A stretch of 64,000 bases of DNA, taken from Fuerstiella marisgermanici. GTDB taxonomy: Bacteria > Planctomycetota > Planctomycetia > Planctomycetales > Planctomycetaceae. Of the stretch, positions 1 to 64,000 are shown one piece after another. The stretch's first letter is position 1. Each line of letters opens with the position of its first letter. The notes beneath the pieces are model-generated. The model was not told the DNA's origin and ran no database searches. It saw only the letters and a list, made by a program, of their open reading frames with translations. The stretch lies in assembly GCF_001983935.1 (NCBI RefSeq), contig NZ_CP017641.1:1426001-1490000 (forward strand), written 5' to 3'. The position numbers and the translations under genes are program-made.

Positions 1-1017
1 GAACCGTACTGGCAAAGTTACGTCATCTTTATCGTGCGAGACAACCGGAAGGCGGATTGCCTGTTTCAATGCAGCGACAACACATGGCACGCTTACAACC
101 GCTGGCCGGTGAACGAATCGCTGTACACTCACCCGGACGGCAGCCATGCGCCGGGAGTTGCGGTGAGTTTCGATCGTCCCTACGGCAAGTACAATCAGAT
201 TTTCGATCACCCACTGTCGATCGGATCGGGCGAGTTTCTGCTGTGGGAGTTTCCGCTTAGCTTCTGGCTGGAACAAAACGGCTACGACGTCACCTACGGA
301 TCGAATCTCGATACGTGCGACGCCAGCTTCGTGAAACGCTGTCGCACATTCATCAGCGTGGGGCACGACGAATACTGGGATCAGCGGCAGTACAGAGCCA
401 TTGAATCGGCGATGAATGAAGGGGTGAATCTGCTTTGGCTGTGCGGCAATTCCATCTTTGTGGATTCCCCGTTTTCGCCATCGTCGGATGGTCGCCCCAA
501 CCGCATTATCACTCGCAAAGGTTGCTACGGCGACCTGCGCGTGGATGAGCTGGAATCGTACGAAGCGATGTTCGCCGGATTGAAGGCGACCGGTCCGGAC
601 GAACGCCGCATTATGGGCGTCCGCAGCGTAGTGCCCTTTAACGGCGGCGGCGATTGGACGTGCTCGAAGCCGGACCACTGGCTGTTTGAAGGTACCGGCA
701 TGAAGCGCGGCGACAGCATTCCGGGTCTCGTCGGCTGGGAACATCACGGCGAACCAGACCCGGACCGAGCGGACATGACTGTCGTGGCGGAAGGCCCGAT
801 CTGGTCGGGCGGAACTCGCGAAGGCCGCTACGAATCGGTTGTTTTCAGCGGGCCCAAAGACAACGTCATCTTTAACGCGTCGACGATTTTCTGGGCTCAG
901 GGCCTTTCGTCACCGCCCGGCCACATTATTCCGTGGTCACACTTCAGCCGCCCTCACGGCCCCGATGCTCGAGTGCAGCAGATCACGAAGAACCTGCTGG
1001 CGAGGGCGTTGAAGTAG
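1..1017 (+). CDS. N,N-dimethylformamidase large-subunit-like protein, C-terminal part (5' end outside window)
   Basis: The frame is open from base 1, so the start lies upstream of the window; the GTG at 34 is internal. The visible ~338 residues resemble the C-terminal domain of the N,N-dimethylformamidase beta subunit: a Rossmann/glutaminase-like region with FISVGHDEYWDQRQ and a following LLWLCGNS strand, then GGGDWTCSKPDHWLFEGTGM and a C-terminal VVFSGPKDNVIFNASTIFWAQGL segment. Family members hydrolyse small formamides or are uncharacterised secreted amidase-like proteins; substrate cannot be inferred here. The gene ends at TAG 1015-1017 and is followed by a palindromic repeat rather than a co-directional gene. 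Family call is by recognition of the domain pattern; the enzymatic role is inference. Confidence 0.72.
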   Translation, partial: EPYWQSYVIFIVRDNRKADCLFQCSDNTWHAYNRWPVNESLYTHPDGSHAPGVAVSFDRPYGKYNQIFDHPLSIGSGEFLLWEFPLSFWLEQNGYDVTYGSNLDTCDASFVKRCRTFISVGHDEYWDQRQYRAIESAMNEGVNLLWLCGNSIFVDSPFSPSSDGRPNRIITRKGCYGDLRVDELESYEAMFAGLKATGPDERRIMGVRSVVPFNGGGDWTCSKPDHWLFEGTGMKRGDSIPGLVGWEHHGEPDPDRADMTVVAEGPIWSGGTREGRYESVVFSGPKDNVIFNASTIFWAQGLSSPPGHIIPWSHFSRPHGPDARVQQITKNLLARALK

Positions 1018-1027
1018 TAGCGTTGAC

Positions 1028-1146
1028 GTTAGGCGAGCGGCCAGTACTTTTGTCCCACGTAGCAGCGTCTCTCTGAGACGCTGAATCGAGTCTCGGAGAG
1101 ACTCGCCTACGTGTTCGCGGTACATTCTCATTAGCCGCTCGCCTTA
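1028..1146. repeat. Nested palindromic (cruciform) intergenic element
   Basis: Outer arms aggcgagcggc (1031-1041) and gccgctcgcct (1134-1144) are perfect inverted complements. Inside them cacgtag (1056-1062) pairs with ctacgtg (1107-1113), and between those are two perfect hairpins: agcgtctc-tct-gagacgct (1064-1082) and cgagtctc-gga-gagactcg (1087-1105). Folded, this gives a four-stem, cloverleaf-like structure between two convergent genes. It could be a REP/MITE-like mobile palindrome, a bidirectional transcript end or a structured RNA; the sequence alone does not decide. Confidence 0.7.
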
Positions 1147-1245
1147 CAGCTAATCTCGTTGACTTGTGGCTGCAGCACACGCGTTTCAGACTGAGAAAGC
1201 TGCCTCCCACGTGCCCGCAACGTCGACAACTAAAGAGAAACTGCT

Positions 1246-1455
1246 CTAGCCGTCAGCTCGTTCGGCCGATTCGAAGCCGCAGCGGTTGTGAGTTCCGTCG
1301 CAGAAGGGACGCCTTTCTGACTGGCCGCAGCGGCAGAGGGCGACGGTTTCTTTGCCGCCGACGTCGAATTGTTTTCCGTCCGCGTCTTCGATGGTGATCG
1401 GACCAGTAACGAGGAATGGCCCGTTGTCTCGCACGACGACTTTGACATCTGACAT
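1246..1455 (-). CDS. CDGSH-type iron-sulfur protein
   Basis: A 69-residue protein with the CDGSH signature near its C-terminal half: C-R-C-G-Q-S-E-R-R-P-F-C-D-G-T-H, giving the three Cys and one His that bind a 2Fe-2S cluster in this family. The N-terminal part (VKVVVRDNGPFLVTGPITIED) is the beta-strand region typical of short bacterial CDGSH proteins, which are small cytosolic redox proteins of largely unknown role. Start is the ATG at 1453-1455. It stands alone: the cruciform repeat lies beyond its 3' end and the paralogous membrane-protein array lies on the same strand 66 bp upstream of its start. Confidence 0.88.
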   Translation of the reverse strand: MSDVKVVVRDNGPFLVTGPITIEDADGKQFDVGGKETVALCRCGQSERRPFCDGTHNRCGFESAERADG

Positions 1456-1520
1456 GTGTATGGCTTTCTGGAGTTTCGGTTGGTGTGAGGGAACGCCGGG
1501 AGTTTCTTAGATTGGCTCGT

Positions 1521-1955
1521 TCAACGCAACCTGGCCGCGTCTGCGAGTTTGCTTTGCAGCGATCGCTGGCGGCGCCGGCTGAAGAACCAGAAGGCGGCGT
1601 AGGTTGCGAAAATCATAACAAGCGTGAGTAAGTATGAGACACCCAGTAACACACGCTGATTGTCCGAGAAGAACCAGAGTTGCTCGTCGATAACAGAGCC
1701 GTTTCCCGGAAACCCTTCAGAGAGACTATTGATACGGTCTGCGACGCCTGCGTGAATCCCAGATGGCGCAGGGGAACCGAATCCAACTGTCCACCCGTCC
1801 GAAGCGGAGAGAAGACTAACGTGCCCCCCCGCGAACGGAGCGAGTGCATACAGCATTACGACTTGCGACGCACCCCAAACGATCACCGTCACCACAGCCA
1901 GGACGCGTAGTGTCAGCAAAGCAAAGAATCGCAGCAGTCGTCGCATCAATTTCAC
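1521..1955 (-). CDS. Small membrane protein, copy 3 of a tandem paralogous family
   Basis: 144 residues of unknown function. An N-terminal helix (RLLRFFALLTLRVLAVVTVIVWGASQV, residues ~5-31) and a second helix near residues 105-125 (LLTLVMIFATYAAFWFF) flank a ~70-residue loop; the C-terminus is a basic cytoplasmic tail (SRRRQRSLQSKLADAA). The ends are nearly identical to the two neighbouring copies at 1952-2407 and 2411-2833, whereas the loop is almost unrelated. Its ATG overlaps the stop of the upstream copy by 4 bp (ATGA), so it is probably translationally coupled. No family was recognised. Confidence 0.75.
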   Translation of the reverse strand: MKLMRRLLRFFALLTLRVLAVVTVIVWGASQVVMLYALAPFAGGHVSLLSASDGWTVGFGSPAPSGIHAGVADRINSLSEGFPGNGSVIDEQLWFFSDNQRVLLGVSYLLTLVMIFATYAAFWFFSRRRQRSLQSKLADAARLR

Positions 1956-2407
1956 CGTTCAACCAATGCGGCCGCGTCGGCGAGTTTGCTTTGCAGCGAT
2001 CGCTGGCGGCGCCGGCTGAAGAACCAGAAGGCGGCGTAGGTTGCGAAGAGGAGGAACAGGGTCATGGGATAACCGATTCCGAAAGCGGCGCGAGCGAAGC
2101 CACTTGCCGGATTGACGCGGGAAAACAACCAAAAGTGGTCACCGAGAAGATTCCCTTGGCCGCCAAAGGCTTCGCGTAGAGTGGGAACGTCCTTATGAAT
2201 ACCAAACGGAAGAAGTGTATAGCCGTCAAGAAGACTGAAAGCCCAGCCATCGGACAACGCGTCAACACGAAATCCAACTCCGCCAGCGGGAACGCAAATG
2301 CTCATCCACTTCACCTGCGACGCGCCCCACGCGATCACCGTGACCACAGCCAGGACGCGTAGTGTCAGCAACGCAAAAAATTGCAGCAGTCGTCGCATCA
2401 ATTTCAC
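1952..2407 (-). CDS. Small membrane protein, copy 2 of a tandem paralogous family
   Basis: 151 residues, two predicted helices (residues ~5-32 and ~115-135) bracketing a divergent loop that here starts KWMSICVPAGGVGFRVDALSDGW and contains LREAFGGQGN. The first ~30 residues and the last ~30 (ATYAAFWFFSRRRQRSLQSKLADAA) match copies 1 and 3 almost residue for residue, and the match is visible in the DNA (for example the block at 1978-2049 repeats that at 1545-1616). It overlaps copy 3 by 4 bp and sits 3 bp after copy 1. Function unknown; the pattern of constant ends and variable middle is the notable feature. Confidence 0.75.
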   Translation of the reverse strand: MKLMRRLLQFFALLTLRVLAVVTVIAWGASQVKWMSICVPAGGVGFRVDALSDGWAFSLLDGYTLLPFGIHKDVPTLREAFGGQGNLLGDHFWLFSRVNPASGFARAAFGIGYPMTLFLLFATYAAFWFFSRRRQRSLQSKLADAAALVER

Positions 2408-2410
2408 CGC

Positions 2411-2833
2411 TCAATGTAACTTGGCCGCATCGGCAAGTTTGCTTTGCAGCGATCGCTGGCGGCGACGGCTGAAGTACCAGAAGGCGGCGTAGGTTGCGAC
2501 GAGGAGAAGCAGTGTAAATGGGTACGAGAACGCCACGGCAGACTGCAGAGGGCCTGAAACAAACCCCGCGTGTCTGGGGATCAACGTGTTTTCGGATATC
2601 AACTGAATAGCGCCGGGCCTATCGGCCTCTATGCCAGCAGCCAATCCTAGCCCCCAGTCATAATAGAGCCCCGCAAACCAGCCATCTGAGAAGCAGCCCA
2701 ATTGAAGGGCGGCACTACCAAACGGCACCATCGCATACATCGTGCTGACCTGTGATGCCCCCCACGCAATCACCGTCACAACCGCCAGCACACGCAGCGT
2801 CTGCAATGCGAAGAACTTCAGCAGCCGGCGCAT
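2411..2833 (-). CDS. Small membrane protein, copy 1 of a tandem paralogous family
   Basis: 140 residues, same architecture as its two downstream paralogues: N-terminal helix (MRRLLKFFALQTLRVLAVVTVIAWGASQV region), ~70-residue loop of unrelated sequence (GSAALQLGCFSDGWFAGLYYDWGLGL), second helix and the shared basic tail SRRRQRSLQSKLADAAKLH. It begins 3 bp after the stop of the upstream epimerase gene, so epimerase and three paralogues form one minus-strand operon. No characterised family was recognised; envelope location is inferred from the helices. Confidence 0.75.
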   Translation of the reverse strand: MRRLLKFFALQTLRVLAVVTVIAWGASQVSTMYAMVPFGSAALQLGCFSDGWFAGLYYDWGLGLAAGIEADRPGAIQLISENTLIPRHAGFVSGPLQSAVAFSYPFTLLLLVATYAAFWYFSRRRQRSLQSKLADAAKLH

Positions 2834-2836
2834 TGG

Positions 2837-3850
2837 CTACGTCTCCTGCTGCGACTGAAACCACTCGACCGTTTGCACCATCGCGTCGCAGAAATCGGTC
2901 GACGGGTGGTAGCCGAGTTGCAGGTTGGCTTTTTCGATGTCGAAGTCCAGGTTGCGGCCCAGAAACTTGATGCGAGCACTGTTCAACAGCGGTGCTTCTT
3001 TGCGGCGAAGCAGCTTCCAGAGCGTTTCCATGTGCCATGACAGAAACTGAGCGATGTGCAGCGGCACGACTTTTTTGGGAATCGGAAGCTCGGCGGCTTC
3101 GCAGATCGTGTCCATAAATTCCTTCTTACTGACGGCTCGCGGATCGCGGATATTGAAAACTTCGCCCACCACATCGTCGCGTTCAATAGCCAGCCAGATC
3201 GCTTCGCACAGATTGCCAACGAAGGTGTTGTTCATCAGCTTGTCATGATTGCCCAGGTAGGCGAACTTTTTTGTGCGAAGTTTCTCCATCAATCGAGGCA
3301 TCACGGTGCGGTCGCGCGGTCCGTAGATGAAGCCGGGGCGCAGCACGACGGCGGGCAAGTGTTGGTCCGCAGTGTAGTCTCGCACGAGTTGCTCAGATTC
3401 GATTTTTGTCAGTGTGTACCCATCGATGCCTTCGGTGTTCGGCAACATGGTTTCGTCGGTGCCGTAATGATCGCCGCCGGGGTAAACACCCATCGAACTG
3501 ATCTGCACCCATCGTCGCAGCGAACCGACCGTCAACGCCACGTCCAGCAGGGCTCGAGTTCCTTCGACATTGATTCTGCGGTATTCCCTGGTCGGCCCCC
3601 AGTCGCCGACTTTCGCCGCGCAATGCACAATGACGGAAACGTTACGGCACGCGACCTTTAGTGATTCGGGGTTGTCCAGATCGCCCTCGACAATTTCCAC
3701 GCCCCACTGCTGCAGCAGTGCCGTGTCAGACGAGCGACGGCAAAGGGCTCGTACCCTTAACCCGCGAGCCGCCGCCTGTTCGGCCATGTGGCTACCGACA
3801 AGCCCCGTGGCTCCGGTGATGAGAATAATGTCGGAATCCGTTAATTGCAC
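2837..3850 (-). CDS. NAD(P)-dependent epimerase/dehydratase (extended SDR, 3-beta-HSD-like)
   Basis: 337 residues. The N-terminal nucleotide-binding motif is ITGATGLVGSHM (residues ~11-22), the catalytic tyrosine/lysine pair is in YTLTKIE, with an upstream active-site serine region QISSMGVYPGG, and RPGFIYGPRD follows as in extended short-chain dehydrogenases acting on nucleotide sugars or sterol-like substrates. The best-known relatives are 3-beta-hydroxysteroid dehydrogenase/isomerase-like and UDP-sugar epimerase-like proteins; the substrate cannot be read from sequence. It is the first gene of a four-gene minus-strand run with the small membrane paralogues. Confidence 0.88.
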   Translation of the reverse strand: MQLTDSDIILITGATGLVGSHMAEQAAARGLRVRALCRRSSDTALLQQWGVEIVEGDLDNPESLKVACRNVSVIVHCAAKVGDWGPTREYRRINVEGTRALLDVALTVGSLRRWVQISSMGVYPGGDHYGTDETMLPNTEGIDGYTLTKIESEQLVRDYTADQHLPAVVLRPGFIYGPRDRTVMPRLMEKLRTKKFAYLGNHDKLMNNTFVGNLCEAIWLAIERDDVVGEVFNIRDPRAVSKKEFMDTICEAAELPIPKKVVPLHIAQFLSWHMETLWKLLRRKEAPLLNSARIKFLGRNLDFDIEKANLQLGYHPSTDFCDAMVQTVEWFQSQQET

Positions 3851-4021
3851 TTTTTGTCCATGATGTCTGGAGGAAACGTATGAGCGGCTTCAGCGCGAAG
3901 TCTGCCGGTTGGCGAACGCGATTCTTACTGCTGATCATCACATATTGACGGCAAATTGGAGTTTGGGCAACACTACGCGCCACACCCCCGCCCCGTCTCC
4001 CTCCCTCCCGAAGAATTCGTC

Positions 4022-7000
4022 ATGTTCAAACGAAATCGCCGCCGCCGCGGTGCTCGCCACTGGTACGCATCAGCGGCCGAAGTGCAGATTCTTGAACCTC
4101 GCGCGCTGCTGTCAGCAACCGTCGTCGAAAATAACGGTGTGGGCTATTTTCTTAGTGAAACGACAGCTCAGGTCTTGCGGTACGATATCGCGGCGGAATC
4201 GTGGATGCCTCCGGTGGAGCTCACGTCCGGTGTCGGACTGCCGTCAGTGCTGCATGTTGACGCGGATGGCCTGTACGTGGCCTTTGGCAAGGCCGTTTAT
4301 CGCTACCAACCAGACGGCAGCAACGAAACGCATTTGCTGGATACCGACACGAACGTTGTTGGCATTCATTCAGATGGAAATCTGTTGTTTGTTAACCACA
4401 GTTCGGGAAACTACGCAAGCGCGGTAAGCATCAACAAGCAGACCAATATGGTGATCGACTCAAACGACACATACTTCCAAACGCTACATGCGATTCATGG
4501 TTCGTCGCTGTCTCCGTCAGTCAATCGGTTGCTCGGCCGCAAAACGGTATTCAGTCCGTCAGATATCACGTCCCTGTCGTATGACGACGCCGGGAACTTT
4601 CTTGTGAGTGCCGATAGCCCGTATCACGGTGACTATCCCGACGCTTCTCAGACGTGGATCTTTCCCGATGGCCACCGCGTCGTCGATGATTCAGGCACGA
4701 TTTACTCAGCAGACAGCCTGACCTATCTGAACAGTTTCCCGGACAGGCTGGTCGACATCACGTTTATCGGTGAAGACATTCCGTTGGTGCTGTCGGAAGA
4801 CGAAGTCACTGTGTTTACGTCCGGCCTGCTGCCTGTCGGTAGCTACTCATTGCCAAATGCCGGGCAGGAAATATTTGTCAACGCCAGCAACGCGATCGTG
4901 TTTCGCTTCGACGACGGACAATGGCTGTCTGGTTTTGTGCCGTTGTCAGCACTGAATCCTCCTCAACCCGGCCAGCCAGTAGATCCGGTCGGTCTGTCAT
5001 ACACGCCGGATCAGGTCGAAGTCGTAGCGGACGGTTCGCTGTTGCTACTTAGTAAAGCTCATCAAAGTATCTTCCGCTGGGACATGCAGCAGCAGATTTA
5101 TACGGACACGATTCCACTTTGGGGAGTGCCGCAGCAAATCGCCTATTCGTCCGTCGACAACATAGTCTATCTGACTTACGTCGACGGGGTGATCACAAAG
5201 ACGGATCTGTCGTCTGAGGAACCTGTTGAAGAGCCGCTGCTTACTTTGTCAAGCCGCCCTGTGGGCTTCGCCGTAGCGGGCCAATACGTGTTTGTCCACG
5301 CGGACGAGCAATCGACAATCAATTCCGGTGGCAACGTTATCGACACAGCGAATGAGCGGTTAAAAGGAAACCAATTCGTCTGGAGCGAACCTAATCAGAA
5401 GTTCTATTTTCTGACAAGTTCGGGTTCGCCGCGGGATCTTTGGACCATCGAAGTCAATCAAAATGGAACGACTTACGTCGATGTGGTGCCGGGCGGCTTT
5501 GGCAACATGTACAATTCTCCTTTGCATGCCAGCTGCGGATTCGAAGACCCTTTGCATGTGTCACCGGACGGCAGTCTGGTGCTGCTGGGTTCGGGAATCT
5601 TTCACAACTCTGCGACTCTGGAACGACTCAGCACCCGCCTTGCCAACGGCATTGATGATGCCGCATGGCTTGGAAACACATTGCTGACCGTCAGGGGCAA
5701 TGACGATGGCAGCGAGGTCCAGAAGTGGGAAGGCGCATCGTTTCAGACCACCGACACACTTCAATTAGATGGAACCGTCCACGCATTGGTGCCGGTGTCG
5801 GCAGAACACGTCGTGGCCGTCACGTTGCAGGATGGAGTACCCGTTTTTCACAAGCTGGACGCAAATCTGCAAACAGTCGCTCGCCCGCCGCGGCCGCTCA
5901 CACTGACAGCGTCTGTTGACGTGGTGAACGAATCGGCAGGAGCGGACGCTGTGAGCGTCACCCTGTCGCGCACAGCCGGCCTGTCAGAACCACTGGAAGT
6001 CGCGTTACGTAGCAACACGACCAGCGCCATCACTGTGCCAGCAACGGTGACCCTGAACGCTGGAGAAGAATCCGTTCAGTTCTTCGTGTCGGTCGTTGAC
6101 GACGATCTGGCGGATGGCGGGCAGTTGGCTAACATTACCGCTTCCGGAGGCCAGTACGATACCGGAGAGGTCACGATTTCGGTGACAGACAATGAACTGG
6201 TCGTTTCCGAAAGCGACGGTGAAACGATTGTTGGCGAAGACGGCACAACAGACACGTTGTTGATCTCGCTACCATCCGCGCCGACAGAACCTGTTGTCGT
6301 GAAACTCACGCCAGCCGAAGGTTCCGGAATCGAGGCGCAGCCGGATGAGTTGCAGTTTACGTCTGACAATTGGGACCAGCCTCAAACCGTGACAGTTTCC
6401 GGCAGCGACGATGACGATTGGGATGGCAGCGAAACCTCGTCGATCACCGTTGCCGTTGTTGCCCACGAGTCGGACGCGATGTTTGCCTCGGCCGCAACTG
6501 CGGATATTACCGTCACGACTCTTGACGACGAACGCCCCAGGCCAATTGTCACGATGCCGGATTCGGTGAGTCCTTCGCCGGTGGTAGAACTTTCGTGGAT
6601 CGGCGTTCCGATGGCGGAAGAGTACGATCTTTGGTTGACTCATGTTGGTGCCGACGCTTCGCCGATCACTCTGTCGACTTCAGAGACCTATCATCAGATT
6701 TCCGACATGCCAATCGGGATCTACAACTTCTGGGTGCGAGCCACATTGACGTCGGGTGAAACTTCGCCGTGGGGGTTCGGACGCTTTGAAGTGAATAAAG
6801 GCGTTTTTGTTGAACTTTCGACAAGCGGTGATCTGGACCATTCACCATCCATTTCCTGGGACCCCATTCCCGGAGCAACCGGGTACCAGGTGTGGGCCAA
6901 CAACCTGACAACTCAGCAAACAGGGCTGATCAACACTGAGGTGTCGGCAACGTCGTATCAGTTTTCTGACTTGAGTTTCGGCCAACACCAAATCTGGGTG

Positions 7001-8152
7001 CGACCTCTTGGTGTGAACAACTTTAAGGGTCGGTGGTCAGCAGAGAGTCGATACTATCTTGGCCCGAATCTCGATCCAACGCCGCGTGCGACGTTCAGCA
7101 GTCGTCCGGAATTTCGTTGGAGTACGGTCGAAGGCGTCGGCCAGTTCCGCATTTGGATCTCCGGACCGCAGGGTTTTCGAATTGATCAGTCCGGAATCAC
7201 AGAGACAGCGTTCACCCCGAATGAAGACCTGGCTGCAGGCCAATATCGCTGGTGGATCATGCCTCAAACCGCAGAAGGCCGTAATGGTCTCTGGAGTTCC
7301 CTGGGCGTAGTCAATGTCGGTGGCGGTGCAACGGGCCTGGAAGTGGTGGGCGAGCCGGCGGATTCGTCTCCCGTTTTGCGGTGGAATGCGACGGAGGGAG
7401 CGGCCACCTATGAAGTCTACGCTTTGCACGTTGATTCCGGCGAAGTCGATCAATATTTCGACGTGGCCGATACTGAGTTGCAGTTTCCATTGCTGCTGGA
7501 CGGCGACTACAAAATCTGGGTCCGTCCAACTGACGAAGGTGGACAGCACGGACGATGGAGTCCCGTCTTCCAATACACGTTGCAAACGGCGACGGAGAAT
7601 ATCGTCGTCACGCCGAAAGAATCATTCATCTCAACGTTCGATACGCAGGTCGTGTTCGAATGGGACTCACCGGCAGGGGCGGTCACTTACGATTTAATCT
7701 ACGCAAACGGGGAGACGGAAGTGGAAACCGAAGTGAGCGGTCTGACGACGACCACCTTCAATCCTGGCGATTTGCGTCGCGGTCCCTGGCTCTGGAGCGT
7801 GAGGGCTCGGACTGCAAGCGGGGCAGCTGGCCCGTGGAGCAGAAAAGCGTTGTTCGATACTCAGGGACGAATCGCGTTAGAAATGCCGCGCATTTCTGCA
7901 ACGTACCAGCCTCGACCGACCTTCCACTGGACGTCCGTTCAAGAAGCGGATCGGTACTCGTTTCTGATTGTTGACGATGTCACGGGGCAGACGGTCATTC
8001 GTGACGATCACGTTTCCGGCACCAGCTACCGCCCCGAAACGCCGCTCGCCGTGGGTGTGTACCGCCTGTGGGTCAAAGCGTTGTCGAACAGCGATTCGTC
8101 GCTGGGCGTCTGGAGTCCCGTGGTGAACCTGACTGTGCGAGCGGCTTCGTAG
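4022..8152 (+). CDS. Giant secreted LEPR-XLL protein with Calx-beta and fibronectin-III-like repeats
   Basis: About 1376 residues from the ATG at 4022, chosen because the basic N-terminus MFKRNRRRRGARHW and the planctomycete sorting motif LEPRALLSATV directly follow it; an in-frame ATG at 3956 would put 22 unlikely residues in front. Residues ~35-620 resemble a beta-propeller/WD-like repeat region (repeated xxWDMxxxxY-like segments). Around residues 630-735 is a Calx-beta-like domain (VNESAGADAVSVTLSRT, ending ITVSVTDNE) followed by a related segment. The C-terminal ~530 residues are about six repeats ending in (Y/F)xxWVRxxxxxGxxGxW, fibronectin-III-like. LEPR-XLL proteins are exported surface proteins in planctomycetes; binding partner unknown. 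It is monocistronic, diverging from the epimerase operon. Confidence 0.85.
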   Translation: MFKRNRRRRGARHWYASAAEVQILEPRALLSATVVENNGVGYFLSETTAQVLRYDIAAESWMPPVELTSGVGLPSVLHVDADGLYVAFGKAVYRYQPDGSNETHLLDTDTNVVGIHSDGNLLFVNHSSGNYASAVSINKQTNMVIDSNDTYFQTLHAIHGSSLSPSVNRLLGRKTVFSPSDITSLSYDDAGNFLVSADSPYHGDYPDASQTWIFPDGHRVVDDSGTIYSADSLTYLNSFPDRLVDITFIGEDIPLVLSEDEVTVFTSGLLPVGSYSLPNAGQEIFVNASNAIVFRFDDGQWLSGFVPLSALNPPQPGQPVDPVGLSYTPDQVEVVADGSLLLLSKAHQSIFRWDMQQQIYTDTIPLWGVPQQIAYSSVDNIVYLTYVDGVITKTDLSSEEPVEEPLLTLSSRPVGFAVAGQYVFVHADEQSTINSGGNVIDTANERLKGNQFVWSEPNQKFYFLTSSGSPRDLWTIEVNQNGTTYVDVVPGGFGNMYNSPLHASCGFEDPLHVSPDGSLVLLGSGIFHNSATLERLSTRLANGIDDAAWLGNTLLTVRGNDDGSEVQKWEGASFQTTDTLQLDGTVHALVPVSAEHVVAVTLQDGVPVFHKLDANLQTVARPPRPLTLTASVDVVNESAGADAVSVTLSRTAGLSEPLEVALRSNTTSAITVPATVTLNAGEESVQFFVSVVDDDLADGGQLANITASGGQYDTGEVTISVTDNELVVSESDGETIVGEDGTTDTLLISLPSAPTEPVVVKLTPAEGSGIEAQPDELQFTSDNWDQPQTVTVSGSDDDDWDGSETSSITVAVVAHESDAMFASAATADITVTTLDDERPRPIVTMPDSVSPSPVVELSWIGVPMAEEYDLWLTHVGADASPITLSTSETYHQISDMPIGIYNFWVRATLTSGETSPWGFGRFEVNKGVFVELSTSGDLDHSPSISWDPIPGATGYQVWANNLTTQQTGLINTEVSATSYQFSDLSFGQHQIWVRPLGVNNFKGRWSAESRYYLGPNLDPTPRATFSSRPEFRWSTVEGVGQFRIWISGPQGFRIDQSGITETAFTPNEDLAAGQYRWWIMPQTAEGRNGLWSSLGVVNVGGGATGLEVVGEPADSSPVLRWNATEGAATYEVYALHVDSGEVDQYFDVADTELQFPLLLDGDYKIWVRPTDEGGQHGRWSPVFQYTLQTATENIVVTPKESFISTFDTQVVFEWDSPAGAVTYDLIYANGETEVETEVSGLTTTTFNPGDLRRGPWLWSVRARTASGAAGPWSRKALFDTQGRIALEMPRISATYQPRPTFHWTSVQEADRYSFLIVDDVTGQTVIRDDHVSGTSYRPETPLAVGVYRLWVKALSNSDSSLGVWSPVVNLTVRAAS

Positions 8153-8392
8153 ATCGGTGGGTTCAGGGACTTTTTCTACCTGAATGCGCCTCTGCAGGGA
8201 CAGCGCGTGGTGGGTTGCCGTCAGTTTGCCGAGGCGTCTTTTCAGATCGCCGCACAAGCAATCTTGCACCGGACCGTGAACCCGGCTGTGTCAATGATGG
8301 GACAGGTCCTGGTTTTTCTGTCTTCCCGGCGTTCAAACGCCTCGCGGGTTTTCGACACCTCGCGAAACGCCTAGAATCCGCTACCACCAGAA

Positions 8393-8422
8393 GCCCGGCT
8401 TTTTGGAAAAGCTGGGCTTTTC
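8393..8422 (+). terminator. Rho-independent terminator-like hairpin upstream of metH
   Basis: gcccggctttt (8393-8403) pairs with aaaagctgggc (8407-8417) with one G-U pair and a 3-nt loop, followed by TTTTCT. It lies 241 bp after the LEPR-XLL gene and 50 bp before the metH ATG. It argues against translation starting at the in-frame TTG at 8403, which would be inside the hairpin. It could also act as a metH leader attenuator. Confidence 0.6.
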
Positions 8423-8471
8423 TGCATTTTTATTCGCACCGAAATCTGAGATCAGAAGATCTGAAATCCCG

Positions 8472-11400
8472 ATGAAACCCGATATCCGCGAACTTCTCGA
8501 CGAACGCATCCTCATTATCGACGGATCAATGGGTGCGCTCATCATGTCTAATAACCCGGACGAAGCCGGGTATCGGGGTGAACGGTTCAAAGATCACCAC
8601 ATCGACGTCCGCAACGCCACAGACCTGTTGGTGCTGACTCAACCGGACCTCATCAGCGGCATCCATCGCGAATATCTGGAAGCCGGTGCGGACATTATCG
8701 AAACGGATACCTTCAACGCGTCTATCGTGGGCATGAAGGAATTCGAACTGTCGCATTTGGTCCGGGAACTGAACCAAACGGGAGCCGAACTGGCTCGCGC
8801 GGCGTGCGACGAATACACGGCGAAGAATTCGAAGAAGCCTCGCTACGTCGCGGGCAGCATCGGGCCGACTAACGTACAGCTTTCGATGAACGCGAACGCT
8901 CCGGGCACGCGAGTCGTGTCGTTTGACGCGATGGTGGAATCGTACGCCGAACAGGTCCGAGGACTTCTTGACGGCGGAGTCGACCTGCTGCTGCCGGAAA
9001 CCAGTTTTGACACGCTGAACATGAAGTCGTGCCTGTTCGCGATTTCGAAAGTGTTTGAAGAACGTGACACCGAAATCCCGGTCATGATCAGCGGGACGAT
9101 CTTTGCTGGTGGAGTCACATTACTGGGGCAGACGGCGGAAGCATTCTACACGGCGGTTGAGCACTTCCCTGCACTCAGCATCGGGTTCAACTGCGCGCTG
9201 GGGCCGGTACAGATGAGGCCCTATCTGCAGACATTGTCTGACATCTCAACACGTTATCTAAGCTGCTATCCCAACGCCGGAATGCCGGACGGCATGGGCG
9301 GATTTGATAACACGGCGGGGCAGTTTACCGAAGCCGTCGTCAACGCCGCGAAGTCCGGTCTGGTGAACATTGTGGGCGGATGTTGTGGTACGACGCCGGA
9401 ATTCATTACCAGCGTGACGGACGCGGTGAAGGATATGAAGCCGCGCAAGGTTTCGGGCGGCAGTGGGAATTCCACATATTCCGGGTTCGACTATCTCGAA
9501 CTGCGCCCCGAAGCCAACTTCATGAACGTCGGCGAACGGACCAACGTCACCGGCTCACGCATGTTTGCTCGACTGATTCGAGAAGAAAAATACGACGAAG
9601 CGCTTAGCGTCGCGGCGAATCAGGTCGAAGGTGGAGCTCAGGTGATCGACGTCAACATGGACGAAGGTCTTCTGGACGGTCCTCGGTGCATGGAGAAATT
9701 CCTGTGGCTGCTGCACGATGACAACGTGCGCGTGCCCATCATGATCGACAGTTCTGATTGGAAGGTCATCGAAGCCGGGCTGAAGTGCGTTCACGGAAAG
9801 TGCATCGTCAACAGCATCAGCCTGAAAGAAGGCGAAGAAGACTTCCTGAAAAAAGCGAAGCTGGTTCGTCGTTACGGAGCAGCCGCGATCGTGATGGCGT
9901 TCGACGAAGTTGGGCAGGCAGCGACTCGTGAAGACAAAGTCCGGATCTGTAAGCGAGCCTACAAACTGTTGACCGAGAAGGCGAATTTCCCTCCAACCGA
10001 CATCATCTTCGACCCGAACATCCTGACGGTCGGCACAGGCATGGAAGAACATGCCAACTACGCTGTCGACTTTATTGAAGCCGTCCGCGAAATCAAACGC
10101 GAATGCCCGGGTGCAAAAACGTCCGGCGGTGTCAGCAACGTCAGCTTCAGTTTTCGAGGCAACAACGTGGTGCGCGAAGCGATGAACGCTGCGTTCCTGT
10201 ACCACGCCATCGCCGCCGGACTGGACATGGGCATCGTCAATCCAGCTCAACTGGAAGTCTACGACGAGATCGATAAAGAACTGCTCGTCTACATCGAAGA
10301 CGTGCTGCTGAACCGTCGTCCGGACGCCACCGAACGCCTCGTCGATTATGCCGAAACAGTCAAAGAACGCGCGAGCGGCGAAAAACGCACAGAAGAATGG
10401 CGAAATGGCAGCGTCGAAGATCGCCTGAAGCATGCTCTTCTGAAAGGAATTCTGGATCACGTTGAAAACGACACCGAAGAAGCTCGTCTGAAGTATGGCC
10501 GACCGCTGGACATCATTCAGGGGCCGTTGATGGACGGCATGAATGTGGTTGGCATGCTGTTCGGCACGGGCAAAATGTTTTTGCCTCAAGTGGTCAAGTC
10601 AGCTCGCGTGATGAAGAAGGCCGTCGCGTGGCTGGAACCGTTCATGGAGGCGGAGAAGGCTCTGGGCGATGAACGCAGCAAGTTCAACGACGTCGGCCTG
10701 TTCTCCGGCGCACGCGACGAAGCCGTGGCCATCGTCGCCGCGGCAGAAGCTCAGGCCGATCCCGATGCTGCCGATGATAGCGCTCGAGGTACGTTCTTAA
10801 TTGCCACGGTCAAGGGTGATGTCCACGACATCGGCAAAAATATTGTGGCCGTGGTATTGCGCTGTAACAACTTCAAGGTGATCGACCTGGGAGTCATGGT
10901 TCCCTGCGAAAAGATCCTGGAAGAGGCGAAGAAATGTAACGCTGATATCATTGGTCTTAGCGGGCTGATTACGCCGTCGCTGGAAGAAATGATCGTCGTC
11001 GCTCGGCAGATGGAAGAAGACGGCTGGAAGGTCCCGCTGCTGATCGGCGGAGCGACCACCAGCGCCAAGCACACTGCGGTAAAGGTGGCTCCTGTTTACA
11101 GCGAGCCGGTGATCCATGTGGGCGATGCGTCGCTGTCTGTGGGCGTCGTCGAATCACTGCTCGACCCGGCCAGCAAGCCAGCGTTCGTGCAGAAGACACG
11201 GGATGCTCAGGAAAAAGCGCGAGCGGCATTCGGTAAGCGTCAGGACGCCAAGCTTGTCCCGTACGACGAAGCTCTGGCAAAGCGCTTTACCGTCGATTGG
11301 GAAAGTTACATTCCACCGAAGCCTGAGTTCACTGGCACTCGCGTGATCGAAGATCTGCCGCTGGAAGAACTGCTTCCGTACGTCGACTGGTCGCCCTTCT

Positions 11401-12221
11401 TTTCGTCGTGGCAGTTGATCGGCAAGTACCCGAAGATCTTCGACGACGAAACAGTTGGCGAAGAAGCCAAGAAGCTGTTCGATGATGCTCAGGCAGAACT
11501 GAAGCTTCTGTTGGACAACAGGTCACTCACCGCCAAAGCCGTCTACGGATTCTGGCCGGCGAATTCCGATGGCGACGACATAGTTTTGTGGAAAGATGAG
11601 AATCGCAGTGAGGAACTGATGCGGTTTCCAATGTTGCGGCAGCAATGGGAACGAGTCGGGCAGAAGGATTATCGCAGCCTCGCTGACTACGTATCGCCGA
11701 CGGGGGACGACTACATCGGTGCATTCGCTGTCACCGCCGGTCACGGCTGCGAAGAACTGGCGAAGCAGATCGAAGCGGAAGGGGACGATTATCGATCGAT
11801 CATGGTGAAAGCTTTGGCCGATCGGTTCGCCGAAGCCTTCGCCGAATACCTGCACGCGAAAGTTCGCCGCGAATGGGGCTTCGGTAAAGACGAAAGTCTC
11901 TCCAACGATGAATTGATTTCGGAAAAGTACCGAGGAATTCGTCCGGCGTTTGGCTATCCCAGCTGTCCTGACCACCTTCCCAAAGGCCCGCTGTGGACAT
12001 TGCTGGATGCCGAAGCCGCCACCGGCATGACGATTACGGAAAGCTTCGCAATGTGGCCGGCGGCATCTGTCAGCGGCCTCTACTTCAGCCTCCCGGAAGC
12101 TCGCTACTTCGCCGTCGATCGCATCACTAAAGATCAGGTCGAACACTATGCAGATCGCATGAAAATGACGGTCAAAGACATGGAACGTTGGCTGGGCCCG
12201 AATTTGGGTTACAATCCGTAG
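8472..12221 (+). CDS. metH: Cobalamin-dependent methionine synthase
   Basis: 1249 residues, full length for MetH. Order: homocysteine-binding barrel (residues 1-~310) with DGSMGALI and the zinc cysteines in GFNCALGP and GGCCGTTPE; pterin-binding barrel (~330-610) with [19 protein letters not shown]-like and [10 protein letters not shown]12 cap (~630-740); B12-binding Rossmann domain with the lower-ligand histidine in [13 protein letters not shown] and the SGLITPS loop; and the C-terminal SAM-binding reactivation domain ([24 protein letters not shown]). It methylates homocysteine using methyl-tetrahydrofolate in the cytosol. Start at ATG 8472 was chosen over TTG 8403 because [21 protein letters not shown] is the normal N-terminus. 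I saw no clear cobalamin or SAM riboswitch in the 8153-8471 leader. Confidence 0.97.
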
Positions 12222-12293
12222 CAGCAGATTGCACTGAGTGGTCTAATGTGATGAACACATTGGGAGAAACACCGACTTCGACGGGATTCATAA

Positions 12294-13472
12294 GTGATAA
12301 CCCAGGTACGCATCACGAACTTCAAAGCTATTCGGTCCGCAGCCGTCGACCTGACGCCCATTCACTTGCTGATCGGGCCGAATGATTCGGGCAAGACTTC
12401 TGTCTTGGAAGCGCTCGCGGCCATCTGTCGAAGCGTGGATCACAGCGCCCCGGAGAGTTTTGTAGGGCGATGGCAGGGACGCGAGTTGGTCAATGCTGCG
12501 GCGGAAATGCAGTTGGTCGAAATCGCGATCACCGCCGTTTCACAGCAGGGTACGTTCGATTATCGACTGGAAGCCGAGTTTTCCGGGTCAGGGCGAGATA
12601 CACGGTGGAGTGCTGCGGAAATCAACGTGGACGGAGAGAATAAGTCCATATTATCCGACAATCCGCAACATACGTTGCCTTGGTACTCCCGGCTGAGTAC
12701 ACAACACGCAAAGCGGGCGGAACACCGGCCCGAAATGTCATGGGCAACATTACTCGAAACTGCTATCAGCGGCTGTTGGTATTTGCGTTGGACGGCCCGT
12801 AACCTTGCTCTTCCTACTGCGCTAAACCCCGACCGGAGGTTTCGCCTCGAAGGCAACGGGTTCGGACTTCCCACGCTGATCGATGACCTGCTGAATTATG
12901 ATCGAGATAGCTTCTCCGCTCTCGAAAGTGAATTCATCGAAATCTTCCCGAACGTCAAGTCAATTGCTCTTGTTCAGCAGCAGGGCTTCAACTCGCCGGT
13001 CGATCAGGCAGACGACACACTTTCGTTGCAGCCCTCTCCCGGCAAGCAGGTTGTGTTCCGCCTGAAGAACTCAAACCGGGATCTGCCAGCGTCGCAGGCC
13101 GCCGAGGGTATGTTATACATACTTGGCTATCTGGCACTGATGTATCTTCCTACGCCACCGCGGGTTCTGCTCATCGAGGAACCGGAAAATGGCATTCATC
13201 CGCACCGAGTGGGTGACATCGTTCGAATTCTACGCGGGCTGGTTGCCCGACATCCCGGCACGCAGATCGTTCTAACCAGCCATTCACCCTACCTTGTTGA
13301 TGCGTTTCAGCCAAATGAAGTCACATGGTGTCATCGAGAGCCGTCAGGCGATGTCGTCCTGACTCGCCTGGATACTCTGCCCGAAGTGGAACGAAGTCTC
13401 AGCATCTTTTCTCTTGGAGAGATTTGGACAGGGGAACTGGAGCCGTCGTCGTCTGTTGAGGCGACAGAATGA
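12294..13472 (+). CDS. AAA/ABC-type ATPase of OLD/RecF-like type, first gene of a two-gene cassette
   Basis: 392 residues with a GTG start (12294). Walker A is GPNDSGKTS (residues ~29-37) after a RecF-like first strand ITNFKAI; the signature region is ASQAAEGM, Walker B is RVLLIEEPENGIHP (~residues 298-311) and the switch histidine is in LTSHSPYLVD. This is the SMC/OLD-like ATPase fold seen in AAA_15/AAA_21 proteins. Unlike full-length OLD nucleases it lacks a fused TOPRIM domain; instead the next gene, overlapping by ATGA at 13469-13472, carries TOPRIM-like motifs. Such ATPase plus TOPRIM pairs occur in phage-defence modules such as PARIS and AbiL. Role in defence is inference. Confidence 0.85.
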   Translation: MITQVRITNFKAIRSAAVDLTPIHLLIGPNDSGKTSVLEALAAICRSVDHSAPESFVGRWQGRELVNAAAEMQLVEIAITAVSQQGTFDYRLEAEFSGSGRDTRWSAAEINVDGENKSILSDNPQHTLPWYSRLSTQHAKRAEHRPEMSWATLLETAISGCWYLRWTARNLALPTALNPDRRFRLEGNGFGLPTLIDDLLNYDRDSFSALESEFIEIFPNVKSIALVQQQGFNSPVDQADDTLSLQPSPGKQVVFRLKNSNRDLPASQAAEGMLYILGYLALMYLPTPPRVLLIEEPENGIHPHRVGDIVRILRGLVARHPGTQIVLTSHSPYLVDAFQPNEVTWCHREPSGDVVLTRLDTLPEVERSLSIFSLGEIWTGELEPSSSVEATE

Positions 13473-14077
13473 AGCGTTCCGTCCTGATTGTGGCCGAGGG
13501 CGAACATGAACTCATGACTGGGGAGTCGGATGCGGCTTTGCCACGTCTTGTTCAACGATTGGTTGGAAGCGACGTGGAGTTGCAGTCGACTTCGAGACGA
13601 ATTAAGGAATTTGCTCGCCACGTACACCCAGGTAGGGGCAACCGTCTTGGGCGAAAATTCATTAGCATCATTCGTCAGGCGGAACGAGAAGGATTCGACA
13701 GCGTTGTTGTGCTAATTGATCAGGACAGCGACAAAACAAGACACAAATCTGCAGACTTCGCTCAGAACACCACGATCACATCGATACCTCGAGCGATAGG
13801 TATTGCTGTCCGCACGTTCGATGCGTGGTTTCTCGCCGACCACATCGCGCTGGCAAAAGTCTGTGGAGCAACGGTTGATCCACAGCCTGATCCCGAGACT
13901 CATCGCGATCCCAAGACTGCGTGCGAGTGTATTGTCGATGCCGCTGGCTCGCCTATCCGACTCCGAGATCTTTACAGTGCGTTTTCTGAATGTGCTGACA
14001 TCGAACTCTTGAGGGAACGGTGCCCGAAAGGCTTTGGCGTGTTCGCTGATCGAGTTGACAGCCTTAAACTGCGTTAG
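13469..14077 (+). CDS. TOPRIM-like/DUF4276-like protein, second gene of the ATPase cassette
   Basis: 202 residues. The N-terminal strand ends in VAEGEHE, carrying the TOPRIM-type glutamate (residues ~8-14), and LIDQDSD (~82-88) supplies the DxD acidic pair; TFDAWFLAD resembles the EAWLLAD motif of DUF4276 proteins. These features suggest a small metal-dependent nuclease or nucleotidyl-transfer domain working with the upstream ATPase. The start overlaps the ATPase stop by 4 bp, indicating translational coupling. The gene ends at TAG 14075-14077, after which the same frame reads straight into an esterase remnant. Assignment to DUF4276 rather than RloB or DUF4435 is uncertain. Confidence 0.65.
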   Translation: MKRSVLIVAEGEHELMTGESDAALPRLVQRLVGSDVELQSTSRRIKEFARHVHPGRGNRLGRKFISIIRQAEREGFDSVVVLIDQDSDKTRHKSADFAQNTTITSIPRAIGIAVRTFDAWFLADHIALAKVCGATVDPQPDPETHRDPKTACECIVDAAGSPIRLRDLYSAFSECADIELLRERCPKGFGVFADRVDSLKLR

Positions 14078-14236
14078 CTGCGGTCAGTTCACGATTCAGA
14101 CATATTGTGTCTGGCAATGCTGCAACTTGCGAAGAACGGTGCCAGTGTAGAGTTGGTCGAATACGAAGGAGGTCACGGTTGGCACGGTGAAGTCATGGAT
14201 CGTGTGACAGCCGGGCTCAACTGGCTGCAGGAATAG
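14078..14236 (+). pseudogene. 3' remnant of an esterase / dienelactone-hydrolase-like gene
   Basis: After the stop of the TOPRIM-like gene, the frame continues for 52 codons to TAG 14234-14236 as ...HDSDILCLAMLQLAKNGA followed by VELVEYEGGHGWHGEVMDRV and AGLNWLQE. This is the typical C-terminus of alpha/beta-hydrolase esterases, including the catalytic-histidine segment (EGGHGWHG). No start codon, nucleophile or acid-residue region precedes it; those parts appear to have been removed when the ATPase/TOPRIM cassette arrived. The stop is 10 bp before the sulfatase start, which suggests an ancestral esterase-sulfatase operon. Confidence 0.7.
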
Positions 14237-14246
14237 GTGCTACAGA

Positions 14247-15650
14247 ATGTTCCGACTTGTGCTTTTGATACTGGTTGCCGTGCTGCCGCGAATCGTGGAG
14301 GCACAAGTAGGAACGACTCGACTGAACGTTGTGTTGATTTTGGCGGACGATCAGTCGTATCGTGATTTCGGGTTCATGGGGAATGAACTCGTCCACACGC
14401 CGAACATCGATCAACTGGCTGCGCAGTCAGCTCGCTACCCAAACGGTTACGTTCCGATGAGTGTCTGTCGTCCGTCATTGGCGACGTTGCTCACGGGGCT
14501 CTATCCTCATCAGCACGGCATTCACTTCAACCATCCGCCGCCGGGCCTTGGGGCGATGCGGCGAACGATGACCGGGCCGCAATACCACGCTGCGCGAGCA
14601 ACCACTGACTACCTGATTCAGAACGTCCCCACATTGCCTGGTATTCTGGCGGACCATGGATACGCCTGTCTGCAGACGGGGAAGCATTGGGAAGGCAGTT
14701 ACCAGACGGCCGGGTTCACTCATGGCATGACGCTTGGCAAACCGACCGATCGCATCAGCCCGGTCACCGGGACGCGGCAGCAGGAAAACGGCGATTGGGT
14801 GGCTCACGGAAACGGCGACGCCGGGCTGGTCATTGGCCGAGAAACCATGCAGCCGATTGACGACTTCATCGCCGAACACGCCGGTCAGCAACCGTTTTTC
14901 GTCTGGTACGCTCCATTTCTTCCTCACACACCGTTCGACGCGCCCGAACGTTTCCGCGACCTTTATGCGAGGAAATCGATACCACCGCATTTGCTGCCCT
15001 ACTATGCAGAAATCGCTCGCTTTGACGAAACTGTCGGGCACCTGGTGAATTCGTTGAAACAGCACGATGCGTTGCAGCAAACGTTAATAATCTTCGCGTC
15101 GGACAATGGGTTTCGTCCGGACACGCAACAGCACGGCCGTCATAACAAGCGTTCCAAACTGTCGCAGTTCGAAGACGGCCTGCGAACCCCGATTCTGATT
15201 CGGCTCGACGGCGCAACTGTGCCTGAGCAACATTCGCAACTGGTTCAGACCGTCGATTTGGTGCCCACCATTCTATCGGCGGTGGGATTGGAAACTCATA
15301 TAACGCCTCGCATGCAGGGGATCGACCTGATGCCGTCGGCCACGGGAAAACAATCGTTACCGGGTCGGCCGGCGTTCGGTGCCATCTATCCCAACGACGC
15401 GGCCGTTCTGAGAAAACCGTCGCAGCATGTTCGAGGCAAGTGGGTGCGGTCGGGGCCCTTCAAGCTGATTGTCCCGGGCCCGGCGAAGCCTTCGCTGCCG
15501 TTGGCCTTGTTTAATGTGAATACCGATCCGGAAGAACGTGATAATCTCGCAGCAGACCCTCTTCATCAGACAACTTTGAAGGAACTCGCGACATTGCTGG
15601 CCAACTGGTGGCCCGACGGCGATGATAGCCGTGTCACTCAAAAGCCGTGA
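14247..15650 (+). CDS. Sulfatase-family exported protein with atypical CxPxL active-site motif
   Basis: 467 residues with a signal peptide (MFRLVLLILVAVLPRIVEA, cleavage expected near residue 19). The family start NVVLILADDQSYRDFGFMG supplies the metal aspartates. The formylglycine region reads VCRPSLATLLTG: cysteine and proline are present but the arginine at +4 of the usual C-x-P-x-R is leucine. Downstream are LQTGKHWEG, FVWYAPFLPHTPFDAP and IIFASDNGF, which carry the remaining metal ligands. Such enzymes desulfate polysaccharides outside the cytoplasm. The R-to-L change could alter recognition by the formylglycine-generating enzyme, so maturation is uncertain. It follows the esterase remnant by 10 bp. 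Confidence 0.88.
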   Translation: MFRLVLLILVAVLPRIVEAQVGTTRLNVVLILADDQSYRDFGFMGNELVHTPNIDQLAAQSARYPNGYVPMSVCRPSLATLLTGLYPHQHGIHFNHPPPGLGAMRRTMTGPQYHAARATTDYLIQNVPTLPGILADHGYACLQTGKHWEGSYQTAGFTHGMTLGKPTDRISPVTGTRQQENGDWVAHGNGDAGLVIGRETMQPIDDFIAEHAGQQPFFVWYAPFLPHTPFDAPERFRDLYARKSIPPHLLPYYAEIARFDETVGHLVNSLKQHDALQQTLIIFASDNGFRPDTQQHGRHNKRSKLSQFEDGLRTPILIRLDGATVPEQHSQLVQTVDLVPTILSAVGLETHITPRMQGIDLMPSATGKQSLPGRPAFGAIYPNDAAVLRKPSQHVRGKWVRSGPFKLIVPGPAKPSLPLALFNVNTDPEERDNLAADPLHQTTLKELATLLANWWPDGDDSRVTQKP

Positions 15651-15826
15651 TCGATTCACCAGAAGATCGACAGTGCAATAACGGCAGCGTCGGCTCGCGA
15701 TGGATGCTCAAATAGTGTTGCTGGGGTGGAAACGGAGACGGCAATCGCGATATTTCGTTTTTCTTTCGCCCTCCCCCGTGAGATTCCTGCTTCCACCGGG
15801 ACTCATATAAGGGGAAGGCAGGCTCT

Positions 15827-16408
15827 ATGACACACTCACAAACCCGACACAGTTTGATTGTGCGGCTGAAGGACGAGCAAAATGAGCTCGCCTGGGAAGA
15901 GTTTGTCGTGCAGTACGAAGCGTTTTTGCAGCGGTTTGCCGTGCGTCAGGGAGTTCCCGAGCGGCATGTGGCCGACGTCGTGCAGAACATTCTGCTGGCG
16001 ATCGCTCGATCGATTGACGGCTGGCAACCCGATGGGCAGGCGGCTTCGTTTCGTCGTTGGTTGGCGACGGTCGCTCGCAATGTTGTTATCAAATTCATGA
16101 CGCGAGAACGGCGGCAGGCGAGCGGTCAGGGAGGAACCGAAGTGCTGGATTTGCTGCAGGGCGTGGCTGCCGAACCGGACGCTGATCAGATTCAACGTTA
16201 CGAACACGAATTCATCGTGTGGGCGGCAGAACAGGTTCGCAGCGAATTCATCGAAACCAGTTGGGCCGCGTTCTGGGCGACCATCATTGAAGGACGCTCA
16301 GTCAGCGAAGTGGCGGCCGAATTGCGGATTTCCCCCGGCAGCATTTACATGTCCCGCAGCCGAATCATGGCTCGCATTCGTCAGCAGATGGAAGAGGTGT
16401 TGCAATGA
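15827..16408 (+). CDS. ECF-like RNA polymerase sigma factor
   Basis: 193 residues. Region 2 spans ~residues 15-95 (FLQRFAVRQGVPERHVADVV, then WLATVARNVVIKFM) and region 4 is the helix-turn-helix near 150-190 (IIEGRSVSEVAAELRISPGSIYMSRSRIMARIR). This matches the planctomycete ECF groups associated with protein kinases. Start is the ATG at 15827 preceded by a GGGGAAGGCAGG purine stretch. The stop overlaps the following kinase by ATGA (16405-16408). A dedicated regulatory pair is likely; target promoters are unknown. Confidence 0.92.
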   Translation: MTHSQTRHSLIVRLKDEQNELAWEEFVVQYEAFLQRFAVRQGVPERHVADVVQNILLAIARSIDGWQPDGQAASFRRWLATVARNVVIKFMTRERRQASGQGGTEVLDLLQGVAAEPDADQIQRYEHEFIVWAAEQVRSEFIETSWAAFWATIIEGRSVSEVAAELRISPGSIYMSRSRIMARIRQQMEEVLQ

Positions 16409-17868
16409 ACGCGTCTGCCTGTGAATTCGATCTGCTGCAGCAGTCGCTCGACGACCGTCTGACGGAAGCTCAGGAAGAACGGCTGGCCGAGCACCTGGTT
16501 GATTGCGAATCTTGTCGTGAGAAACTCGAACAACTGGCCGCCGGTCCTCAGGCATGGCAGCGCATCGAAACATGCCTGAAACAGGAAGCCTCGGGCGAAC
16601 ATTTTCCCGACGGCAGCCATCGTGTTTCGACGTTGATTCCCACCGGGCCTTCTTCCACGTCGTTCGCGTATCCTCACCCCAGCGACGTGCGTCCGCAGGA
16701 CTTTGCGGTTGATTTTCTGCGGCCCAGCGCCAATCCAGACGCTCTGGGAACGCTGAACAACATCGAAATCCGTTCTATCATTGGGCACGGTGGCAACGGC
16801 GTCGTGCTGAAGGGGTTTCAGGAAGAATTGAATCGCCTTGTTGCGGTGAAAGTTATGGCTCCGCCACTGGCCACCAGTGCCGCCGCGCGACTGCGGTTTG
16901 CTCGAGAAGCTCAGGCGACAGCCGCGATTACTCATCCCAACGTGATGCCGATTCTGACCGTGCATTCCGGCGGTCAGTTGCCGTATTTGGTGATGCCGTA
17001 CGTTGACTGCGAATCTCTGCAACAACGGCTGGATCGCGAAGGCCCGTTGCCGGCTGTGGACGTGTTGCGAATCGGACATCAGGTCGCCAACGGTCTCGCC
17101 GCCGCACATGCTCAGGGACTCGTCCATCGTGACGTGAAGCCAGCGAACATTCTGCTGGAAAAAGGCGTCGACCGAGTGATGCTGACAGACTTCGGCCTGG
17201 CTCGCGCCGCGGATGATGCCTCATTAACCCGCACCGGCCTGATCGCCGGCACGCCTCAGTACATGAGTCCCGAGCAGGCGCGTGGCGACGCGATTGATAC
17301 GCGCAGCGACCTGTTTAGTCTGGGCAGCGTAATGTACGCCATGGCCACGGGGCGGCCTCCGTTTCGAGCCGAAACGACGTACGGCATTCTGCGTCGAGTG
17401 ACCGACGAGCAGCCTCGGCAGATTTGCGAAATCAACAGTGACGTTCCGGCGTGGCTGAGCGGCATGATCTCACGGCTGATGGCCAAGTCCGCAGAGGATC
17501 GCTTTGGTGCCGCGGATCACGTGGCCTCACTTCTGGAAGACTGCATCGCTCACGTGCAACAACCGCGAGCGAACGCCTTGCCGGAAGAACTGAACCCACC
17601 GCGGTTCCGGCGAGTGCTGACATCGCTACTGCGAAAACCGATTCATGTGTTGGTGTTCGGGACATTCCTGCTGGTTGCGGCAGTTCTGATGTCACTCCGA
17701 ACGACGCCTGAACCGAAACCATCGCAGCTTGTTCCGTCAGCCAACGAAGTGACAATGGAGCCTGAGGCGACGGATGCCAATTGGGACGCGGGGCTCTACG
17801 AAGACATTCAAGAAATTAACGAGGAACTGGACGAGTTGCTGGAGTCGCTGGAATTGGAAACGGAATAG
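16405..17868 (+). CDS. Membrane-anchored Ser/Thr protein kinase with N-terminal anti-sigma-like zinc finger
   Basis: 487 residues. The N-terminus contains HLVDCESCREKLEQL (residues ~30-44), the H-x3-C-x2-C zinc finger of anti-sigma factors. The kinase domain (~115-375) has IGHGGNGVVLKG, the ATP lysine in VAVKVM, HRDVKPAN, DFG in LTDFGLARA and SPEQ. A single transmembrane helix near residues 415-435 (VLVFGTFLLVAAVLMSL) leaves a short acidic tail outside. It is translationally coupled to the sigma factor gene, so it probably binds and controls that sigma factor, with phosphorylation as the switch; this is inference. The arrangement of zinc finger and kinase in one protein is seen in planctomycetes. 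Confidence 0.92.
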   Translation: MNASACEFDLLQQSLDDRLTEAQEERLAEHLVDCESCREKLEQLAAGPQAWQRIETCLKQEASGEHFPDGSHRVSTLIPTGPSSTSFAYPHPSDVRPQDFAVDFLRPSANPDALGTLNNIEIRSIIGHGGNGVVLKGFQEELNRLVAVKVMAPPLATSAAARLRFAREAQATAAITHPNVMPILTVHSGGQLPYLVMPYVDCESLQQRLDREGPLPAVDVLRIGHQVANGLAAAHAQGLVHRDVKPANILLEKGVDRVMLTDFGLARAADDASLTRTGLIAGTPQYMSPEQARGDAIDTRSDLFSLGSVMYAMATGRPPFRAETTYGILRRVTDEQPRQICEINSDVPAWLSGMISRLMAKSAEDRFGAADHVASLLEDCIAHVQQPRANALPEELNPPRFRRVLTSLLRKPIHVLVFGTFLLVAAVLMSLRTTPEPKPSQLVPSANEVTMEPEATDANWDAGLYEDIQEINEELDELLESLELETE

Positions 17869-17924
17869 CGTAGATCAGGATCTTCCTGAGTCGATCCTCT
17901 TGTTCGGAACAGATTGATACGAAG

Positions 17925-18040
17925 CGTTTAACCCGCAGCCGAAGGCGCAGGCGCTGCGGGGAACGGCTGTGTCGCAGCAGAACCTTAAGGACTACAGACG
18001 CCAAACAAAAACGCCTGCGCCTCCGGCTGCGGGTTAAACG
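17925..18040. repeat. Long inverted repeat (29-bp arms) in intergenic region
   Basis: cgtttaacccgcagccgaag at 17925 continuing to 17953 is the reverse complement of 18012-18040 with one mismatch in 29 bp; 58 bp lie between the arms. The arms contain the (g)cgcaggcg/cgcctgcg core. It lies after the kinase gene and 57 bp before the next start, so a transcript would fold into a long hairpin. Probably a REP/MITE-like repeat or transcript end. Confidence 0.75.
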
Positions 18041-18097
18041 ATCGGCTGGCTTCGCCGCAAAACACAACATCCCTAAAACTTCTCAAGGAACCTCCAC

Positions 18098-20023
18098 ATG
18101 CTAAACCTTAAACCCGGCTTCGGGTGGTTCACATTTCTGCTGCTCATCAGTCTCCCGCTGGCGCTGAATCCGGCGATAGCGCAGGATCTCGATGGTCCGG
18201 CGAAATCGAAACCAGCGGCAGCAGCCAGCGAACCATCGGCGGAGGCCGAACGGCACGGTCCGGTTGGTGACAAGGGGGGCGGCGGTCGCGGTGGCTTCGG
18301 CTCCGACATGACGTACTACGAACTCCAGCAAGCACGGCGAGAACTGCAAACCAGCGAACTCATCATTTCCTGGTCGGCAGAGAACGACGAATTGCGAGGC
18401 TTCAGTGTGAAGCTCGGCACATGGTCAAATCTCTCAGTTCCCAAACAGAAAAAAGTCGTCCCGGTGGTGGCCGGTGACGTTGCGGCCGTGCGGATCGGCG
18501 ATGAAATGGCGGGCTACAGTGCTCGCAACGGCAAGTGGGATGTGCTGACGCTTAGCCAGAATTCGATGGCAGTGCCGGTGGTCAGACCCGGGCTCGTTCA
18601 GGTTCGCGACGGCGAACTCAGCTACACCTTCGCAGCGTCAACGGGCCGCTGGACGTCGCCGACGGATGATTCGCTTAACTTTGAATGGCGTAAAATCAGC
18701 CTAAAGCATGTCCTCTGGGAAGCGGCCCTGAAACACGTTCAGGGCAAATTCGATGGCGTTCAGTTCCGTGGGGCTGGAGCTCCCGGAGGATTCGGCGAAT
18801 TGCAGGCCTCAGGTCGACGTGGCAGACTGGATGCTGTCGAACAGAAGCTCAAGGAAATCGATACGCCTAGGAACGCCAAACTGTGGAACGCGGAATTCGA
18901 TTCGCCGCGTAACGAGATTGCGAAAAAACGACAACGTGAGGCACCGGGCAAAGTGGCAGGGACGAACGCCGGCCCCGATGTTTTTTCGCCGCTTCCCAGT
19001 GCGTTCCGCCGGCCGTCCACGACAACTCACCCAGCCGAACAACAGTCGTTGTCACTGGCTCAAACTCTACGCAAGGGCGATGGCGTCAGTCGCAAAGAGA
19101 AACAGCAACTGCGTGAACTCGTCCAGGCGGCTCTGGACGCGAAACTTCAGCAGCAGACAAAGCAGGTGGAACAGCTTCGAACAAAGCTGCAACGAGTCGA
19201 ACAGCAATTGGAGGCTCGTCAGGAAAGTCGGGAACGAATTGTCGAGCGGCGAGTCGAGGAATTGCTGGATCCGGAGATCGACTGGCAGTCTCTTTCAGGT
19301 GTTCCGTCAAGACCACCAATTCCGGGCGTCACCCGCACACCGATCGGACTGCCCGGCCCGCCACATCTGCCGCTCGGCCAACCCGCCCGAGTTGCATCAG
19401 TAGCGGACGAACCCACTGCTGCGGCTGCCGACGAAGCTCTTGCCCAACATATGAAATCGCAGTATGCAAGCGGCGGCAAGCCTGACGATTCGTCGAACAT
19501 CGTTGAGAAGCTCATCAACCGTCGCCGAGAAGCCGAGCGTGGTTTGAGGCGGCTGCGGGATTCATTGCAGAAACTGAATCAGATAAGGCACCACTTCGGT
19601 GAGACGCCGAGCGAGCCAGGCTCACTCATGGATAGAGATCTGCGGCGGGCTGAAAAATCGGCTCAGCAGCATCAGCAGGACCTGAAGAACCTAATTGCAG
19701 AATGGCGACTGGTCTGGCGCAACTATGAAAGTCAGGTCAGACTGCTGAAAGTGGCGAGTGAGAATGCACAGACCTCGGTTGAGTTCGCGGAGCAAGCCGC
19801 AGCTATGCAAAAGCAATTGTTTCTGACCGGAGCCGCGCCGTCTGAAAAGGCGCAAGCCGCCGCGCACGAAGTTCAGCAAGCCACCGCAGCTGCCAAATAC
19901 GCAAAGGAACGGCTGTCTGCTCTGGAAGCCGTCGCGAAAGACGCCCCGCACCTGAACCCGGACAACTTCGACACGGAGGAGACTCTGAAAATGGTGATCG
20001 CAGAGTCTGATGACGACGAGTGA
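18098..20023 (+). CDS. Secreted protein with short beta repeats and long coiled coils, function unknown
   Basis: 641 residues with a signal peptide (FLLLISLPLALNPAIAQ, cleavage near residue 29) and a good ribosome site (AAGGAACC 7 bp before the ATG). Residues ~80-190 contain three degenerate repeats ending (F/Y)S..xGxW: GFSVKLGTWSNL, GYSARNGKWDVL, YTFAASTGRWTSP. Residues ~320-390 form a Gln/Glu/Arg-rich coiled coil (LQQQTKQVEQLRTKLQRVEQ), followed by a Pro-rich linker and a second coiled coil from ~470 to 620. No catalytic motif is visible. It may be an envelope structural protein; it is co-directional with the sigma factor/kinase pair but separated by the long inverted repeat. Confidence 0.75.
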   Translation: MLNLKPGFGWFTFLLLISLPLALNPAIAQDLDGPAKSKPAAAASEPSAEAERHGPVGDKGGGGRGGFGSDMTYYELQQARRELQTSELIISWSAENDELRGFSVKLGTWSNLSVPKQKKVVPVVAGDVAAVRIGDEMAGYSARNGKWDVLTLSQNSMAVPVVRPGLVQVRDGELSYTFAASTGRWTSPTDDSLNFEWRKISLKHVLWEAALKHVQGKFDGVQFRGAGAPGGFGELQASGRRGRLDAVEQKLKEIDTPRNAKLWNAEFDSPRNEIAKKRQREAPGKVAGTNAGPDVFSPLPSAFRRPSTTTHPAEQQSLSLAQTLRKGDGVSRKEKQQLRELVQAALDAKLQQQTKQVEQLRTKLQRVEQQLEARQESRERIVERRVEELLDPEIDWQSLSGVPSRPPIPGVTRTPIGLPGPPHLPLGQPARVASVADEPTAAAADEALAQHMKSQYASGGKPDDSSNIVEKLINRRREAERGLRRLRDSLQKLNQIRHHFGETPSEPGSLMDRDLRRAEKSAQQHQQDLKNLIAEWRLVWRNYESQVRLLKVASENAQTSVEFAEQAAAMQKQLFLTGAAPSEKAQAAAHEVQQATAAAKYAKERLSALEAVAKDAPHLNPDNFDTEETLKMVIAESDDDE

Positions 20024-20322
20024 GCGGTTTCTCGGACGCGGAGCACAGGGCACCTTTTGCACCGCTGAGATTCAAAATTCTCCGTCGTGGATGGGCCAAC
20101 GAGTCCCAGGCTGCAGCGTTCGTTGCCACAAACGCGACGACGGAAATCGATTAACCGAAATTCAGTGCGGCAGCCGAGCGATCGCCGCTGAGTCTGATTA
20201 TCGAAAAAGTTTCACTGAGGGAATTTCCCGCAACCTGACGTGCATCCGTGCTGCGCGGCTAGTTAGAATAGGAGTCAGCGTTCAACACAACTGGCGACAG
20301 CCCACGACGGAGAGGGCCCATC
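20024..20322. other. Intergenic region before folP
   Basis: 299 bp between the coiled-coil protein and folP. Reading frames here are short or overlap folP in another frame without recognisable content. GGAGAGGG at 20310-20317 is a likely ribosome site for folP. No RNA gene or clear terminator was seen. Confidence 0.5.
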
Positions 20323-21231
20323 ATGATGACAGCTCAGGACGAATCATTTCTGTGGAAAGTTGGTGGTCGCTCGTATCGCAGCGGGGCGCTGCCGTTATTG
20401 ATGGGCATTTTAAATGTCACGCCGGACAGCTTTTCTGACGGTGGCGAACATTCGTCGCGAGACAAGGCGGTGGCTCACGGACTGCAACTGGCGGAAGACG
20501 GAGCCGACTTTATCGACATCGGCGGCGAATCGACTCGGCCCGGTGCTGCGACCGTTTCGCTAACCGAAGAACTGCGGCGCACGATTCCGGTGGTGGAACG
20601 ATTGGCCGCGAAAACATCGGTGCCGATTTCCATCGACACGACGAAGGCGGAAGTCGCTCATCAGGCCATTCGAGCGGGGGCGTTGATCGTCAACGATATC
20701 TCGGGGCTGACGTTTGACCCGGACATGATTGCGGTGTGTGCCGACAGCGACGTTGGCGTCTGTGCAATGCACATCAAGGGCACGCCGCAGTCGATGCAAA
20801 ACAACCCGGTCTATGACGACGTGGTTGCCGACGTGACAGAATTCCTGCATCGTCGTTGTGAAGCTTTGGTGCTGGCTGGCATTTCGGCGGACAGAATTTG
20901 CTTGGACCCCGGTATCGGCTTCGGCAAGACGGCCGAACACAATCTGCAGTTGATGCGTTCGCTGCGCACCATCCGCAACGACCTGCGTCGTCCGGTGTTG
21001 GTGGGACATTCTCGCAAGCGGTTTTTGTCGCGCATTCTGGGGCGTTCCGTCGAAGAACGGTTGGCCGGAACGATTGGAGTGTCGATGGGACTGGCGGACA
21101 ACGGCGCGGACATGCTTAGAATTCACGACGTGGCGTCCACGCGAGACGCGCTGATCGCTCGGCAGTCGGTGCTGGAACGCGAGGTTGGTTACGGCAGTGT
21201 GGCCGAAGATGCCCGTTGCCGCTTTGAATAG
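20323..21231 (+). CDS. folP: Dihydropteroate synthase
   Basis: 302 residues with all DHPS signatures: LMGILNVTPDSFSDGGEH (residues ~26-43), FIDIGGESTRPGA, the NDISG strand, DPGIGFGKTAEHNLQLM and the C-terminal VGHSRKRF loop. It condenses p-aminobenzoate with dihydropterin pyrophosphate in the cytosol. ATG at 20323 is followed by a second ATG at 20326; either fits the GGAGAG ribosome site. mfnB follows after 32 bp in the same direction, so a pterin/C1-cofactor operon is likely. Because planctomycetes may make both folate and tetrahydromethanopterin, its exact product branch is not certain. Confidence 0.95.
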   Translation: MMTAQDESFLWKVGGRSYRSGALPLLMGILNVTPDSFSDGGEHSSRDKAVAHGLQLAEDGADFIDIGGESTRPGAATVSLTEELRRTIPVVERLAAKTSVPISIDTTKAEVAHQAIRAGALIVNDISGLTFDPDMIAVCADSDVGVCAMHIKGTPQSMQNNPVYDDVVADVTEFLHRRCEALVLAGISADRICLDPGIGFGKTAEHNLQLMRSLRTIRNDLRRPVLVGHSRKRFLSRILGRSVEERLAGTIGVSMGLADNGADMLRIHDVASTRDALIARQSVLEREVGYGSVAEDARCRFE

Positions 21232-21263
21232 GCGTTGGCGAAACCTAAACCTCGGAAGTTTGA

Positions 21264-22094
21264 ATGCCCATTCGATTGCTCGTGTCCGTCCGCGATCGCT
21301 CAGAAGCCATTGCGGCTGTCGACGGCGGCGCGGATATTGTTGACGTGAAGGAGCCCGATCGCGGGGCACTGGGCTACGCTGGCGAGCGGACAATCTGCGA
21401 AGTGCTGCAGGCGGTCAGCGGTTCTGCTCCAGTATCGGCAGCACTCGGCGAATGCACGGAATGGCTTAGCCTGATCGCCGTCGACGATTCAGCGAAGCAC
21501 GCTCATGGATCCCCTGATCAAGCTTGGCGGATTAAGCACGAAGCAAAAAATGTGCAAAACCGAAGCGTTGGTGACTTCGGCGCGGCCATGCTGAGCTACG
21601 TGAAAATGGGGCCCGCAGGTTTACTCGGACACGACGGCGATCAGACCTGGGCTGATGCGTGGTTGCAGGCACACGAATCGTTCAGCCAGACAATTGTCGA
21701 CAGCGCTGGCCCGCAAAATTGCGCGCCGGAGCGGGTCGCGGTGGCGTATGCAGACCACCGTGCCGCGAAGGCCCCGGCGCCGAACGACATTCTGGCCGCC
21801 ATCATCGACGCCGGTTGCGCAGGCTTTTTGATCGACACATTTACCAAGGGCAACGGCAGTACGCTTGACCTGTTGGCGGAATCTGATTTGATCACTCTGC
21901 GACACACCGCCAACGCTGCGGGAATGTTCTTTGCGTTGGCTGGGCAGATCACAGACAATCACCTGCCCGCCGTGCGGCGCATCAGGCCAGACATCGTGGC
22001 GGTTCGTGGAGCCGTTTGTGAAGGCAACGATCGGCGAGCCACAATCTGTCAGCGACGGCTGACCGCGTTAAAGAAAGAACTGCTCAAAATATGA
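21264..22094 (+). CDS. mfnB: (5-formylfuran-3-yl)methyl phosphate synthase (DUF556)
   Basis: 276 residues of the DUF556/MfnB family, a TIM-barrel lyase that makes the furan precursor of methanofuran from glyceraldehyde-3-phosphate. The N-terminus RLLVSVRDRSEAIAAVDGGA leads to VDVKEPDRGALG with the catalytic lysine (residue ~28), and the second conserved lysine is in SYVKMGPAG. GFLIDTF and FFALAGQI complete the family pattern. In planctomycetes this enzyme belongs to the archaeal-type H4MPT/methanofuran formaldehyde-oxidation pathway. It lies between folP and a transporter whose ATG overlaps its stop (22091-22094). Confidence 0.9.
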   Translation: MPIRLLVSVRDRSEAIAAVDGGADIVDVKEPDRGALGYAGERTICEVLQAVSGSAPVSAALGECTEWLSLIAVDDSAKHAHGSPDQAWRIKHEAKNVQNRSVGDFGAAMLSYVKMGPAGLLGHDGDQTWADAWLQAHESFSQTIVDSAGPQNCAPERVAVAYADHRAAKAPAPNDILAAIIDAGCAGFLIDTFTKGNGSTLDLLAESDLITLRHTANAAGMFFALAGQITDNHLPAVRRIRPDIVAVRGAVCEGNDRRATICQRRLTALKKELLKI

Positions 22095-23689
22095 CATCGG
22101 CTCCCGCACCGAATTTGCCCTTACCGGCCCGGCGTCGACCCAAAGCCGGGCTGTGGATTGCGCTGATGGCCCTCGGTTTCGCGGTGATTCTGCTCGCGCC
22201 GACGCCGGCAGGCATGAAGCCCGAAGCTCACCGACTGGTTGCTGTTACGTTTCTCATGGCGGGCTTGTGGGTCACTCAGGCAGTGCCGCTGGCCGCCACG
22301 AGTTTGCTGCCGCTGGCCCTGTTTCCCCTGCTGGGAATTCAGGCGGCGCCGGACGTCAGCAAGGCGTTCATCAATCACTACGTGTTTCTGTATCTCGGCG
22401 GCTTCGTGATCGCACTCAGCATCGAACGCTGGAATCTGCATCGCCGCATCGCGCTGAATATTGTGAACATCGTCGGCGCGAAGCCTCGTCAGCTGGTGCT
22501 CGGTTTCCTGCTGGCGACGGCAGGCTTATCGATGTGGATCAGTAACACGGCTTCCACACTGCTCATGCTGCCGATCGCGATTGCGCTGCTGAAAACGATG
22601 GAAGACGAAGACACTGCGCGGGATTCGGACCAGCCCAACATTCTGGCGGTGCCGCTTTTGCTGGCGATCGCGTACGCAGCAAGCATTGGCGGCATGACCA
22701 CCATTGTCGGCACGCCGACCAATAATGCGGCCGTGGGCATCTATCGCAGATTGGTGCCGGAGGGCGATGAAATCAGCGTCGCCAAATGGATGATCGCCTG
22801 CGTGCCAATCGGCGTGCTGTACCTTGGCATTGCCTGGCTGGTGCTGACGTGGAAACTACCTCGCCGAACCGATCGTGACGCGGCCATGAAAGATCAACTG
22901 TCGACGCGCCTGAAGAATCTGGGCCGGATGACGGCTGCCGAAGCTCGAGTGCTTGCGGTGTTCGCTGCGACGGCGGTGTTGTGGATCTTTCGCAACCCGC
23001 TGGAATTCGGCGGCGTCCAGCTTCTGCCGGGCTGGTCGGAACTGGTACCGCGCTGGTTTGAATGGATGGGGCACACGGCGGCTGAAGGTGAAGTCAACTT
23101 AAAGGCATTTATCAACGATTCAACCGTCGCCATCGTGCTGGCCGTTTTGCTGTTCTTTCTGCCTTCAGGCACAAAGACGGCGGAAGGTGATGCGATTCCA
23201 TTGATGGACTGGGACACCGCGAAAAAGTTGCCGTGGGATATTATGCTGCTGTTCGGCGGTGGGTTTGCTCTGGCCGGAGCCTTCGACCAATCGGTGACCG
23301 GGCTGGCGGGTTGGATCGGCGATGCTCTGGAAGGCCCGCTGCAAGATCAGCCGGCGTGGGTTGTCATTGCGGTAACCTGTTTTCTGATGACCTTCCTGAC
23401 GGAATTTACCAGTAACGTCGCCACGGTCAGCACAATTCTGCCGTCGCTGTTGTTGATGGCGGACCCACTTGGCATGGACTCACGTCTGCTGATGATCCCG
23501 GCGACTTTGGCGACGAGCTGTGCGTTTATGCTGCCGATCGCCACGCCTCCGAACGCGATCGTGTTTGGTTCGGGACGGATACAGGTCCGAGACATGGTGC
23601 GTTACGGTTTGCTGTTGAACCTTGTCGGCGTGCCGATTTTGACTGCCAGCACTTACCTTCTAATCAAGCCGCTGATGGGAATCCCGTGA
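22091..23689 (+). CDS. SLC13/DASS family anion:sodium symporter
   Basis: 532 residues, about 11-12 hydrophobic helices. The two DASS hallmark repeats are present: SNTASTLLMLPIAIAL (residues ~148-163) and TEFTSNVATVSTILPSLLLM (~437-456), each carrying the S-N-T/V sodium-site motif; GTPTNNAAVGIYRRL lies between. Family members import dicarboxylates such as succinate, sulfate or other anions with sodium. The start overlaps mfnB by ATGA and the stop overlaps the next gene by GTGA, so it is embedded in the folP operon; the substrate cannot be inferred from that context. Confidence 0.9.
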   Translation: MTSAPAPNLPLPARRRPKAGLWIALMALGFAVILLAPTPAGMKPEAHRLVAVTFLMAGLWVTQAVPLAATSLLPLALFPLLGIQAAPDVSKAFINHYVFLYLGGFVIALSIERWNLHRRIALNIVNIVGAKPRQLVLGFLLATAGLSMWISNTASTLLMLPIAIALLKTMEDEDTARDSDQPNILAVPLLLAIAYAASIGGMTTIVGTPTNNAAVGIYRRLVPEGDEISVAKWMIACVPIGVLYLGIAWLVLTWKLPRRTDRDAAMKDQLSTRLKNLGRMTAAEARVLAVFAATAVLWIFRNPLEFGGVQLLPGWSELVPRWFEWMGHTAAEGEVNLKAFINDSTVAIVLAVLLFFLPSGTKTAEGDAIPLMDWDTAKKLPWDIMLLFGGGFALAGAFDQSVTGLAGWIGDALEGPLQDQPAWVVIAVTCFLMTFLTEFTSNVATVSTILPSLLLMADPLGMDSRLLMIPATLATSCAFMLPIATPPNAIVFGSGRIQVRDMVRYGLLLNLVGVPILTASTYLLIKPLMGIP

Positions 23690-25788
23690 CCAGCAGCCGC
23701 GAAGAATCTGTTGATAAACGGCTGACGGTGACGTGGCTGCAATGGCTGCTGGCCGCTGTGATTGGCAGCGCCTTGTCGCTGGGAACATGGTGGGGGCTGG
23801 CGACGGGCGGTGGGCTTGTCGGCGGCGATACGTACACCTACTTCATGCCGCAGAAAGTCGTGCTGGCGGAAGCATTTGCCAACGGCGAGATCCCGTTGTG
23901 GCACAATCTGACCGGCCTGGGGTACCCGCTTCATGCCGAAAGCCAAGCGGGAGTCTTCTATCCGTCGAACCAGATTCTGTACCGTGTTTTTGACATCAAC
24001 ACGGCTTACAACGTCAGCATTTTGATGCACTACGCGCTGGCCTTTGTCTTCGCGTGGCGGTTTGTGCGTTGCCAGAAGGTGACTCAATGGCCCGCGTTGC
24101 TGGCTGCCGCGATCTACGTTTACGGCTGGTTTCCGGCTCGGGTTTCGCTCGAATGGAGCATCATCGGCGGCCTGTGGTTACCACTGTGTTTGTGGCAGAC
24201 AGACCGTTTGATCGAACGTGCGTCGTGGCGACGGTTTTCGGTGTTGGCGTTGTGCCTTGGCTGCCACCTGCTGGCAGGACACTTCGCGCTGGCGTTTATC
24301 TGCCAGTTAACGCTGGTCGGCTACGCGGCGTTGAAGCTGTTTTTCTGTCGGTCCCAGCCGGACCAATCGACGGGAACAGAGCAGCCGCCGGAACAGCCTT
24401 CTGGCCGAGCTGCCGTGCCATCGCCGGTGAAGCCGGTAGCCATGGTTATCGCCGCCATTTTTTCGGGGCTGGCGGTCGCATCGGTTCAGTTGTTGCCGAC
24501 GTATGAGCTCAAGCAAAACAGTCAGCGTGAAGGCGTTGAAAAAGAATTCAACCCGGCGTACGGTCACATGCCGCCGCTGTACGTGAGTCAACTGGTGGCT
24601 TCGTGGTGGTATTGGCACACGCCGGAAATCATCGTGTCGCGTCAGATGCGAGACACGCCAGGCACCATCGATGCGGAAACGAATGCTGTCGAAGCTCATC
24701 TGTATTTGGGACTCTTTCCACTGCTGCTGCTTTGCTTGTTGCTCAACAAACAGTTCCGTCAGGGCATGGATCGGCCGGCATTGAAGATCTGGGGGTGTCT
24801 TTCGTTGGCCGCCTTGTTGTATGCGACCGGCTGGTTAATGCCGGTCACGCGCCACCTGCCGGGATTTGCTTTCTTTATGGGGCCCGGGCGATACACGATT
24901 GTCGCAGCGATGGGCGGCAGTATTTTAGTGGCGTTGTCGCTGGACCAACTGCTAAGTCGCTCATCGGCCGCGATGCGCGTCGTGACTGTCATCGCGATCG
25001 GGCTGATCACCTTGCCGGATTTAGCGTGGTCGTCGAATGTGGTGACGAATGCCGTCGTCGTCGAACGTCCGCCGATGACTTTGGTGGACCAAAGTTGGCT
25101 GGAAGAAACGCTACAGGACGAAACAGCATCGATGCCTCGGCTGTTGGCCCCCGGCCCCAACCTTTGCAACCTGCTGGGGACCAGTTGCGTGCCACAATAT
25201 CTTGGCATCGGGCCAGCGGTTTACTACACCGACGCTCTGCAACCGCCGACGGGACCGTCCAATGAGGACGACGAGTTTCCTTCGGCGGAACAGCTGGTGC
25301 AGCTAGAGTCGTTGGGAATCACTCATATTGTCACACTGGATCAGCTCCGCCGTCCGGCCGATGCGATTGAACTCGTCAACGCTGCTCCGGACGCCATTTT
25401 AAACACCGTCTGGGGCCGCGGACGCGATTCCTGTTTTCTGTACCGCGTGGTGTCGATCCCTCAGCGGCACGCTGTCGAACCAGCGGCGGCGTTGACTTCG
25501 TTCGAACTACTGACGGCTGAACCCGGCCGCGTAATTTTCGAAGTTAATCTTGCGGATGCTGCTGAAGTTTCGTGGCGAGAACTTATGTACCCCGGCTGGC
25601 GGGTTACCGTCGACGGACGCGAGGCCGAGCCTACAGAAGGGCTGATGCGAACGGTCCGTCTGGACAGCGGTCGCCACACGGTGGAATGGCGTTACTGGCC
25701 GTCAAGTTTTATGTACGGCGCAGCCTTCAGCGGGCTGACGTTGCTTCTGCTGATTTTCGCAGCCGTACGTCCTTCGCGCCGAAACTGA
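23686..25788 (+). CDS. Large multi-pass membrane protein, YfhO-like
   Basis: 700 residues with a GTG start that overlaps the upstream stop (GTGA). The pattern is that of YfhO/glycosyltransferase-C-like membrane proteins: a helix at residues ~20-40, the luminal GGDTYTYFMPQ loop with PLWHNLTGLGYPLHAESQAGVFYP, about ten further helices to residue ~470, a soluble domain (residues ~475-670), and a final helix at ~680-695. The acidic residues in the first loop resemble the catalytic site of GT-C enzymes that use polyprenyl-phosphate sugars, but YfhO function is not settled. Last gene of the operon starting at folP. Confidence 0.78.
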   Translation: MTSSREESVDKRLTVTWLQWLLAAVIGSALSLGTWWGLATGGGLVGGDTYTYFMPQKVVLAEAFANGEIPLWHNLTGLGYPLHAESQAGVFYPSNQILYRVFDINTAYNVSILMHYALAFVFAWRFVRCQKVTQWPALLAAAIYVYGWFPARVSLEWSIIGGLWLPLCLWQTDRLIERASWRRFSVLALCLGCHLLAGHFALAFICQLTLVGYAALKLFFCRSQPDQSTGTEQPPEQPSGRAAVPSPVKPVAMVIAAIFSGLAVASVQLLPTYELKQNSQREGVEKEFNPAYGHMPPLYVSQLVASWWYWHTPEIIVSRQMRDTPGTIDAETNAVEAHLYLGLFPLLLLCLLLNKQFRQGMDRPALKIWGCLSLAALLYATGWLMPVTRHLPGFAFFMGPGRYTIVAAMGGSILVALSLDQLLSRSSAAMRVVTVIAIGLITLPDLAWSSNVVTNAVVVERPPMTLVDQSWLEETLQDETASMPRLLAPGPNLCNLLGTSCVPQYLGIGPAVYYTDALQPPTGPSNEDDEFPSAEQLVQLESLGITHIVTLDQLRRPADAIELVNAAPDAILNTVWGRGRDSCFLYRVVSIPQRHAVEPAAALTSFELLTAEPGRVIFEVNLADAAEVSWRELMYPGWRVTVDGREAEPTEGLMRTVRLDSGRHTVEWRYWPSSFMYGAAFSGLTLLLLIFAAVRPSRRN

Positions 25789-26104
25789 TGGACGCGGTCC
25801 GTCGGTTGGTCGCCGTTGGATGGCATTCCACAGTTGAGCGGTCCAGTGGCGATTCGCGGCGTTCTTTCCACTCAGAATCGAGTTGCCGCAACTGCAGGCA
25901 GAAACCGCCTTCGCGTGTGGCGTCCGGCATGTTTCGCTTGCCAAAACGCTGGTTCGGGGAAATCCCGGCAGGCTTTCTACGGGCCGGTTCAATTAGGATA
26001 GGCGCTGAACTGGCAGATTTGATACGCTTCTGCCGATTGATCTAGTTGAAGGCATCGTTGTTGTTGTCACGGATATCGACCAACACACTTCAATACACGT
26101 CGGC
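25789..26104. other. Intergenic region, no gene recognised
   Basis: 315 bp between the YfhO-like gene and rimI. Overlapping short frames have no recognisable content. No tRNA, repeat or terminator was seen. Confidence 0.45.
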
Positions 26105-26677
26105 ATGGAGGCCATGATGGGGTTGGAGAAACTCAAACGCACAGTCGCAGCCAAAAGCGCTGCGGAAGAACTCGCCCTGCGAACTCAAATTCGCTGGCTA
26201 ATCCGACGCGACATGGATGAGGTTCTGGAGATCGAAAGATCCAGTTTCGAATTTCCATGGACCGAAGAAGAATTCCTGACTTGCCTGCGTCAGCGCAACT
26301 GCATCGGGACTGTCGCCGAACTCGACCATGAGATCGTCGGTTTCATGATCTACGAGCTGCATCAGTCGATGCTGCGGATTCTGAATTTTTCTGTGTCTCC
26401 GAATTGCCGCCGTCGCGGCGTCGGGCAGCAGATGGTTCAGCGCTTGATCGACAAGTTGTCGCAACAGCGTCGCCGCGAAATCGTGCTGGAAGTTCGCGAA
26501 ACAAACCTCGACGCTCAGTTGTTCTTCGCGAACAGCGGCTTCAAGGCTCTTTCCGTTCTGCGAAATCACTACGACGACACTTGTGAAGATGCGTACTATA
26601 TGCGGTATTCACTGAAGTCTGCCGTACACGAATCATTCCAGCCGACGAATCGTCTTTCCGAATACGACGCTGCGTAG
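26105..26677 (+). CDS. rimI: Ribosomal-protein-alanine N-acetyltransferase-like (GNAT)
   Basis: 190 residues of GNAT fold. FEFPWTEEEF (residues ~40-50) is the RimI substrate-side motif, FSVSPNCRRRGVGQQMV carries the acetyl-CoA pyrophosphate loop (R-R-x-G-x-G), and EVRETNLDAQLFFANSGF is the C-terminal RimI motif including the Asn-Ala/Leu helix and Tyr/Phe. RimI acetylates the N-terminal alanine of ribosomal protein S18, though homologues can acetylate other proteins. The ATG at 26105 is followed by ATGs at 26114 and 26117; GGAGG at 26107-26111 makes 26117 a plausible true start. Confidence 0.85.
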   Translation: MEAMMGLEKLKRTVAAKSAAEELALRTQIRWLIRRDMDEVLEIERSSFEFPWTEEEFLTCLRQRNCIGTVAELDHEIVGFMIYELHQSMLRILNFSVSPNCRRRGVGQQMVQRLIDKLSQQRRREIVLEVRETNLDAQLFFANSGFKALSVLRNHYDDTCEDAYYMRYSLKSAVHESFQPTNRLSEYDAA

Positions 26678-26819
26678 TTCGGGAACGCGACTGTTGAAGT
26701 GGCGAGAGAAGATATTGGGATCGCAGGGCCTGCCGAAGGTGCCACGTTTCAAAATTTGTTTTCGTCGTGCAAAACAATGTAGATTGGTCGGTTAACAGGC
26801 CGATCCTTTAGTCGAGAAC

Positions 26820-27008
26820 AAATCAGGCATTTCGGTTTACCCCGACGGAGGTCTCAAATTATTTGCGTAGGCCCGGACCAACTAAGAGTGCGTGCTATGC
26901 ACGACTCGGTCTTCGCCTTACTCGCTGCGTCTCCACCGTCGCAGTATCCGGAATGCCTGACTTTACAAAGGACCGTGTGAGACTCGTTCTCCCACGGTCT
27001 TTTTTTTG
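26820..27008 (+). ncRNA. Possible small structured RNA ending at a terminator
   Basis: A stretch with no reading frame worth calling lies between rimI and a convergent oxidoreductase gene. It contains a tight hairpin GAGTgCGTGC-TAT-GCACGACTC at 26886-26907 (9 bp with one bulged G) and ends at a classical terminator at 26971-27008. The terminator is almost 300 bp after rimI, too far to be an ordinary gene end. I could not match it to SRP RNA, tmRNA, 6S or RNase P. The 5' end is a guess. Confidence 0.25.
26971..27008 (+). terminator. Rho-independent terminator
   Basis: GACCGTG at 26971-26977 pairs with CACGGTC at 26993-26999, followed immediately by a run of eight T (27000-27007). Orientation is plus strand. 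It terminates rimI or a separate small transcript, and faces the end of the minus-strand oxidoreductase gene 17 bp later. Confidence 0.85.
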
Positions 27009-27024
27009 TGCGCCAACGCAGGTA

Positions 27025-28047
27025 TCAAAAGTCTGCATCCGGACTTGGAATCTCTACCGGCGAATGCAGCTTCGCAGACCGTTCTGCGGCTTCCATCACT
27101 GTCACCGCCTTCGCGGCATCCAGTGGTGTTGAAACCGTCGGCGCCGTGTTGGTGCGGACGCAGTTTGCGAAGTACGCCAGTTGTTCGGCCAATGCACCCA
27201 CACGGCGGCCATGCTGCTCCGGCCAGTAAACGGTGTCTCGCATCTTGATGCCGTCCGCATTCACCATTTGGAACCCGGTTTCCGAACAGTCCACCGTCAA
27301 CATTCCGTCCGTGCCGATCACTTCGATCTTCGCATCGATGACGGTGGAAACGTTTTCCGGAAGACACCACACTGTTTCGATCACACCAACCGCTGCGTCG
27401 CCGAATTCGAGCATGGCCCAGCCAACGTCGGCATAGCGGAAGTCAGAGGCACGAACATTTCGAGCGTAGACTCGTGTTGGCATCTGGTTCATAAACCACA
27501 GCATCAGATCAGCATCGTGAATGCCGTCGCCCATCAGGGGCGAGATCTTGTCCAGCCGAATGTGTCCCGGTGCTCGCGGCAGATTGCGTTTTGCGTGCAT
27601 GGACACAATGCGGCCGATCGCACCATCGCGAATCGAACGTTCTGCAAGGCTGGCTCGAGGATCAAACCGGCAGACGTGGCCCACCATTAAAAAGCCGGGC
27701 GAATCAGCAGCCAACGCTACAAGTTCCCGGCACTGTTCCGACGTTTCCGCCATTGGCTTTTCCAGAAACACGTGCTTGCCGGCCTCTAACGCGGCTTTTG
27801 CGATCGAAAAGTGCTGCTGCCAATGAGTCGTGATGCTGACAGCATCGACTCTGTTGTCCTGCAACAGGTCTCGATAGTCGCAGGTCGCGGACGTTTCAGG
27901 ATACGCGGACGCGGCGGCGGCCAGTTTTTCCGGATCGTGGTGACAAACGGCGGCCAATTCGCTGCCGTACAAAGACTGAACGGTTTGGGCGTGGATGGCG
28001 CCAAATCGCCCAATTCCGATAATTCCCCATCGGACGCTTTTCAGCAT
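27025..28047 (-). CDS. Gfo/Idh/MocA-family NAD(P)-dependent oxidoreductase
   Basis: 340 residues. The Rossmann motif is WGIIGIGRFGAIHAQTV (residues ~6-22), and the family signature EKPMAETSEQC (residues ~95-105) contains the cofactor/substrate lysine in the E-K-P motif. Start ATG at 28045-28047 was chosen because AAAGGAG lies 12 bp upstream and MLKSVRWGIIGIG is the expected N-terminus; earlier in-frame starts add 45 unlikely residues. Such enzymes oxidise sugars, inositols or related alcohols; no substrate clue in the neighbours. Confidence 0.9.
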   Translation of the reverse strand: MLKSVRWGIIGIGRFGAIHAQTVQSLYGSELAAVCHHDPEKLAAAASAYPETSATCDYRDLLQDNRVDAVSITTHWQQHFSIAKAALEAGKHVFLEKPMAETSEQCRELVALAADSPGFLMVGHVCRFDPRASLAERSIRDGAIGRIVSMHAKRNLPRAPGHIRLDKISPLMGDGIHDADLMLWFMNQMPTRVYARNVRASDFRYADVGWAMLEFGDAAVGVIETVWCLPENVSTVIDAKIEVIGTDGMLTVDCSETGFQMVNADGIKMRDTVYWPEQHGRRVGALAEQLAYFANCVRTNTAPTVSTPLDAAKAVTVMEAAERSAKLHSPVEIPSPDADF

Positions 28048-28213
28048 GAAATCAGGACTCCTTTGGCGCATGTTGGGTGAAAATTCGTATCCCAATTTGT
28101 TGTGGTGCGAAAATCGGCCTTCCGAGTGGACGCGATCAGCTATCCGACGCATAATTCTGCCACGGCGGCCGGACTGTCGCAATCAAGGGCCAATTAATGG
28201 GTTACGACGGATC

Positions 28214-28606
28214 ATGATGAAGCAAGAAGACTTACAGCAGTTTCGAGATATCCTGCGAGCCATGCAGGCACGCGTTCGTGAGGACGTGGACCAGCTGGAA
28301 GAGGAAGCGTTTTCGTCTAAAGGAAATGGCGACCACGGTTCGTCCAACCATATGGCGGAAATGGGGTCGGACGCGTGGGACGTCGACTTTTCGCTAAGAA
28401 TGGTGGAAAATGACGAAGAGTTTCTGAAAGAGATCTCGACGGCGTTAAGCAAAATCGACAAAGCTACGTTCGGTTTGTGCGAAATGTGTCTGGAATCGGG
28501 TAAGTCTGAGGCCAAATCCCGTATTCCCAAAGCGAGGCTGAAAGCCGTTCCGTACGCGCGCAATTGCGTGGACTGCGAACGTGAACGAGAAACCGAAAAC
28601 TCATGA
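28214..28606 (+). CDS. DksA/TraR-type zinc-finger protein
   Basis: 130 residues from ATG 28214. The N-terminal two-thirds is a helical hairpin (QQFRDILRAMQARVREDVDQ ... LRMVENDEEFLKEISTALSKI) and the C-terminus has the zinc finger CEMC-x28-CVDC of the DksA/TraR family, which binds the RNA polymerase secondary channel or acts in related regulation. The D-x-x-D/A pair of DksA's tip is not obvious, so a general DksA role is unproven. It overlaps lspA by ATGA at 28603-28606, suggesting co-expression; dksA-like and lspA adjacency is a common arrangement in planctomycetes by my recollection. Confidence 0.88.
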   Translation: MMKQEDLQQFRDILRAMQARVREDVDQLEEEAFSSKGNGDHGSSNHMAEMGSDAWDVDFSLRMVENDEEFLKEISTALSKIDKATFGLCEMCLESGKSEAKSRIPKARLKAVPYARNCVDCERERETENS

Positions 28607-29178
28607 ACAGATTGCCGCGAAATCGAGCCGTTGTTTTTGGAATCATCACGGCGTCGATGCTGGCGGTTGATTTGTGGTCCAAGACAGCGGCTTTCACCGC
28701 GTTCCCTCTGCGCAATGGCGGGCCATGGTTGATTGATTCAACGGCCGTTCGGTTCCGTTTTTTCACCAGCCTGAATGAAGGCGCGCTGTGGGGATTTGGC
28801 CAGGGGTTCGCCTGGGCCTTTGCTCTGTTAAGTGTCGCTGCGTTTGTCGGTGTGCTGTACTGGCTGTTCGTGATGAAAGCGGCCGAAAGTTTGTGGCTGA
28901 CAATTTCGCTGGCATTCGTGTCTGCCGGCACGCTGGGAAACCTGTACGATCGCCTCGGCCTGCATGGTATTCGCCTGCCCGGTCAGGATCAGCCGATTCA
29001 AGCGGTTCGCGACTTCTTTCATTTTCAGTTCGGCGGCACTGTTCAGAACCCTGGACTCGATTGGGCCATCTTTAACGTGGCCGACATCTGCCTTGTTTGC
29101 GGAGCCGGCATGCTGATGATCCAGTCACTGTTTGCCCCGCCTGAACCGACAACTCAGCCCGTCCGTACGGAATCGTAG
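28603..29178 (+). CDS. lspA: Lipoprotein signal peptidase (signal peptidase II)
   Basis: 191 residues with four hydrophobic helices. The conserved segments are LNEGALWGFGQGFAWAF, the first catalytic aspartate in GNLYDRLGL, and the second in WAIFNVADICLV; VRDFFHFQFGG lies between, as in LspA. It cleaves prolipoproteins in the cytoplasmic membrane after lipid attachment. Length is slightly above the usual ~160-170 residues because of a C-terminal extension. It is coupled to the DksA/TraR gene and convergent with the sulfatase, whose stop is only 2 bp away. Confidence 0.95.
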   Translation: MNRLPRNRAVVFGIITASMLAVDLWSKTAAFTAFPLRNGGPWLIDSTAVRFRFFTSLNEGALWGFGQGFAWAFALLSVAAFVGVLYWLFVMKAAESLWLTISLAFVSAGTLGNLYDRLGLHGIRLPGQDQPIQAVRDFFHFQFGGTVQNPGLDWAIFNVADICLVCGAGMLMIQSLFAPPEPTTQPVRTES

Positions 29179-29179
29179 A

Positions 29180-30703
29180 TCATTCCGACTTGCTCCACTT
29201 CGGATCGCCTGCATCAACGGGTAGCGCCGCGTTCCACTGCATCACCTGCTTGTGCAACTGGTCCGCTTCAGCCTTGTGCTGGTCGATCACGTTTCGCGTT
29301 TCTGAAACGTCAGCACTCAGGTTGTACAACTGCCGATCGCTGCCATCGTAATTTACGTAATACTTCCAGACGCCGCGAAGTACGGCGAGGTCCGGATTGT
29401 CCTGTTGTTTCGTTCCCGGCCGATCAGGCGGCCGTCGCCAGAAGATTGGTGCTTTGCGGCTTTGCTGTTGGCTGCCCAGCAAAGTGGCGGCCAGGTCTTC
29501 GCCGTCAAATTCGATGTCTGCGGGCGGTGCCGTCTTTGTGATTGCGTACAGCGAGCGGTTAACGTCGATCGCAGACAGTACGCTGCTTTCGTTAACCGAC
29601 CCAGCGGCGTCATCCGCCAGCAAACCCGGCCCCCACACGATCAACGGCGACCTCACTCCGCCTTCGTACAGCCACGTCTTTGCACCACGAAGAGGCGCCG
29701 CAGTTCCCGCTCCTTCTTCGTGTCCGTTGTCGGACATAACAAGAATAAGTGAGTTGTCCCGCAACGCCGCATCGTTACGGATTCGGTCAAACAATCGGCC
29801 GAGTTGCTCATCCATCGCGACCAGCACGGCGTAATAAAGTGCCTTCTTGCTTTCGTCCGTTTTGTCACGCAGCACCTTTGGAGGAAAGAAGGGCGAATGC
29901 ACATCGTCCGGCCACAGGTTCAGGAAGAAAGGTTTTCCGTCGGCCTGAGCCTGGTCCAAAAACTGCAAGGCCTCTTTCACAAACGCAGCGGTGACAACGG
30001 ATCGATCTTCCCACCGAATTGGTCCGTGACCGAGTTTCGCGGATCCGAGATCATGTTTCTTTGGCGGCTTGCCGTCATACGCATCCTTCAATGGCAGCAC
30101 TCGCGGACCCAGGCCCTCAAAGTTGGTCAGGCTTTGGTCGAATCCGTATTCCGAAATCAGCGGCGCGTCGGCGACGTCTCGCTGGCCGCCCATGTGCCAC
30201 TTGCCGAAGTGCCCGGTGGCGTAGCCGGATTTCTGCAACTGTCGAGCCAACATCGGCGCCTGCAGGTCCAGCCACTGAGCCATCCCGCGATCGATGTTGG
30301 CGCTGCGTTTGGCCAGATACGAACTGATTCGCCAACGCTGCGGATACTGACCTGTCGACAACGCGACTCGCGAAGGCGAACAGATTGGTGAGTTGACGTA
30401 GAAGTTGGTGAAGCGCAGCCCTTCGGCGGCCAGGGAATCGATGTTCTCCGTCTGAGTTCGATCGCCGTGATAGCATGAAAGATCGGACCATCCCATGTCA
30501 TCAATAAACACGGTGATGATGTTAGGCCGTTCTGCGGCGAACACCGAAGTGGGCGCGAACAGCAGCAGCAACGCCGTCACGATTTGGTAGATGCAGCCAA
30601 GGCATACCTGCTTAGAAAAACCGAATGCGGACGTGCCAGCGACAGGGACGTCCTGTCCGAGATTCGGCGGAAGAGAATCGCGGGGATTGCAACTGATATT
30701 CAT
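29180..30703 (-). CDS. Sulfatase (formylglycine-dependent)
   Basis: 507 residues from the ATG at 30701-30703. The N-terminal ~55 residues include a signal peptide (CIYQIVTALLLLFAPTSVFAAE). Metal aspartates are in VFIDDMGWSDL, and the formylglycine motif is canonical: ICSPSRVALSTG (C-S-P-S-R). GHFGKWHMGG, FLNLWPDDVHSPFFPP and LVMSDNGHEEGAG complete the arylsulfatase pattern. It probably desulfates algal or other polysaccharides outside the cytoplasm. An earlier in-frame start at 30793 would add 30 residues before the signal; the AGGCGA site supports 30703. Confidence 0.93.
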   Translation of the reverse strand: MNISCNPRDSLPPNLGQDVPVAGTSAFGFSKQVCLGCIYQIVTALLLLFAPTSVFAAERPNIITVFIDDMGWSDLSCYHGDRTQTENIDSLAAEGLRFTNFYVNSPICSPSRVALSTGQYPQRWRISSYLAKRSANIDRGMAQWLDLQAPMLARQLQKSGYATGHFGKWHMGGQRDVADAPLISEYGFDQSLTNFEGLGPRVLPLKDAYDGKPPKKHDLGSAKLGHGPIRWEDRSVVTAAFVKEALQFLDQAQADGKPFFLNLWPDDVHSPFFPPKVLRDKTDESKKALYYAVLVAMDEQLGRLFDRIRNDAALRDNSLILVMSDNGHEEGAGTAAPLRGAKTWLYEGGVRSPLIVWGPGLLADDAAGSVNESSVLSAIDVNRSLYAITKTAPPADIEFDGEDLAATLLGSQQQSRKAPIFWRRPPDRPGTKQQDNPDLAVLRGVWKYYVNYDGSDRQLYNLSADVSETRNVIDQHKAEADQLHKQVMQWNAALPVDAGDPKWSKSE

Positions 30704-30797
30704 GGGTTCGCCTGGCGGCTGCAACAGAGAAGCGATGAAGTGGTCCACACACGAGATCGTACCCACCGAGCCTGCGCGACGATAGTCGGCCAACGAT

Positions 30798-33700
30798 CTA
30801 TGTGCGGTCGCTCAGCTTCAGGCGAAACGCGGGTTCGCCGTAGTGAATGTAGTTGGCCCAATCGAGCTCACTTTCGGAATAGAGCTGCTCACGCGCTTTC
30901 GCGAGTGCTGATCCGATTGTCGGCGGCACTTGTGGATCCTGCGCCAACAAGACGCCGTAGAATGTTTCGGCGAAGACAGCGGCGGCGTGATCCCCGACAG
31001 GCCAGTACGTTCCCACAAAATTTCCGATGCCACCACGAAGCCAGGCTTCCGCAAACGAAACGTTACGATCAATCAGGTCCTGCATTTTCACTTCAGCTCG
31101 CGACGGATTCTTCAACGGTAACCGTTGCGAACGCACGCGCCCGGATTCACACGCATTGAACACGCAAAGAGCCGGCAGCGAATCCAAACGTGCGAGGTCT
31201 CGACCAGACAAAACGGAGTGGCCCGCGCAGACGATGCCGCTGGCCGATCGGTTGTCCGGATCAAAGAAAGCGTGGCCGGCGTAGTGCAGCACGTCGTGCT
31301 CGCCGGATTCCAGCTCAGCGGAAATCCGCTCGCGCGTGGCTTCGGATTTCCAAAGGCGAGTGAGCGACATCCCCTTGTGTTTCGCAATCAGACCTTCAAT
31401 TCGGCGGCCCTCGCGTTCTGCTCCTTCAAGATCTTCAGTCGGGTCGACCACCAGCAGAAAACGCAATTGTTCTGCCTGTCGTCGTTCACGCAACCACTTT
31501 GCCACCGAGATATTATCCGTTGAATACCGGCGACTCAGGTTACCGTCTTCGCCGAATGACCAATCGCCAAGCCGCACGACTTCCCAGGGAACGCGCGAAC
31601 TCCACGCATCGTTCACCAACGTCAATGGCATGGGGCGCAATTCTTCGAGGGCATCTCGAATCAGTTTCGGCAGAAGTAACTCAGCCGCCTGTTCACCGAC
31701 TTTCGTCAATGCGTTGAAACCGGTTCGCCCACCACTGCTGGTGGCCTTTCGAATAGCGTCCAATAGCTGTTCGAACTGTTTGTTATGAATGTCTTGTTCT
31801 GCGCTTAAGACCGTAGCCGACCTGCCGGACGTCAGAACAGACACGTCGATGGTTGTGTTCGACGACGCTGCATCCGGCCCTGCGACTTTGCGCACAATCA
31901 AGTAGCTTCGGTTGCCCTCGAATTCCAGCGTGTGACCGCTTCGAGTCCTCACGGCCGGCGGCTCAGGCAGAATTTCGCGGTCGAATGTCACCTCCAGATC
32001 GTCAAGTTGAGGCGACGCTGCCAGTTGCAAAACGTCGTGCGAAAGTTGCTCATAAGTAGCGGCATCTCGTTCGCAGATCGTCAGTTCACGAAGGCTTGGG
32101 CGACTTCCTGCATCCTTCAATGCTGCGAGTAACCCCTGAACTAGTGCTCGTACGATGGCTGGTTTTGCGAGTCCCGTTCCGCCGCCGATTGGAACCGTCA
32201 CAATGTTGTCCACCTGACACCGCAGCAGAGTACGCATTGCGTTTTCAACCGCGAATCGAAACGTCTCTTCCGTAAATTCATTAAACGAGCCCAGCCCGAT
32301 CAGCACCAGCAAATCGGCACGAATGGCTCGACGTGGCGTGGGCAGCACAAAGACTTCCCCAAGATTCGCTGAGTACATTCGGCGCTCGATCACTTCTGCC
32401 AGCACGCCGTCGATCTGCTGGTCGATGGCGACGGCTGCGCCACCTGGCCGCACGTCGCTGAAAATGCCCAGCATCACGGCCTGCCCTTCCGCTTGAGTGA
32501 TGTCGCCCTGAGCCAGACGCAGGTCAAGTCGTTGGGTGCGCTTTCGACCGACAACAACCGGCTCTTTTGACAACGCCAACGTCGACGTGCTTCCGACGGA
32601 AGGAGTTGTCGCATCGGCTTCGCCCGGCGCTGCAAAGGGTTCCAGCATGTGCCGAATTTCTGTCGTGGTGACAGGGACACTCGTCGCCGAGGCAGCCATA
32701 CGCAGCGCGAGGGCATCGCGATGCAGATCTGATGTGGGCGGCAGGCGATGTCGCAGCAATTCGTCCGGGCGGTCGTCAAGGCGTTCTGTCCGCCCTGTCT
32801 TCAAAACGTCGATCACCGCTCGAATCACTTCACCGTTAGTTGGCAACTTGCCGTGCGATACCTGGCAGTACCGATGAATCGCCCCCGGCAGTTCGGCCAT
32901 CGCCAGTGGCACGGTGCCATCGCCGGCGCTGCTTTTGATGAGTCCAAATTTGTCGCGTTCGCGAAGTAGTCCCACAACGGTTTCCACACCGACTCCGGCA
33001 ATCATTGTCAACGGTCGCGCGTCGTCGCCTTCCCCGATGGCACCTGCGATCAGCGACGATTGAAGATCGACTGCCGCCCTCAGTACCGCCGCGCGGGGAC
33101 GCGGGCCTTGGGATGGGAACGAGGCGAGGTCGAAGTAATCCACGCCATTGGCGTGACTGCCCGCCGGTAGCATCTGGCACAGACCGGTAAACGTGGAGAA
33201 GACGTCCTTTACCACGTCTTCCAGATTGTGACGGAAGTCCAGCCTCGCCACCCATTCGGCCGTCGAATACTGGCCGGTCATAACCTGAGCCGGAGCAAAC
33301 GAACCGAAGTTCGGAGTCCCCAGCAGCACAGTTTGTTCCACAGCGTCAGTGTTAGAACTCAGCAGCTTCAGGGCGGCTCGCGCAACAAGGCCGCCCATGC
33401 TGTGAGCCACTATGGCCACTCGCTGTCGATCGGTGCTGAACGCGCGAATCCGATCGGCCAGCCGCTTGCCAGCGATCTGAACCGGCTGCCGCCAATCAAA
33501 ATGAAAGTACTCCGGCTGAAAACCTGCGATTTGCAGACGCAGCTTCAGTTCCAGGTACGACGGCAGAAACACTCCGTTGGACCTGACGGTGTCGTTGCTG
33601 CCGGTCAAAGCCAACTGTGTGAGGCGTCCGCGAGCGATGTCGAACGGATCGATCCAGATCGTGTTGCCGTCGGCTTCGAGCGTGGAGCCCATGATGCCGG

Positions 33701-33986
33701 GCAGAATCAGGACGCGCAGTCCGCCTCGAGTGGATACGCGGTTGGCTTGCTGAGCCAGATGCTGCAGCTGTCGTAGGTAGTCTTCTGAAAACAGTTGCCT
33801 AAGCTGTTCGCGATCCGTTCCCAGCAGCAGCGCCCGTTCGACGGAATCGGCCGTCATGTCTGCCGGAAACGGAGGCAATGCGGTGTCTGGAGGTACCGAA
33901 CTAGGTTTCGCGCTGCTCGAACGCGTGCGACGTCGCTTTGCCATCTGTCTGCCCCATGATGAAGTTCGCGTCTTCATGCCGGACAA
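30798..33986 (-). CDS. Alpha/beta-hydrolase + M17-N-like + CHAT protease fusion protein
   Basis: 1062 residues. N-terminal domain (~85-400): an LCAT/lipase-like alpha/beta hydrolase beginning GGLRVLILPGIMGSTLEADG, with nucleophile serine in VAIVAHSMGGLVARA (Ser ~196) and a later GDGTVPLAMA acid loop. Middle domain (~480-640): resembles the N-terminal domain of M17 leucine aminopeptidases (LGEVFVLPTPRRAIRADLLV, LIGLGSF) without the M17 catalytic domain. C-terminal domain (~830-1060): CHAT caspase-like protease with catalytic histidine in LHYAGHAFFD (His ~905) and cysteine in CVFNACESG (Cys ~946). CHAT domains act in proteolytic signalling, including defence. No signal peptide; basic start MAKRRRTRSSS at 33944 may be the real one. 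Function unknown. Confidence 0.85.
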   Translation of the reverse strand: MSGMKTRTSSWGRQMAKRRRTRSSSAKPSSVPPDTALPPFPADMTADSVERALLLGTDREQLRQLFSEDYLRQLQHLAQQANRVSTRGGLRVLILPGIMGSTLEADGNTIWIDPFDIARGRLTQLALTGSNDTVRSNGVFLPSYLELKLRLQIAGFQPEYFHFDWRQPVQIAGKRLADRIRAFSTDRQRVAIVAHSMGGLVARAALKLLSSNTDAVEQTVLLGTPNFGSFAPAQVMTGQYSTAEWVARLDFRHNLEDVVKDVFSTFTGLCQMLPAGSHANGVDYFDLASFPSQGPRPRAAVLRAAVDLQSSLIAGAIGEGDDARPLTMIAGVGVETVVGLLRERDKFGLIKSSAGDGTVPLAMAELPGAIHRYCQVSHGKLPTNGEVIRAVIDVLKTGRTERLDDRPDELLRHRLPPTSDLHRDALALRMAASATSVPVTTTEIRHMLEPFAAPGEADATTPSVGSTSTLALSKEPVVVGRKRTQRLDLRLAQGDITQAEGQAVMLGIFSDVRPGGAAVAIDQQIDGVLAEVIERRMYSANLGEVFVLPTPRRAIRADLLVLIGLGSFNEFTEETFRFAVENAMRTLLRCQVDNIVTVPIGGGTGLAKPAIVRALVQGLLAALKDAGSRPSLRELTICERDAATYEQLSHDVLQLAASPQLDDLEVTFDREILPEPPAVRTRSGHTLEFEGNRSYLIVRKVAGPDAASSNTTIDVSVLTSGRSATVLSAEQDIHNKQFEQLLDAIRKATSSGGRTGFNALTKVGEQAAELLLPKLIRDALEELRPMPLTLVNDAWSSRVPWEVVRLGDWSFGEDGNLSRRYSTDNISVAKWLRERRQAEQLRFLLVVDPTEDLEGAEREGRRIEGLIAKHKGMSLTRLWKSEATRERISAELESGEHDVLHYAGHAFFDPDNRSASGIVCAGHSVLSGRDLARLDSLPALCVFNACESGRVRSQRLPLKNPSRAEVKMQDLIDRNVSFAEAWLRGGIGNFVGTYWPVGDHAAAVFAETFYGVLLAQDPQVPPTIGSALAKAREQLYSESELDWANYIHYGEPAFRLKLSDRT

Positions 33987-34069
33987 TTTGTGCCATCCGA
34001 CATGTCTTCACGATACATACCACCCAGGCAAATGCAATAACGCAAGTAGTGGGCAAGGCGGGTTGGCTA

Positions 34070-35164
34070 TTAGGCGGCTTTGCGGCGTCGCTTTGACTTG
34101 CGTTTGCTGCCCGCGTCGCGAGTCGCTGTCTTGCGAGCTGTCGTCGCTGCTTGCGACTCTTCTTCCCCGGACGAATTGGCTTTCGTACGAGTTGTGGCTT
34201 TGTCTGGGACCGAGTCCACTTCTGCGACGACGGCTTCTGCGGCGATGGCTTCCGCAGGAAAATCGACTTCGCCGGTTGCCTGAGCTGGCCATTCGTCGAC
34301 GACCACAGTTTCCGATTTCGGCTGGTGTCGCTGGACCGGCGGATCGTTGCAAATATACGCCACGTAACGACAGTGCAGCAGCATCGATGCAAATGCAGCA
34401 AAGGCCGCGCTTAACACCATCGCGTTAAGCGTCATCGGGTTTATGGTGGCCGTGGCCGCGCCATGAATGAGCATGAACCTCACGACGACTGTCAACACAG
34501 CGATCAGCAACAAACTCTGCGACCAAAAACTACGACTCATGTCGGGCACAACTTTGCTTAGCACAATGCCCCAAAACGTCATCGCTGGCACGATCACCAC
34601 AGCGTATCTGGCCGCTGAAATTTCTCCCGTGAAGGGCTGCAACAGCGCCGTGATCAGTTCGGGGACGATGTTCGCTGTATTCGACAGCAGTAGAATCGCC
34701 AATACAGCCTGTCCCGCCGCCAACCACTTCCACCAGCGGTAGCGGCCTTTGTAGTCGATGTCACTGCCCGCTCGAACCCAGCCGATCAGTAACGCCAGTT
34801 GAGCCGCCAGCAACAGTAACGTTCCGGTAATAACGTTGATCGTGTCTTCGAAGGGAACGGCCGCGTCAAAATCCGTGGTGAAGGTCTCAGCGGGCGTCGC
34901 CACCGCCTGTCGCGCGTAGAACAGGCCTGCTATACCAAGTAACCCGAGAACTAGAACGACGAGGTGTTTCCATATGCGAGGCGAGATTGCTCGCCGCAGC
35001 AGCCGAACATCAACGCGGGTCGCGACGGTCGACAGATCGTTCCACTTGATCGGGCGTTCAACGGGACGCTCGTCGCTGCTTGAGTATTCAGGTACATCGT
35101 CCTGGGACAGTCGGCGGCGACGACGGTCACCCAGATCTGCAGCTCCGGCAAATCGGTTTTCCAT
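34070..35164 (-). CDS. Six-helix membrane protein with charged tails, function unknown
   Basis: About 364 residues from ATG 35162-35164 (an ATG at 35279-35281 would give 403). An Arg-rich soluble N-terminus (GDRRRRRLSQDD) precedes six predicted helices at ~75-330 (HLVVLVLGLLGIAGLFYA; INVITGTLLLLAAQLALLIG; WLAAGQAVLAILLL; YAVVIVPAMTFWGIVL; FWSQSLLLIAVLTVVVRFM; LNAMVLSAAFAAFASMLL). The C-terminal tail is acidic, then Lys/Arg-rich (SKRKSKRRRKAA). It is 83 bp upstream of the CHAT fusion on the same strand, so it may be a membrane partner, but no family was recognised. Confidence 0.7.
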   Translation of the reverse strand: MENRFAGAADLGDRRRRRLSQDDVPEYSSSDERPVERPIKWNDLSTVATRVDVRLLRRAISPRIWKHLVVLVLGLLGIAGLFYARQAVATPAETFTTDFDAAVPFEDTINVITGTLLLLAAQLALLIGWVRAGSDIDYKGRYRWWKWLAAGQAVLAILLLSNTANIVPELITALLQPFTGEISAARYAVVIVPAMTFWGIVLSKVVPDMSRSFWSQSLLLIAVLTVVVRFMLIHGAATATINPMTLNAMVLSAAFAAFASMLLHCRYVAYICNDPPVQRHQPKSETVVVDEWPAQATGEVDFPAEAIAAEAVVAEVDSVPDKATTRTKANSSGEEESQAATTARKTATRDAGSKRKSKRRRKAA

Positions 35165-35368
35165 TTTGCTGCCAACCTTCTGACGGGAACGAACTGAGTC
35201 GACGGCGGGCACCCTTCGAAAGAACACTGCGGCAGATTCTGCCGGTGTGAAACGTTGAGGTGACTCGCCATCTGTTCCCATCGGCCTGTTTGTTGCCGCA
35301 GCCTCAGTTTCGCGGGCACTGCTGTCACCGCTTGAGTGCCTTCGCCATCTTACTTATCCGTGTCGCCT

Positions 35369-36253
35369 TCAAATGCGAACGACGGCAAGAAAGGCAGTGT
35401 TCAATCCGACAAGCGGCGTGAGCATTCGGCGAGCTTCACGCGGCGTATGAGCGATCAAAAAACAGGTCGATCCGCTACCGGACATAAACACCGGACGGCT
35501 GCACCGTTCGTTCATTTGCTGCATGAGCTTGGCCATGCCGGGATTGAGGCTCCTCGCAGGTTCCGTGAGTCGGTTGTACGCGACGTCGGCCAGGTTCTGC
35601 AGTCGGCCGCTCGCGAGAACGTCTGACACTGGCTGAAAACTTCGGTGCTCGTAGGCTGGTCCCAGTCTTCGAAACACGTCCGGCGTTGAATTGCCCACAG
35701 GCGGGCGAGCCACAACAAAGCTTAACGAACCCGCCATTGGGATCGGTTCAATTTGTTCGCCGCGACCTCGGCACACGGCGGCTCGACAGTCTTCTACGAA
35801 GAAGTTCACGTCGCTGCCGAGTGTCGCTGCAAGCCGATGCAACTCCGATTTGGGCAGCTTCAGATTCCATAACTGATTCAGGCCGAGCAGCGTTGTCGCC
35901 GCGTTGCTGGAACCACCCGCGAGCCCTGCTTCGGCGGGAATCCGTTTGTCGATCGTGATAGCAGCCCCAAGCGTGGACGCCGTCGCCTGCTGCAGTGCGC
36001 GGGCCGCTCGGAGGATCAGGTTGGATTCATCAAGCGGGAAATCTGCAGCGACATGCGTTGGATCTGAGTTCGCGACTCTTAGAGTTAGCTGATCGTCGCT
36101 CGTTGCTTCAAAGTGCAACACGTCACACAGATCCGTGCGCAGCATGACGCTTTCGAGTTCATGAAAACCGTCGTCCCGTTTGCCGAGAACTTCCAGAAAT
36201 ACGTTCAGCTTGGCGGGCGCCGAAAGGCAAATTGACGTCGCGGTGTTGAGCAA
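35369..36253 (-). CDS. ispE: 4-diphosphocytidyl-2-C-methyl-D-erythritol kinase
   Basis: 294 residues of GHMP-kinase fold. PAKLNVFLEVLGKRDDGFHEL (residues ~13-33) holds the catalytic lysine, PAEAGLAGGSSNAATTL is the ATP-binding glycine-serine loop, GSDVNFF contains the catalytic aspartate, and FMSGSGSTCF is the C-terminal GHMP motif. It phosphorylates CDP-ME in the non-mevalonate isoprenoid pathway. Translation appears to start at TTG 36251-36253, the only start giving a full N-terminus. No operon partner is obvious beyond the minus-strand membrane gene 87 bp or more downstream. Confidence 0.95.
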   Translation of the reverse strand: MLNTATSICLSAPAKLNVFLEVLGKRDDGFHELESVMLRTDLCDVLHFEATSDDQLTLRVANSDPTHVAADFPLDESNLILRAARALQQATASTLGAAITIDKRIPAEAGLAGGSSNAATTLLGLNQLWNLKLPKSELHRLAATLGSDVNFFVEDCRAAVCRGRGEQIEPIPMAGSLSFVVARPPVGNSTPDVFRRLGPAYEHRSFQPVSDVLASGRLQNLADVAYNRLTEPARSLNPGMAKLMQQMNERCSRPVFMSGSGSTCFLIAHTPREARRMLTPLVGLNTAFLAVVRI

Positions 36254-36435
36254 AATACGTTGCGCCTTGGAAATTCAAACAGGCCAGCCAGGCAACGCCG
36301 TTTGCATGCGGACGACGTCTGCAGGTGGTATACTTGCCGTTCGATCGTCTTGTCAACTGCTCGCGTCGGCGGACCTTCGACATGGCATCGAATCACAAGT
36401 CGCGACACAAGCTTAGAGGATGAATTCGGTTTAAC

Positions 36436-37623
36436 GTGCATTCCATCTGTCTGACAGTCATTGTTCCGCCGCGATCACAACGCAACCGTTTGCTACGAAC
36501 GTGGTTGGCGGTGCTGCTGGCGTGTGTGTCTGTCGCCAGTGCTGATGAGAAACCGATCCTGATGCGTTTGGAAACCGGCGAAGCGCCGTCTCCGACGTCC
36601 GTGGTGGGGCGGATTGTCGCTCGGAATGACGCCGGACAACTGTTGCTGGAAGAACCTTCCGGCCGATTGCATTCGCACACGATAAAACCGACCGATACGC
36701 TGACGGAGTTACAGCAGCCTTTCCAGCGTCTGACAGCCGACGAAATGGCGGCCCACCTGTTGAAGGAGACCGGGGCCGGATTCCGCATTCATCGTACGGA
36801 CAACTTTCTGATCTGTTCCGATGCATCTGATTTGTACACCGATTTCTGCAGTCGGCTGCTGCAGCGAGTGGCGACTGAGTACCAGGAATTCTTCGAAGGC
36901 AGCGAGGTTCGAGTACTGGACACACCTGCCGACTTGCCGGTCATTATTTTTCGCAACTCAGAAACGTTTCAGGCGTTCGCAAAGCAACAGCATCCAACGA
37001 CCGACTTTTCTGACGTGCCTGGCTATTATTCCGTACGAGACAACCAGATGCTGATCGCGGCGGTATCGGGAGATCGTGAGTTCCGAACAAATTCTCAGCT
37101 GCTGCGTGAACTGCGTAAGAATACTCGGCAAATCGAAACCATCGTTCACGAAGCGATCCACCAACTGGCGTTCAATACGGGACTGCAGATGCGTTACGCG
37201 GACAACCCGTTATGGTTGTCTGAGGGACTGGCCGTTTACTTCGAACACGCGGCAGGGCGCGGCACTGAATTGTGGATTCAGCCAGGCGGTGTCAATCGCA
37301 TTCATCTGCCCGGCTTTAAAGCGGCATCTGCAAGCGGTGGTTTGCGGCTTCCGCTCTCGCAACTGATCTCGTCCGATGCGGCATTCCAGTCGCCCGATCA
37401 ATTGGCGGACGCGTACGCGGAAAGCTGGGCGCTGGCGTACTATCTTGTGCGCAGCGATCGCAAGGCGTTCGATAAGTATCTTTCTGCGTTGCAGAATCGC
37501 AAACCGCTTGAAGCAGTTGACGCAACGACGCGGCTAAGGGAATTCGAAGCCGCGACAGGAGCATCACTTGCCGAAATTGAAGAGCGGCTGGTGAAGCACA
37601 TGAGCCGCGTTCGAGTTCGGTAG
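36436..37623 (+). CDS. DUF1570-like secreted zinc metalloprotease
   Basis: 395 residues with GTG start and signal peptide (LRTWLAVLLACVSVASAD). The zinc motif HEAIHQLAFNTG (H-E-x-x-H, residues ~236-240) is followed by LWLSEGLAVYFE, where the E is the third ligand as in gluzincin/peptidase MA-like families and planctomycete DUF1570 proteins. Upstream parts (DTPADLPVIIFRNSETFQAFAK, GYYSVRDNQM) match the DUF1570 layout. Substrate unknown; expected extracytoplasmic. It diverges from ispE across a 182-bp region likely to contain both promoters and converges on fabD. Confidence 0.82.
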   Translation: MHSICLTVIVPPRSQRNRLLRTWLAVLLACVSVASADEKPILMRLETGEAPSPTSVVGRIVARNDAGQLLLEEPSGRLHSHTIKPTDTLTELQQPFQRLTADEMAAHLLKETGAGFRIHRTDNFLICSDASDLYTDFCSRLLQRVATEYQEFFEGSEVRVLDTPADLPVIIFRNSETFQAFAKQQHPTTDFSDVPGYYSVRDNQMLIAAVSGDREFRTNSQLLRELRKNTRQIETIVHEAIHQLAFNTGLQMRYADNPLWLSEGLAVYFEHAAGRGTELWIQPGGVNRIHLPGFKAASASGGLRLPLSQLISSDAAFQSPDQLADAYAESWALAYYLVRSDRKAFDKYLSALQNRKPLEAVDATTRLREFEAATGASLAEIEERLVKHMSRVRVR

Positions 37624-37636
37624 GCTCGCCGGATTT

Positions 37637-38554
37637 CTAGCTCACTTCGGAATCGTTTACCGTTGTGATCGGCGTCTTGCGGGCGATTCGTTTCATCAGC
37701 CCTTTCAATACTTTGCCAGGGCCAACTTCGTAGAATTCTGTGCAGCCGTCATCCAGCATCTTGCGGATCGAATCCTCCCAACGAACCGGTTGCAAGACCT
37801 GTTGAATCAGCAGATTGCGAATCTCTTCCGGATCGGTATGCACTTCTGCATCTACGTTCGACACGACGGGAATTTGGGGTGACTTGATCACTGTGTCCCT
37901 CAGGACTTCCGCCAGTTGATCGTCCGCAGGCTTCATAATCGGCGTATGAAACGCGCCGGCAACGGCCAGCGGAATCGCTCGCCCGCCTTCTGCGTCCGCG
38001 ATCTCCGCCGCTCGTTCGCAGGCGTCCACGGTTCCGCTGATCACGATGTTGCCGGGACACAGGTAATTTGCAATCTGGATGGATCCGTGACCTGACGCGG
38101 CATCGCAGACTTCCTGCACCTTGTCGCGATCCATCAGAAGAATGCTGACCATACCGGACGGAGTAGCATCGGCCGCCGCCTGCATGGCCTGCCCTCGCCG
38201 CTGCACAACCTTAAGTCCATCTTCGAAGGACATCGCTCCGGCAAACACCAACGCTGTGTATTCGCCGAGACTTAATCCCGCCGCCATTTCGCAGCCGAGC
38301 ACCACGTCGGGGCGATCGGTTCGCAACTTTTCAAGAGCCGCAAGGCTGGCGACAAACAGAGCCGGTTGACTATGGATTGTGGAATCCAGTTGGTCGGCTG
38401 GCCCCTCAAAGCACAGCTTTGCCAGATCGTAGCCAAGAATCTCACCCGCCTCGTCGAAGCGTTTCCGAGCCTCCGGATATTGCTCGACCAGCTGTTTGCC
38501 CATACCAACATGTTGAGCTCCCTGACCGGGGAACAGAAGGGCGATTTTTGACAC
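37637..38554 (-). CDS. fabD: Malonyl-CoA:ACP transacylase
   Basis: 305 residues from GTG 38552-38554, which is preceded by AAAGGAG at 10 bp; the longer frame adds nine implausible residues. KIALLFPGQGAQHVGMG is the N-terminal motif, GLSLGEYTALVFAG carries the catalytic Ser in G-x-S-x-G, AGAFHTPIM the catalytic His, and VGPGKVLKGLMKR the C-terminal motif. It loads malonyl groups onto acyl carrier protein for fatty acid synthesis. It follows rpmF-plsX on the same strand but is separated from plsX by a membrane protein gene. Confidence 0.96.
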   Translation of the reverse strand: MSKIALLFPGQGAQHVGMGKQLVEQYPEARKRFDEAGEILGYDLAKLCFEGPADQLDSTIHSQPALFVASLAALEKLRTDRPDVVLGCEMAAGLSLGEYTALVFAGAMSFEDGLKVVQRRGQAMQAAADATPSGMVSILLMDRDKVQEVCDAASGHGSIQIANYLCPGNIVISGTVDACERAAEIADAEGGRAIPLAVAGAFHTPIMKPADDQLAEVLRDTVIKSPQIPVVSNVDAEVHTDPEEIRNLLIQQVLQPVRWEDSIRKMLDDGCTEFYEVGPGKVLKGLMKRIARKTPITTVNDSEVS

Positions 38555-38605
38555 GAATGATGCTCCTTTTGACCGCCACAATGGCCGTCGAATTAGTCCT
38601 GGCAG

Positions 38606-39124
38606 TTACGTAACTTCGCGCCCGCGCAATGACCGCAGCAGACGAATCGCGGGCCAATAGGCCGCAGCGAACAACAGAATGGAAAATGGAATCTCCAGCA
38701 GCAGCACAATACCGGAAGGACCCGTGCCGAGGAAACACGCGCCCCATCGATTCTGCACAAATTCTACTGGCTCTATAAATTGGTCATGCCATTTTGATTT
38801 GTAATGATTCACCGCATGGTCAACAGATTTGACAATACGAACTTTACGGTAGTCAAAGTGTGGATCAAATCGACGATGAAGGCGCAACCTGCCGTCATCC
38901 TGGCGGATCAAAAACGCTCCAAAACGGTGTGCGGCGTAATCGAGATCAAAAGTTGAATACTCGATGTCGATGAATCCGTGCTTTATCGCGACACCCGTGA
39001 CGGCAGATTCGGAAGTCGTCGTCAGATGAAACGTTGTAAAGCAACTGACAATCCACAGGACCGCAATCGATATTGCGACAAGGCATGTGGACACGAACAG
39101 CCATTGTTTGACGGCGAGCCACAT
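38606..39124 (-). CDS. Two-helix membrane protein inserted between plsX and fabD
   Basis: 172 residues of unknown function. Helices are predicted at residues ~8-30 (LFVSTCLVAISIAVLWIVSCF) and ~138-158 (GIVLLLEIPFSILLFAAAYW), with a mostly beta-like loop containing HRRFDPHFDYRKVRIV between them. Architecture (two helices flanking a loop, short basic end) resembles the paralogues at 1.5-2.8 kb, but there is no shared sequence motif. It sits in the middle of a conserved lipid-synthesis cluster, 40 bp after plsX. Confidence 0.65.
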   Translation of the reverse strand: MWLAVKQWLFVSTCLVAISIAVLWIVSCFTTFHLTTTSESAVTGVAIKHGFIDIEYSTFDLDYAAHRFGAFLIRQDDGRLRLHRRFDPHFDYRKVRIVKSVDHAVNHYKSKWHDQFIEPVEFVQNRWGACFLGTGPSGIVLLLEIPFSILLFAAAYWPAIRLLRSLRGREVT

Positions 39125-39164
39125 GGCCAGGCATCCAATTCAGGATTGCCGCTGTTGTGGATGT

Positions 39165-40175
39165 TTACTCAGCAGCAATCGCGGCTGTTGCTAGGTGGTC
39201 AACAATTTGCGAATTGATGTGATGAGCTTTTAGCTCAAACGCCATCTTCAAAGCATTACGCACAGAATGCGAATCGCTGGAGCCGTGGCAGATGATGCAA
39301 CTCCCGTCGATGCCCAGCAATGGTGCTCCGCCGGACTCCTGGTAGCGGTACTTTTGAGTCAGTTCATGCAGAACCTGACCAGCTTTGTCGCGCTCTACGT
39401 CCAGTGCTCCCATGATTGCGCCGCCGACGGTCTTCATCATGAATTCCGCCATGCCTTCGCTCACCTTCAGCACGACGTTACCGACGAAACCTTCGCAAAT
39501 CAGAACGTCTGCGTCGCCTTGATACAGGCCGCGACCTTCGACGTTGCCGACATACGAATCTTTCAGCGGCGAATTGGAAAGGTGCGTGTGAGTGTCGCGG
39601 TAGAGTTCGTTACCCTTGCCTTCTTCACTGCCAATATTCATCAGGCCGATGCGAGGCGATTCGATGCCGAGAATTTCGCGAGCGTAGATGCTGCCCATCA
39701 CGGCATACTGAAACAGATGCCGTGGCTGAGCGGCCGGGTTCGCCCCGACGTCAATCAGAACGCTTTTGCCCTTTAGGTTGGGCAGTGTGACAGCAATTCC
39801 GGGACGTTTGACGCCCTTTAAGAACAGTCGAGTCCTCAAGCCCGCCGCGACGACGGCTCCGGTGTTGCCCGCACTGACAACGGCATCAGCTTCGCGAGCG
39901 GCCATCATTTGCCAACAGCGCGCAATGGAGCAATTCGGCTTAGCTCGCAGAGCCACCGTGGGTTTTTCGTGCATGCCAACCACGCCGTCAGCGGCTGCGA
40001 CGGTAATTCGGCCGTCGCCACCACCAGCTTCTGCCAGCTTTGATTCCAGCAGTTCCTGATCGCCGACCAGGGTGACGTGCAGTTCTTCCGACTGAGCAAT
40101 CGCTTCAATGGCCCCCTGAACATTGGGGTCCGGGGCGTGGTCGCCCCCCATCGCGTCGAGGGCGATTCGAAACAC
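39165..40175 (-). CDS. plsX: Phosphate acyltransferase
   Basis: 336 residues starting GTG 40173-40175, 2 bp after the rpmF stop. The N-terminus FRIALDAMGGDHAPD is diagnostic for PlsX; NTGAVVAAGLRTRL, LIDVGANP, NIGSEEGKGN and CEGFVGNVVLKVSEG are the other conserved blocks. It converts acyl-ACP to acyl-phosphate, the first step of glycerophospholipid synthesis, at the membrane surface. rpmF-plsX is the usual bacterial order. Confidence 0.97.
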   Translation of the reverse strand: MFRIALDAMGGDHAPDPNVQGAIEAIAQSEELHVTLVGDQELLESKLAEAGGGDGRITVAAADGVVGMHEKPTVALRAKPNCSIARCWQMMAAREADAVVSAGNTGAVVAAGLRTRLFLKGVKRPGIAVTLPNLKGKSVLIDVGANPAAQPRHLFQYAVMGSIYAREILGIESPRIGLMNIGSEEGKGNELYRDTHTHLSNSPLKDSYVGNVEGRGLYQGDADVLICEGFVGNVVLKVSEGMAEFMMKTVGGAIMGALDVERDKAGQVLHELTQKYRYQESGGAPLLGIDGSCIICHGSSDSHSVRNALKMAFELKAHHINSQIVDHLATAAIAAE

Positions 40176-40177
40176 GA

Positions 40178-40357
40178 TTAGTCCTCGTCAATAGTCATGG
40201 TGCGGCCCTGATAATAGCCGCATGTGGGGCACACTACGTGAGTCGGCAGCGACGTTCCGCATTGTGAGCACTTGGCCAGTTGCATCGGCTTCACAGCGTT
40301 ATGGCTGCGGCGCTTGCGAGATCTGGTCTTGGATTGTCGTCTTTTTGGGACTGCCAT
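40178..40357 (-). CDS. rpmF: 50S ribosomal protein bL32
   Basis: 59 residues starting MAVPKRRQSKTRSRKRRSHN, the unmistakable L32 N-terminus, followed by a zinc ribbon C-S-Q-C ... C-P-T-C-G-Y-Y. ATG is at 40355-40357 and stop TAA at 40178-40180. It is a structural protein of the large ribosomal subunit. Its stop is 2 bp from the plsX GTG, so the two are co-transcribed. The DUF177/yceD gene that often precedes rpmF is absent here. Confidence 0.97.
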   Translation of the reverse strand: MAVPKRRQSKTRSRKRRSHNAVKPMQLAKCSQCGTSLPTHVVCPTCGYYQGRTMTIDED

Positions 40358-40715
40358 TTTCGTGAGGTCCGAGTCGTACGTGCTAGCTGGCTGATGCCCA
40401 GGGACGCAAACCCTGAACCATCAGCGACTTGTGGTCGAATGAGGCGGAATAGTGGCAATTCCGCCGCAGACTGTCAAGGATTCCTCGCCACGTTCCCGAT
40501 CAGTGACGGAAAACAGTCCTGTCCGGTTGTGAAATCCAGCGAAATCCGCAAAGCTCCGGCACCAGCGGGCACTTTAGGACAGGTTGTGTGCCGTGGAACT
40601 CCCCGGAAATCCCAAGGCCAGCATTATATGCAGGATTTCCGGCGACTCTCGCGACGCCGTGCCGGTCGCCACATCATCATTGTGGATGCTGTAAACGAAT
40701 TAAGGATAACGCTTT
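40358..40715. other. Divergent intergenic region between rpmF and HerA-like ATPase gene
   Basis: 358 bp with no recognisable gene. It should carry the promoters of rpmF (minus) and the ATPase (plus). AAGGATAAC 5 bp before the ATG 40716 is the ATPase ribosome site. No tRNA or riboswitch was recognised. Confidence 0.5.
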
Positions 40716-43142
40716 ATGTCGGTAGTTGAAAAGTTGGGGCAGTTCTACCTGGGCCGAGTTCACGATCTGGCTTCGGGAGTCACATCAGCTGAGGAAGTCC
40801 ATTACGACGCCAAAGATTTGACAACTCACGCCGTTTGCGTAGGTATGACAGGCAGCGGCAAGACCGGACTTTGCCTCTCGCTGCTGGAAGAAGCGGCGAT
40901 TGACGGTATTCCCGCGATCTGCATCGACCCCAAAGGCGACCTTGGCAACTTAATGCTGGCCTTTCCGGGGCTCACAGCCGAAGAATTCAAGCCGTGGGTC
41001 GATCCGGCGGAGGCGACTCGATCGGGCATGACCGTCGAGGAATACGCCAAAAAGACGGCCGACATGTGGCGAAAGGGGATCGCCGAATGGGGCCAGGGCC
41101 CGGAACGCATTCAGAAGTTCCGCGATTCTGCGGAAGTCGCAATCTACACACCGGCGAGCACAGCCGGACGTCCGTTGACGGTGTTGCGGTCGTTTGTGGC
41201 TCCCAGCCCGGAAATCCAAAACGACGGCGAAGCTCTGCGCGAACGCATTATGGCGGCTGTGTCCGGACTACTGGCATTGATGCAGATCGACGCCGATCCG
41301 ATCAGCAGCCGTGAACACATCCTGTTGTCTACCATCCTGGAAAAGTCGTGGCGCGAAGGCCGGGACGTGGACATGGGGACTCTGATCCGGTCCATTCAGG
41401 CACCGCCGTTTGATAAGGTCGGATTTCTGGACCTGGAATCCTTCTTTCCGGCCGACGACCGCTTCAAGCTGGCGATGTCGTTGAACAACCTGCTGGCTTC
41501 ACCCAGTTTTGCGGCCTGGCTGGAAGGCGACGCTTTAGACGTCAATAAACTGTTCTACACGCCGGAAGGAAAGCCGCGGCTGGCGATTGTTTCGATCGCT
41601 CACTTGTCAGACGAAGAGCGTATGTTTTTCGTGACAATCCTGTTAAACGAAGTGTTGGCGTGGATGCGAGCTCAGCCGGGCACGTCCAGCCTGCGAGCAC
41701 TTCTTTATATGGACGAAGTATTCGGCTACTTTCCTCCGGTCGCCAATCCGCCATCAAAGCAGCCCATGTTGACGTTGCTGAAGCAGGCGCGAGCCTACGG
41801 GCTTGGCTGCGTACTGGCGACTCAGAACCCGGTCGACCTCGACTACAAGGGCCTGTCCAACACCGGCACATGGTTTCTCGGTCGGCTTCAAACCGAACGT
41901 GACAAAATGCGAGTTCTGGAAGGTCTTGAAGGAGCCGCCGCGTCGGCCGGTTCGACCTTCGACAAGCAGAAGATGGAACAGACTCTGGCGGGCCTGGGCA
42001 GTCGCGTCTTTCTGATGAATAACGTCCACGAAGATCAGCCGGTCGTCTTCAAAACTCGCTGGGCGCTTTCGTACCTGCGGGGGCCGATATCGCGTTCGCA
42101 GATCGAAACGCTGATGGAACCGCTCAAACAGGCGTCGCCGCAATCTGGTTCCGGGGCCACATTCGGTTTGAAGGCGGAAAAGGAAGACTCCAACGAAGCG
42201 GCTCGCCCCGTGTTGCCGCCGGAAATCGAAGAATACTTCTTTCCTGTTCGACGCGCAGACGATGGACTGTTTTATCGCCCCGCACTACTCGGCAAGGCAC
42301 GCGTTCACTTTGTTTCGACCAAGCAGGACGTCGATCGCTGGGACGAGGTCACTCTGCTGCAAGTCACCGGCGACGACGTGCCGCCGGATCTGTGGCACGA
42401 AGCCGACGAATGGGACGAAGACGATTTCCCTCAACTGGAAAACGAACCAGAAGCCGATGCTGGTTTCCGCAACCTTGCTGCAGATCTGACTCAGAAGAAG
42501 TCCTATTCGAAGTGGGAATCCTCGCTGAAGGATTTTCTGTACCGCAATCGTCGGCTTCCCATCTGGACGTGTCCGGCTTTAGACGCGACGTCGCACGACA
42601 CGGAATCAGAATCCGATTTCCGAATTCGTTTGCGGCACGCGGCGCGCGAAGAACGTGACCTGCAGGTTGAAAAACTGCGTTCAAAATACGCTTCAAAAAT
42701 TCGCACGCTGGAGGACCAGATTCGGCGGGCGGAGCAGAAGATCGAGCGGGAAAAATCGCAGAAGTCTCAGAAGACGGTGTCCGCCGGATTGTCGGTGCTC
42801 ACCAGCATCGCGGGCGCGATTTTCGGCCGCAAGGTGCGCAGCGTGACCAACGTGTCGCGGGCAGGCACCGCCATTCGGTCGGCCAGTTCCATTCGGAAAG
42901 AGGCCGAAGATGTGCGACACGCTGAGGAAGCGTTGAGCGTGCTGCTGGAGCGGCACCGAGATCTCAACGCGGAGATCGAAGACGAAGTGCATATGATCCA
43001 GGACAAGTTCGACCCGGACTTGATGGAGTTGTCGCAGGACGAAGTGAAGCCGCGCAAGTCGGATGTCAACGTCGAACAGGTCGTCCTGGTTTGGTTGCCG
43101 TATTCGGTCGACAGTACCGGTGTGGCTGAACGAGCGTTTTGA
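40716..43142 (+). CDS. HerA/VirB4-like ATPase (DUF87-type) with C-terminal coiled coil
   Basis: 808 residues. Walker A is GMTGSGKTGLCL (residues ~43-54), ICIDPKGDLGNLMLAFPGL is the HerA-family loop after it, Walker B is LYMDEVFGYFPP (~330) and the sensor segment is LATQNPVDLDYKGLSNTGTW. This is the FtsK/HerA clade of DNA- or protein-pumping ATPases. Residues ~645-760 form a long coiled coil interrupted by a short hydrophobic/Gly segment (GLSVLTSIAGAIFG). A large C-terminal tail with VNVEQVVLVWLPYSV ends it. Role unknown: DNA processing or secretion-like translocation are both possible. Confidence 0.85.
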   Translation: MSVVEKLGQFYLGRVHDLASGVTSAEEVHYDAKDLTTHAVCVGMTGSGKTGLCLSLLEEAAIDGIPAICIDPKGDLGNLMLAFPGLTAEEFKPWVDPAEATRSGMTVEEYAKKTADMWRKGIAEWGQGPERIQKFRDSAEVAIYTPASTAGRPLTVLRSFVAPSPEIQNDGEALRERIMAAVSGLLALMQIDADPISSREHILLSTILEKSWREGRDVDMGTLIRSIQAPPFDKVGFLDLESFFPADDRFKLAMSLNNLLASPSFAAWLEGDALDVNKLFYTPEGKPRLAIVSIAHLSDEERMFFVTILLNEVLAWMRAQPGTSSLRALLYMDEVFGYFPPVANPPSKQPMLTLLKQARAYGLGCVLATQNPVDLDYKGLSNTGTWFLGRLQTERDKMRVLEGLEGAAASAGSTFDKQKMEQTLAGLGSRVFLMNNVHEDQPVVFKTRWALSYLRGPISRSQIETLMEPLKQASPQSGSGATFGLKAEKEDSNEAARPVLPPEIEEYFFPVRRADDGLFYRPALLGKARVHFVSTKQDVDRWDEVTLLQVTGDDVPPDLWHEADEWDEDDFPQLENEPEADAGFRNLAADLTQKKSYSKWESSLKDFLYRNRRLPIWTCPALDATSHDTESESDFRIRLRHAAREERDLQVEKLRSKYASKIRTLEDQIRRAEQKIEREKSQKSQKTVSAGLSVLTSIAGAIFGRKVRSVTNVSRAGTAIRSASSIRKEAEDVRHAEEALSVLLERHRDLNAEIEDEVHMIQDKFDPDLMELSQDEVKPRKSDVNVEQVVLVWLPYSVDSTGVAERAF

Positions 43143-43177
43143 GGGCGCTACCGCGACGGGCGCGGACTCAAGGCGAG

Positions 43178-43198
43178 CCGAGGACGTGAGTCCTCCGG
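43178..43198. repeat. Small palindromic hairpin between convergent genes
   Basis: CCGAGGAC-GTGA-GTCCTCCGG forms an 8-bp stem between the convergent ATPase and TerB-like genes. There is no T run, so it is more likely a repeat or a bidirectional transcript end than an intrinsic terminator. Confidence 0.45.
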
Positions 43199-43278
43199 TT
43201 CGTCACACGGAACTCCAAACAAACCAGGCACTTACGCACCCGGCTCGCCCACAAAATTCCTTAAGTCTACGTGTCTCA

Positions 43279-43989
43279 CTAACCATTCAGCAGCGGCGCT
43301 CCAAACCGGCGATGGATCTGATTGCATTCGTCCGGCGTCATGCGAAAGCCGTGAGCCAACTCTTTCAGGTAGCGAGCTTCCGCATTGTTGTCCAGTTCAA
43401 TGGTCATCAGCGAAATCGCGTACACCTGCTGTTCCATTCCCAGTGGTACCGACCACACAAATTCGCGCACGTCCAGTGGCTTTGCGAATTCGCGGCGCAG
43501 GAACTGAACTTCGTCCTGAGACAAATCGCCCAGCTCTTTGATGATCGCGTCCTGTTCGGCCTGATCGATTTGCCCATCTGCCTTCGCGGCGTTGGCCATG
43601 GCGACGATCAATACTTCGGCGTTTTGATTAAACGGATCAGGGTTGCCTTCGTACTCAGCAGTAAAGTCTGTTTGTCGTCGTTGAATTTCCGGTTCCGCTT
43701 CCGGAAACGGTTCTCGCGACGGCGCATTCTGCCGCCGGTTTGTGGAATGTTTGTTATGAGCGTGCCGCAACAGATCTTCCAGGCTGTCGAATTCCTGGTG
43801 ACCGCGAGACGGCTTAATCGTGGGGCTGCCAGCCGGACGCTGCGGAATGGATTCGCGGCCCGAAGGTTGCGCCGCGCCGCCGCGTTTTCCTTTTAGGATG
43901 CTCTTCAAAATTGCCCCGCCCAGGCCACCGCCGCTGCTGCCGCCGGATTTTCGCCCCAGCATTCCGCCCAGGATATCGATTGCGTTCAC
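43279..43989 (-). CDS. TerB-like/DUF533 protein
   Basis: 236 residues. A Gly-rich N-terminus (LGGMLGRKSGGSSGGGLGGAILKSILKG) is typical of DUF533 (YebE-like) proteins and is followed by a disordered middle and a helical TerB-like domain from residue ~125: VAMANAAKADGQIDQAEQDAI has the D-G-x-I-D-x-x-E calcium-binding-like motif, then QQVYAISLMTIELDN. Family members are inner-membrane-associated stress or tellurite-resistance relatives of unclear function. It converges with the HerA-like ATPase, with a hairpin between. Confidence 0.8.
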   Translation of the reverse strand: MNAIDILGGMLGRKSGGSSGGGLGGAILKSILKGKRGGAAQPSGRESIPQRPAGSPTIKPSRGHQEFDSLEDLLRHAHNKHSTNRRQNAPSREPFPEAEPEIQRRQTDFTAEYEGNPDPFNQNAEVLIVAMANAAKADGQIDQAEQDAIIKELGDLSQDEVQFLRREFAKPLDVREFVWSVPLGMEQQVYAISLMTIELDNNAEARYLKELAHGFRMTPDECNQIHRRFGAPLLNG

Positions 43990-44116
43990 TTGTTCGTTCC
44001 TTATTGATGATTCGTGGCCGCTGACGCAAATCTATCAGAATCGGTCTGGTGTGAAAGTCAGATCGCAGAGGCTACCATGAAGCCTTTCTGTAACTTTAAC
44101 TCTGGAAGCCGCTGCC

Positions 44117-45121
44117 ATGAACGACCGCCACGCCTCGTCCACATCCGTTGACCGCCGCCAAATGCTGGCGTACGCCGCGTTTGGTTCCGGCGCGATAGCG
44201 GCTGCTGGCTCATCGCTTTCTGCGGCTGCAGAACCGTCGCCAACTCAGGCACCGAAGTACGACATGAAGAAGTCGATCAACCTGTGGGCGTTTCCGTATC
44301 CAGACAAAATGTCGCTGAAACAGTGTCTGCAACTGGCCAAAGACGCGGGCTTCGATGGCATCGAATTGAATTACGACCTGGACAGCGATCTGTCGCCGAA
44401 GTCCGGCACGAAGGAATTCACCGCGATTCGAAAAATGGCCGAAGACATCGGCATCGAAATCAGCGGACTGTGCTCGTTTTTGTTCTGGCCATACCCACTC
44501 ACCAGTAACGATCCTGCCGAGCGAGCCCGCGGCATGGAACTCGCGGGGCTGATGACTCAGGCCGCGCACGACCTTGGCACAGAAAACTTGCTTGTGGTGC
44601 CAGGAGCCGTCCACATGCCATGGCGCGAAGATCACGATCCCACGCCGAACGACGTGTGCGACAAACGAGCTCGCGCGGCCATTGCAAAGCTGCTGCCGAA
44701 GGCCGAGCAACTGAACGTCCACTTAAATATGGAGAACATCTTCTTCAATGGCTACTTGCTTTCGCCGTTTGAGATGATCAACTTCGTGGACAGCTTCGAC
44801 AGCGAACACGTGCAGGTTCATTTCGACACCGGCAACATTATGGAATACCAGTTCCCGGAACACTGGATTTCGATGCTCGGCAAACGCATCAAGAACGTTC
44901 ACTTGAAAGAATATTCGAAAAAGGGAACCGATCATTCGCTGGAAGCATTTCGTCCGCTGCTGGACGGCACCACGAACTGGCCGGCCGTTTTGGAAGCGTT
45001 CGACAAAACCGGCTACAACGGGTTCCTGACGTTTGAATACTTTCATCCGTGGCAGCACTTTCCTGAAGCGTTGATCTACCAGACCTCCGATTCGCTCGAC
45101 CGCATGCTTGGTCGCGTGTGA
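44117..45121 (+). CDS. Tat-exported sugar phosphate isomerase/epimerase-like TIM-barrel protein
   Basis: 334 residues. The N-terminus VDRRQMLAYAAFGSGAIAAAGS carries a twin-arginine signal (R-R-Q-M-L). The mature part has the AP-endonuclease-2/xylose isomerase-like barrel: QLAKDAGFDGIELNYDL, VPGAVHMPWREDHD, LNMENIFFNGYLLSP, VQVHFDTGN and VHLKEYSKK supply metal-binding Glu, His and Asp. Related planctomycete proteins are annotated as sugar phosphate isomerase/epimerase but substrates are unknown. It is convergent with the multiheme cytochrome gene, with a hairpin at 45260 between them. Confidence 0.88.
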   Translation: MNDRHASSTSVDRRQMLAYAAFGSGAIAAAGSSLSAAAEPSPTQAPKYDMKKSINLWAFPYPDKMSLKQCLQLAKDAGFDGIELNYDLDSDLSPKSGTKEFTAIRKMAEDIGIEISGLCSFLFWPYPLTSNDPAERARGMELAGLMTQAAHDLGTENLLVVPGAVHMPWREDHDPTPNDVCDKRARAAIAKLLPKAEQLNVHLNMENIFFNGYLLSPFEMINFVDSFDSEHVQVHFDTGNIMEYQFPEHWISMLGKRIKNVHLKEYSKKGTDHSLEAFRPLLDGTTNWPAVLEAFDKTGYNGFLTFEYFHPWQHFPEALIYQTSDSLDRMLGRV

Positions 45122-45259
45122 TGGCGGAAACGGTGCGATCAAGCCTGATAGGCGTGCCGGGGGCACACGGAGCAGCGATTCTTTGTAAGGTAAGTCGGCA
45201 GAGGTTGTTGGCTTACCCTTGTGCGGCGCCCCCTCCCGGACTTTGCTTCGCTCGTCCGA

Positions 45260-45286
45260 CCTCCCCTAAGCTTCGCTTGGGGGAGG
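45260..45286. terminator. Hairpin between convergent genes (terminator-like palindrome)
   Basis: CCTCCCCTAAGC-TTC-GCTTGGGGGAGG is a 12-bp stem with one mismatch. It lies 139 bp after the isomerase gene and 32 bp before the stop end of the cytochrome gene. Lack of a U tract on either strand leaves open whether it is a terminator or a dispersed repeat. Confidence 0.5.
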
Positions 45287-45317
45287 TGAGAGAAAGCAGA
45301 GCATGAGCGGTCCGACG

Positions 45318-48065
45318 TTACCAACTTATGTTGTAGCGTACTGTCGCGGTGTTGCTGGCGTTTGTTGTAATCGGAACCAACAGTTCAGCGCGGCCGTCAG
45401 CCTGTCGAACGATCGGTTCGACGCCGTCAAATGTCAGACGAATGGCGTCGTCGATCAGCCAGGCATCCTGAGTTTCCTGAATCGAAGTTGCAGCCGCGAT
45501 GCGAGCGTACAGATGTGCGACGGGTTGTGGTGCTGTCAACGTTAGTGTGCGCCGCAACGAGGCATCCGGTTCTGCGGCGATCGGTTCGATAAAGTCGGCG
45601 ACCTCTACGCCGTTCCATTCGTAGTCGAACGTGGGCTGTCCTGCTTTGTTTAAACGGTAACCGTTGAAAGAAAAGCCATTTGCGCGAGCGAGTTCCTTTG
45701 GCCATGGCTGCTTGTTGTCGTCCAGCACGGCCAACGGCTGACCAGCGGCGAGTTGCATCACGTGGTCGCCGAGTGGGGTTTGAAAACCGGGACCTCGACC
45801 GACCCAATGCTTCGATGCGTCAATAAACGCACCGTGCCAGATTAGTCGCAGGTTCATTTGCTCCGCGTCCCACGCTATGTGAGCGCGTTCCGGATAACCG
45901 ACCGCAATTCCGCGAGGCGACAGGCCTTCAATAAAGTTGCGATAGACAATCGGACGGTCTTCCGGCTTCAGTTCAATTGCTTTGACCAGCAGTCCGGACG
46001 GAACTCTAGCCTTTGTGCCGTCCAGTAAGTACCACCAGATTGCTTCGATTTGTTGAGCCGAATTGCCGTGCAGAATGTGAGGCACGACGGACTTGCCGTT
46101 AGGCCATGCGGATGGCATTCGAGTGCCCGGGCGATAAGCGGACGGGTTCAGCAGGTAGCGGTGAAACCAGTCTCGACGCAGCCGCTTTGTCATCGTTGTC
46201 ATGTCCAGCGACTGAATCCCGGTCGCTTTGTGCGTGCCAAAGTAATGGCACTTGATGCACGACAATGCCTGGTCTCCAACCATCAGGCGAGCGTCCGCAG
46301 CGACTCGATGCAGCGGCTTATCGAACTCCACTTCTGCCACTTCCGTTTTCCGGTCATGGTTGCCAAACAGCTCAATCAGCTGACCCACGTTCTTTGCGCC
46401 GAACTTGGGCATGCGAGTCGCCATGTACGGACGATCCTTCGCGCCTTTGTTCAGAACTTCCGTCAGCCATGTTGTTTTGAGTTTGTCGCCGATTCCGTCC
46501 AGATGAGGCGGCACGCGGCCTTCGTCGCCCATTTCAGGAATGCTGCCGGTGAATACGTGGTCCAGTTCGCGAGGCACGCCGCCGATGTCGTTTCGTTGGT
46601 GGCAGCCATAGCAGTTTAGAGTCAGCAGAGCCGTCCCGATCTGGTGATTTGCTGTCGCTGTCGCCGTTGCATCAGACGGCGTTTGGGCAGAGGCCAGTGT
46701 GGCCGCGATGTCGGCTCGCTGCTGATTAGACAACGCGAACTGTGGAATGCCTTTCTTCGGCTGCGTCGACAAACAGCCCTTTGTCGGATCTAACTTTGCG
46801 AATGACGGCACCTGCGATGGAAGTTGCTCTTCGCTGCCTGGCTTGCCGAATTCGTGGCAACTTGCACAGCCCAGCGACGTAAACAGCCGCTGCCCGGATT
46901 TCACCAGTTCGGGGTTCACAGCGATACTGGAATTTTGCGACGGTGGTTGTTTATCGTTGCTGACCAGGGCCGCCAGTGGCTGTCGGTTGAGTTCCGGACC
47001 GGCGATCTCGGCACTCAGCGATTCTTCGCCGCCGTTTTCGAAGTATTCGACCACAAATGCATGAGGTCCTGCCGTCAGATTCGCGTTCGCGTCCTTGACG
47101 GAATGCGGATGCACGCCGTCGACGTTAACGATTTCCATACCGTCGATCAGCAATCGGCTTCCATCGTCACTGCCCAGCCAGAACTGATATTCACCGTCCG
47201 TCGGAATGTGGACGAAGCCGCGAAACCGCAGCGCGAAGCCGTCGTTCTTTGGTGCTACGGTGACGTCAAAATCTGTGGCGGGCGTTGTCGACTTTGCGGT
47301 GAGCTGATCGAAGTCAGGAAGCTTCTGCCAGCCGCCTTCAAAGTAGTCGACCATCATGCGCGGTTCAACGTCGATGTCTTTCAATAGAAAACTGGCGACG
47401 TCGCGAGCTTCTTTGTCATCCAGGTTCAGCGACGGCATGCGGCCCGACGGCCGAACGGCGTGCGGATCTTTCAGAAACTCAACAAGACTCCCAACCGTGT
47501 ACTTTTGATCCAGCGGCCCCAAAGGCATCGCGAAGGCGGGCCGTTCGTCTGCCGGCTTTCGCAGATCTCCGTGGCATGCGGCACAGCCGACCGAATGAAA
47601 CAACGTCTCACCACGCGAAACTGCGCTCGACGAAACCGGGGCCTCCAAAGGAGACTTGCCGTGCGTTAAAAACTGAGCAAGCGCTTCGGCGTTGCTGGCC
47701 GCGTCGTCCCCTGTCAGCAAATGCGGCATTGCCGTGCCCGGTTTGACACCTTGAGGCTTCGCGATGAAGGCTTTCAGATGTTCGAATCGAATGCGGTCGC
47801 CGACGTTCGTCAGAATTGGAGCTCGCCGCTGCGGCAGCACTTCCTTCTGAAAAACTCCGTGACACGATTGGCAATTCAGTTCCGAAATCAACAGCCTGCC
47901 AGCGTCGAAGCGATTCATGTCGGCTTGAAAGCGTTCGTAGCCGGGCACAATTACGTGATCCGGATCGGCCGCTTGAGCGTGATTGCTAAGCGTTGCGTTT
48001 AGTGAAACGCTCACGGACACGACAGCACAAAGCCAGCGTGTGGCGGAAATGAAGTTGTTTCGCAT
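45318..48065 (-). CDS. Planctomycete multiheme cytochrome c with PA14 domain
   Basis: 915 residues from ATG 48063-48065 (the longer frame adds an unlikely N-terminus). Signal peptide SATRWLCAVVSVSVSLNATLSNHAQA. Five C-x-x-C-H heme sites are visible: CQSCH, CAACH, CASCH, CYGCH, CIKCH. Between the second and third is a PA14 domain (VDYFEGGWQKLPDF ... FWLGSDDGSRLLIDGMEIV ... AFVVEYFENGG), probably carbohydrate-binding. The C-terminal ~250 residues contain ARVPSGLLVKAIELKPEDRPIV-type sequence found in planctomycete secreted cytochromes. Likely periplasmic or surface electron transfer coupled to polysaccharide degradation; that role is inference. Confidence 0.85.
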   Translation of the reverse strand: MRNNFISATRWLCAVVSVSVSLNATLSNHAQAADPDHVIVPGYERFQADMNRFDAGRLLISELNCQSCHGVFQKEVLPQRRAPILTNVGDRIRFEHLKAFIAKPQGVKPGTAMPHLLTGDDAASNAEALAQFLTHGKSPLEAPVSSSAVSRGETLFHSVGCAACHGDLRKPADERPAFAMPLGPLDQKYTVGSLVEFLKDPHAVRPSGRMPSLNLDDKEARDVASFLLKDIDVEPRMMVDYFEGGWQKLPDFDQLTAKSTTPATDFDVTVAPKNDGFALRFRGFVHIPTDGEYQFWLGSDDGSRLLIDGMEIVNVDGVHPHSVKDANANLTAGPHAFVVEYFENGGEESLSAEIAGPELNRQPLAALVSNDKQPPSQNSSIAVNPELVKSGQRLFTSLGCASCHEFGKPGSEEQLPSQVPSFAKLDPTKGCLSTQPKKGIPQFALSNQQRADIAATLASAQTPSDATATATANHQIGTALLTLNCYGCHQRNDIGGVPRELDHVFTGSIPEMGDEGRVPPHLDGIGDKLKTTWLTEVLNKGAKDRPYMATRMPKFGAKNVGQLIELFGNHDRKTEVAEVEFDKPLHRVAADARLMVGDQALSCIKCHYFGTHKATGIQSLDMTTMTKRLRRDWFHRYLLNPSAYRPGTRMPSAWPNGKSVVPHILHGNSAQQIEAIWWYLLDGTKARVPSGLLVKAIELKPEDRPIVYRNFIEGLSPRGIAVGYPERAHIAWDAEQMNLRLIWHGAFIDASKHWVGRGPGFQTPLGDHVMQLAAGQPLAVLDDNKQPWPKELARANGFSFNGYRLNKAGQPTFDYEWNGVEVADFIEPIAAEPDASLRRTLTLTAPQPVAHLYARIAAATSIQETQDAWLIDDAIRLTFDGVEPIVRQADGRAELLVPITTNASNTATVRYNISW

Positions 48066-48827
48066 AAGGAAATGAGGCTTCTGAAGTCGGCTGGAGTTGT
48101 CGCTGTTTATGTCACATGTCGTGGCGTGGGTTTGCCGCTCGACTGCCTTGCAGCAAATCTCGCTGGCTTGTGGCCGCGGAACAAGAGTTTCGGACGATGA
48201 AGGCAGTTTTCCACGAGTCCGAACCGTCCACCACAACAGGGAAGCTGTTCAGTCAGGCTCGAAGCCTCCGCCACATCATCCGTGAATTGAAATTCGCGGG
48301 CACGAAGTGTGAAGATTCGCGGTAAGTTTTTCAATCTTTCGCCGTACAGCTGATGAGAGATGCCTCAGCGCGTCAGTGAATCTGTGGCATTTTCGCGTCG
48401 GTTGTCGTCAGCCTGAAGACGGGTTTGAACGACCGTCGAGAGCAGTCGGACACGGCCTTTCGTCCTGCCTGCAGAATTAGCCCAACCAAACCAAAAGGAA
48501 TTCCACGTTTTTCAGCCGTTTCCCGGCGAATTGTCGCAACCGTCGTTCTGACTCGGTGAATGGCACGCGATCTGCCTGTTGTCTCAATCGTCAAACAGCC
48601 AACCGGTGATTTACGGGAGCCGCTGTTTGGCATCCTACCTTCGAACACGAATCGTTTGTTCGACGCAATCTGGTTGCTGATGCGAAGACTCCGCAGCATC
48701 CGGTCGTGTATCGAACCACCAGGCAGCGGCCGTTTTTGCCGAATGTCGGTTGTGACAAAGAGCGATTCGCGAACCCCACCCACATTGAACTTGTCCATTT
48801 GCTGAAACGAATGAAAGGAATCCAATC
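48066..48827. other. Intergenic region with no confident gene
   Basis: 762 bp. Open frames exist on both strands but have no recognisable domain and unlike amino-acid composition for this genome. The end near 48813-48817 (AAAGGAATCC) is the ribosome site of the next small gene. No tRNA or repeat was recognised. Confidence 0.4.
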
Positions 48828-49025
48828 ATGTCATTCAGCTCTAACGAACTTGAACAACAACTTCTGGAAACTTCCGCCGGCCAGGCCGTCTACGATTCAC
48901 TGGTCCAGGCGAACGTGAATTTGTGCACTGTGTCTGCCGAAATGGTGAAGCAAATGCTGGTCGCCGAATGTAAGTACCGCCAAACCATCGGCTACGATTC
49001 GCACTCCGCCATGGCGGTTTGCTAA
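48828..49025 (+). CDS. Small protein of unknown function (65 aa)
   Basis: 65 residues beginning MSFSSNELEQQLLETSAGQA with a good ribosome site (AAAGGA, 8-9 bp spacing) and a TAA stop. It is helical and has three cysteines (NLCTVS, ECKYR, terminal AVC). No family was recognised. The ribosome site and codon regularity make it a likely real gene; it converges on the broken H-X9-DG gene. Confidence 0.55.
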   Translation: MSFSSNELEQQLLETSAGQAVYDSLVQANVNLCTVSAEMVKQMLVAECKYRQTIGYDSHSAMAVC

Positions 49026-49035
49026 AGTGTCGCGA

Positions 49036-49599
49036 TCACCAGTCCGATAGCTCTTCGCCGCCATCAATCGACAATAACGCTCGCAGGACGCGGGCGTTGG
49101 TCGATTCGCTGACGAAACGCACAGAACCGTCAGCCAGCGCGACTTGTGCTCCGTCGCTATGATACGACGACGCGAGGCTCTCCGATCTCCCCGGCTGCGG
49201 ACCGGGGCCGTTGATGTCCATCGTTGCGGTGCTCACAGGCTGATCGCGAGGCTCCGTCCAGATGACGTTGCTGCCGCAGGCTTCCAGCACCATCAGTGTG
49301 TTTGAACTGCCGTCTTTGATCGCCGAGATCGGAATTCCGTCCGGCCCGTTGAAGGCTGTGCCCGCCCCGGTTGGTGCGAGGTAAGACGTCAGGACTCGGT
49401 CGTGCTGATCTAAGGAGCTCGGCCGACTTGGGCAAATGAAGGTCCCGTATTTTTCGTTCTGAATGGGCGAGTTGACGTCAGAATCCCAAGTGGCACTCTG
49501 GTCATACCGGTCTTCCAGTTGTGCCTTATCGTGAATCTGGCTTAGCAATAGGACCCGCCACGAAATGGGCGGATCTCCCCCCGCCGCTGCGGGGAAGTG
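49036..49599 (-). pseudogene. 3' half of a DUF1559 (H-X9-DG) gene, split by an IS3-family element
   Basis: From the IS boundary the minus-strand frame reads HFPAAAGGDPPISWRVLLLS and on to the stop at 49036. It holds the DUF1559 C-terminal hallmarks: ISWRVLLL near the start, ICPSRP, AIKDGSSNTLMVLEACG, and the H-x9-DG motif in SYHSDGAQVALADGSVRF. The matching N-terminal half is at 53510-53968. DUF1559 proteins are planctomycete secreted/pilin-like proteins, often in large families. Joining the two halves across the insertion keeps the frame, so the gene was intact before the IS arrived. Confidence 0.85.
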
Positions 49600-49624
49600 T
49601 GAGGTGGTACAGGTTTCAGGGACA
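49600..49624. repeat. IS3 terminal inverted repeat, orfB-side end
   Basis: TGAGGTGGTACAGGTTTCAG plus GGACA; perfect reverse complement of 53485-53509. Starts with TG as in IS3-family ends. Confidence 0.92.
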
Positions 49625-49634
49625 GGTCATTCTC

Positions 49635-49712
49635 TTATTTTGGGAGATTGATGATCTGTTCGAACTGAGCTGGCGACCTGTAATCGAGGCTGGAGTGTCT
49701 GCGTTCGTGAAC
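49635..49712 (-). pseudogene. 3' fragment of IS3 orfB
   Basis: The minus strand here reads VHERRHSSLDYRSPAQFEQI followed by INLPK and TAA (49635-49637), the standard C-terminus of IS3 OrfB transposases (Y-N-x-x-R-x-H-S-x-L-x-Y-x-S-P). It is in frame with the main orfB fragment ending at 52344 if the 2.6-kb nested element is removed. Confidence 0.88.
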
Positions 49713-49728
49713 GTACAACCTCACGAAC
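49703..49728. other. Left junction (att-like site) of the nested serine-recombinase element
   Basis: IS3 sequence ends at ...gttcgtgaac (49712), followed by the core GT (49713-49714) and the element. An 8-bp dyad, gttcgtga (49703-49710) and tcacgaac (49721-49728), is centred next to the core, half contributed by the IS3 target and half by the element. Two-base cores with imperfect dyads are what large serine recombinases use. Confidence 0.65.
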
Positions 49729-50089
49729 CGATACCCATGTTACCGAGGCAGTAGTTCGGTATCGATGGCACCCTTGGTTTGATCAGCCCGTCACGATTGA
49801 TCGAGCGATCGTACGTCGTGATCGCGGAGCTGTCTATTTGTGTCGTCCTGCCGACGTGACGGACGGAAAGTTTCGTGAAGTTCCGCAGTGGATGTTGAAT
49901 CAGTCTGTATGCTGCGTCATGCAGCTACGCGACGAACCCTGCGTTTCAATATCAGCACTATTGAATCTTTCAGCACTGCTGCGGGACGCCACAGCGGGCG
50001 ATGAGTTTCTGATAGATGTTCAGCATTTCCAATCTTCTCAGGGAGATGCTGATGCCACAACCCAGAACGAAACCGACAACACAGCTTGA
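49715..50089 (+). CDS. DUF5372-like small protein of the recombinase element (start unclear)
   Basis: The frame reads THVTEAVVRYRWHPWFDQPV, then RAIVRRDRGAVYLCRPADVT and WMLNQSVCCVMQLRDEPC to TAA/TGA at 50089. The R-x-H-P-W-F start and later conserved W and C residues resemble the small proteins that precede recombinases of this type. No ATG, GTG or early TTG lies in this frame inside the element before 49838; the open frame crosses the left junction into IS3 DNA. It may borrow a start from flanking DNA, use a rare start, or be decayed. Function unknown, possibly a recombination directionality or accessory factor. Confidence 0.5.
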   Translation, partial: TTSRTDTHVTEAVVRYRWHPWFDQPVTIDRAIVRRDRGAVYLCRPADVTDGKFREVPQWMLNQSVCCVMQLRDEPCVSISALLNLSALLRDATAGDEFLIDVQHFQSSQGDADATTQNETDNTA

Positions 50090-50231
50090 TCTGTTTGAAG
50101 TGAGTCCGCCCCGGCCGCGATGGAGTGATCTGCCCAGCGAGACTCGGGAAGAAGCGACCCGATATCTGGCGGAACTCGTTCGTCATCATGCTGAAAATCT
50201 CAACAGCGGAAAGGAGTCCGAAGATGAGTGA
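50052..50231 (+). CDS. Small recombinase-associated protein (59 aa)
   Basis: 59 residues from ATG 50052, which has GGGAG 6 bp upstream. The sequence contains TTQLDLFEVSPPRPRWSDLP and then TREEATRYLAELVRHHAE, the pattern (LFE/LFG ... W..LP ... R.....LA.LL) of the small middle gene in recombinase cassettes. Its stop overlaps the recombinase start by 8 bp (50224-50231), so the two are translationally coupled. Function unknown. Confidence 0.7.
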   Translation: MPQPRTKPTTQLDLFEVSPPRPRWSDLPSETREEATRYLAELVRHHAENLNSGKESEDE

Positions 50232-52308
50232 AAAGATTGAAGCCATCCATCTTCAGCGGAAAGCCGTTCTTTACATTCGTCAGTCGTCGCCGTTTCAGGT
50301 GCTTCACAACGAAGAAAGCCGCAGGCTGCAGTATGCCATGCAGCAACGGATGCGTTCACTGGGATGGAAAGACATTGAAGTCATCGATGAAGATCTGGGG
50401 CGCAGCGCGTCCGGCAGCGTTGTTCGATCGGGATTTGAACGCATGGTCGCCGATGTGTGCCTCGGGAAGATCGGGGCCGTTGCTGCACGAGAGGTGTCGC
50501 GGTTTGCTCGCAACAGTCGTGAATGGCAGCAACTGGTTGAAGTGTGTCGAGTCGTGGACACGTTATTGATCGATCAGGAAACGGTCTACGCTCCTCGCCG
50601 GAGCAATGACCGACTGTTGCTGGGACTGAAAGGAAGTTTGAACGAATACGAGCTGGACCTCCTTCGTCAGCGATCCGTAGAAGCTCGGCGTGAAAAGGCG
50701 CGCCGAGGAGAACTGATCATTTCGGCACCGGTCGGATATCTGAAAACGGGAACGACTCGAGGCAAAGATCAGCGCATTGAGAAAGACCCGAATACTCGCG
50801 TGCAACAGATGATCAATCTGGTGTTTCGCAAGTGCTTCGAACTGGGGAGTGCACGGCAAGCTTTGATGTGGCTTCTGGAAGAAGATCTGCAGATGCCGAC
50901 ACGAGACAAAGCCGGAGTCCTGAAGTGGAAGCGTCCGACATACGGGATGGTGTACCAGATCCTGACTCATCCGGTGTACGGTGGGGCGTATGCGTATGGC
51001 CGAACCGAACATCAGCCATCGTATGAAGGTGGATTCGTTGATTCAAAAACACGGCGGCGCAGTCGCGAAGAATGGATCGCATTGATTCCCGAACATCACG
51101 AAGGCTATGTATCGTGGGAGGAGTTCGAACGATTGCAGGATTTGATTTCGTCAAACAATCTGCGTTCCGGGCGAGGCGCTGCTCGAAAAGGTTCGGCACT
51201 GTTGTCGGGAATGCTGGGCTGTCAGCAATGTGGACGGCGACTGGCCGTCGCGTACAGCGGAGTCGGAGCGAAAGTGCCACGTTACTGCTGCCACCGAGGG
51301 TATCTGGACAATGGCGAAGCCAAGTGCATCGCATTCGGTGCCACGTCCGTTGACATCGCCGTTGCAGAACAGATATTCCGTGTTGTTGCTCCTGCCGCTC
51401 AAGAGGCCGCCATGCTCGCTCACCAGAAAACAACCGAACGTGACAACGAAATCCTTCAGGCACTGGAAGGGGAACTTAAGTCTGCTCGTTATGAAGCATC
51501 GCGTGCACAACGTCAATTCGATGCAGCTGACCCGGAAAATCGACTTGTCACCGAGGAACTGGAACGAAGATGGAATGCGTCGATGCAACACGTCAGCGAC
51601 GTCGAAGCACGGATCGATCAGCAGCGAAATGACAGATCTTCAATCGACGATCCTGATTTGCAGGGTCTGATGGCAGTCGTGGCTGACCTTGACGCAGTCT
51701 GGAACAATCCTGATGCTGACATTCGAATCAAGAAACGCATCGTTCGGACTCTGATCCGCGATATCGTTGCGGATGTCGACAACGACGTGAGCGAAGTCAT
51801 TCTTACAATCCACTGGGTTGGTGGTGTGCATACCGAACTGCGACTTCCCCGCCGTCGTCGCGGAAAATCGACAGCCACGACAGCCACGTCAGCAGAGGCC
51901 GTCGATGCTGTCCGGTCACTCGCACGAATCTGTTCCGACGATCTCATCGCCGGACTGCTCAACCGCAACGGGTTACCAACGGGACGAGGAAACCGGTGGA
52001 CTCGAGAGCGGGTCACATCGATGCGGAACTACCACAAGATTGCCCGCTGGACTGCACAGGCTCAATCTGATCAAGGCTGGATGAACCTAACCGACAGCGC
52101 AAAACATCTTGGCATCAGCACGCGGACACTCAGACTGGCGATTGAACGAGCCGATATCAAAGGTCAACACCCGCTTCCGGACGGACCGTGGATCATCAAT
52201 CGCAGCGAACTGGAGACGCCAGCGGCAAAGGCCGTTGTCCGGAAGGCAAAAACTCGAAACCGCAACCCCGCGGTACCAGATCCCAAACAGCAATCCCTTG
52301 AGTTTTAA
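50224..52308 (+). CDS. Large serine recombinase
   Basis: 694 residues from ATG 50224. The resolvase N-terminal domain (~1-150) has the catalytic serine in LYIRQSSPFQVLHNEESRRL and downstream arginines in REVSRFARNSREWQQL; the recombinase domain follows (VRKC..., GVLKWKRPTYGMVYQILTHP), then a zinc beta-ribbon (GCQQCGRRLAVAY ... YCCHRGYLDNGEAKC) and a coiled-coil linker (~410-480). The C-terminus holds a helix-turn-helix (HLGISTRTLRLAIERADIKG). It should catalyse insertion and excision at 2-bp core sites; the GT at both element ends is the expected product. It seems intact. Confidence 0.93.
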   Translation: MSEKIEAIHLQRKAVLYIRQSSPFQVLHNEESRRLQYAMQQRMRSLGWKDIEVIDEDLGRSASGSVVRSGFERMVADVCLGKIGAVAAREVSRFARNSREWQQLVEVCRVVDTLLIDQETVYAPRRSNDRLLLGLKGSLNEYELDLLRQRSVEARREKARRGELIISAPVGYLKTGTTRGKDQRIEKDPNTRVQQMINLVFRKCFELGSARQALMWLLEEDLQMPTRDKAGVLKWKRPTYGMVYQILTHPVYGGAYAYGRTEHQPSYEGGFVDSKTRRRSREEWIALIPEHHEGYVSWEEFERLQDLISSNNLRSGRGAARKGSALLSGMLGCQQCGRRLAVAYSGVGAKVPRYCCHRGYLDNGEAKCIAFGATSVDIAVAEQIFRVVAPAAQEAAMLAHQKTTERDNEILQALEGELKSARYEASRAQRQFDAADPENRLVTEELERRWNASMQHVSDVEARIDQQRNDRSSIDDPDLQGLMAVVADLDAVWNNPDADIRIKKRIVRTLIRDIVADVDNDVSEVILTIHWVGGVHTELRLPRRRRGKSTATTATSAEAVDAVRSLARICSDDLIAGLLNRNGLPTGRGNRWTRERVTSMRNYHKIARWTAQAQSDQGWMNLTDSAKHLGISTRTLRLAIERADIKGQHPLPDGPWIINRSELETPAAKAVVRKAKTRNRNPAVPDPKQQSLEF

Positions 52309-52341
52309 CTCAAATAGAACAAAGGTGCATAATGAAACACA

Positions 52342-52343
52342 GT
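52342..52343. other. Right junction core (GT) of the recombinase element
   Basis: Element sequence ...aatgaaacaca ends at GT (52342-52343) and IS3 orfB resumes at tgtagtagcgg. The same GT is at 49713-49714. No obvious dyad flanks this side. Confidence 0.65.
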
Positions 52344-53091
52344 TGTAGTAGCGGACGTATTTTGACATCTCTCTTCTTGCCTCTGCCTTGCTTTGGTAAT
52401 CGGTCATTTCGAGTTCGTTCTTGATCGTTCCGAAGCAGCTTTCCATGGATGCGTTGTCATAACAGTTGTCAGCACGGCTCATGCTTTGTGTGATTGCTGC
52501 CCGACGAAGAATTGATCGGTATTCATTGCCAGCGTACTGGCCGCCTCGATCCGTGTGGTGAATCAATCCAACGTCAGGCTGTCGTTCTTTGATGCTCGAA
52601 CGCAGTGCTTTGAGGACCAGCTGTTCCGTCATGTTGTTATCCAGATGCCAACCAACGATCCGCCGGGAAAACAGATCCATCAGCATCGCCATGTAGCAAA
52701 ACGTCCCGTCAGTCAGCGGGATGTAGGTAATGTCTCCAACCCAAATTTGATTGATCGTTGTTGGGGCGTCCGCATCGAGCAACAGGTTCGGCGAATAGCC
52801 CAGTCGATGACGGCTGTCTGTCGTTTTTGGAACGAACGACTTCGGCTGAATTGCCTTTAATTTAAGGGCTTTCATGACATTCGAGACCTTCCTGCGATCA
52901 CAGAGAAGTCCCATTTCCTTGAGGTCTTCGGCAATGCGACGAGCCCCGTAGCGGCGGCGGTGACGCTTAAAGATGACTCTTATCAACGGAGCCAGTTGAG
53001 CATCCTGTTCTTCAAAGATCGTGGGCTCAGCAGTCTGCCAGGCATAAAACGAAGTTCGGTTCACACCGAGATGACGACAGACTTCGGCCAC
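52344..53091 (-). pseudogene. 5' part of IS3 orfB transposase, truncated by the recombinase element
   Basis: From GTG 53091 the minus strand encodes ~249 residues of OrfB: VCRHLGVNRTSFYAW, RRRYGARRIAEDL, and the DDE catalytic residues in WVGDITYIPL, HHTDRGGQYA and DNASMESCFGTIK. It ends at SKYVRYYN, where element DNA begins; continued reading gives unrelated residues to a stop at 52087. It is normally made as an OrfA-OrfB fusion by -1 frameshifting (slippery site 53172-53178). The loss of the last 25 residues probably inactivates it. Confidence 0.9.
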
Positions 53092-53141
53092 GTTTCCATG
53101 ACCTTCCTGAACAATCGCTTCAACGGCCGCATAGACGTCAG

Positions 53142-53444
53142 CTATTCGTTGCGGCCGAAAATAGCCAACGCTTTTTTTAGTATGTCCCTCTCACGTTCGA
53201 CACGCCGCAGATCGGCTTCGAGGTCCTTGACCTTAGCCTCCAAAGAGCTTGCCACTGGACCACTTTGTTCCAGCTGCTCCTGTTTCCAGCGATACAAAAC
53301 GTTGACGTTTGAAATGCCCAACCGGTCCACAACCTGAGGAGCCGTGTACCCATCCAGAAGCAGCTGCACGGCTTCTTCTTTGAACTCATCCGTGTACTGA
53401 CGGCGAGACGATTTCTTGACTGATGTTTTTTTCTTCCGAGACAT
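53142..53444 (-). CDS. IS3-family transposase OrfA
   Basis: 100 residues: N-terminal helix-turn-helix (YTDEFKEEAVQLLLDGYTAP ... DRLGISNVNVLYRWKQ) and a leucine-zipper-like coiled coil (LEAKVKDLEADLRRVERERD) ending ILKKALAIFGRNE, standard for IS3 OrfA. It binds the IS ends and forms the N-terminal part of the OrfAB fusion transposase. The gene is intact and starts 41 bp from the right inverted repeat. With orfB split, transposition would need help from another copy. Confidence 0.93.
   Translation of the reverse strand: MSRKKKTSVKKSSRRQYTDEFKEEAVQLLLDGYTAPQVVDRLGISNVNVLYRWKQEQLEQSGPVASSLEAKVKDLEADLRRVERERDILKKALAIFGRNE
53172..53178 (-). other. A7 slippery sequence for -1 frameshifting
   Basis: On the minus strand CTAAAAAAAGCG occurs near the end of orfA. 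Slipping back one base continues as KKSVGYFRPQRIADVYAAVE directly into the orfB frame. This is the usual IS3-family way to make the OrfAB fusion. Confidence 0.75.
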
Positions 53445-53484
53445 CCTGAGGTCCTTTCTACGGACTCAGAATAAGAGATTCACG

Positions 53485-53509
53485 TGTCCCTGAAACCTGT
53501 ACCACCTCA
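53485..53509. repeat. IS3 terminal inverted repeat, orfA-side end
   Basis: TGTCCCTGAAACCTGTACCA plus CCTCA; perfect reverse complement of 49600-49624. Confidence 0.92.
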
Positions 53510-53968
53510 GGGTTTGTTTGCGTCGTGGTACTTGTGGAATCCGAGTGCAATCTGTTTCAGGTTGTATTTGCACTGAGTACGTCTTGCGGGTTCACGAGCT
53601 CCTTCGGTGGTTGCAATTGTCAAACCAACAATTGTGACCAGAAGGGTCGCCCAGCCACCGATAGCGCCGACGACCACACCTTTGCCGTATCCACGTTCGC
53701 GATAGACGGCTCGGATATGAAGGCACACGGACGATGGCAAAGCAATCAGCAGGAACGCGAATGTGAAGCTGTCGATTCTTATCAGGCCGACTGGGGACAA
53801 GGTCATGACCACGATTATAAGGAACACCCCGGTGACTACAGCGAACGTGAATTCCCAGAGTACGGCCCACCCTGCCCGAAAAATCGCAATCGATACGGCA
53901 ACGGTAATCGCGAACAAGAACATAAGCAGTGGCCACCAGTTGGTCTGGTCGGGAGGAAATTCATACAT
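53510..53968 (-). pseudogene. 5' half of the split DUF1559 gene, with an unusual multi-helix N-terminus
   Basis: Starts at ATG 53966-53968 with GAGGGGA upstream and is open for ~153 codons to the IS end, where the inverted repeat supplies a stop (53507). It encodes four predicted helices (WWPLLMFLFAITVAVSIAIF; WEFTFAVVTGVFLIIVVM; SFTFAFLLIALPSSVCL; GGWATLLVTIVGLTIA) followed by RRTQCKYNLKQIALGFHKYH, the DUF1559 N-terminal motif. Most DUF1559 proteins have one pilin-like helix instead. The other half is at 49036-49599. Truncated, so presumably non-functional. Confidence 0.82.
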
Positions 53969-54057
53969 GCGGCATCTTCCCCTCAAAGTTACTCTGTTCG
54001 GAATTGACGCATTTCCACCCTTGTAGGCGTCATCGCTCCGCGTGATGAGCAACCAGT

Positions 54058-54195
54058 TTGCGGCCGCGACAAATCCGGGGCTATCGACACATCCACGTGA
54101 TCTGTGACAACGCATCGTTCGATTCCAGTCGGGTTGTGTGCGAATACCTTTATCGCTGGAGACACCGAAACACGATTCATTTTTTGCCCGCTTAT
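54058..54195 (+). pseudogene. IS630-family transposase fragment (upstream part)
   Basis: The frame reads RGYRHIHVICDNASFDSSRV, then EYLYRWRHRNTIHFLPAY, the second catalytic aspartate block (V-I-C-D-N-A-S) of IS630/DDE_3 transposases. No full N-terminal part is present upstream; stops precede it. It is cut at 54195 by an IS66 element and continues at 55767. Confidence 0.78.
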
Positions 54196-55766
54196 GTAGC
54201 TGTCCATTTCAGCTTGGAGACTGGTCTTTTTCTGTCGGTTAGATTTTGATACGACAGGTGGATGGACACGGATGTCAGTCAGATCATCGCTGTGGAAGTG
54301 AAGCAGCTTGTGCTTAGCCTGCAGCGTGAGGTTGCGGAGCTGCGGGACGAGAACCGGCGGCTGCGTGATCGGATTGAAGAGCTCGAAGGTAAGAACCCCA
54401 CAGAGCGACTCGACGAGGCGTTTTCGGTGACGGCGGAAGAGAGACGCCGCGCTGAAACGGGCCGCCGAAAAGGTCGCAAAAAACAATCCTCGGCGCGTCG
54501 CGGTCGTCGCACAACCGAGCAGAAAGCGGACAACGCCGAACGACGCGAACTCATTCTGCCGGAAGGTTACAACGTCGCAGAGTGCCGTTTCGTTCGGGAA
54601 CGTTTCGTCTGGAGAGTGATCAACGGCCAAGCCGTGCAGGTCGTCTATGAAATCTATCACGGCCCCAACGGCGAGAAATCCGAAATTCCGGGCGTGTGGC
54701 CGCGGTCCGAATTCGGCATTGAAGTTCATATCGCGCTGGCTCGCATTGTGACCATCACGGGACTGTCGATCGACAAGACGTGTGCATTGATTGAATTCTT
54801 CTGGAATCTGCCGCTCGGCAAATCCCAGGCGGACGCTCTGTTGAATCAACTGGCACGGCGTTGGGAACAGGAATTCGAATCTCTGTGTGACCTGATGGCG
54901 TTCAGTGCGATTGTGCATGCAGACGAAACCAGTTGGAGTATCAACAGCGTGTGGGCTTTTTTGTCGGAGAAGGCGCGCGTGCTGATCTTCGGATGCCGCA
55001 AAGACGGCGACACACTGGCTCAGATCCTGTCGAAAGAATTGTTTGGAGGCGTGCTTGTTTCGGACGATGCGGCCGTGTACCGAGGTTTCAGTCACGCACA
55101 GAAATGCTGGGCTCACCTGCTGCGGAAGGCCATCCGTCTGACGCTGCTGAAGCCGGACAACGAAGAGTACCAGCGACTGCTCGACGGCCTGCTGGAAATT
55201 TTCTACGCGGCCAAACGCCACGCCGCCGATGGTCGTCTTGGCGATGCCGGTCGTGCGGCGAAGGTCGATGAACTTGATAACACGCTGGCGGCTCTGCTGG
55301 TGCGTTACTGCGCCGAGGATTCCGATGTTCGGGCGGCCGACTTCGGCAAGGATTTTGACAACCTGGTCTCAGAACTGATTCGGCTGATGACGGAAGAGGA
55401 GTTGTTTTGTTTTGTGACAAGCCCGGCCGCGCCAGCAACGAACAACGAAGCGGAACGCAGTCTTCGCGGCGCGGCCATGGACCGTCGCACAGGTCGAACG
55501 AGCAAAACATCGAAGGGAGCCCGTCGCCGCAGCATTCTTACAAGCGTCCTGGAATCGCTGAATCTCCATCTGAAAACACCAACGCTCAGTTCCGTGGTGG
55601 CCGAGGTCATGACGTGGCAGCAGGATGGATTCAGTCTGTTTGATCGACTGAAACTTGAAGTCGGCCTGACCTCCGCGCCGCCCGGTCAGTCGCGACTGTC
55701 CAAACTCGTCCCCGCCAACTGAACACCACACCTCACGCTGCGCACCACGCGGAAATGGACAGCTAC
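54196..55766 (+). mobile_element. IS66-family element, minimal (TnpC only)
   Basis: 1571 bp bounded by 15-bp inverted repeats gtagctgtccatttc (54196-54210) and gaaatggacagctac (55752-55766). It encodes one transposase and none of the small tnpA/tnpB genes of typical IS66. The direct repeat CGCTTAT flanks both ends (7 bp exact, 8 bp with one mismatch), matching the 8-bp duplications of IS66. It sits in the codon-aligned gap of an IS630 transposase gene. Confidence 0.85.
54262..55722 (+). CDS. IS66-family transposase (TnpC)
   Basis: 486 residues. Order: N-terminal leucine-zipper coiled coil (LVLSLQREVAELRDENRRLRDRI), a basic low-complexity linker (RRKGRKKQSSARRGRRT), and the IS66 DDE domain with Asp in HADETSW, Asp in VSDDAAVYRGF and Glu in NNEAERSLRG. 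SIDKTCALIEFFWNLPLG and KCWAHLLRKA are family blocks. It catalyses cut-and-paste or copy transposition. The gene appears intact. Confidence 0.93.
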   Translation: MDTDVSQIIAVEVKQLVLSLQREVAELRDENRRLRDRIEELEGKNPTERLDEAFSVTAEERRRAETGRRKGRKKQSSARRGRRTTEQKADNAERRELILPEGYNVAECRFVRERFVWRVINGQAVQVVYEIYHGPNGEKSEIPGVWPRSEFGIEVHIALARIVTITGLSIDKTCALIEFFWNLPLGKSQADALLNQLARRWEQEFESLCDLMAFSAIVHADETSWSINSVWAFLSEKARVLIFGCRKDGDTLAQILSKELFGGVLVSDDAAVYRGFSHAQKCWAHLLRKAIRLTLLKPDNEEYQRLLDGLLEIFYAAKRHAADGRLGDAGRAAKVDELDNTLAALLVRYCAEDSDVRAADFGKDFDNLVSELIRLMTEEELFCFVTSPAAPATNNEAERSLRGAAMDRRTGRTSKTSKGARRRSILTSVLESLNLHLKTPTLSSVVAEVMTWQQDGFSLFDRLKLEVGLTSAPPGQSRLSKLVPAN

Positions 55767-55946
55767 CACGCTTATGCACCGTAAACAAACCCCATCGAAC
55801 GAGTCTGGTGGCATAGGCACGAAGTCATCACTCGCAACTACAAATGCGAAGGCATCGAAGAACTCGTCGAGCACGTCTATGAATGGTTCGACACTCAAAG
55901 ATTCTTTGAAGTCAAAACAACAGTCAAGTATCCAATCGCAGCATGA
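55767..55946 (+). pseudogene. IS630-family transposase fragment (downstream part, with internal stop)
   Basis: The frame at 55770 reads AYAP-stop-TNPIERVWWHRHEVITRNYK and ELVEHVYEWFDTQRFFEV to TGA at 55944-55946. This is the C-terminal IS630 block with the catalytic glutamate in T-N-P-I-E-R-V-W-W. A TAA (55782-55784) replaces the codon that is normally E or D. It joins the 54058 fragment once the IS66 element is removed, so the IS630 copy had a premature stop either before or after the IS66 insertion. Confidence 0.8.
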
Positions 55947-56084
55947 GCGCTCTCAGTGTGATGAGGAGCTATTTGGGTACTTCACATTCAGAATCCACTG
56001 GCATTTTTGACGAATGAAGCAAGGGGCCTTCTTATGTTCTCCGCAGCCCCAATAGCCGACGAGACGAGTCAATAATTCGTTTCC

Positions 56085-56186
56085 TTACAAAGTCTCCTCA
56101 GAGGCTAAGACTCCCTGGGTCATCGCACTGGAACACGTGACCACGGCAAGGCACATACAACAGATCGCAAGTGTTGGACGAGGCAT
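56085..56186 (-). CDS. Short secreted peptide (33 aa)
   Basis: ATG at 56184-56186 with AAAGGAG 7 bp upstream; stop TAA at 56085-56087. The 33 residues begin MPRPTLAICCMCLAVVTCSS and end GVLASEETL, a positively charged start, hydrophobic core and polar C-terminus as in a signal peptide with a few mature residues. Too short to assign a family. The strong ribosome site argues for translation. Confidence 0.45.
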   Translation of the reverse strand: MPRPTLAICCMCLAVVTCSSAMTQGVLASEETL

Positions 56187-56315
56187 GGTGTCACTCCTTT
56201 AACACTTGACAGCGAACGCTTAGCTTAACCCCGGCAGCGGCCAGGTAATTTCGATTTCAGAACACGCCCGATCCACCGTTCGGGTTCACCGCATTATTCG
56301 CTCTGTCTCCGTTTC

Positions 56316-56729
56316 TCAGGCATCTGGGAAATTGGCACCAACTGTAAAGAATGCAAACACCGACATCAGGAGTGCGGCAAAGGTCGCTGGAATCCATTTT
56401 CGCTGAGACTTCTTCACACAGGCTACGATCGTCAAAACCAGGTTGATAAAACCCGATGCCGCTGTCGCAATGAGGAGAATTGGCCAGAGGCCAAACCATA
56501 AGGACCACATGTTCATTCCGGATTCCGATCCAGCGACAAACTGGGCAACAGTCGCTCCACGGCCTATCAGGAAGACGTAGATCATAATAATGGCAACTGC
56601 TGAGGGAACAAGATGGGATACTGTCACCGCGCCAAGGTGGAGTCGCCTGCAATGGCCCCACACGTACCCGGCGATCAGGTAGACACACCAGCATGCCAGA
56701 TAAGCAAACAAGATGGTTCGGTTTTCCAT
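56316..56729 (-). CDS. Small four-helix membrane protein
   Basis: 137 residues from ATG 56727-56729. Helices: ILFAYLACWCVYLIAGYVWG, LVPSAVAIIMIYVFLIG, MWSLWFGLWPILLIATAASGF-INLVLTIVACV, and WIPATFAALLMSVFAFFTVG. No conserved catalytic motif; no family recognised. It is 107 bp downstream of the LRR gene on the same strand. The frame could be read from earlier in-frame starts up to 56855, but those precede the ribosome-site-like area and overlap the LRR gene. Confidence 0.6.
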   Translation of the reverse strand: MENRTILFAYLACWCVYLIAGYVWGHCRRLHLGAVTVSHLVPSAVAIIMIYVFLIGRGATVAQFVAGSESGMNMWSLWFGLWPILLIATAASGFINLVLTIVACVKKSQRKWIPATFAALLMSVFAFFTVGANFPDA

Positions 56730-56836
56730 GGGCGAACGACCAAGACCAGCCGGTTGCCGCGACTGGCGTGCTATGGGAGAAATCACGGTGGCACTTCGGA
56801 TGCATCTTTTGGTTATGTCGCCGTATTCGAACTCCA

Positions 56837-57778
56837 CTATCTGTGGATTCGGCATTTCGGCAATTTGAGTTCCAGTGATTCGATGTACTCAACGGCAATT
56901 CGATTGCCAGAAATATGAAGAGACTTGAGATGGGTCAAACCGTGTAGATGTTGCAGACCTGGGCCACGCACGTGGGAGCTTCCAATATCGAGGTACTGAA
57001 GTGCGCTAAGTTTACTCAAGGTAGCAAGTCCTTGATCAGAAACCAGGCTGTCTGCCACGATGAGCGTTTCGAGGTCTGGGATGTGTGCAACTTGCGCAAG
57101 GTCTTTGTCGTCAATTACTCCTCCACCGAGGAAATGCACTGTTCCGATCCACTTTGAGCGTTCCTTGAGACGGTGGATTCTTTCGCCGTGATCAACATAA
57201 AGCGTCAGCTTGGTAACGTCGTGGTCGATGCTCGGAAGCGCCTTTGCGAGCATTGCTGCACCTGCCGAAGTGACCTTGGTCTCGGAGAGGCTCATGTTTT
57301 GAACCCCCTTCAGTTTAGCGAGATGCTTCAAGCCAGCATCAGTGATTCGTGTTCCGTCAAGGTAGAGAAAAGACAGCGACTGAAGCGTACTAAGGTGAGC
57401 AAGACCACAGTCTGTAGTTTTCGTGAAACTCAGATTTAGCGTTTCGAGGGAAGGCATGGTTTTTAGGTGTTTGAGCCCGGCGTCGGTAATGCGCGTTCCG
57501 TGCAAGTCAAGAAGTTCAAGTTTCGGAAGGTGCCGCAACAAGGCAAGGTGTTTGTCGTGTATCGCCGTTGACGCGTTGGCATCGAGGTACAGGACGCGCT
57601 CACCAGCTTCGCCGGGAAACTTTTTCAGGTAGTTGATCTCTGCGCCAAGCGCCTTGAATTTGTCTATCGTCATCTGCTGCTCGACCGTCAGTACAGATGC
57701 GTCGTCAGAGAGATCTTTCGAGGCGATATTGACCTGGCACGCCAGAAGTTGGCAACAGGCGAGTATCTGAAGCCACAT
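56837..57778 (-). CDS. Leucine-rich-repeat protein, exported
   Basis: 313 residues from ATG 57776-57778 with AAGGAG 8 bp upstream. N-terminus MWLQILACCQLLACQVN contains a lipoprotein-like signal (L-A-C). Residues ~75-310 are ~24-residue LRRs of the cysteine-containing type (LELLDLHGTRITDAGLKHLK; SLETLNLSFTKTTDCGLAHL; SFLYLDGTRITDAGLKHLAK), as in internalin-like or RNI-like planctomycete proteins. Likely envelope-located protein-interaction scaffold; partner unknown. The downstream small membrane gene is on the same strand. Confidence 0.8.
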   Translation of the reverse strand: MWLQILACCQLLACQVNIASKDLSDDASVLTVEQQMTIDKFKALGAEINYLKKFPGEAGERVLYLDANASTAIHDKHLALLRHLPKLELLDLHGTRITDAGLKHLKTMPSLETLNLSFTKTTDCGLAHLSTLQSLSFLYLDGTRITDAGLKHLAKLKGVQNMSLSETKVTSAGAAMLAKALPSIDHDVTKLTLYVDHGERIHRLKERSKWIGTVHFLGGGVIDDKDLAQVAHIPDLETLIVADSLVSDQGLATLSKLSALQYLDIGSSHVRGPGLQHLHGLTHLKSLHISGNRIAVEYIESLELKLPKCRIHR

Positions 57779-57972
57779 TATTGAGCTCCTTGCGACGTAA
57801 CGCTTCGCGTAACCAGGTAGCGGTTGATGATCGATGTGAGTGCTGGCCGACCACAACTCAGCTGCATAATGTTGTCATGCGACCGGTGGCCGTGGTTTGC
57901 GGTTTTTCAGCCGTGCGTTCCTTTGACTGTGCAATTCCGTCAGCTTGTCTTCTGGAATAAGCCCATGATCCG

Positions 57973-58293
57973 CTAAGTCGGCCGAAATATAGACGCCGAA
58001 TCGCTGGGGATGTGTCGGAACTCGCGAATTATTGCCAGGTATTTTGATGTTACAGGGTAGGCCAGTAACGCCTCTTTGCTCGGCACAGATTCCTTTTTTG
58101 GGTTTACGATAGTGATTAACACGGTGGACCATACTGTTGAGGCGGCAATTGACTTCAGGGATGTCGCATCATTGCAGCGGAAGCGAACGTGAACCTGTTG
58201 TCGATCAGGCACGGAGAAGACGGCGGCTGAAGTTACGCCGGGATATGTGAGAAGTAGAGAACTAATGTCATCGAGAGATTGGTGATCGGTCAT
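57973..58293 (-). CDS. Hypothetical protein, uncertain (possible frameshifted gene)
   Basis: 106 residues from ATG 58291-58293 beginning MTDHQSLDDISSLLLTYPGV; plausible composition but no domain recognised. Around 57875-58010 a different frame reads FGVYISADLADHGLIPEDKL to a stop at 57875, which also looks protein-like. The two may be one gene with a frameshift near 58010, or one of them may be spurious. No ribosome site is clear. Treat as provisional. Confidence 0.35.
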   Translation of the reverse strand: MTDHQSLDDISSLLLTYPGVTSAAVFSVPDRQQVHVRFRCNDATSLKSIAASTVWSTVLITIVNPKKESVPSKEALLAYPVTSKYLAIIREFRHIPSDSASIFRPT

Positions 58294-58453
58294 TATGAAG
58301 CGAACTGGCGTTCGCGGTGACGCAGGGGGAAAACACTTCAAATCGTGGAATTCCATTTATGACTGTTATCGCATACCGCTTAGCATCAGCGGGTTGCGAC
58401 AATTGATGCCCCATATGAAAACGCACCGACCGTAACTTGGCCGCATGCTGTTA

Positions 58454-58741
58454 CTATTTTGCCGTGTCTTTTTTCTGTTGCCGCAGCAGAATGTGCAAGG
58501 ATCTCTGCTTCTCACGCTGTTTGATGGCGTGAAGTTTGCCTGAGATTTGATCACAATTTGGGCTGGGCGGAAGTGGTTCTGGATACGACACACGGAGGAT
58601 CATTTGAGATTCGGTAGGTGAAAGATCTAAGTCGTCCACAGGCATAGCATGGACTGTCCCGTCGTAGTCGAGTGCGAATATCTGGCCATTCCTGGGGATC
58701 GAGAGCGTGCGATCAACGAAGAAAATCTCCCTGGAGCCAGG
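58454..58741 (-). pseudogene. Truncated coding fragment of unknown family
   Basis: The minus strand is open for 95 codons after a TGA at 58742-58744, reading EIFFVDRTLSIPRNGQIFAL and DYDGTVHAMPVDDLDLSPTE, ending in a Lys/Gln-rich tail. The smooth protein-like sequence before the only ATG (58645) suggests the true N-terminus has been lost to the GC-rich sequence upstream. A short intact gene from 58645 is the alternative. Confidence 0.45.
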
Positions 58742-58744
58742 TCA

Positions 58745-59076
58745 TCAGCGCCTCGATTCGCGCCGTCTGAGGCCGAGACGCCTCGGCGGGCGATGGCGTG
58801 GGACGCGGGTGAAAGAATTGGTGTGCGCGGTCGGGAGACCCCCGCACAGCGCGACCCGTGCACAGCGCGGAGGGTTCAGGAAGGTCACGTCGCGTTGCCG
58901 CCGCTGGGATGAATCAGGACAGCATTCCCCGACGCGCACCCGTGCGGTGTGCCTCACCGTTCGGTCGCTTCCGCAGGGCGTGGTGATTGCGTATTCTGGA
59001 CGAAACGAATTCGATCAGGATCTCTGAGAGGAATTCCTGATACTCGCGAATCATCAATGACACGAACGGGCAATCA
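58745..59076. other. GC-rich region without a confident gene
   Basis: 332 bp of higher GC content than neighbours (58745-58990), with a hairpin CCG-AA-CGGTG-AGGCA-CACCG-CA-CGG on the minus strand near 58944-58966. I compared it with group II intron domain V and rejected that. It may be a decayed mobile element or insertion remnant. Confidence 0.3.
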
Positions 59077-60111
59077 ATGACACGTTCTAAACAACCGGAT
59101 GTGATCGGTACAGTGGGCCAAACATCTTCACACTTGGCCGACTTGACTTTGGAACGAGTGACGCGACGCGGATTTGTTTTGACCACGGTTGCTCTGGGAA
59201 CGGCAGCGGTGTCGGAGTCTGCCGCATGGGGAGCGGAAGCGAAAGTGGAACCGGTTCCGATCATTGATTCGCACATCCATCTGTTTGACGGCTCGCGTCC
59301 CCAAGGCGCTCCGTACGTTGGTCCGGGTGGCAGTTCGCCCACCATTTCACTGCCCGCTGACTATCGAAAACTGGCCGTTCCCCTGGGAATCACGGGCGCC
59401 ATCAAGGTCGAAGCCAGTCCGTGGGTCGAAGACAACCTGTGGGCGCTGCAGGTCATGCAGTCGGACGACATGATGCTCGGGCTGGTTGGCAATCTGCGGC
59501 CGGAGAAGCCGGACTTCCCCGAATTGCTCGTTCGCCACGCAAAGAATCCGCTGTATCGAGGCATTCGGCATGGCAACCTGTGGGGCTATGATCTCACGAA
59601 GATGGTCAGCGACGATGCGTTTATGAAGGGTATGCGTTTGCTGTCCGACCTTGACCTGTCGCTGGACATTGCCAACCCGACGGTGCCGTTGCTGGAAGCT
59701 GTCGTGCAGCTTAACCACAGCGTTCCGGATTTGCGCATCATCATCGATCACCTGCCGGGGCTGGAACCGACGGCGGATACATTGGCGGCGTACGATAACG
59801 TTCTGAAAGTTCTGCACAGTCGAAAGAATGTCTTCGTCAAACTGTCGGCCGTGATTCATCGCATCGCAGGTAAGGTCGTCAAAGATCTGGAGGTGCATCG
59901 TCCGCGGCTGGACCGATTGATCGACGTGTTCGGTGACGACCGAATTATCTTCGGCAGCGACTGGCCGAACAGTGACGGAGTGGCTTCGCTGGATGAGGTC
60001 GTGGGCATCGTGAAAGAGTACTTTGCTGACAAGCCGCGAGAGGTGCAGGAAAAGTACTTCTGGAAGAATTCCGTCACGGCCTACAAGTGGAAAGCGAAAA
60101 AGGACCGTTGA
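59077..60111 (+). CDS. Tat-exported amidohydrolase-family metal-dependent hydrolase
   Basis: 344 residues. The twin-arginine signal is VTRRGFVLTTVALGTAAVSESAAWG. The mature TIM barrel opens with PIIDSHIHLFDG (metal H-x-H), has GITGAIKVEAS, RGIRHGNLWG, IIIDHLPGLEPT and ends with the active-site Asp in IIFGSDWPNSDG, the amidohydrolase_2 layout of 2-pyrone-4,6-dicarboxylate lactonase-like enzymes. Substrate unknown. Its stop is 1 bp from the next gene, so it is cotranscribed with the dehydrogenase/cytochrome. Confidence 0.9.
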   Translation: MTRSKQPDVIGTVGQTSSHLADLTLERVTRRGFVLTTVALGTAAVSESAAWGAEAKVEPVPIIDSHIHLFDGSRPQGAPYVGPGGSSPTISLPADYRKLAVPLGITGAIKVEASPWVEDNLWALQVMQSDDMMLGLVGNLRPEKPDFPELLVRHAKNPLYRGIRHGNLWGYDLTKMVSDDAFMKGMRLLSDLDLSLDIANPTVPLLEAVVQLNHSVPDLRIIIDHLPGLEPTADTLAAYDNVLKVLHSRKNVFVKLSAVIHRIAGKVVKDLEVHRPRLDRLIDVFGDDRIIFGSDWPNSDGVASLDEVVGIVKEYFADKPREVQEKYFWKNSVTAYKWKAKKDR

Positions 60112-60112
60112 C

Positions 60113-62800
60113 ATGAACGTTCATCGATTTCGTCCGGCCCTGGTTCTGGTACTTGCCGCTGCCACGCTACAAGTGAGTGCCTTCACTTTTGCCGACGAAC
60201 CGGCCGCCCAGCCCGCTTTCGGCATGAAGGCTCGCACGCCGTTCACCACATCGCGAGTTGTCGGTTCTCCCGCACCACCGCCACCGTTTGTTGTGGAACC
60301 GATTTTTGTAGACATTCAGTGGGATCGCCCGCTGTACATCAAGCCCGAACCTGGAACCAATGACCTGTTCGTCATTCAGCAGGGCGGCGAAAAAGACAGG
60401 CCGGCGAAAATCCTGCGCATCAGCGATGAACCGAACGTTGCGGACACGAGGCTGTTACTCGAAGTGGAAGATCGACTGGTCTATGGTCTGGAGTTTCATC
60501 CGAACTACCAACAAAACGGGTTCCTGTTTGTCTATTCGAACGGTCCGCGTGAGGAGCCACGTCTCAGAAAGAACCGCATTTCGCGTTTTACGATTGCCGA
60601 TGGCGAATGCGATCCGGCGTCTGAAGTCGTCATTCTTGAGTGGCGGTCGAACGGTCACGATGGGGGTGACCTGGCGTTCGGAACCGATGGCATGCTATAC
60701 ACGGCCACCGGCGATGGGACGAGCGATTCTGACGAATGGACGTCCGCACAGGATGTCACGAATCTGCTGGGAAGTGTTTTGCGCATCGACGTCGACCGTC
60801 CCGACAAGGATAAGCCTTATTCTGTGCCGCCAGACAATCCGTTTCTGAATGTGCCCAACGCTCGACCGGAACTTTGGGCCATCGGTTTGCGAAACCCGTG
60901 GCGAATTACGATCGACCGCGCCAACGGTCAACAGTGGGTCGGCAACAACGGACAGGATCTTTGGGAAACCGTTCATCTTGTTCAACCGGGTGAAAATTAT
61001 GGCTGGAGCGTTTACGAAGGGAGCCACCCGTTTTATCCCAATCGTGAACTCGGTCCCGGCCAGCTCACCGATCCCACAATCGAACACCATCACACTGTTG
61101 CCCGGTCGATGACCGGTGGCGTTGTGTATACCGGTGAGCAGCTGGCGGATCTGAACGGAGCCTACATCTACGGCGATTACGACACAGGAAAAATCTGGGC
61201 GGCGCGACACGATGGGAAGCAGCTGACCTGGCATCAGGAAATCGCCGACAGCGCGCTGCGCATCGCTGGGTTTTCTAATTCACATCGAGGCAACCTGCTG
61301 GTCGTCGACTACTCGGGAGGCATTTATCGGCTGGTCGTCAATCCCGACAGCCTCAAGCCGTTTGACGAATCTGCTTTTCCACACACGCTTAGCGAAACCG
61401 GTCTGTTTGCATCGGTGCCTGAGCATCGGATGGCGGCGGGCGTTATCCCTTATTCGGTAAATACTCCAGCGTGGCACGATGGAGCCACTGCGCAGCGATT
61501 TCTTGCGATACCCGGCGATGGTCAAATGACCTGGGCCGCCAACAATGGGTTTACGTGTTCCAACGGCACGGTGCTGGTTCAAACGCTTACGCTGGGCACT
61601 GGTGAGAACGCTCGGCGAATCGAAACGCGTCTGTTGACGAGACAGCAAAACGAATGGGCGGGCTACTCATACCAATGGAACCCCGAGCAGACCGAGGCCA
61701 CACTCGTCGAGAGTGAAGGCAAAGACATAGAAATTAACGTCACAGATGGCGAGGATTTGCGCAGTCAGCCCTGGCGAATTCCGTCGCGCACCGAATGCAG
61801 TTCGTGTCACACGCGCCAAGCCAACTTTCTGCTGGGATTAACGGCAGTGCAACTTAATCGCGACCACAACTACGAAAGCGTGTCAGCCAACCAATTGAGC
61901 ACGTTTGCCCACATTGGATTATTCGTCAAGCAGCCGGACGACCTCAGCACAATCGGCCACACGGTCGACCCATATGATGCTGCAGAACCGCTTGAAGCAC
62001 GCGCCCGGTCATGGCTGCACGCTAACTGTTCCCACTGCCATGTGAACGCTGGTGGAGGGAACGCGAGGATCCTGCTGTCATTCGACAAGTCACTTGACGC
62101 TATGCATGTCATTTCGGAATTTCCGCAACATGCCACGTTCGGTTTCGCTCGCCCCAGAATCATCGCGCCGGGTGAACCGGATCAATCTGTGATGCTTGCC
62201 AGGATTAGTCGTCGAGGCCGTGGTCAGATGCCTCCGCTGGTCTCAAGGCAGGTTGACCAGCGGGCTGTCAGGCTGCTGACTGACTGGATCGCGTCCATGG
62301 AGTCCGACCACAAATTTGTGAAAGACTGGAAAATTGCCGATCTGCAGGATCATGTCCCGCAGTCAGCCGATGGTCGTTCACTCAAACGCGGCGCGGATGT
62401 GTTCAAGTCGTCGGGGTGCGGCCAGTGTCATCGTTTAGGCGATGGCAAGGGCGGCATTGGTCCCAACCTGATTGGTATTGCCGATCGCAAAAAGCCAGCA
62501 GAAATTCTTGAGTCGATCCTCGAGCCGTCGGCAAAGATTGACGACAAATACGCCGACACGATTTTGATTACCGTCGATGGTCGCGCGGTGCAGGGGCGTA
62601 TCGAAACTGAAACCGACGACGCCGTTGTGCTGCGGTCGACCGGCACATTCAACGATTCAGTCGCGATCGCCAAGAAGGACATCGAGGAACGAATGCTGTC
62701 CAAAGTGTCATCCATGCCCCGCGGAATGGTCAATCACCTGGAGCGTGACGAGCTTCTTGACCTGCTGGCGTATGTCCTGTTCCAGTCAGCCGAACCGTAA
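60113..62800 (+). CDS. Secreted PQQ-type sugar dehydrogenase/heme fusion protein
   Basis: 895 residues from ATG 60113 (2 bp after the amidohydrolase stop); signal peptide LVLVLAAATLQVSAFTFADE. Residues ~60-430 are a glucose/sorbosone dehydrogenase-type beta-propeller (LFVIQQGGEKDRPAKILRIS; GGDLAFGTDGMLYTATGDGT; AIGLRNPWRITIDRANGQ; GENYGWSVYEGSHPFYP), residues ~430-740 a heme-associated region with CSSCH and CSHCH, and the C-terminus (~755-890) a CGQCH heme domain of the Pirellula/Verrucomicrobium type (GPNLIGIADRKKPAEILESI). It likely oxidises a sugar outside the cytoplasm, passing electrons through the heme domains. The operon with the amidohydrolase supports sugar or lactone turnover, by inference. 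Confidence 0.88.
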   Translation: MNVHRFRPALVLVLAAATLQVSAFTFADEPAAQPAFGMKARTPFTTSRVVGSPAPPPPFVVEPIFVDIQWDRPLYIKPEPGTNDLFVIQQGGEKDRPAKILRISDEPNVADTRLLLEVEDRLVYGLEFHPNYQQNGFLFVYSNGPREEPRLRKNRISRFTIADGECDPASEVVILEWRSNGHDGGDLAFGTDGMLYTATGDGTSDSDEWTSAQDVTNLLGSVLRIDVDRPDKDKPYSVPPDNPFLNVPNARPELWAIGLRNPWRITIDRANGQQWVGNNGQDLWETVHLVQPGENYGWSVYEGSHPFYPNRELGPGQLTDPTIEHHHTVARSMTGGVVYTGEQLADLNGAYIYGDYDTGKIWAARHDGKQLTWHQEIADSALRIAGFSNSHRGNLLVVDYSGGIYRLVVNPDSLKPFDESAFPHTLSETGLFASVPEHRMAAGVIPYSVNTPAWHDGATAQRFLAIPGDGQMTWAANNGFTCSNGTVLVQTLTLGTGENARRIETRLLTRQQNEWAGYSYQWNPEQTEATLVESEGKDIEINVTDGEDLRSQPWRIPSRTECSSCHTRQANFLLGLTAVQLNRDHNYESVSANQLSTFAHIGLFVKQPDDLSTIGHTVDPYDAAEPLEARARSWLHANCSHCHVNAGGGNARILLSFDKSLDAMHVISEFPQHATFGFARPRIIAPGEPDQSVMLARISRRGRGQMPPLVSRQVDQRAVRLLTDWIASMESDHKFVKDWKIADLQDHVPQSADGRSLKRGADVFKSSGCGQCHRLGDGKGGIGPNLIGIADRKKPAEILESILEPSAKIDDKYADTILITVDGRAVQGRIETETDDAVVLRSTGTFNDSVAIAKKDIEERMLSKVSSMPRGMVNHLERDELLDLLAYVLFQSAEP

Positions 62801-62904
62801 CGCCACCTGCTCCTTTCTTCGCCAACATCAGCAGGCAACGCACGGTGGGGCTGTCTTGAGGTCTTCAAGGTGGTCCGCGTGGTCGCGTTGAGGATGCCAG
62901 CCTG

Positions 62905-63777
62905 TCACTGTTTCTTCAGCCAGCGGCCTAACCAGTGAGCCGCGTGGCCGGGCCAGGTCGAGATTTCTGATCCATCGACCGACCTCAAGCCGTACCCGTG
63001 GCCTCCGTTTCCATACACGTGCAATTCGCCGGGTATGCCTGACTTCTTAAGCCCGGCATAAAACAGCACGGCGCCCAGTGAGGACGATCGATCGTCATCA
63101 GTGTGAACAAGAAACGTCGGTGGGCAGTTCTCAGCGACTGACACACCCTCGACCAGATCCCCGCGTTTGGCGTCGTACATGTTCCAGGGATAAATCAGCA
63201 TTGCGAAATCGGGCCGGTGAGAAACCTTGTCGACCGCATCAACGGGCTGATAACTCAGACGTCCCCCATCGCTTAACAAACGCGCGGCAACTTGTCCGCC
63301 CGCAGAGAACCCCAGCAGCCCGATGCGATCCGGCGTCAACTTCCATTCGCCCGCCCGGCGACGTACCAGTGCCAAGGTGCGCTGAGCATCCTGAAGTGGG
63401 CGTTCCCAACCGACGTCGTCGCCCTGTTTGGTGCGGTAGCTGAGTACAAACGCCGTGAATCCTTGCTCGTTTAGCCACGACGCCGCTTCGGTGCCTTCTT
63501 TGTCCGGGACAACTTTGCCAAACCCGCCGCCGGGCAGAATAACTACTGCTGCGCCGTTGGGTTTCGGCGCCAGATGGACCGAAATGGTGGGTCGCGTAAT
63601 GTTCACGACTCGGGTAACAGGCGGATTTTCATTGGGACGCGCAGGCTGTGCCGTGCCCAATTTTCGAGTGGTCTCGCCCGGTGCAAGGTCCGGCCAGACG
63701 TCGAGTGGTTCATTCGCGTCAAGCGAAGGCACGAGCCCGAAACAGCAGCACAACGTAAGCGTACGTATGGAATTCAT
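62905..63777 (-). CDS. Exported alpha/beta-hydrolase esterase (acetylxylan-esterase-like)
   Basis: 290 residues with signal peptide ([16 protein letters not shown]). The oxyanion loop is [13 protein letters not shown], the nucleophile elbow [15 protein letters not shown] (G-x-S-x-G), the acid in [12 protein letters not shown] and the histidine in [11 protein letters not shown], the BD-FAE/axe-like order found in planctomycete secreted esterases. It may deacetylate polysaccharides. The ATG overlaps the stop of the DUF1501 gene by 4 bp (ATGA on the minus strand). Confidence 0.88.
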
Positions 63778-64000
63778 GTCAGGATCTCGTGGACAACGCG
63801 GGCAGATTCGACACCAGTGAGTTTAAAGTCGAGACCCTGATAGCGATGAGTGAATCGTTCGTGATCGACGCCCAATTGGTGCAGTGCGGTGGCATGCAGG
63901 TCGCGAACATGGACGGGGTTTTCGACGGCGTTATAGCTGAAGTCATCGGTAGCTCCGTAACTAAAGCCGGGCTTTATTCCCGCCCCAGCCATCCAAACAG
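63774..64000 (-). CDS. DUF1501 protein, C-terminal end (5' end outside window)
   Basis: The visible ~75 residues read [20 protein letters not shown], then [20 protein letters not shown] and end at TGA 63774-63776. This is the C-terminal part of DUF1501 proteins, alkaline-phosphatase/sulfatase-fold proteins exported by the Tat system and abundant in planctomycetes, often next to PSCyt-type proteins. The frame continues past the window edge, so length and N-terminus are unknown. It overlaps the esterase gene by ATGA. Confidence 0.85.

Follow-up and report, generated by a model that had tools for sequence, protein, structure and literature searches.

We found that a 2632-bp segment inside an insertion sequence (IS) of Fuerstiella marisgermanici very probably belongs to a family of large-serine-recombinase (LSR) elements that parasitize insertion sequences: their attB would be a conserved coding motif of transposases, matched with tolerance at third codon positions, and their ORF1 would be whole in a circular form. 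The window (the whole stretch of DNA analysed) was 64,000 nt of contig NZ_CP017641.1 (GCF_001983935.1; positions 1,426,001–1,490,000, forward strand), and the locus lay at 49036–53968 of the window. Three levels were present: a DUF1559 gene was split by a 3910-bp IS3 element, and the orfB of this IS3 was split by the LSR element. The features, in window coordinates, were:

53510..53968, minus strand: DUF1559 (H-X9-DG) gene, N-terminal half; PF07596 positions 3–29
49036..49599, minus strand: DUF1559 gene, C-terminal half; PF07596 positions 62–267, TIGR04294 H-X9-DG
49600..53509: IS3-family element with the inner element inside; 25-bp inverted repeats identical, intact copies elsewhere in the genome
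53142..53444, minus strand: IS3 orfA; PF01527, NF033516
52348..53091, minus strand: IS3 orfB up to the split Tyr codon; PF00665, NF033516 to model position 350/369, rve core kept
49636..49713, minus strand: final codons of IS3 orfB (VHERRHSSLDYRSPAQFEQIINLPK), from joining the flanks of the inner element
49714..52345, plus strand: LSR element, 2632 bp counting one TA core, from filled versus empty sites; the base before TA varies among targets
49714–49715 and 52346–52347: TA core copies flanking the LSR element
49715..50089, plus strand: ORF1 body (YRWHPWF... protein), 42 homologues aligned; open at the left end, start codon absent when integrated
52332..52345, plus strand: ORF1 start and first codons (ATG AAA CAC AGT TG), continuous with the ORF1 body in the circular form only
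50049..50231, plus strand: ORF2, small QLDLF-type protein adjoining the recombinase; no family match
50224..52308, plus strand: large serine recombinase, 694 aa; PF00239, PF07508

A sequence-only reading of this locus had proposed that the DUF1559 halves form one gene whose frame returns when the IS is removed. This was borne out: the halves scored 54.1 and 38.1 bits alone, and the joined protein matched PF07596 as one stretch (positions 3–267 of 268, 119.9 bits). The perfect IS3 ends that it described were also found, the inverted repeats at 49600–49624 and 53485–53509 being identical, and excision of the inner element in silico restored the split orfB. The proposed excision "keeping one GT" was right as to the restored frame and wrong as to the core, which is TA within a junction repeat GTA. 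In the window copy, the orfB frame continues into the LSR element for 86 residues from the Tyr. Uninterrupted IS3 copies did exist in the genome, and all eight showed the empty site ...GTGAAC GTA GTAGCGG.... An assembly error in the region is unlikely: the assembly consists of a single contig, and the same filled site, differently flanked, recurs elsewhere in it.

The outer element carried orfA and orfB, a DDE integrase core and terminal inverted repeats, as expected of an IS3 element. Eight of the ten IS copies lacked the inner element, and the eight intact copies were each 1277–1278 bp long. The window IS was flanked by an imperfect 3-bp target duplication, GTG (49597–49599) and GGG (53510–53512), with one mismatch; among the nine other IS copies, this duplication was perfect in six and not in three. 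A second IS3[LSR] composite, at 8630477, had different flanks and a perfect GGA duplication. The inner elements of the two composites were identical. At the two positions where their IS backbones differed, the window had the bases of intact copy L019, not those of the other composite.

All seven LSR-element copies in the genome lay inside transposase genes, and the target position, read directly from the sequence, was the Tyr codon of the C-terminal YN-x-x-RPH region. Several transposase types had been hit, five copies residing in transposases other than the IS3. Joining the flanks gave ORFs of 301–384 aa for six of the seven copies; the seventh (L013) had split a degenerate transposase related to that of L012 (44% over 71 aa, E 1e-10, up to the junction). 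Empty sites were observed in the eight intact IS3 copies and in six whole copies of a second target transposase. The exact consensus TAYAAYN6CGNCCNCAY occurred at eight places in 8.92 Mb, every one in the second target transposase family, and a reversed-pattern control occurred at one. Free third codon positions carried near-zero information in the site profile, in which the constancy of TA is by construction, because TA served as the alignment anchor.

We extended the comparison to a near clade of 87 loci, comprising the genome's own seven and 80 others (recombinases 47–77% identical) kept as the best 80 of 170 confirmed loci. Within this set the loci spanned several phyla and lay in different transposases. 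Readable left junctions fell at the Tyr codon in 63 of 66 cases, counts that are not independent because many loci are related. The other three were elsewhere or unclear (L072, in a DNA polymerase gene; L083; L130). The motif was antisense in 60 of the 66 left flanks, the transposase had the other orientation in three (L094, L112, L123), and neither applied to three. Junctions were left out where the end was not found or the contig ended (21/87 left, 18/87 right). Duplicates were kept in the counts (L064 = L054; L115 = L071; L009 and the window share near flanks), as were two pairs with one side in common (L069/L025 and L116/L082). Among 48 flank ORFs, 45 matched the IS3 transposase model (E <= 0.001), one was a DNA polymerase III alpha subunit, and two had no IS3 match. 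Ten were scanned singly, and nine of these ended at or within two residues of IS3 model position 350 or IS481 model position 265; the window orfB ends at IS3 position 350, and the best stretch of the L123 ORF lay elsewhere. Targets followed the recombinase tree.

The recombinase has an N-terminal resolvase catalytic domain (PF00239, 68.0 bits) followed by a recombinase domain (PF07508, 68.6 bits); a zinc ribbon (PF13408) scored 24.1 bits, just under the cut-off of 25.3. Its four matches among PDB sequences were all serine recombinases or resolvase-family proteins. Comparison of copies placed the crossover within TA, since variation was seen both in the target base preceding TA and, at the right junction, in the base following it. 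A GT core was ruled out by L014, L024, L065, L070, L071 and others, in which TA is preceded by A (TAT codon). Nearly all element copies had one orientation, though the palindromic TA core should permit both. The attP/attB arm spacing of LSRs shifts by 5 bp; the best shifts here were 6 and 4, in no clear agreement with that value, and this measure was not used.

A sister clade of recombinases was inserted at a single position of IS66 transposases: eight of nine right-flank pieces matched the IS66 transposase and stopped at Pfam position 266–270 of 284. For more distant recombinases (33–39% identity: L027–L045, L059–L061 and an eighth copy in this genome, at 8078843), element ends were looked for and not found, and a motif search of the flanks gave YN-type matches in L036, L037 and L038 only. 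Sixty-four phage records matched weakly, none over 80% of the query, and the ten matches listed were 21–27% identical.

When the elements were closed into circles in silico, the right end gave ORF1 its start codon in frame in 63 of 63 elements. The corresponding tests in the other frames passed in 3/63 and 0/63, and random 60-mers passed in 37%. These results are from a version of the test independent of the recombinase stop; a stop-based version passed in 60 of 63, missing L054, L064 and L082, where the stop was misplaced. In integrated copies, an in-frame target start codon could still begin ORF1 in 30 of 57, and with 60 target bases substituted for the right end of the element, the circle test was passed by 23 of 58 in the ORF1 frame and by 26 of 58 in the next frame. 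Part of the ORF1 start-codon region is also an attP arm, and conservation of the start region thus has two possible causes. Neither ORF1 nor ORF2 matched a Pfam family. NCBIfam gave no credible match for ORF1, its only weak hit being at E 0.12, and none for ORF2. ORF1 had no match among PDB sequences, and a Foldseek search with its AlphaFold model (mean pLDDT 79) returned weak Tudor/chromo-domain-like and other hits, none at E <= 0.001.

We propose that the inner element represents a site-specific mobile element of minimal content, with an LSR, two small ORFs and its own attachment site, and that in IS3/IS481-type DDE transposases the DNA encoding the conserved C-terminal YN-x-x-RPH region serves as its attB. 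The enzyme would recombine attP with attB: a circular intermediate, its attP near-symmetric about TA, would enter the transposase gene at the TA within the Tyr codon. Because little match would be needed at third codon positions, a single enzyme could act on many families of transposase. The right end would provide the ORF1 start codon in the circle; because integration would sever ORF1 from it, the ORF1 protein is expected chiefly from the circular form. The split transposase loses its C-terminus and retains its rve core, and an element in an IS with intact ends may hitch-hike, carried by transposase from intact IS copies. To a broader reading we give about an even chance: the elements would be parasites of parasites, each recombinase clade reading a different transposase motif (YN-x-x-RPH in IS3/IS481 types, the ERAxRP/LFAGSD region in IS66), following IS elements across phyla, truncating the transposase yet sparing its catalytic core, and riding intact IS copies, with ORF1 serving as a state switch that is complete in the circle and headless when integrated.

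The shared target position might instead reflect selection, the recombinase inserting widely and only hits in dispensable IS genes surviving. Transposase genes are dispensable, and the three left junctions that lie elsewhere or are unclear fit such a filter. Selection would, however, scatter insertions along the transposase, whereas the insertions that we observed, in many families, share a single codon and a nucleotide motif; the IS66 clade likewise has one shared site, a different one. We consider this explanation quite improbable. Still harder to credit is that these IS elements carry the recombinase as a resident accessory gene of their own and that it is not a separate mobile element. That idea accommodates the same element in the same IS of two composites, but it is contradicted by the empty sites of the intact IS copies, by the element copies in other transposases and by related elements in different transposases of several phyla.

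Some copies are rearranged: in L011 and L014 the halves of two transposases are swapped, and L075, L078 and L128 have two downstream halves each. Homologous recombination between element or IS copies, and not recombinase action, could account for these flank swaps and inverted copies, a possible explanation though not the one we favour. It covers the rearranged copies only and not the common target site of the other insertions, for which we prefer recombinase-mediated entry at the transposase motif. With such entry, the nesting that the sequence-only reading had regarded as rare layering is instead expected, because targeting is site-specific. That reading had also held the order of events to be fixed (DUF1559, then IS3, then recombinase element). 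Its nesting and restored frames are correct, and the composites differ in IS background, as expected from two element entries, but the order is not fixed, because the second composite has an identical inner element and other flanks, which permits joint arrival of IS and element; we regard a fixed order as rather unlikely. Either the composite moved as a unit, in which case IS and element may have reached the window together, or the element may have entered the same site of two IS copies. The backbones do not decide between these histories, because at the two differing positions the window matches L019 and not the other composite.

The proposed family would offer a molecular rule for the presence of recombinase elements inside IS, namely that they land in the part of the transposase gene which an IS has little freedom to alter. 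Further implications are a natural check on the spread of IS, an origin for chimeric transposase loci and for inversions, and a group of recombinases whose targets are long and wobble-tolerant. Our searches of open-access PMC papers listed no description of this element family. In the portions consulted, Durrant et al. 2022 (PMC10083194) described multi-targeting and site-specific LSRs with targets inferred from junctions, named a TndX-like subfamily, and reported that a single conserved site in a coding sequence can be common to LSRs that are only distantly related (prolyl isomerase, magnesium chelatase). Our recombinase resembles those LSRs in its resolvase and recombinase domains and in its junction-inferred target; here, in contrast, the target is a protein motif of many transposase families, and those portions of the paper named no transposase target.

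Like IS607-type elements, the element is small, mobile and served by a serine recombinase, and has no terminal inverted repeats. IS607 enzymes are reported to have an inverted domain order and minimal target specificity, whereas the LSR here has its catalytic domain first and a strict target; at 694 aa it is also not a small serine transposase with an N-terminal DNA-binding domain. The best NCBIfam model for the recombinase was XisF of the cyanobacterial fdxN element, likewise an LSR element inside a gene, at 89.4 bits, far under the equivalog cut-off of 375. Excision of the fdxN element is developmental, and its target is not known to be a transposase. The TnpX/TndX transposons Tn4451 and Tn5397 also use an LSR as transposase, with a circle, a 2-bp core and several targets; they are larger than the element here and carry cargo, and we know of no transposase-motif specificity in those transposons. 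Lastly, the circles of IS110/IS1111 and IS3 elements form junction promoters, a functional unit rebuilt only in the circle; in the present element, which is of the serine recombinase kind, it is the start codon and first codons of a protein gene that are rebuilt.

The locus lies in the window (bases 1426001-1490000 of an 8.92-Mb single-contig genome) and has three layers.

53510-53968 and 49036-49599: the two halves of a DUF1559 gene, found by Pfam-type profile match
49600-53509: IS3 element, with identical 25-bp inverted repeats at its ends
49714-52345: serine-recombinase element, inside the IS3 element

The layers were as the sequence-only reading had described them: the separate DUF1559 halves scored 54.1 and 38.1 bits against the profile, and the joined halves 119.9 bits, with profile positions 3-267 of 268 covered. 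For the join, the imperfect GTG/GGG duplication was reduced to a single copy; a direct join that kept both copies was likewise in frame. An IS66-type transposase ORF (54262-55722; PF03050, 71 bits) adjoins the DUF1559 gene, and the region thus gathers mobile elements. Just before the gene lies a 65-aa ORF (48828-49025, + strand), for which a Pfam search found no family.

The genome contained seven copies of the element, and elsewhere one distant recombinase of 33% identity (L151, G000:C1:8078843-8080741). When the flanks were joined minus one core, six of the seven copies gave transposase ORFs of 301-384 aa. The joined flanks of the remaining copy, L013, held no ORF above 120 aa; its right flank, as far as the junction, was a decayed relative of the transposase at copy L012 (44% over 71 aa, E 1e-10), and it read LVY/YNKHRV across the site (slash at the site). 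The junction fell at the Tyr codon preceding N-x-x-RPH or a variant, which in the window's IS3 was Y-V-H-E-R-R-H, and the host transposase was split downstream of its rve domain. The genome had eight exact matches to the motif TAYAAYN6CGNCCNCAY, which were six whole and two occupied copies of a single transposase family, and one match to the reversed control. Copies L011 (1219997) and L014 (2047044) carried swapped halves of two different transposases, and an uninterrupted relative, L052, spanned the second of the two pairs; the swap would point to earlier recombination between copies of the element. Copies L010 and L011 had 44 common differences that fell together in a single stretch of the recombinase gene (element alignment columns 891-1980), which appears to be a mosaic from a diverged relative. 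A 9-bp in-frame repeat in that gene, near window position 51880, had one, two or three units among the seven copies, and recombinase lengths (691, 694 and 697 aa) followed the repeat number.

Uninterrupted IS3 copies, which the sequence-only reading had proposed to seek, were present in the same genome. Ten IS copies were found, eight intact (1277-1278 bp) and two with the inner element (3910 bp). All eight intact copies read GTGAAC GTA GTAGCGG at the insertion site, and the filled copies had GTGAACGTACAACC...CACAGTTGTAGTAGCGG in place of this sequence. The second composite, L009 at 8630477, had different flanks and a perfect GGA duplication. Its inner element showed no differences from the window's over 2632 bp; both had two 9-bp repeats, a number absent from the five other copies, and shared one left-end base that those five lacked. 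At two of five variable positions in the IS backbone, the window's copy agreed with the intact copy L019, unlike L009. Two histories would fit these comparisons: a composite that moved and later underwent conversion, or two insertions of the same element variant, each at this site in a different IS copy. Because a second composite holds an identical element, the order DUF1559, then IS3, then recombinase element, which had been called fixed, is not fixed.

We scanned genome contigs with a profile from a five-sequence recombinase alignment. At least 593 stretches matched, at least 170 of which encode relatives; the best 80 of the 170 were taken as loci, and came from rhizobia, Burkholderiaceae, Planctomycetes, Acidobacteria, Verrucomicrobia and others. 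Further loci came from searches at three taxonomic levels, in overlapping sets: order (170 genomes), class (397) and phylum (392). The near clade studied comprised 87 loci: the seven own copies and 80 further ones, 47-77% identical. The right flank of L025 (labelled 'same family') was common to L069 (Planctomyces sp. SH-PL62), and the flanks of L054 ('same class') were identical to those of L064 (Botrimarina colliarenosi). In most loci with a located right end, the core lay some 30 nt past the recombinase's last sense codon. At 60 of the 66 left junctions that could be read, the downstream half of the motif stood in antisense; L094, L112 and L123 had an upstream IS3 transposase half in the opposite orientation, and L072, L083 and L130 had neither half. 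The L072 element interrupted a DNA polymerase III alpha gene of the error-prone type, either off-target or at a relaxed site. By a loose pattern, 56 of 69 readable right junctions showed upstream halves and seven sense downstream halves. Six were missed; L068 (IS481/IS3 model match in the right flank) and L013 were nonetheless transposases, leaving L072, L083, L117 and L130. The IS3 transposase model was matched by 45 of the 48 flank ORFs that had 60 aa or more (E <= 0.001), rve_3 by 39 and rve by 37. Ten of the 48 were scanned singly for model end position; nine ended at, or within two residues of, position 350 of 369 (IS3) or 265 of 284 (IS481), and the tenth, L123, had its best stretch at the N-terminus. 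The window's own transposase match ended at IS3 position 350. At L075, L078 and L128 both flanks were downstream transposase halves in opposite directions, as they would be after inversion between two copies.

We aligned 63 downstream half-sites on the TA, which is hence constant by construction; the consensus was TA[CT]AA[CT]N6CGNCCNCA[CT]. Information was 0.01-0.15 bit at the free third codon positions and 1.2-1.9 bits at the first two positions of the codons for Asn, Arg, Pro and His. We concluded that conservation of the site is mostly that of the protein motif, and the recombinase would appear to accept third-position variation. We placed the switch in the TA because, at the downstream half-site junction, the target supplies the last base of the Tyr codon (C in 52, T in 11), and because the base that follows TA varied at the right junction. 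Antisense read-on into the element gave a tail, counted from the Tyr, that did not exceed 19 residues in 54 of 70 elements; in the seven own copies it had 86.

ORF1 (42 homologues aligned; core YxWHPWxGR, with T1 and H8 nearly invariant) was conserved out to the left end, and its first internal start codon lay 12-60 codons inward. In the predicted circle, all 63 elements had an in-frame ATG or GTG supplied by the right end and an open frame that ran for 60 codons or more; the two other frames passed in 3 and 0 of 63, and the pass rate of random 60-mers drawn from the recombinase gene was 37%. When the right end was replaced by the 60 target bases found there in the integrated state, 23, 26 and 2 of 58 passed in the three frames. 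Among 57 integrated copies with enough flank, 27, including the window's, had no in-frame start before ORF1, and in 30 the start codon could be target-derived. Part of the right end is a putative attP arm that itself contains an ATG, and binding site and start codon would therefore overlap. The predicted ORF1 model was confident over some 85 residues and gave no significant fold match to solved structures.

The sister clade was sampled at 11 loci: L131, L135 and L137-L141, whose recombinases share 40-43% identity with that of the window, plus four plasmid loci out of five (L158 left out), the five having been taken from 178 matching records. Nine right flanks were long enough; eight contained an IS66 transposase (PF03050) whose match stopped between Pfam positions 266 and 270 (of 284), and L157, the ninth, matched IS66 TnpB. 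The left flank continued the IS66 transposase, with an RKNxLFAGS-type motif or variant, at 8 of 11 loci (L131, L135, L137, L138, L139, L141, L155, L156); inspection of the left flanks of L140, L154 and L157 found no IS66 continuation. In a recombinase tree of 60 rows, rooted for drawing only, the 34 near-clade rows, including L072, L083 and L130, were separated from all others by a single branch (96/86; present in 96% of bootstrap trees), and eight IS66 rows plus L140 formed a nine-row group (100/100).

We could not find this target strategy and circle-dependent gene of a large serine recombinase (LSR) element described in open-access papers, full-text searches of which brought up no account of such an element family. 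Passages of an LSR survey (PMC10083194) name as targets magnesium chelatase, prolyl isomerase and competence genes, not transposases.
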